Below, one piece after another: positions 1 to 16,641 of a DNA stretch of 16,641 nucleotides (positions are counted from its first letter, which is position 1; the number at the start of each line of letters is the position of its first letter). The stretch is from Ruminiclostridium sp. (GTDB taxonomy: Bacteria > Bacillota_A > Clostridia > Oscillospirales > Oscillospiraceae). The stretch covers positions 1-16,641 of the forward strand of contig JAFXCU010000034.1 in the NCBI GenBank assembly GCA_017521345.1, written 5' to 3'. The notes under the pieces were generated by a model. The model did not search any database, was not told the DNA's origin, and saw only the letters and a program-made list of their open reading frames with translations. Both the position numbers and the translations under genes were made by a program.

Positions 1-792
1 GTGTTCCTGATCCAGTCCACCTGCGCTCCCGTCAACGACAACCTGATGGAGCTGCTGGTCATGATCGACGCAATGAAGCGCGCCTCCGCCGGCCGCATCA
101 CCGCTGTGATCCCCTACTTCGGCTATGCCCGTCAGGACCGCAAGGCCAAGCCCCGTGATCCCATCTCCGCCAAGCTGGTGGCCAACATGCTCACCACCGC
201 CGGCGCTGACCGGGTGCTGACCATGGACCTGCACGCAAACCAGATCCAGGGCTTCTTTGATATCCCCGTGGATAACCTCCTGGGCAGCCCCCTGTTCGTG
301 GACTACTTCACCCAGCGCTTCGGCGACGACACCGAGAACACCATGGTGGTCTCCCCCGACGTGGGTTCCGTGGCCCGCGCCCGTGCCTTCGCCCAGAAGC
401 TGCACATGAACATGGCCATCGTGGACAAGCGCCGTCAGAAGGCCAACGAGTCCGAGGTCATGAGCATCATCGGTGATGTCAAGGGCAAGCGCGTCATCCT
501 GCTGGACGACATGGTTGACACCGCAGGCTCCCTGTGCGGCGCAGCCAAGGCTCTGGTGGAGATCGGCGGCGCCACCGAGGTGTACGCCTGCGCTTCCCAC
601 GGCGTTCTGTCCGGCCCCGCCATCGGCCGCATCGAAGAGAGCGTCATCAAGGAAGTTCTGTTCCTCGACACCATTCCCCCCAAGCCCGGCCAGAACTGTG
701 ATAAGATCAAGTATCTTTCCGCTGCACCCATGCTGGCTGACGCAATGAGCTTCATCTACCACGAGACCTCCGTGTCCCGTCTGTTCGTGTAA
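1..792 (+). CDS. prs: Ribose-phosphate pyrophosphokinase (PRPP synthetase), 5'-truncated by window edge
   Basis: This enzyme makes PRPP from ribose 5-phosphate and ATP for nucleotide, histidine and tryptophan synthesis in the cytosol. The frame is open from base 1 and the first codon (GTG) is not the true start: alignment from memory with E. coli Prs puts residue 1 near family residue 54, so about 53 residues lie upstream. The 263 visible residues show the class I signature: the ARQDRK stretch (43-48), the [11 protein letters not shown] segment with the ATP-site histidine (H78), the [10 protein letters not shown] region (118-127) and the PRPP-binding loop DDMVDTAGS (169-177). The C terminus, ending SRLFV, is complete. 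A strong terminator follows 23 bp after the stop, so the gene ends its own transcription unit. The prs-pth-mfd order is conserved in Firmicutes. The identification is secure. Confidence 0.97.
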
Positions 793-815
793 GTTCAGAT
801 CATTTCGTTCTCACA

Positions 816-850
816 GAAGGCGGAGCAATGCTCCGCCTTCTTACTATCTT
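816..850 (+). terminator. Rho-independent terminator after prs
   Basis: A perfect 11-bp stem, GAAGGCGGAGC (816-826) with GCTCCGCCTTC (830-840), has a 3-nt loop AAT and is followed by the T-rich tract TTACTATCTTT. It ends prs. An in-frame ATG at 828 upstream of pth lies in the hairpin loop, which argues against using it as the pth start. Confidence 0.88.
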
Positions 851-866
851 TACGAGGTATTTCACT

Positions 867-1460
867 ATGTTTTTTTCCAAACGCCCCGGCCCGGTGGAGT
901 GGCTGGTGGTGGGCCTGGGCAACCCCGGCCCCAAGTATGACTGGACCCGCCACAACATGGGCTTTCTGGTCATCGACGAGCTGGCAGAGCGGGAGAAGAT
1001 CCCCGTCCAGAAGCTCAAGTTCAAGGCCCTGACCAACACCGTGGTCATCGGGGACCGGTCCGTCCTGCTCATGAAGCCCACCACCTATATGAATCTCTCC
1101 GGCGGTGCCGTGGGAGAGGCCGCCCGGTTCTACAAGATCCCCCCCGAGCGCATCCTGGTGATCTCCGACGATGTGGCTCTGCCCCAGGGCAAGCTCCGCA
1201 TCCGCCGCTCCGGCTCTGCCGGGGGCCACAACGGCCTGAAGGACATCATCGCCCACCTGGGGGGCGACGGCTTCCCCCGAATCAAGGTGGGCGTGGGGGG
1301 CAAGCCCCACCCCGACAGCGACATGGCCGACTGGGTCCTGGGCAAGTTCACCGGCCAGGACAAGAAGGTCATGGAGGAGGCCATCAAACGGGCCGCCGAC
1401 GCCGTGGAGGAGCTCCTCAAGAACGGCGTGGACCAGGCGATGTCCCGCTATAACGGCTGA
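867..1460 (+). CDS. pth: Peptidyl-tRNA hydrolase
   Basis: This cytosolic enzyme hydrolyses peptidyl-tRNA released by stalled ribosomes and recycles the tRNA. The product has 197 residues, the usual Pth length. Family motifs are all visible: the N-terminal VGLGNPGPKY, catalytic His29 in TRHNMGF, Asn76 in PTTYMNLSGG, Asp101 in the SDD segment, and His121 in GSAGGHNGLKDI. The start at 867 was chosen because a CGAGG ribosome site (853-857) lies about 9 bp upstream. The earlier in-frame ATG at 828 sits in the prs terminator loop and would add 13 residues outside the conserved fold. No separate strong promoter is visible. The gene lies between prs and mfd, as in Bacillus (prs-ctc-spoVC-mfd), but ctc is absent here. 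Confidence 0.96.
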   Translation: MFFSKRPGPVEWLVVGLGNPGPKYDWTRHNMGFLVIDELAEREKIPVQKLKFKALTNTVVIGDRSVLLMKPTTYMNLSGGAVGEAARFYKIPPERILVISDDVALPQGKLRIRRSGSAGGHNGLKDIIAHLGGDGFPRIKVGVGGKPHPDSDMADWVLGKFTGQDKKVMEEAIKRAADAVEELLKNGVDQAMSRYNG

Positions 1461-1474
1461 GTTTCAGTTCCACA

Positions 1475-1680
1475 AAGCCTCCCTTGTGTAAAGGGAGGTG
1501 CCGAGCGTATGCGAGGCGGAGGGATTGTCTGGAACATCCTGCGAATTCGCATTCACTTCCGGCAGCACGCAAAAGGCTCTGCCGCACAATCCCTCAGTCA
1601 CCTTCGGTGACAGCTCCCTGAAGGTGAATTGGCCGAAGGCCAAGAGAGGCTGGCCTGGGCCATTGCACAAGGGAGCCTTA
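1475..1680. repeat. MITE-like palindromic intergenic repeat between pth and mfd
   Basis: This is the only content of the 271-bp pth-mfd gap. Imperfect inverted ends are visible: GCCTCCCTTGTG (1477-1488) reappears, reverse-complemented with one base difference, as GCACAAGGGAGCC near 1665-1677. Nested inside, GAGGGATTGT (about 1519-1528) is matched by ACAATCCCTC (1586-1595). Further hairpins are CCTCCCTT/AAGGGAGG (1478-1485/1491-1498), the palindrome GCGAATTCGC (1541-1550), GTCACC-TTC-GGTGAC (1597-1611) and TTGGCC-GAA-GGCCAA (1629-1643). No transposase is encoded. Repeats with the AGGGATTGT...ACAATCCCT core and CCTCCCTTGTGTAAAGGGAGG end are, from memory, scattered in Oscillospiraceae and Ruminococcaceae genomes; that recollection was not checked. 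Exact ends and any target duplication are uncertain. Confidence 0.72.
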
Positions 1681-1731
1681 CTTTGCTCCTGCAACGCATT
1701 TATTCACCAAGCACTACCCCAGGAGGTTATT

Positions 1732-4700
1732 ATGCTTTCCAACCTCACCCACCTCCTCTCCCGGCTGCCGGACTATGAACGGCTGCTGGAAGCTCTGAAC
1801 CAAAAGAAGTCCCCCCTGGCCCTCTCCGGTCTGGCCCACGTCCACCGGGCCCACCTGGCGGCCGCCCTTTACCGGACCACCGGCCGGCCCCTGGTGCTGG
1901 TCTGCGCCGACGATGGGGAGGCCCGCCGCATGGCCGACGACCTGGCGGTCTTTCTGGGCAAGGAGGTCCCCCTCCTCCCCAGCCGGGACTTTCAATTCCA
2001 TCCGGGCGCTGCCTCCCGCCAGTGGGAGCACCAGCGGCTGGAGCTTTTGGCTTCCCTGGACCGGGGAGACTGCCCCGTCCTCACCGCCACCGTGGAGGGC
2101 CTCCTCCAGCGGACCATTCCCCCAAAACGGTTCCGCTCGGCCTGCAAGACCCTGGCGGTGGGGGAGGTCTGCGACCTGGATGCCCTCATCGACTTTCTGG
2201 TGTCCGCCGGGTACACCCGCTGCGACCAGGTGGAGGGCACCGGCCAGTTTGCCCTGCGAGGGGGCATCCTGGACCTCTTCTCCCCCGGTCTGGACCTGCC
2301 CATTCGCATGGAGTTTTGGGGAGATGAGATCGACTCTATGGGCCTCTTCGATCCGGTGACCCAGCGGCGGACCGCCCAGCGGGACACCTGCGCCATCCTC
2401 CCTGCCGGGGAGGTCATCGGCGCCCAGTCCGATCCCCCGGACCTGGAGCTGCCCACCGTCTACGACACCCTGTCCACGGCGGCAGACTACCTGCCGGAGG
2501 ACGCTCTGGTGGTCCTCTGCGACACCCCAAGAGCAGCCGACCGGGCCAAGAACTACACCTGGCAGCTGAACGAGGATGTGACGGCCCTTCTGGAGCAGGG
2601 CATCCTCACCGGGAAGCACCCCACCTTTGCCAAAACCTTTGAGGCTCTCTGCGGGGACCTTGCCCCCAGGACCCTCCTCTACTTCGACTCCTTCACCACC
2701 GGCGGTCTGCCCGTTCCCCCGGCCTTCCTCCTGTCCCTCACCGCCCGGCAGCTGTCGGGCTACGGCATGAGCCTGGACACGGTCATCGAGGACCTGCAGA
2801 ACTACCAGCGGGAGGGCTTTTCCGTCATCCTGCTCACCTCCAGCCGCCGGAAGGGGGAATCCCTCCAGGCCATGCTCCGGGAGAAGAAGGTCTACGCCGC
2901 CCTGGACGAGAACCTCCACGACCTGCCGGAGCCCGGCCGCATCACCATTGCCGTGGGAGGCCTCTCGGCAGGCTTCGACTACCCCGACGGGAAGGCGGCC
3001 GTCCTGACCGAGGGCTCTGCCCTCCCCCCCAGAAAGGCCAAGACCCGGAAGGTCTCCTCCAACCGCCAGCGGCTGGAGTCCTTCACGGACCTGACCCCCG
3101 GCGACCTGGTGGTCCACGAGCACCACGGCATCGGCCGGTTCGTGTCCATGGTGAAAATGAGCGTGGACGGGGCGGACCGGGACTACATTAAATTACAATT
3201 CGCTGGGGCGGATGTCCTCTACGTTCCCGCCCTCCAGCTGGACCTGGTGAACAAGTACATCGGCTCCGGGGATGACCCCGACCGCCGCCGTCTGTCCAAG
3301 CTGGGCGGCGTGGAATGGGAAAAATCCAAAGCCAAGGCCAAGAAGGCCGCCAAGGACATGGCCAAGGGCCTCATCCAGCTCTACGCCCAGCGTCAGCGGC
3401 TGGCCGGCTACGCCTTCTCCCCGGACACCCCCTGGCAGCAGGACTTTGAGGCCCTCTTCCCCTACCCCGAAACCGACGACCAGATCCGCTGCGTGGCCGA
3501 GATCAAGGCCGACATGGAGCGGCCCGTCCCCATGGACCGCCTCCTCTGCGGCGACGTGGGCTACGGCAAGACCGAGGTGGCCTTCCGGGCCATCATGAAG
3601 TGCATCCTGGAGGGGAAGCAGGCCGCCATGCTGGTGCCCACCACCGTCCTGGCCCAGCAGCACTATATGACCGCCCTGAAGCGGTTCTCCCACTTCCCCA
3701 TTGAGATCCAGATGATCTCCCGGTTCCGCACGGCGGGCCAGTCCAGGGAGATTTTAAGCCAGACCGCCCAGGGCAAGGTGGACCTGCTCATCGGCACCCA
3801 CAAGCTCCTGGGCAAGGATATCCGGTTCAAGGCCTTAGGCCTTCTGGTGGTGGACGAGGAGCAGCGCTTCGGCGTGGGCCACAAGGAGAAACTCAAGGAG
3901 CTGGCCAAGCAGGTGGACGTGCTCACCCTGTCGGCCACTCCCATCCCCCGGACCCTGAACATGGCCCTCTCCGGCCTGCGGGATATGTCCACCCTGGAGC
4001 AGCCCCCCACCAACCGTCAGCCCGTCCAGACCTATGTGCTGGAGCACGACTGGTCGGTCCTGGCCGACGCCATCCGCCGGGAGGTGGACCGGGGCGGTCA
4101 GGTCTACTACCTCCACAACCGGACGGACACCATCGACAAGACCGCCGCCAAGATCCGCTCCCTGTTGGGCGAGGAGGTCCGCATCGCCACCGCCCACGGC
4201 AAGATGGACCAGGAACAGCTGGGAGACATCATGAGCCGCATGACCGAGGGCGAGATCGACATTCTGGTGTGCACCACCATCATCGAGACGGGCATCGACC
4301 TGCCCAACGCCAACACCCTCATCATTGAGGATGCCGAGCGGTTGGGCCTGTCCCAGCTCCACCCGCTGCGCGGCCGGGTGGGCCGGTCCACCCGACGGGC
4401 CTTCGCCTACATGACCTACCGCCGGAGCAAGGTCCTCACCGAGGACCAGTCCAAGCGGCTCTCGGCCATCCGGGAGTACGCCGCCTTCGGCTCGGGCTTC
4501 AAGATCGCCATGCGCGACCTGGAGATCCGCGGTGCCGGCAACCTGCTGGGTCCCGAGCAGTCGGGTTTCCTCATGAGCGTGGGCTACGACCTGTACCTCC
4601 GCCTCCTGGAGGAGGCCGTCCTGGAGGAGCAGGGCAAGCCGGTGACCAAGGTCCCGGAATGCCTGGCCGACCTGTCGGTCCCTGCCGCCATCCCCGACCG

Positions 4701-5100
4701 GTACATCCCCGCCCCGGAACAGCGGATGGACCTCTACCGCCGCATTGCCCGGATCCGGGACCGGGAGGAGGCCGACGACATCACGGACGAACTCATCGAC
4801 CGCTACGGCGACCCGCCCAAGGGGGTCACCAACCTCATCACCATCGCCCTCCTGCGGGCCCAGGCCAAGGCCTGCGGCATCACGGAGATCCTCCAGAAGG
4901 AGACCCTACGCTTTACCATGCCCAAGCCCGACTTCCAGAAGGTGGCTCAGGTCTGCTCCGACCCCAAGTACAAAGGCCGCCTCCTCTTCTCCGCCGGGGA
5001 AAAACCCCATCTGGCCCTGCGGCTGAAGAAGGGGGACGACGTGCTGAAGCTGGCAGCATTGGTGCTGAAGGATTTTACAGAGGCGGATGCCGCAGAGTAA
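1732..5100 (+). CDS. mfd: Transcription-repair coupling factor Mfd
   Basis: Mfd is an ATP-dependent DNA translocase that removes RNA polymerase stalled at lesions and recruits UvrA. The product has 1122 residues, normal for the family. Domains in order are: a UvrB-like N-terminal module (about 1-400); a CarD-like RNA polymerase interaction domain beginning GDLVVHEHHGIG (about 456-510); a RecG-like helicase core with Walker A GDVGYGKT (607-614), Walker B DEEQ (708-711), motif III LSATPIPRTLN, and the later ETGIDLPNANTLIIEDA and QLHPLRGRVGRS motifs; and a C-terminal TRCF domain (about 976-1075). The start at 1732 is set by AGGAGG (1721-1726) 5 bp upstream and by the family start MLSNLTHLL. The frame stays open 78 codons further upstream only because it runs through the palindromic repeat. 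Codon use is GC-rich and less biased than in thlA or serC, consistent with modest expression. Confidence 0.97.
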   Translation: MLSNLTHLLSRLPDYERLLEALNQKKSPLALSGLAHVHRAHLAAALYRTTGRPLVLVCADDGEARRMADDLAVFLGKEVPLLPSRDFQFHPGAASRQWEHQRLELLASLDRGDCPVLTATVEGLLQRTIPPKRFRSACKTLAVGEVCDLDALIDFLVSAGYTRCDQVEGTGQFALRGGILDLFSPGLDLPIRMEFWGDEIDSMGLFDPVTQRRTAQRDTCAILPAGEVIGAQSDPPDLELPTVYDTLSTAADYLPEDALVVLCDTPRAADRAKNYTWQLNEDVTALLEQGILTGKHPTFAKTFEALCGDLAPRTLLYFDSFTTGGLPVPPAFLLSLTARQLSGYGMSLDTVIEDLQNYQREGFSVILLTSSRRKGESLQAMLREKKVYAALDENLHDLPEPGRITIAVGGLSAGFDYPDGKAAVLTEGSALPPRKAKTRKVSSNRQRLESFTDLTPGDLVVHEHHGIGRFVSMVKMSVDGADRDYIKLQFAGADVLYVPALQLDLVNKYIGSGDDPDRRRLSKLGGVEWEKSKAKAKKAAKDMAKGLIQLYAQRQRLAGYAFSPDTPWQQDFEALFPYPETDDQIRCVAEIKADMERPVPMDRLLCGDVGYGKTEVAFRAIMKCILEGKQAAMLVPTTVLAQQHYMTALKRFSHFPIEIQMISRFRTAGQSREILSQTAQGKVDLLIGTHKLLGKDIRFKALGLLVVDEEQRFGVGHKEKLKELAKQVDVLTLSATPIPRTLNMALSGLRDMSTLEQPPTNRQPVQTYVLEHDWSVLADAIRREVDRGGQVYYLHNRTDTIDKTAAKIRSLLGEEVRIATAHGKMDQEQLGDIMSRMTEGEIDILVCTTIIETGIDLPNANTLIIEDAERLGLSQLHPLRGRVGRSTRRAFAYMTYRRSKVLTEDQSKRLSAIREYAAFGSGFKIAMRDLEIRGAGNLLGPEQSGFLMSVGYDLYLRLLEEAVLEEQGKPVTKVPECLADLSVPAAIPDRYIPAPEQRMDLYRRIARIRDREEADDITDELIDRYGDPPKGVTNLITIALLRAQAKACGITEILQKETLRFTMPKPDFQKVAQVCSDPKYKGRLLFSAGEKPHLALRLKKGDDVLKLAALVLKDFTEADAAE

Positions 5101-5115
5101 CCCTGCCCATAACAA

Positions 5116-5239
5116 CCTCGTAGAGTTTCGCCACCGCAGTGGCGAAATCAAGTTCAATCTGTTTTCTGGCGCGACATGTGCGTGCCAGAAAACTCTTCTC
5201 GGCCTGCCAGTGTGCCCAAAGGGCGCGCACAGCAGGCCG
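5116..5239 (+). repeat. 124-nt three-hairpin dispersed repeat, copy A
   Basis: It begins CCTCGTAGAG and ends CAGGCCG. Three consecutive stems are visible: stem 1 TTTCGCCAC/GTGGCGAAA (5126-5134/5139-5147, loop CGCA); stem 2 TTTTCTGGC/GCCAGAAAA (5162-5170/5184-5192) enclosing an ACATGTG loop; and stem 3 CGGCCTGC/GCAGGCCG (5200-5207/5232-5239), with an inner 8-bp helix GTGTGCCC/GGGCGCGC (5210-5217/5221-5228). The same 124-nt unit is present on the other strand at 13743-13866, at 104 of 124 identical positions without gaps. It lies 15 bp after the mfd stop, on the mfd sense strand and before the terminator hairpins, so it is probably in the mfd 3' UTR. Small open frames through it differ between the copies and are not supported as genes. 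Confidence 0.85.
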
Positions 5240-5249
5240 AAATCTCTTT

Positions 5250-5277
5250 CTTCGGAAAGGGCTTGCCCTTTCCGAAG
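5250..5277 (+). other. Perfect 13-bp hairpin downstream of repeat copy A
   Basis: CTTCGGAAAGGGC (5250-5262) pairs perfectly with GCCCTTTCCGAAG (5265-5277) across two bases, so the closing pair must open to form a 4-nt loop. There is no T tract right after it; only GCG separates it from the next hairpin. It may stabilise the mfd 3' end or act together with the following terminator. Confidence 0.6.
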
Positions 5278-5282
5278 CGTAA

Positions 5283-5315
5283 AAAGGCAGAGCTTTGGCT
5301 CTGCCTTTCGTCTTT
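5283..5315 (+). terminator. Probable terminator of mfd
   Basis: AAAGGCAGAGC (5283-5293) and GCTCTGCCTTT (5298-5308) form an 11-bp stem with a TTTG loop, followed by the moderately T-rich CGTCTTTTC. This is the best rho-independent terminator candidate after mfd. The A-rich left side means it could also work on the opposite strand. Confidence 0.75.
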
Positions 5316-5395
5316 TCGGCGCAATGGACGGCAGAATAAACAAGAAATCCCCCGCAAAAAGGCGAAAAACTGGCCTGCTCATACCATAAAATCTG

Positions 5396-5425
5396 TTGCA
5401 TTTTGCAGGGGTGGTAAAGTATAAT
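5396..5425 (+). promoter_or_regulatory. Sigma-A promoter of thlA
   Basis: A TTGCAT -35 box (5396-5401) and a perfect TATAAT -10 box (5420-5425) are separated by 18 bp. Transcription would start near 5432, about 50 nt before the start codon. The local AT content is much higher than in the surrounding coding DNA. Confidence 0.75.
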
Positions 5426-5457
5426 ATTTTTGTAATAGTACATTTTTTACACCCCTG
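5406..5457. promoter_or_regulatory. Inverted repeat flanking the thlA -10 box (possible operator)
   Basis: CAGGGGTGGTAAA (5406-5418) is matched by TTTACACCCCTG (5446-5457), perfect apart from one extra G in the left arm. The arms bracket the -10 box and the predicted start site. The left arm is upstream of transcription, so this cannot be an mRNA hairpin and would have to act as DNA, for example as paired repressor sites. No known regulator motif is recognised. Confidence 0.5.
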
Positions 5458-5482
5458 AAATTTATTATGGAGGTAGATTCCA

Positions 5483-6745
5483 ATGAGAGAAGTTTATGTT
5501 GTCAGCTCCTGCCGTACCGCTGTTGGTACCTTCGGCGGCTCCCTGAAGGACGTCCCCGCTGCTGAGCTGGGCGCAGTCGTTATGGCTGAGGCTCTGAAGC
5601 GCGCTAACGTCAAGGGCGAGTGGCTGGACGAAGTCATGTTCGGTAACGTCCTGTCCGCAGCACAGGGCCAGAACGTTGCTCGTCAGTGCGCAGTCAAGGC
5701 TGGCATTCCCCTGTCCGTCCCCGCTTACACCGTTTCCATGGTCTGCGGTTCCGGTCTGAAGTCCTGCATCGAGGGCGCTCGCTCCATCCAGGCTGGCGAC
5801 GCTGAGATCGTGATGTGCGGCGGCACCGAGAACATGTCCGCTGCTCCCTACGCTATCCCCGCAGCTCGCTGGGGCGCTCGTATGTTCGACGGCAAGATGG
5901 TCGACACCATGGTCAAGGACGGTCTGTGGGACGCATTCAACAACTACCACATGGGCACCACCGCTGAGAACATCTGCGACATCTGGGGCATCACCCGCCA
6001 GGAGCTGGACGAGTTCGGCTACAACTCCCAGCAGAAGGCCATCGCAGCCATCAAGGCTGGCAAGTTCGAGGACGAGATCGTTCCCGTCATGGTCAAGCAG
6101 AAGAAGGCTATGGTCGAGTTCAAGGTCGACGAGCATCCCAAGGACACCACTCTGGAGAAGATGGCTGGCCTGAAGGGCGCTTTCCCCAACTCCAAGGACG
6201 GCAACATCGACAGCGTCACCATGACCTTCGAGGCTAAGCACCTGAACCCCTCCGAGGACAACGTGGGCGTTCAGCGCGTCACCGCAGGCAACGCTTCCGG
6301 CATCAACGACGGCGCTGCTGCTATCATCCTGGCTTCCAAGGAAGCATGCGAGAAGTACGGCCTGAAGCCCCTGTTCAAGATGATCTCCTGGGGCCAGGGC
6401 GGCGTCGATCCCAAGATCATGGGCGTCGGTCCCGTTCCCGCTACCCAGCAGGCTCTGAAGAAGGCTGACCTGACCATCGACGACATCGACCTGATCGAGG
6501 CCAACGAGGCATTCGCAGCACAGTCCATCGCAGTTGCTAAGGAACTGGGCTGGGCCGACAAGATGGAGAAGGTCAACGTCAACGGCGGCGCTATCGCTAT
6601 CGGCCACCCCGTCGGCTGCTCCGGTGCTCGTATCATCGTCACCCTGCTGCACGAGATGGCAAAGCGCGAGGATGCAAAGAAGGGTCTGGCTACCCTGTGC
6701 ATCGGCGGCGGCCAGGGCGTTACCGCTATCTTCGAGAAGTGCTAA
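5483..6745 (+). CDS. thlA: Acetyl-CoA C-acetyltransferase (biosynthetic thiolase)
   Basis: The enzyme condenses two acetyl-CoA to acetoacetyl-CoA, the first step of the butyrate route, in the cytosol. The N-terminal half carries the acyl-accepting Cys88 in MVCGSGLKS. The C-terminal half carries NEAFA (341-345), His375 in IGHPVGCSGAR, and Cys406 in CIGGGQG. The product has 420 residues, longer than the about 392 of clostridial ThlA. The excess is mainly an insert at about residues 241-265, between KDG and VTAGNASG. Cys379 replaces the more common Ala in GHPxGAS. The start is set by GGAGG (5469-5473), 9 bp upstream. The gene has its own promoter and terminator and no neighbouring hbd, crt or bcd genes. 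Codon use is strongly biased, which points to high expression. A different short-chain beta-ketothiolase specificity cannot be excluded. Confidence 0.94.
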   Translation: MREVYVVSSCRTAVGTFGGSLKDVPAAELGAVVMAEALKRANVKGEWLDEVMFGNVLSAAQGQNVARQCAVKAGIPLSVPAYTVSMVCGSGLKSCIEGARSIQAGDAEIVMCGGTENMSAAPYAIPAARWGARMFDGKMVDTMVKDGLWDAFNNYHMGTTAENICDIWGITRQELDEFGYNSQQKAIAAIKAGKFEDEIVPVMVKQKKAMVEFKVDEHPKDTTLEKMAGLKGAFPNSKDGNIDSVTMTFEAKHLNPSEDNVGVQRVTAGNASGINDGAAAIILASKEACEKYGLKPLFKMISWGQGGVDPKIMGVGPVPATQQALKKADLTIDDIDLIEANEAFAAQSIAVAKELGWADKMEKVNVNGGAIAIGHPVGCSGARIIVTLLHEMAKREDAKKGLATLCIGGGQGVTAIFEKC

Positions 6746-6785
6746 TTTCTTCTTAAAGAAAGAAATCGCCTGATTATCGCTTTTG

Positions 6786-6822
6786 AACGTGGGATGTCCT
6801 TCGGGACATCCCACGTTTTTTA
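6786..6822 (+). terminator. Rho-independent terminator of thlA
   Basis: A perfect 14-bp stem, AACGTGGGATGTCC (6786-6799) with GGACATCCCACGTT (6804-6817), is closed by a stable TTCG tetraloop and followed by a T run. It isolates thlA from the serC operon. Confidence 0.95.
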
Positions 6823-6896
6823 TCCATCAAGCCCCCTTCTTCCTGCAATCAAAATCCCTCATGGCAGGATTTTCAAGGGGTTTGGCCCCCATTGTC

Positions 6897-6925
6897 TTGA
6901 CGATTCGGGGCAGGATAGCTATAAT
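6897..6925 (+). promoter_or_regulatory. Sigma-A promoter of the serC-serA-carbonic anhydrase operon
   Basis: TTGACG (6897-6902), a 17-bp spacer and TATAAT (6920-6925) form a near-consensus promoter. It gives a leader of about 70 nt before serC. No terminator or known riboswitch core is seen in that leader. Between the thlA terminator and this promoter, TCCTGC (6841-6846) and GCAGGA (6864-6869) could pair, but the significance is unclear. Confidence 0.88.
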
Positions 6926-7001
6926 AAAAGGTACTGAATCTTAGAGGATAAGATTTTTGCCAATCTGCAACTACCACAAAATCAGAAAGGGGTTTTTTCC
7001 T

Positions 7002-8090
7002 ATGGCAAACGATCGTATTTTTAACTTTTCCGCAGGCCCTTCCATGCTTCCCCTGGAAGTGCTGAACCGCGCTGCTGCTGAGATCACCAACTACAAGGGC
7101 TCCGGCATGTCCGTTATGGAGATGTCCCACCGCTCCAAGGTCTACCAGGGTATCTTCGACGAGACCCAGGAGAAGTTCCGTAAGCTGATGGGCGTTCCCG
7201 AGGGCTACAAGGTCCTGTTCCTGCAGGGCGGCGCTACCATGCAGTTTGCTATGGTTCCCATGAACCTGATGACCAAGACCGGCAAGGCTGACTATGTCCG
7301 CACCGGCAACTTCGCAAACGCTGCTCACAAGGAAGCCAAGAAGTATGGCGAGGCCAACGTGGCCGGCTCCTCCGAGGACCGCAAGTGGGCTTATATCCCC
7401 ACCCAGGACCAGCTGACTCTGGACCCCAACGCTTCCTACCTGCACTACTGCTCCAACAACACCATCGAGGGTACTCAGTGGCAGTATGTCCCCGAGGCTC
7501 CCGCCGGTGTTCCCCTGGTCTGCGACATGTCCTCCGACATCATGTCCCGTCCTGTTGACGTGAGCAAGTACGGCCTGATCTATGCCGGCGCTCAGAAGAA
7601 CCTGGCTCCCGCTGGTCTGACCATCGCCATCATCAAGGAAGACCTGGCTGGCAACGAGATGCCCTTCACCCCCGCTATCATGAGCTACAAGAACATGATC
7701 GAGAAGGACTCCATGTACAACACTCCTCCCTGCTGGCCCATCTATATGCTGGGTCTGATGTGCGACTGGGTCGAGTCCGTGGGCGGCACCGCAGGCATCG
7801 AGCAGATGAACATCAAGAAGGCAAACATGCTGTACGAGTGCCTGGAAGGCTCCAAGCTGTTCCAGCTGGCAGCTGACAAGGACTCCCGCTCCTTCATGAA
7901 CGTCACCTTCCGCACCGGCAACGACGAGCTGGACGCAAAGTTCGCTTCCGAGGCCGGCAAGAAGGGCTTCTCCAACCTGAAGGGTCACCGTTCCGTGGGC
8001 GGCATGCGTGCTTCCATCTACAACGCAATGCCCATCGAAGGCGTCGAGGCTCTGTGCGACTTCATCCGCGAGTTCGAGAAGAACGCATAA
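7002..8090 (+). CDS. serC: Phosphoserine aminotransferase
   Basis: SerC converts 3-phosphohydroxypyruvate and glutamate to 3-phosphoserine and 2-oxoglutarate using PLP. The product has 362 residues, the normal length. It is a class V aminotransferase: FNFSAGPSMLP (7-17), substrate-site HR (43-44), cofactor-phosphate QGGAT (75-79), Asp175 as the likely pyridine-N ligand, PLP lysine Lys199 in GAQKNLAPAG, and the C-terminal GHRSVGGMRAS. The start at 7002 is preceded by AGAAAGGGG (6984-6992). A TTG 15 codons earlier is in frame but has no ribosome site and adds nothing family-like. It is the first gene of an operon with serA and a gamma-carbonic anhydrase. Codon use is highly biased, so expression is probably high. 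Confidence 0.96.
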   Translation: MANDRIFNFSAGPSMLPLEVLNRAAAEITNYKGSGMSVMEMSHRSKVYQGIFDETQEKFRKLMGVPEGYKVLFLQGGATMQFAMVPMNLMTKTGKADYVRTGNFANAAHKEAKKYGEANVAGSSEDRKWAYIPTQDQLTLDPNASYLHYCSNNTIEGTQWQYVPEAPAGVPLVCDMSSDIMSRPVDVSKYGLIYAGAQKNLAPAGLTIAIIKEDLAGNEMPFTPAIMSYKNMIEKDSMYNTPPCWPIYMLGLMCDWVESVGGTAGIEQMNIKKANMLYECLEGSKLFQLAADKDSRSFMNVTFRTGNDELDAKFASEAGKKGFSNLKGHRSVGGMRASIYNAMPIEGVEALCDFIREFEKNA

Positions 8091-8113
8091 ATTAAACTCA
8101 AAACCAAACCTCC

Positions 8114-8141
8114 CAGGCACCATCGTTCCCGGTGGTGCCTG
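8114..8141 (+). promoter_or_regulatory. Intercistronic hairpin between serC and serA
   Basis: CAGGCACCA (8114-8122) and TGGTGCCTG (8133-8141) form a perfect 9-bp stem with a 10-nt loop, 23 bp after the serC stop. No T tract follows, so it is not a classical terminator. It could protect the serC message end or mark a processing site that sets serC and serA levels separately. Confidence 0.6.
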
Positions 8142-8182
8142 CCGAGCATCTAAACAAAAGATTCAGAAAGGAATGTTTTCCC

Positions 8183-9322
8183 ATGTATCAGGTTAAGACC
8201 ATGAACAAGATCTCCAAGATCGGCCTGGCTCAGCTGGACGATCGTTTCCAGATCGCTGACGACGTGGCAAACGAGGACGCCATCCTGGTCCGTTCCGCTA
8301 AGCTGCACGACTATGACTTCCCCGCTTCCCTGCAGTGCATCGCCCGTGCAGGCGCAGGCGTCAACAACATCCCCCTGGACCGCGCTGCCGAGGCTGGCAT
8401 CGTTGTCTTCAACACCCCCGGCGCAAACGCCAACGGCGTGAAGGAGCTGGCCATCGCCGCTCTGCTGCTGGCTTCCCGTAAGGTCTCCCAGGGCATCACC
8501 TGGGTCAAGGAGCAGGCTGCTGCCGGCGCTGACATCGCTGCTGTGGTGGAGAAGGGCAAGTCCGCTTTCGTGGGCCCCGAGATCATGGGCAAGACCCTGT
8601 CCGTCATCGGCCTGGGCGCTATCGGCGTTCTGGTTGCCAACGCAGGCGCTGCTCTGGGCATGAAGGTCGTGGGCTATGACCCCTTCCTGTCCGTGAAGAA
8701 CGCTCTGTCCCTGGACCCCTCCGTTGAGGTCGTTCCCACCATGGACGAGGCCTTCGCTGCTGCTGACTATGTCTCCCTGCACCTGCCCATGCTGCCCTCC
8801 ACCAAGGGCACCATCAACGAGGCTGCCTTCGGCAAGATGAAGGACGGCGTCCGCGTCATCAACCTGGCTCGCGGCGAGCTGGTGGACAACGCTTCCATGA
8901 AGGCTGCTCTGGAGTCCGGCAAGTGCGCTGCTTACGTCACCGACTTCCCCGACAGCGAGGTCGCTGCCATGGAAGGCGCCGTCTGCATCCCCCACCTGGG
9001 CGCTTCCACCCCCGAGTCTGAGGACAACTGCGCCATCATGGCTTCCCGCCAGGTCAAGGACTACCTGGACAACGGCAACATCGTCAACTCCGTCAACCTG
9101 CCCGTCCTGACCATGGCTTGGGCTGCTGCCAACCGTGTCTGCGTCATCTCCAAGGGTGCTGACGCTGCTGCTGTTCTGGCTGCTGTTCCCGGTGTTGTCG
9201 CTTCCGCTTCCAACACCCGCGGTGACTACGCTTACGCTATCATCGACACCAACGAGGCTGTTGACGCTGCTGCTGTCTCCGCAGTGCCCGGCGTCATCCG
9301 CGTCCGCGTTCTGAGCAAGTAA
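8183..9322 (+). CDS. serA: D-3-phosphoglycerate dehydrogenase, short form with C-terminal ACT domain
   Basis: SerA oxidises 3-phosphoglycerate to 3-phosphohydroxypyruvate with NAD, the committed step of serine synthesis and the substrate supply for SerC. The product has 379 residues. It has a split substrate-binding domain, then a Rossmann fold with GLGAIG (143-148) and Asp166 ending the second strand, catalytic Arg230 in NLARGEL and His271 in PHLGAST, and a probable ACT regulatory domain (about 309-379). The usual DVFxxEP acidic motif is replaced by TDFPDSEV (253-260), in which Asp257 or Glu259 may supply the catalytic carboxylate. The extra domain of the about 530-residue form is absent. 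The start at 8183 has AGAAAGGAA (8165-8173) upstream; a GTG at 8132 lies in the intercistronic hairpin and is unlikely. No serB phosphatase is present in the window. Confidence 0.94.
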   Translation: MYQVKTMNKISKIGLAQLDDRFQIADDVANEDAILVRSAKLHDYDFPASLQCIARAGAGVNNIPLDRAAEAGIVVFNTPGANANGVKELAIAALLLASRKVSQGITWVKEQAAAGADIAAVVEKGKSAFVGPEIMGKTLSVIGLGAIGVLVANAGAALGMKVVGYDPFLSVKNALSLDPSVEVVPTMDEAFAAADYVSLHLPMLPSTKGTINEAAFGKMKDGVRVINLARGELVDNASMKAALESGKCAAYVTDFPDSEVAAMEGAVCIPHLGASTPESEDNCAIMASRQVKDYLDNGNIVNSVNLPVLTMAWAAANRVCVISKGADAAAVLAAVPGVVASASNTRGDYAYAIIDTNEAVDAAAVSAVPGVIRVRVLSK

Positions 9323-9335
9323 GGAGGACCCCATC

Positions 9336-9830
9336 ATGGCCAAGATCCATCCCTCCGCCTGGGTCGCCCCCGGCGCATTCATCCGGGGTGACGTGACCCT
9401 GGCAGAAGAGGTCAGCGTTTGGTACAACGCCGTTCTGCGTGCCGACCAGCTGTCCATTTCCGTGGGCAAGCGGTCCAACATCCAGGATAACGCCGTCATC
9501 CACGGCGACCGGGGCCACAACGTGACCATCGGTGAGAACGTCACCGTGGGCCACAGCGCCATCCTCCACGGCTGCACCGTGGAAGACAACTGCCTCATCG
9601 GCATGGGCGCCACCGTTCTCGACCATGCGGTCGTGGGCGAGGGCTCCATCGTGGGCGCAGGTGCCGTGGTCTCCTCCGGCACCATCATCCCCCCCAGAAG
9701 CCTGGTGGTGGGCATCCCCGGCAAGGTCAAGAAGACCCTGTCCGAGGAGGACGTTGCCGGCAACCTGGAGAACGTGGAAGAGTACCTGGAGCTCATGGAG
9801 ATCGCCAAGAACGATCCCGCAAACCAGTAA
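9336..9830 (+). CDS. Gamma-class carbonic anhydrase-like hexapeptide-repeat protein
   Basis: It is predicted to be a trimeric left-handed beta-helix protein of the gamma-carbonic anhydrase / YrdA / PaaY group. The 164 residues carry hexapeptide repeats such as VTIGEN, VTVGHS and CLIGMG over most of the length. The three metal-ligand histidines of the family can be placed at His56 (VIHGD), His73 (VGHSA) and His78 (LHGC), and Arg35 and Asp37 lie in AVLRAD. Many relatives show little or no carbonic anhydrase activity, so the reaction is an inference. GGAGG (9323-9327) lies 8 bp before the ATG and only 13 bp separate it from the serA stop, so it is co-transcribed with serCA. Why it is linked to serine synthesis is not clear from the sequence. 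Confidence 0.88.
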   Translation: MAKIHPSAWVAPGAFIRGDVTLAEEVSVWYNAVLRADQLSISVGKRSNIQDNAVIHGDRGHNVTIGENVTVGHSAILHGCTVEDNCLIGMGATVLDHAVVGEGSIVGAGAVVSSGTIIPPRSLVVGIPGKVKKTLSEEDVAGNLENVEEYLELMEIAKNDPANQ

Positions 9831-9839
9831 AAAAGACTC

Positions 9840-9870
9840 AAAAAGGGACGGAATCCTTCCGTCCCTTTTT
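9840..9870 (+). terminator. Terminator of the serCA-carbonic anhydrase operon
   Basis: AAAAGGGACGGAA (9841-9853) and TTCCGTCCCTTTT (9857-9869) pair perfectly around a TCC loop, and the A9840-T9870 pair extends the stem to 14 bp. The T run is part of the right arm. The left A tract means it could also work on the other strand. Confidence 0.9.
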
Positions 9871-9904
9871 GCCGTTCCATCCCTTCGTGAAAGGATGACC
9901 TATC

Positions 9905-10558
9905 ATGGTGTATGCACTGACCCATCCGGAATATTTTTCTCTGGTCGGCCCCCAGGGTGAGACCTATCAGGGGGGCAACCAGGACTGGTTCCCCGACCGC
10001 TGGCAGCAGCGGGCGGGCTGCGGTCCCACGGCCTCAGCTGCCCTCCTCACCTACCTCTCCCGGCTCCACCCGGTCCTGTCCCCCATGGCCCCCAAGGGGG
10101 ACTCCGTGGCGGACTTCACCGCCTACATGGAGGAGATTTGGTCCTACGCCACCCCCGGCCCCCGGGGCCTGGACCAGGCGGATAACCTGATCCTGGGCTG
10201 TCGGAGCTTCGCCCTGTCCAAGGGCTGCGTCCTGCTGGGTGAGGTCCTGGAGATCCCCAACCGGGAGCAGGCCCCCCGGCCTTCTCTGTCAGTCTGCCGG
10301 GATTTTCTGGCCGAGGCCCTCTACGCCGATCTGCCCGTGGCCTTCCTGAACTACTCCAGCGGGGCGGTGGACAACCTGGACAGCTGGCACTGGGTCACCC
10401 TCATCGCCATGGAAGACCCGGACAACGGCAAGCTCCCCTGCCTCATTCTGGACGGGGGCGAGCAGAAGGTCATCGACTTCACCCAGTGGCTGAACACCTC
10501 GGTCCGGGGCGGCGCCCTGGCGGTGCTGTATCCCATGATCGAACTGGAAGAAGAATAA
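9905..10558 (+). CDS. Hypothetical protein with C39-like (papain-fold) cysteine peptidase motif
   Basis: No specific family name is recognised. The 217-residue product has the pattern Q-x-x-x-G-C-G-P-T-A (QQRAGCGPTA, 34-43), typical of C39-like papain-fold proteins: Gln34 or Gln35 is a candidate oxyanion residue and Cys39 a candidate nucleophile. It also has WHWVTL (161-166, His162) and a later LDGG with Asp183, in the order expected for a Cys-His-Asp triad. There is no signal peptide or membrane segment, so it is probably cytoplasmic. The start is set by GAAAGGATG (about 9889-9897). It begins only 34 bp after a strong terminator with no clear promoter between, so expression may depend on read-through. 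Its stop codon lies inside the downstream terminator. The substrate, and whether it is an active protease, are unknown. Confidence 0.8.
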   Translation: MVYALTHPEYFSLVGPQGETYQGGNQDWFPDRWQQRAGCGPTASAALLTYLSRLHPVLSPMAPKGDSVADFTAYMEEIWSYATPGPRGLDQADNLILGCRSFALSKGCVLLGEVLEIPNREQAPRPSLSVCRDFLAEALYADLPVAFLNYSSGAVDNLDSWHWVTLIAMEDPDNGKLPCLILDGGEQKVIDFTQWLNTSVRGGALAVLYPMIELEEE

Positions 10559-10600
10559 AACAAAGGCTTCGGGAACTCCCGAAGCCTTTGTTTTATTCTT
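10551..10600. terminator. Bidirectional terminator between convergent genes
   Basis: A perfect 23-bp inverted repeat occupies 10551-10573 and 10578-10600 with the 4-nt loop AACT. The core is CAAAGGCTTCGGG against CCCGAAGCCTTTG, and A/T-rich outer arms supply a T tract on each strand. It contains the TAA stop of the upstream + strand gene and ends 4 bp before the stop of the - strand tautomerase gene, so it serves both. Confidence 0.95.
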
Positions 10601-10604
10601 GATA

Positions 10605-10970
10605 TCAGTCCTTCTTTGCCATGCTGGTGGCGATGGTCTTGCCGCCCATGGCGATGCGGTCCAGCGCGTTGTCGTGGTAGACCACGGTCAGCTTCTTATC
10701 AGCACCCAGGACCTCCTGGACAGCACCCTGCATAGCCTCTGCCAGAGCGTCCACCTTCTCCACCTTGGTGGGGCCGGCTTCCAGGTTGATGACCACCATC
10801 TTCTGGTCATCCAGGGGCTTGCCGTTTTCGTACAGGGTCTCGTACTCCTTCACGAAGGTATAGATGTGGGGAGCCTTCAGGATGGGCTGGGCTGCACCGT
10901 ACAGCTTCTCAACCAGAGCGTCCTTCTTCTCCTGGTCCATCTTGGACACGTTTACGTACATGCTGGGCAT
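10605..10970 (-). CDS. Double-length tautomerase-superfamily protein with N-terminal proline
   Basis: The 121-residue product begins MPSMYVNVSK, so removal of Met would expose Pro1, the catalytic base of the 4-oxalocrotonate tautomerase / MIF superfamily. Two related beta-alpha-beta halves are visible: the helix DALVEKLYGAAQPILKA (18-34) resembles DALAEAMQGAVQEVLGA (74-90). The length fits the fused-subunit branch (malonate semialdehyde decarboxylase, cis-CaaD or MIF type, about 115-150 residues) rather than the about 62-residue 4-OT. The natural substrate cannot be read from the sequence. AAGGAGG lies about 9 bp upstream of the ATG. It is the last gene of the ylmH-DUF896-tautomerase operon, 56 bp after the DUF896 gene. 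Confidence 0.78.
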   Translation of the reverse strand: MPSMYVNVSKMDQEKKDALVEKLYGAAQPILKAPHIYTFVKEYETLYENGKPLDDQKMVVINLEAGPTKVEKVDALAEAMQGAVQEVLGADKKLTVVYHDNALDRIAMGGKTIATSMAKKD

Positions 10971-11026
10971 AGTAAGTTCCTCCTTGATATTGGTTGAATC
11001 GCCTCTTGGGCGGGTTTCACGGGCAG

Positions 11027-11242
11027 TCAGGACAGGGTATCGTCCTTCTTCTTCAGGGGGGTCTGGGAGCCGTCCTCTTCCACGAAGTAGACGTTGGACA
11101 GGGTGGCCTCCAGGCTCTTGCGGATGTCGGCCAGGTACTCCTTGCGCAGGGCAGTCTGCTCGGCCTTCTCCTCCTCGGTGAGGCCCTCGGCCTTGCTCTT
11201 CCGGGCCAGCTCGTTGATGCGGTCAATGCTTTCTTTGGTCAT
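11027..11242 (-). CDS. DUF896 (UPF0291, YnzC-like) small protein
   Basis: The 71-residue product starts MTKESIDRINELARKSK and contains LTEEEKAEQTALRKEYL, the hallmark of the UPF0291/DUF896 family, whose Bacillus member YnzC is about 77 residues. The fold is a helical hairpin; the function is not established. The start at 11242 matches the family N terminus and has AGAAAGGAAA about 6-7 bp upstream. An alternative ATG 8 codons earlier (11266) has only a weak GGGGGAG site. It lies 41 bp after ylmH and upstream of the tautomerase gene. Confidence 0.9.
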   Translation of the reverse strand: MTKESIDRINELARKSKAEGLTEEEKAEQTALRKEYLADIRKSLEATLSNVYFVEEDGSQTPLKKKDDTLS

Positions 11243-11283
11243 GTCGCGTTTCCTTTCTATGGTCATGGGGTCTCCCCCGTTAT

Positions 11284-12081
11284 TCACAAATAGCGCTCCA
11301 GTTCCAGGATGATGCGGCCCCGCTTGGAGGTCCCTCCCACAGCGGTGAGGACGCACTTGCCCAGGCCCCGGCAGGACAGGGTATCCCCCTCCTCCAGGGT
11401 CTTATCGGCCTTCTCACAGGGCCGGTGGTTCACCATGACCCGTCCGCCCCGGATGAGGTCGGCGGCACGGCTGCGGGAAATGGAAAAGCCCGACGCCAGC
11501 ACGGCGTCCAGCCGCAGGGTAGCCACGGTGTCCCGGATCTTCTTGACCTCTCCCCTGGCGGGGGTCAGGTCAGACAGGGGGATCTCCCGGAGCTTCACCG
11601 GGTATCGGCCTGCCTTCTCCCACTGGGCCAGCAGGATGGGCAGGGTCTCCCGCAGGACCAGGACCTGGGCCCCGGTCTCGGTGATGAGGATGTCCCCGAT
11701 CTTCTCCCGGGTGAGCCCCAGGCCCATGAGGGAGCCCAGGTAGTCCCGGTGGGTGAGGCTGGCCATGCCGGAGACCTTGGCCTCCAGGGCGCAGACGGGG
11801 CAGTCCTCCCCCATCTGCCAGGTCTCCTCCTCCAGCCAGTCGGGGAGAAAGGCCCACAGCTTCCGCTCGGCCTCGGGATAGCCCCCGAAGAGGATCCCCT
11901 GCTTTGGGGCAGCCGCCATGAGCAGGTCGGCGCTCACCGCCTGCTCCGCCGGGGAGAGAAAGCCGGTATGGGTGGGCACGCCCCGCTGGTCGGCCCGCTG
12001 CTGTTGGTCCAGGACCCGGGCCAGCAGCAGACGCTGGTCCCCGTCCCGGGCGAACCGGTCCAGAAGCTCTCGCTTGTTCAC
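11284..12081 (-). CDS. ylmH: YlmH-type S4-domain RNA-binding protein
   Basis: The 265-residue product matches the YlmH family (B. subtilis 257 residues). It has an N-terminal RRM-like part, including FGGYPEAERK (65-74) and a region ending ITETGAQV (133-140), followed by an S4 domain (about 188-248) with LDAVLASGFSISRSRA and IRGGRVMVNHRP. Family members bind rRNA or the large ribosomal subunit, and YlmH has been linked to ribosome quality control in Bacillus. It usually lies next to divIVA and sepF; here it heads an operon with DUF896 and a tautomerase gene. The GTG start at 12081 is preceded by GGAGGAGGG. The frame extends 27 codons further but crosses the predicted transcription start, so the longer form is rejected. 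Cys94 and Cys97 (CPVC) could bind metal, which is speculative. Confidence 0.9.
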   Translation of the reverse strand: MNKRELLDRFARDGDQRLLLARVLDQQQRADQRGVPTHTGFLSPAEQAVSADLLMAAAPKQGILFGGYPEAERKLWAFLPDWLEEETWQMGEDCPVCALEAKVSGMASLTHRDYLGSLMGLGLTREKIGDILITETGAQVLVLRETLPILLAQWEKAGRYPVKLREIPLSDLTPARGEVKKIRDTVATLRLDAVLASGFSISRSRAADLIRGGRVMVNHRPCEKADKTLEEGDTLSCRGLGKCVLTAVGGTSKRGRIILELERYL

Positions 12082-12145
12082 GGCCTGCCCTCCTCCTGTT
12101 TCTCGGTAGAAAATGGCACAAAATCTGCCATCCTGTGTAAATTTT

Positions 12146-12175
12146 AGTATATCCCGGGACAATGTCTATTGTCAA
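12146..12175 (-). promoter_or_regulatory. Sigma-A promoter of the ylmH operon
   Basis: On the - strand, TTGACA (12175-12170), an 18-bp spacer and TATACT (12151-12146) form a good promoter. Transcription would begin near 12139, about 58 nt before the GTG start of ylmH. The -35 box almost coincides with that of the divergent + strand promoter. Confidence 0.8.
12158..12173. promoter_or_regulatory. Palindrome over the shared -35 region (possible operator)
   Basis: GACAAT-GTCT-ATTGTC is a perfect 6+6 inverted repeat with a 4-bp centre, covering the left part of both divergent -35 boxes. A dimeric regulator binding here could affect both operons. No known regulator motif is assigned. A second inverted repeat, TAATTAC (12194-12200) with GTAATTA (12221-12227), lies at the + strand -10 box and early leader. 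Confidence 0.4.
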
Positions 12176-12197
12176 CGGAAAAGATTCGAGATATAAT
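12169..12197 (+). promoter_or_regulatory. Sigma-A promoter of the diacylglycerol kinase-family gene
   Basis: TTGTCA (12169-12174), a 17-bp spacer and a perfect TATAAT (12192-12197) are present. The start site would be near 12204, giving a leader of about 74 nt. The -35 box overlaps the ylmH -35 box on the opposite strand by five base pairs. Confidence 0.8.
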
Positions 12198-12277
12198 TAC
12201 TCTGCTTAATAAACGCTTTCGTAATTAAACACAAAATTTCCATGCAGACCCAATCTCACCGAATTATGGAGGCCGCT

Positions 12278-13177
12278 ATGAGACGCATACTCTTTATCTA
12301 CAACCGACACGCCGGCAAAAACAAGACCTGGGCCGGCCTGTCTGATATGATCAATGCCATGACCGAGCAGAACTGCCTGGTGACTGCCTACCCCACCCAG
12401 TACCGCGGGGCGGTCACAGATATCATCCGGGAGAGGGCCCACGACTACGACCAGGTGGTCATTGCCGGCGGCGACGGCACCCTCAGCGAGGCCATCTCCA
12501 GCGCCCGCCACCTGGACCCGGTCCCCGTCATCGGCTACATCCCCCTGGGCACCACCAACGACTTCTCCCGGAACCTGGACCTGCCCCCAGCCAAACACTT
12601 GACTGACCTGGCAGCCACCGCCGTCACCGGCGTGCCCCAGACCCACGACCTGGGCTCCTTCAACAACCAGGACTTCCTCTATGTGGCGGCCTTCGGTGCC
12701 TTTGCCCAGGTGTCCTACTCCACCCCCCAGGCCATGAAAAACGTCCTGGGCTACAACGCCTACATTCTGGAAGGGGCCCGGAACCTGGTGTCCATCAAGC
12801 CCCACCACATCAAGGTGGAGTACGACGGCAACGTTCTGGAAGGGGACTACCTCTACGGCATGGTGAGCAACACCACCTCTGTGGGCGGCGTGAAGAACTT
12901 CCCCCCGGGCAACCCCGACCTGTCCGACGGCCTGCTGGAGGTCACCCTCATCTCCCCCATCCGGGGGGTCAAGACCGTGGAAGAGTTCGGCCGGGCCGTC
13001 CTCAGCGGCGATCCCTCGGTCCTCAGCTCCATCCTCACCTCCTTCTCCACCCCCAAGGTAACCATCACTTCGGAGGAGGGTCTGGCCTGGACCCTGGACG
13101 GGGAGGACGGCGGCATCCACACCACCGTCGAGATCGAAGCCATCCACAAGGCCTACACCATTATTCACGGAGAATAA
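12278..13177 (+). CDS. Diacylglycerol/lipid kinase-family protein (YegS/BmrU/DgkB-like)
   Basis: It belongs to the DAGK catalytic family, which phosphorylates diacylglycerol or related lipids with ATP at the membrane face, and probably works in phospholipid turnover. The 299-residue product has the usual length. Visible motifs are the N-terminal FIYNRHAGK (7-14 region), the nucleotide-binding GGDGT (64-68) and the IPLGTTNDFSRNL segment (88-100). A C-terminal beta-sandwich contains DLSDGLLEVTLI and LDGE. There are no membrane segments. The start at 12278 is chosen for GGAGG (12268-12272) 5 bp upstream; an ATG at 12242 is in frame but has no ribosome site. The true substrate (diacylglycerol, undecaprenol or another lipid) cannot be decided. 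No terminator is seen before the usp promoter 22 bp after the stop. Confidence 0.9.
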   Translation: MRRILFIYNRHAGKNKTWAGLSDMINAMTEQNCLVTAYPTQYRGAVTDIIRERAHDYDQVVIAGGDGTLSEAISSARHLDPVPVIGYIPLGTTNDFSRNLDLPPAKHLTDLAATAVTGVPQTHDLGSFNNQDFLYVAAFGAFAQVSYSTPQAMKNVLGYNAYILEGARNLVSIKPHHIKVEYDGNVLEGDYLYGMVSNTTSVGGVKNFPPGNPDLSDGLLEVTLISPIRGVKTVEEFGRAVLSGDPSVLSSILTSFSTPKVTITSEEGLAWTLDGEDGGIHTTVEIEAIHKAYTIIHGE

Positions 13178-13199
13178 GAATTCCAGATATTTCCATACG

Positions 13200-13228
13200 T
13201 TGACACCTCATTTGTTTTGTGGTAAAAT
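13200..13228 (+). promoter_or_regulatory. Sigma-A promoter of the universal stress protein gene
   Basis: A perfect TTGACA (13200-13205), a 17-bp spacer and TAAAAT (13223-13228) form a strong promoter. The predicted start near 13235 leaves a short leader of about 30 nt that includes the AAAGGAGG ribosome site. Confidence 0.88.
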
Positions 13229-13264
13229 ATACACAAGAAGTCATAGGAAAAAGGAGGATATTTT

Positions 13265-13693
13265 ATGGAAATCAAGAAAGTTCTTCTGCCCATCGACGGC
13301 AGCCCCCGTTCCAAGCGCACCGTCCGCATGGTCAAGCGTGTCTGCAGACCCGAAGAGTGCGAGATCTACATCGTCAAGGTGATCGGTGCACAGCTCTACA
13401 TCAACTCCATGGAGGAGATCAAGCTCCGTGCTGAGCAGGCAGCTCCCGAGCTGGAGGAAGTGGCCGCCATGCTGGAAGGCTACACCGTCCACACCCAGGT
13501 CCTGCTGGGCAGCGCCCCCGGCGTGGAGATCGTGGAGTACGCCAAGGAGATCGATGCCGCTGTCATCTTCCTGACCCGCTCCACCCGCGGTCCCATCCGC
13601 AAGATGGGCTCTGTTGCCACCTATCTGGTGAAGAACGCCACCTTCCTGGATGTCTTCGTCATGCGGGAGGATCCCGATGTTCCCGAAGAATAA
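13265..13693 (+). CDS. Universal stress protein (UspA-like)
   Basis: The 142-residue product is a single Usp domain, a Rossmann-like alpha/beta fold that usually dimerises and is linked to stress or energy limitation. It begins MEIKKVLLPIDGSPRSKR, with Asp11 at the usual nucleotide-site position, and ends with the VFVM strand. Of the ATP motif G-2x-G-9x-G-S only the final GSV (115-117) is clear: the preceding TRSTRGPIRKM lacks the first two glycines at expected spacing, so ATP binding may be weak or absent. The AAAGGAGG site and a near-consensus promoter suggest high expression, as does the biased codon use. It is followed by its own terminator. Confidence 0.88.
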   Translation: MEIKKVLLPIDGSPRSKRTVRMVKRVCRPEECEIYIVKVIGAQLYINSMEEIKLRAEQAAPELEEVAAMLEGYTVHTQVLLGSAPGVEIVEYAKEIDAAVIFLTRSTRGPIRKMGSVATYLVKNATFLDVFVMREDPDVPEE

Positions 13694-13700
13694 CTTTTTA

Positions 13701-13741
13701 CTTGAGGGACCCGCTGCGCTGGGCTCCCTCAAGTGTTTTTT
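13701..13741 (+). terminator. Terminator of the usp gene
   Basis: CTTGAGGGA-CCC (13701-13712) pairs with GGGCTCCCTCAAG (13721-13733) with one bulged base and an 8-nt loop, followed by TGTTTTTT. It lies 7 bp after the usp stop. Confidence 0.88.
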
Positions 13742-13742
13742 G

Positions 13743-13866
13743 CGGCCTGCTGCGCGCGCCCTACGGGCACACTGACAGGCCGAGCAGTGTTTTCCGGCAC
13801 GCACATGTCGCGCCGGAAAACGTATCTAACTTTCTTTCGCCGTTTCATCGGCGAAACTCTACGAGG
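13743..13866 (-). repeat. 124-nt three-hairpin dispersed repeat, copy B (inverted relative to copy A)
   Basis: Read on the - strand it begins CCTCGTAGAG (13866) and ends CAGGCCG (13743). It aligns to copy A over all 124 positions with 20 substitutions and no gaps. The stems are kept: TTTCGCCG/CGGCGAAA, TTTTCCGGC/GCCGGAAAA and CGGCCTG/CAGGCCG. An A-T pair in stem 1 and a T-A pair in stem 2 of copy A become G-C and C-G here, and one C-G pair in stem 3 becomes a T-G wobble. The unpaired linkers and the stem 1 loop hold most of the other changes. Here it lies antisense to its flanking genes, between the usp terminator and the SLH gene promoter, so it is not simply the 3' UTR of one gene type. Confidence 0.85.
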
Positions 13867-13881
13867 CTTTTCTGTGAAACG

Positions 13882-13915
13882 AAAAGGGGCGCTGCATTTT
13901 GCAGCGCCCCTTTTT
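13882..13915. terminator. 14-bp terminator-like hairpin beside repeat copy B
   Basis: AAAAGGGGCGCTGC (13882-13895) pairs perfectly with GCAGCGCCCCTTTT (13901-13914), with loop ATTTT and a further T. The T run on each strand makes it potentially bidirectional. On the - strand it would stop transcripts coming from the possible promoter at 13963-13991 before they reach copy B. Confidence 0.7.
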
Positions 13916-13962
13916 ATGGGAGGACGGAGGACAAACGTCCTCAATGTGTACTCTTGGATGAC

Positions 13963-13991
13963 ATGATACAGCATATGTCAAGACATGTCAA
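13963..13991 (-). promoter_or_regulatory. Possible - strand promoter / ATGTCAA heptamer repeats
   Basis: On the - strand TTGACA (13991-13986), a 17-bp spacer and TATCAT (13968-13963) resemble a sigma-A promoter facing repeat copy B. The same region has two direct ATGTCAA copies on the + strand (13975-13981, 13985-13991), exactly 10 bp apart. These could instead be regulator sites for the SLH gene promoter. Confidence 0.35.
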
Positions 13992-14035
13992 TCCCCTTTC
14001 TGCTGCAAATTTCTTCCCGCCCTTCATTTGGTCTA

Positions 14036-14064
14036 TTGACATCATCCTCCCTCTGGTCTATAAT
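14036..14064 (+). promoter_or_regulatory. Sigma-A promoter of the SLH protein gene
   Basis: A perfect TTGACA (14036-14041), a 17-bp spacer and a perfect TATAAT (14059-14064) form a consensus promoter. It lies 39 bp before the start codon, with GGGAGG in the leader. The -35 box with its next base (TTGACAT) is the reverse complement of the ATGTCAA heptamers upstream. Confidence 0.9.
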
Positions 14065-14103
14065 GAAATCGACTTAAATAGACCTGATAGGGAGGTTCCT
14101 TCC

Positions 14104-15273
14104 ATGAAACGTATCCTTTCTCTTCTCCTTACCCTGGGGCTGGGCCTTTCCCTGGCTGTGGTCCCGGCCTCCGCCGCAGACCCGGTCTGCTCCCCCTGGG
14201 CGCAGTACTATGTCCGGGATGCTGCAATCTTCCACATGATGCCTGACTGCCTGAAGGACAGCGATTTCCGGGAGAACATCACCCGCCGGGAGTTCTGCCA
14301 CCTGGCCTACGAGACCATGGGCAATATGACTGCCAACATCGACTACCACCGGGATCTGGCAGCAGCCCAGGCTCAGGGCACCTCTCAGGACTTCCTGAAG
14401 GAGCACGGCTGGTCTTATGACCACCGGTATCCCCCGGTCTCCCCGGGCTATACTCCCTTCCGGGACACCCGGGAGACCCCCATCCTGGCCCTTGCCGAGG
14501 CCGGGATCATCCAGGGCAAGGGAAACCGGACCTTCGCCCCAGAGGACCTTCTCACCCGGGAAGAGGCCGCCGCCATCCTGGGTCGGATGGCCGAGTACTA
14601 TGACATCCCCCGGTTTGACCAGCCCCTGCCCTTCGCCGACACCCCCTCCATCTCGGACTGGGCTCTGGACGGGGTCACCGCCGTCTGGGGTATGGGCATC
14701 ATGAACGGGATGACCACTGAGACCTTCTCCCCTTCCGGCACCTACACCCGGGAGCAGGCCGTGGCCACCATGCTCCGCCTGTATTATTCCTACCCCAAGG
14801 AACTGGAAGAGGGGATGCTCCCTGAAGGACTCCACCATAAGTTCAACAATATGCGCAGCTGGCTGGAGGACGACCAGGGAACCATTTATCTTCCCCTGGA
14901 CAGCGTCTGGCGGTCCTACGACTACCGGCCGGACTGGGGGTATGAGACTTACAAGCCCTTTGCTTACGGGGACACCGTTCTGGTGGCCGCCCAGGGACAG
15001 GACACCCCGGAAGACCCCTACTGCTCCCACCTCTTCGATGCCTACACAGGCGAGCGGCTGATCACCGGCATGAAGGGGACCTTTTGGGCCCTCACCTCTG
15101 ACCACCAGTATCTCATCATGGAGGCCATTTCCTACGATGCAAATCACTGGGGTGAGTCCTTTTACTGGGTCTACGACTTCTCCGGTCGGGAACTGATGAG
15201 CTGTGTTCCCTGGAAGGACCTGAAGGCCGCCGGATATGTCCAGGCAGAGCACTCCATCTATCACGATTGGTGA
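14104..15273 (+). CDS. Secreted SLH-domain surface protein with unassigned C-terminal domain
   Basis: The 389-residue product has a signal peptide: basic MKR, a hydrophobic stretch (4-20), and a PASA-A cleavage site near residue 24. Three S-layer homology-like segments follow. The first (about 30-72) is divergent. The clearer ones are FRDTRETPILALAEAGIIQG...LTREEAAAILGRMAEYY (119-166) and FADTPSISDWALDGVTAVWGMGIMNG...YTREQAVATMLRLY (177-227). SLH domains usually bind pyruvylated secondary cell-wall polymer, so it is likely cell-surface attached. Residues 230-389, rich in Trp and Tyr, match no family recognised here and may form a beta-rich domain. The start at 14104 follows GGGAGG (14090-14094 region) and the consensus promoter. 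The open frame upstream to 13702 only reads through repeat copy B and is rejected. Unlike many SLH proteins it is short. Confidence 0.87.
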   Translation: MKRILSLLLTLGLGLSLAVVPASAADPVCSPWAQYYVRDAAIFHMMPDCLKDSDFRENITRREFCHLAYETMGNMTANIDYHRDLAAAQAQGTSQDFLKEHGWSYDHRYPPVSPGYTPFRDTRETPILALAEAGIIQGKGNRTFAPEDLLTREEAAAILGRMAEYYDIPRFDQPLPFADTPSISDWALDGVTAVWGMGIMNGMTTETFSPSGTYTREQAVATMLRLYYSYPKELEEGMLPEGLHHKFNNMRSWLEDDQGTIYLPLDSVWRSYDYRPDWGYETYKPFAYGDTVLVAAQGQDTPEDPYCSHLFDAYTGERLITGMKGTFWALTSDHQYLIMEAISYDANHWGESFYWVYDFSGRELMSCVPWKDLKAAGYVQAEHSIYHDW

Positions 15274-15280
15274 CATCAGA

Positions 15281-15314
15281 AACAGCCCTCGGAACGAAAG
15301 TTCCAAGGGCTGTT
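15281..15314. terminator. Hairpin between convergent SLH and dehydratase-like genes
   Basis: AACAGCCCT (15281-15289) pairs with AGGGCTGTT (15306-15314), and after one mismatch GGAA (15291-15294) pairs with TTCC (15301-15304). T tracts are short on both sides, so it is a weak or bidirectional terminator. It starts 7 bp after the SLH stop and touches the stop of the - strand gene. Confidence 0.6.
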
Positions 15315-16483
15315 CAGCCTTCTGTCAGCAGTTTCACCCGGTTGTATACCTGGGCGGGGGTACCGCTGGAGTCCAGGTCCACGCTGACCACCCGCACCCC
15401 GGGAAACCGGCGGGTCAGGGCGGCGTACCGGCCCCGGCCGCAGATGTGGTTGGGCAGACACCCGAAGGGCTGCATGGCCAGGACCCGGGTGTATCCGGCA
15501 GCGGCGTAAGCCGCCAGCTCTCCCCCCATAAGCCAGCCGTCAGCCACCCGGAGCTCCGGGGAGACCTGCCGGGCGGCCTGGAGCTGAAAGTCCGGGAAGG
15601 GGTCCAGGCTGTGGAACCCGTGGCCCCGGAGGGTCCGGACCATATGGGCCTGGAGGGAGGCCACCCAGCGGCTCAGCCCCTGCCACACCCACCGGAGAGG
15701 CCCTCTGGTCCGGGCGATCTGGCTGGAAGCATAGTAGAGGATGTACCAGGAGAAACCGTTCACCAGAACTTCGGCACCCTCCCCTTCTAAAAAGTCCACC
15801 ATGTCCCAGTTGCCCAGGGCACAGTACTTGGTGTACAGCTCCCCAACCAGGGCCACCTGCTTCTTTTCCTCCCCGGTCCGGGGGATGGCCCCGAAGTCAG
15901 CGGCCATGGCAGACAGGTTTTTCTTCATGCGGCGGATGGTCAGCCCCTCCCCCGTTTCCAGGTCCCGGCACAGGCGGGCGGTCCACTTCTCCCGGCAGGC
16001 GTTGGTCTGGCCGGGCGTTGTTTCATAGGGACGGGTCTGGTGGGTCAGGAGCATCAGCAGATCCCCGTAGAACAGGCCGAAAAGGGCCTTCCAGGCCATG
16101 GGGAGGGTGATGGGCAGCTGGGCCTCCTTCTCCACCCCCTTCACGTTGAAGGTCAGGGCCTCCACCTGGCCATAGCCCGCCGCCGTCAGGGCCTTCCGCA
16201 CCAGCCAGGTGAAGTTGGACCCCCGGCAGGCATCCCCCGCAGAAAACATAAGCAGGGCGGTGTGATCCAGGTCGTACTTCCCGGATGCCAGGGCGGTGAG
16301 GTACTGGCCCAGGGCCAGGTGGAAGGGGTAGCACATATCGTTGTGGGAGTACCGCAGGGCGGCATCCACCACCCCGTCCCGCTGGGTCAGCAGGACGGGC
16401 TGATAGTCCCTGGAGGTCAGCGCATGGCAGAGGAAGGGCATATGGTCGTCCATCATGGACGGGATGAGCAGGGTCTTCTTCAT
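15314..16483 (-). CDS. 2-hydroxyacyl-CoA dehydratase / activase-related protein
   Basis: The 389-residue product resembles the dehydratase-like part of the large activase-related proteins (BcrA/HgdC-associated) in anaerobes. The support is the cysteine motifs NDMCYPFHLALGQ (Cys51), GDACRGSNF (Cys86) and QPFGCLPNHICGRG (Cys342, Cys348), which in this superfamily hold a [4Fe-4S] cluster, plus GELYTKYCALGNWDMVDFLE (214-233) and a C-terminal VSVDLDSSGTPAQVYNRVKLL. True 2-hydroxyacyl-CoA dehydratases need an ATPase activator; none is in the window, but one could lie to the right, upstream on the same strand. The substrate and activity are unknown. The start at 16483 has AAAGGAGGAAGG just upstream; the frame extends 23 codons further into the palindromic upstream region, which is rejected. 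Codon use is GC-rich and unbiased. Confidence 0.82.
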   Translation of the reverse strand: MKKTLLIPSMMDDHMPFLCHALTSRDYQPVLLTQRDGVVDAALRYSHNDMCYPFHLALGQYLTALASGKYDLDHTALLMFSAGDACRGSNFTWLVRKALTAAGYGQVEALTFNVKGVEKEAQLPITLPMAWKALFGLFYGDLLMLLTHQTRPYETTPGQTNACREKWTARLCRDLETGEGLTIRRMKKNLSAMAADFGAIPRTGEEKKQVALVGELYTKYCALGNWDMVDFLEGEGAEVLVNGFSWYILYYASSQIARTRGPLRWVWQGLSRWVASLQAHMVRTLRGHGFHSLDPFPDFQLQAARQVSPELRVADGWLMGGELAAYAAAGYTRVLAMQPFGCLPNHICGRGRYAALTRRFPGVRVVSVDLDSSGTPAQVYNRVKLLTEG

Positions 16484-16504
16484 GTCCTTCCTCCTTTCTA
16501 TAGT

Positions 16505-16633
16505 CAGGACCACCCGCATAGCGGGTGGCCTGCACCAGCCCCATAGGGGCATATTTCCCGCTTAGCCTAAAGGCCCTTGAACGGTCCGCCAACCGCTGAC
16601 ATTCTCGGGCCCCCGCTAAAGCGGGAATTTTTT
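16505..16633. other. Strongly palindromic region with competing hairpins upstream of the dehydratase-like gene
   Basis: On the + strand, CCACCCGC-ATA-GCGGGTGG (16510-16528) is extended by CAGG/CCTG (16505-16508/16529-16532) around a bulged A. GCCCC-ATA-GGGGC (16538-16550) follows. CCCGC-TAAA-GCGGG (16612-16625) is followed by AATTTTTT, a terminator pattern on the + strand. TTCCCGCTT (16555-16563) can also pair with AAGCGGGAA (16619-16627), which would replace that last hairpin; GGCCC/GGGCC (16572-16576/16607-16611) and CGGT/ACCG (16582-16585/16592-16595) nest inside. No coding region is supported here. It could be an attenuator-like leader, a small RNA, or the end of a mobile element such as the right end or guide-RNA scaffold of an IS605-type element lying beyond the window. 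Confidence 0.5.
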
Positions 16634-16641
16634 ATGCCTTA

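Follow-up and report, generated by a model that had tools for sequence, protein, structure and literature searches.

The 124-nt repeat that occurs twice in the 16,641-nt Ruminiclostridium sp. contig analysed here (called the window) is most likely the core of a non-autonomous, miniature element that is moved in trans by IS1182-family transposases and targets stem-loops, a reading to which we give a probability of about 0.85 from sequence comparisons. As the evidence stands, it forms the core of a transposable element that, despite unusual features, is of a broadly known kind, and it is not a new RNA gene. The first-pass annotation had suggested a structured RNA or a hairpin-dependent mobile element; the mobile part of this suggestion is supported by inverted repeats, empty sites, hairpin duplications and an IS1182-type partner.

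Two copies of a three-hairpin repeat

Copies A (5116-5239, + strand) and B (13743-13866, - strand), each of 124 nt, align with 104 identities and no gaps, as first annotated. The differences named between paired positions are also exact, with A5133-T5140 replaced by G-C, T5167-A5187 by C-G and C5207-G5232 by T-G in copy B. The best match to copy A in 20 first-order Markov windows reached 55 identities, compared with the 104 of the real copy, and the window contains the 19-base stem-2 motif twice, for 0.01 expected occurrences. Both copies fold into three hairpins (z -7.26 for copy A and -6.32 for copy B, with 0 of 200 shuffles as good). Thus, the three stems of the annotated unit stand, but the unit is not complete, as each copy is followed by an extra 3' hairpin (5250-5277 and 13700-13734). 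The mobile unit of relatives terminates at a 3' hairpin of this sort. The features of the two loci are as follows; G001 is the nearest genome searched, and alignment A1 is described below.

5116..5239, + strand: copy A, conserved core with three hairpins (copy comparison, covariance model, alignment A1)
5126..5147, + strand: copy A stem 1, 5126-5133 with 5140-5147 (folding, covariance model, covariation)
5161..5193, + strand: copy A stem 2, 5161-5173 with 5181-5193, loop ACATGTG (folding, covariance model, covariation)
5200..5239, + strand: copy A stem 3, of which other copies have longer variants (folding, covariance model)
5250..5277, + strand: copy A stem 4, the 3' terminal hairpin, where the right inverted repeat sits in relatives
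5281..5308, + strand: terminator-like hairpin directly 3' of copy A; G001 has the same hairpin in place, without the element
13743..13866, - strand: copy B, conserved core with three hairpins (copy comparison, folding)
13700..13734, - strand: copy B 3' terminal hairpin
13886..13910, - strand: terminator-like hairpin 5' of copy B; the G001 hairpin at the same place differs in sequence

The surroundings of copy B call for some remarks. Read from the Usp gene, its 3' hairpin has six T within two bases after it (window 13694-13734), and G001 has its own Usp terminator at this position; the hairpin may have taken over termination of the Usp transcript. The terminator scan listed no site there. The hairpin that precedes the conserved ATGGGAGGACGGAGGA stretch is found at the same place with a different sequence in the window (13886-13910), G001 and G002 (L138, L139, L141), and it represents turnover of both arms of native terminators. 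A perfect consensus promoter, TTGACA-17-TATAAT, is present at 14036-14064, upstream of an SLH-domain gene.

Distribution in the Oscillospiraceae

G001 harbours at least 40 dispersed copies, a count that leaves out ten opposite-strand matches of the palindromic stem 2. At the DNA level, matches were found in 13 of 60 relatives, including G043, one of 23 genomes from the other families of the order. With a covariance model (E 0.01), 79 of 150 genomes of the family, corresponding to 63 of 106 genera, were positive, and many of these 79 genomes have at least 23 model matches. The search of Oscillospiraceae genomes proposed by the first-pass annotation thus revealed a repeat widespread in the family. 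A class-wide model search at E 1e-4 yielded 2 of 291 genomes, both Oscillospiraceae, with 11 candidates evaluated in each genome and filters so strict that weak copies may escape.

A pattern scan of named genomes, which gives names and not counts, identified carriers among the matches listed in Pseudoflavonifractor, Flavonifractor, Intestinimonas, Oscillibacter, Sporobacter termitidis and Candidatus Evtepia. A Vescimonas fastidiosa plasmid has the repeat in 15 places. A pattern match in Brucella tritici (L281) has no covariance-model match and was taken as chance. Three unannotated human faecal 'Bacteriophage sp.' records (MT838656.1, MT836333.1 and MT835961.1) match 66-80% of the unit.

Conservation and covariation of the core

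We aligned 52 of the 56 located copies with MAFFT on sequence only (alignment A1), and the covariance model was built from these 52. In A1, 97.3% of cells pair. Two-sided changes occur in 28 of 36 pairs, a level that none of 500 shuffles attained, and the score for covariation, 0.364, compares with 0.154 for shuffles, which are blind to relatedness, and at most 0.109 for slid controls. In a second set of 28 copies from other genomes, whose alignment was fitted to the covariance model, 29 of 39 pairs covary (score 0.521). The covariation check that had been proposed, run here as a shuffle test, therefore gives a strong signal in both sets.

Some unpaired positions are also well kept, with conservation in A1 of 90% or more for the linker CTTCTC and for C60, T62, G63 and G65 in the loop. 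At columns 58-70 (43 of 52 cells), 98-144 (40 of 51) and 106-142 (41 of 51), the prevailing pairs are of G-U type, which implies mismatches on the opposite strand at these three positions. Elsewhere in stems 1 and 2, with pair 58-70 left out, wobble cells are rare (13 of 1085) and two-sided changes number 133, a few of them being themselves wobbles; the wobble rate in 19 tRNAs of the same set of loci is 27 of 407. The statement that the unit matches no RNA family that can be named agrees with the Rfam search, in which no family reached its gathering score in the window. Four sub-threshold matches near copy A lie beyond the 124-nt unit, over the 3' hairpin and the terminator.

Ends and size of the full element

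The 124-nt unit is the core of a non-autonomous element of ~180-260 bp, with inverted repeats CAGNNTGTCRAAAAA in relatives, the right one lying inside the terminal hairpin. The near-identical copies of a Pseudoflavonifractor genome (G102) are conserved from CAG[A/T]CTGTCAAAAAAGT, ~45 nt 5' of the unit, as far as a terminal hairpin whose last bases are CGACACGCTG, and these limits identify the inverted repeats as the ends of the element. In the 18 of 20 G102 copies with both ends placed, it is 206-259 bp long and hence too short for the transposase frames of 476-543 aa (L237, L238). It shares with MITEs its small size, as seen in G102, the absence of a transposase gene and its multicopy nature, as seen in G001.

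The ends are much less clear in G001. With up to two mismatches, the end pattern matches 29 times forward and 29 times reverse in G102, compared with 4 and 5 times for a reversed-pattern control; the corresponding numbers in G001 are 5 and 14, compared with 3 and 7. Among 33 rows (31 G001 and the two window copies), six keep at least 12 of 14 positions at the 5' end and six do so on the 3' side; among 660 random stretches, the corresponding numbers are 3 and 8. The ends of the G001 copies are worn. In the window copies, the inverted repeats are not recognisable: both keep 8 of 14 positions on the 5' side, while on the 3' side one keeps 10 and the other 9, values within chance there, since 10 is attained by 87 of 660 random stretches. 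We take copies A and B as old, immobile members with decayed ends.

Three G001 loci (L200, L202 and L214) have an end like CAGNNTGTCRAAAAAGT and, by eye, are devoid of this core; L200 and L202 lie near hairpins. These may be further miniature elements belonging to this system. A different repeat, GTAGGGGCGATTCACGAATCGCCC, is present at L124 and L202, in two related genomes.

Insertion into stem-loops and duplication of the target

Of the 20 copies in G102, 18 are each bordered on either side by one and the same terminator-like hairpin. Across genera, a flanking duplication (score of at least 16) was detected in 36 of 111 copies and in 0 of 328 mismatched left-right pairings; the other 75 copies have none. 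Strong palindromes account for 25 of the 36 duplications, compared with 0.4% of random windows. The 111 copies, which are partly non-independent as some come from the same genome and three from the G102 organism, are made up of 28 plus 92 (three of 95 were dropped because they were cut by the locus end), minus nine with short flanks. The three G102-organism copies (L093, L292 and L300) were excluded from the later set of non-G102 duplications. In other genera, the distance from the start of the duplicated hairpin to the unit downstream is mostly 12-18 or 31-48 nt.

At a score of at least 18, 50 of 177 distinct copies have a duplication, 44 of which align better in direct and six in inverted orientation. 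Four of the six inverted cases are ambiguous, with margins of 1 to 7 points that come partly from the element's own inverted repeats. At L099, L189 and an IS copy, L392, the loop of one duplicated target hairpin is clearly inverted relative to that of the other, as if insertion, or a later event, had turned one of them round.

Sites without the element were found for both window copies. At site A, the element is absent from G001, which keeps the same terminator, and at site B it is absent from the stretch compared in G001, G014, G010 and G002. A site in G180 was rejected as a precise empty site, as it offers neither intergenic space nor a terminator. Insertion into stem-loops or terminators, another trait of such MITEs, was observed for the element and for the IS copies L391 and L392.

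Seven plausible shared sites were found among 86 copies of G001, G002, G010, G014 and the window, a number that underestimates sharing because just 14 listed copies were used for G002, G010 and G014. Pairing at six of them (L166/L450 omitted) was compared in model columns: of 31 changed pairs, 15 changed on both sides, 12 on one side with pairing kept, and four are broken, while 60 of 305 unpaired positions changed. This pattern fits constraint in place or re-insertion, and some shared sites may be re-insertions. The count replaces an earlier one from single folds and pair folds (on single folds, 59 of 151 changed pairs broken, sites counted from both sides), which we discarded because spurious pairs and one misaligned pair were mixed in.

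Probable IS1182-type partner transposases

The same inverted repeats flank transposase genes. They are present at both ends of PF13751 loci in G104, G027 and G109, and at one end in G093. Two of three transposases pass the IS1182 model (NF033551, cut-off 270) with 388.6 and 376.5 bits, and the third, which is shorter, scores 239.5. The ends of the G102 elements and those of the IS fit CAGNNTGTCRAAAAA, so that inverted repeats common to an autonomous IS1182 element and the miniature element are found in relatives.

A search with the G027 protein (E 1e-20) detected relatives in 18 of 150 genomes. The element is present in 15 of these 18 and in 64 of the 132 others (Fisher p 0.0056, uncorrected for kinship). 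No transposase relative was detected at E 1e-20 in 64 of the 79 element genomes, G001 included, and in G102 we found one transposase fragment with a stop codon and nothing more of that group. The association holds for the closer transposase group only. PF13751 itself was rejected as a general marker, the element being present in 18 of 34 PF13751 genomes compared with 79 of 150 overall.

The repeats sit at both ends of the four longest close relatives (L390-L393, 51-100% identical) and of L394, L406, L408, L409, L412 and L419, some of these loci being truncated or overlapping stretches of one element. The repeats are found at one end of L405, L414 and L416-L418, and at neither end of L395 (G180, 49% identical), L407 and L411. 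Most relatives at 26-39% identity are devoid of them, L397, L402 and L403 having just two-mismatch matches. In five IS, such ends are 1496-1720 bp apart. L391 has a 31-nt hairpin, ACAGGTCCGGCATTTCAAATGCCGGACCTGT, on both flanks, and L392 a 35-nt hairpin with its loop inverted; these are the two with a duplicated hairpin among seven IS whose flanks were inspected, the other five showing no duplication. By eye, a hairpin abuts each side of L393, L394 and L409 and one side of L390 and L408.

Four IS loci were compared with the three-hairpin core itself, and none matches it significantly. The best match (E 0.24, inside L237) was not taken as evidence of a core. A match to the end of a known insertion sequence had been named as an outcome that would speak against the first-pass interpretation; it is found for the ends of the larger element, which match those of IS1182-type IS, and not for the 124-nt core.

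Proposed mechanism and alternative explanations for the core

We propose that the transposase would recognise an extruded stem-loop and that the element would be joined at the two feet of this structure. Repair would then duplicate the hairpin in full, long or short, and leave the host gene with a terminator. With less certainty, the three internal hairpins might act in cis and be maintained because a copy no longer spreads once this structure is lost. A need for the core in cis for movement, of which we are less sure, would fit its conservation across genera in a gene-less element. In a more specific and tentative version, success would require both the ends and the core folded into its three hairpins, single-stranded or as a cruciform, with the IS1182 transposase, or else a host factor, recognising the stems either as folded DNA or as RNA made during movement. 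If true, the core would be a cis-acting nucleic-acid cofactor, and the element would use structure to insert into structures. Against a role in movement, most pairs were kept in place at the six shared-site pairs, which would fit a function of resident copies.

Such a function is the basis of another possible, if doubtful, explanation, namely that the core is a structured RNA working in place, for instance a 3'-UTR element, with the transposon ends as its delivery vehicle. The strong covariation in both copy sets would suit it, as would the three positions where G-U type pairs predominate and the other strand is mismatched, the breakage of only four of 31 changed pairs at shared sites, and the fact that the core is still paired in window copies with decayed ends. 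However, no promoter-like site emerged from a sigma-70 type scan, either at copy A or inside the element at copy B, and wobbles are rarer in stems 1 and 2 than in the tRNAs. Orientation relative to the neighbouring genes is mixed as well, and neither this nor the promoter scan gives the RNA part of the first-pass suggestion direct support. Of the nearest genes, the upstream one reads into the sense strand of 71 of 125 copies and the downstream one into the antisense strand of 94; by class, 46 copies are in convergent, 48 in antisense, 25 in sense and six in divergent arrangement. All neighbouring called gene pairs comprise 93 convergent and 97 divergent among 508. Convergent gaps are thus over-represented and divergent ones under-represented, in a comparison made without a statistical test, as expected for a terminator target. 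These counts rely on a home-made gene caller, with loci shorter than 2500 bases skipped; from 147 copies, 17 at edges and five inside a called gene were removed.

The covariation might also be mutational, if template switching between hairpin arms perfects imperfect palindromes, which we consider unlikely. The paucity of wobble intermediates in stems 1 and 2, the native terminators at shared sites that, by eye, change both arms together, and the inverted loops of a few duplicated target hairpins (L099, L189, L392) point in that direction. Yet arm changes in 51 duplications were one-sided in 18 cases and two-sided in four, which indicates that copying from arm to arm is not dominant in duplicated target hairpins, although these duplications are younger than the divergence of the core. 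Moreover, arm copying cannot explain the conserved linker and loop positions, and it would have left three wobble positions uncorrected in most copies. The earlier claim that pairing is under selection is well founded for conservation and covariation, while the selective cause has this unlikely mutational rival.

The hairpins and the GTAG motif made an origin as a REP-like sequence mobilised by a REP-associated (RAYT/Y1) transposase the first hypothesis to be tested, and it is now very improbable. The GTAG or GCAG motif beside stem 1 presumably resembles that of REP sequences, and some repeat genomes have weak Y1 matches, e.g. G020, G035 and G036, whose Y1 genes we take from sequence to be RAYT-like, as we do for L073, L075, L077, L078, L079, L080, L086 and L087 in several genomes of the order. 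G001 has an IS200-like gene. However, no Y1 match was detected in seven of 13 genomes with the repeat (G002, G004, G010, G013, G014, G034 and G043), which led us to reject membership of the REP/REPIN systems with RAYT. The ends, the hairpin duplication and the inverted repeats fit a DDE IS, and Y1 elements are not known to make target duplications.

Relation to known elements and significance

BOX, ERIC and RUP are dispersed intergenic repeats able to fold, with ends and hosts that differ from those of the element described here. Among IS1182-family members, IS1272 and TnSha1 (PMC5678879, PMC4923244) and ISCbo5 (PMC3098183) are described, in the portions of these papers available to us, as inserting in stem-loops, often gene-end terminators. 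The transposases reported here belong to the same family (NF033551) and the target is likewise a stem-loop. Inverted repeats are another shared feature, those of IS1272 being ~16 bp (PMC5678879). According to the same portions, the target stem-loop of IS1272 and TnSha1 is replaced or lost in part, and no target duplication arises (PMC5678879, PMC4923244), whereas the present element duplicates the whole stem-loop; stem-loop duplication is drawn in PMC5678879 as a hypothetical alternative pathway. ISPse1, an IS1182-family element of Paracoccus, is tabled with a 4-bp repeat in the available part of PMC3281130. Unlike these IS, the element described here carries no gene.

Gene-less partners of the family are also documented. 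The accessible part of PMC3852290 gives ISMac2-related MITEs of Methanosarcina acetivorans with an IS1182 partner, of 160 and 169 bp in 14 and 7 copies, with ends apparently of 26 and 25 bp and direct repeats apparently of 4 and 0, as far as the table columns can be interpreted. Compared by description, that part names neither a conserved internal structure nor a hairpin target (PMC3852290). We found no description of the present element or its conserved structured core in the searched part of the full-text literature, nor of a cis-acting nucleic-acid cofactor for DDE transposons in the available parts of PMC5678879, PMC4923244, PMC3281130, PMC3852290 and PMC3098183. Thus, as judged from those parts, terminator targeting by the IS1182 family and IS1182 MITEs are already in print; the whole-hairpin duplication and the covarying core in 63 of 106 genera are new.

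The work has a practical corollary, as RNA discovery based on covariation could mistake a unit of this kind for a structured RNA gene. The length of the duplication is set by the hairpin and not by a fixed stagger, so that these insertions naturally document the possible handling of folded DNA by a DDE transposase. The core, for its part, raises the question of why a gene-less element keeps three covarying hairpins across so many of the sampled genera. Finally, terminators are usually read as passive stop signals; in the Oscillospiraceae, a major family of gut bacteria, they serve as landing sites for a family of elements that occurs in 79 of the 150 genomes sampled.
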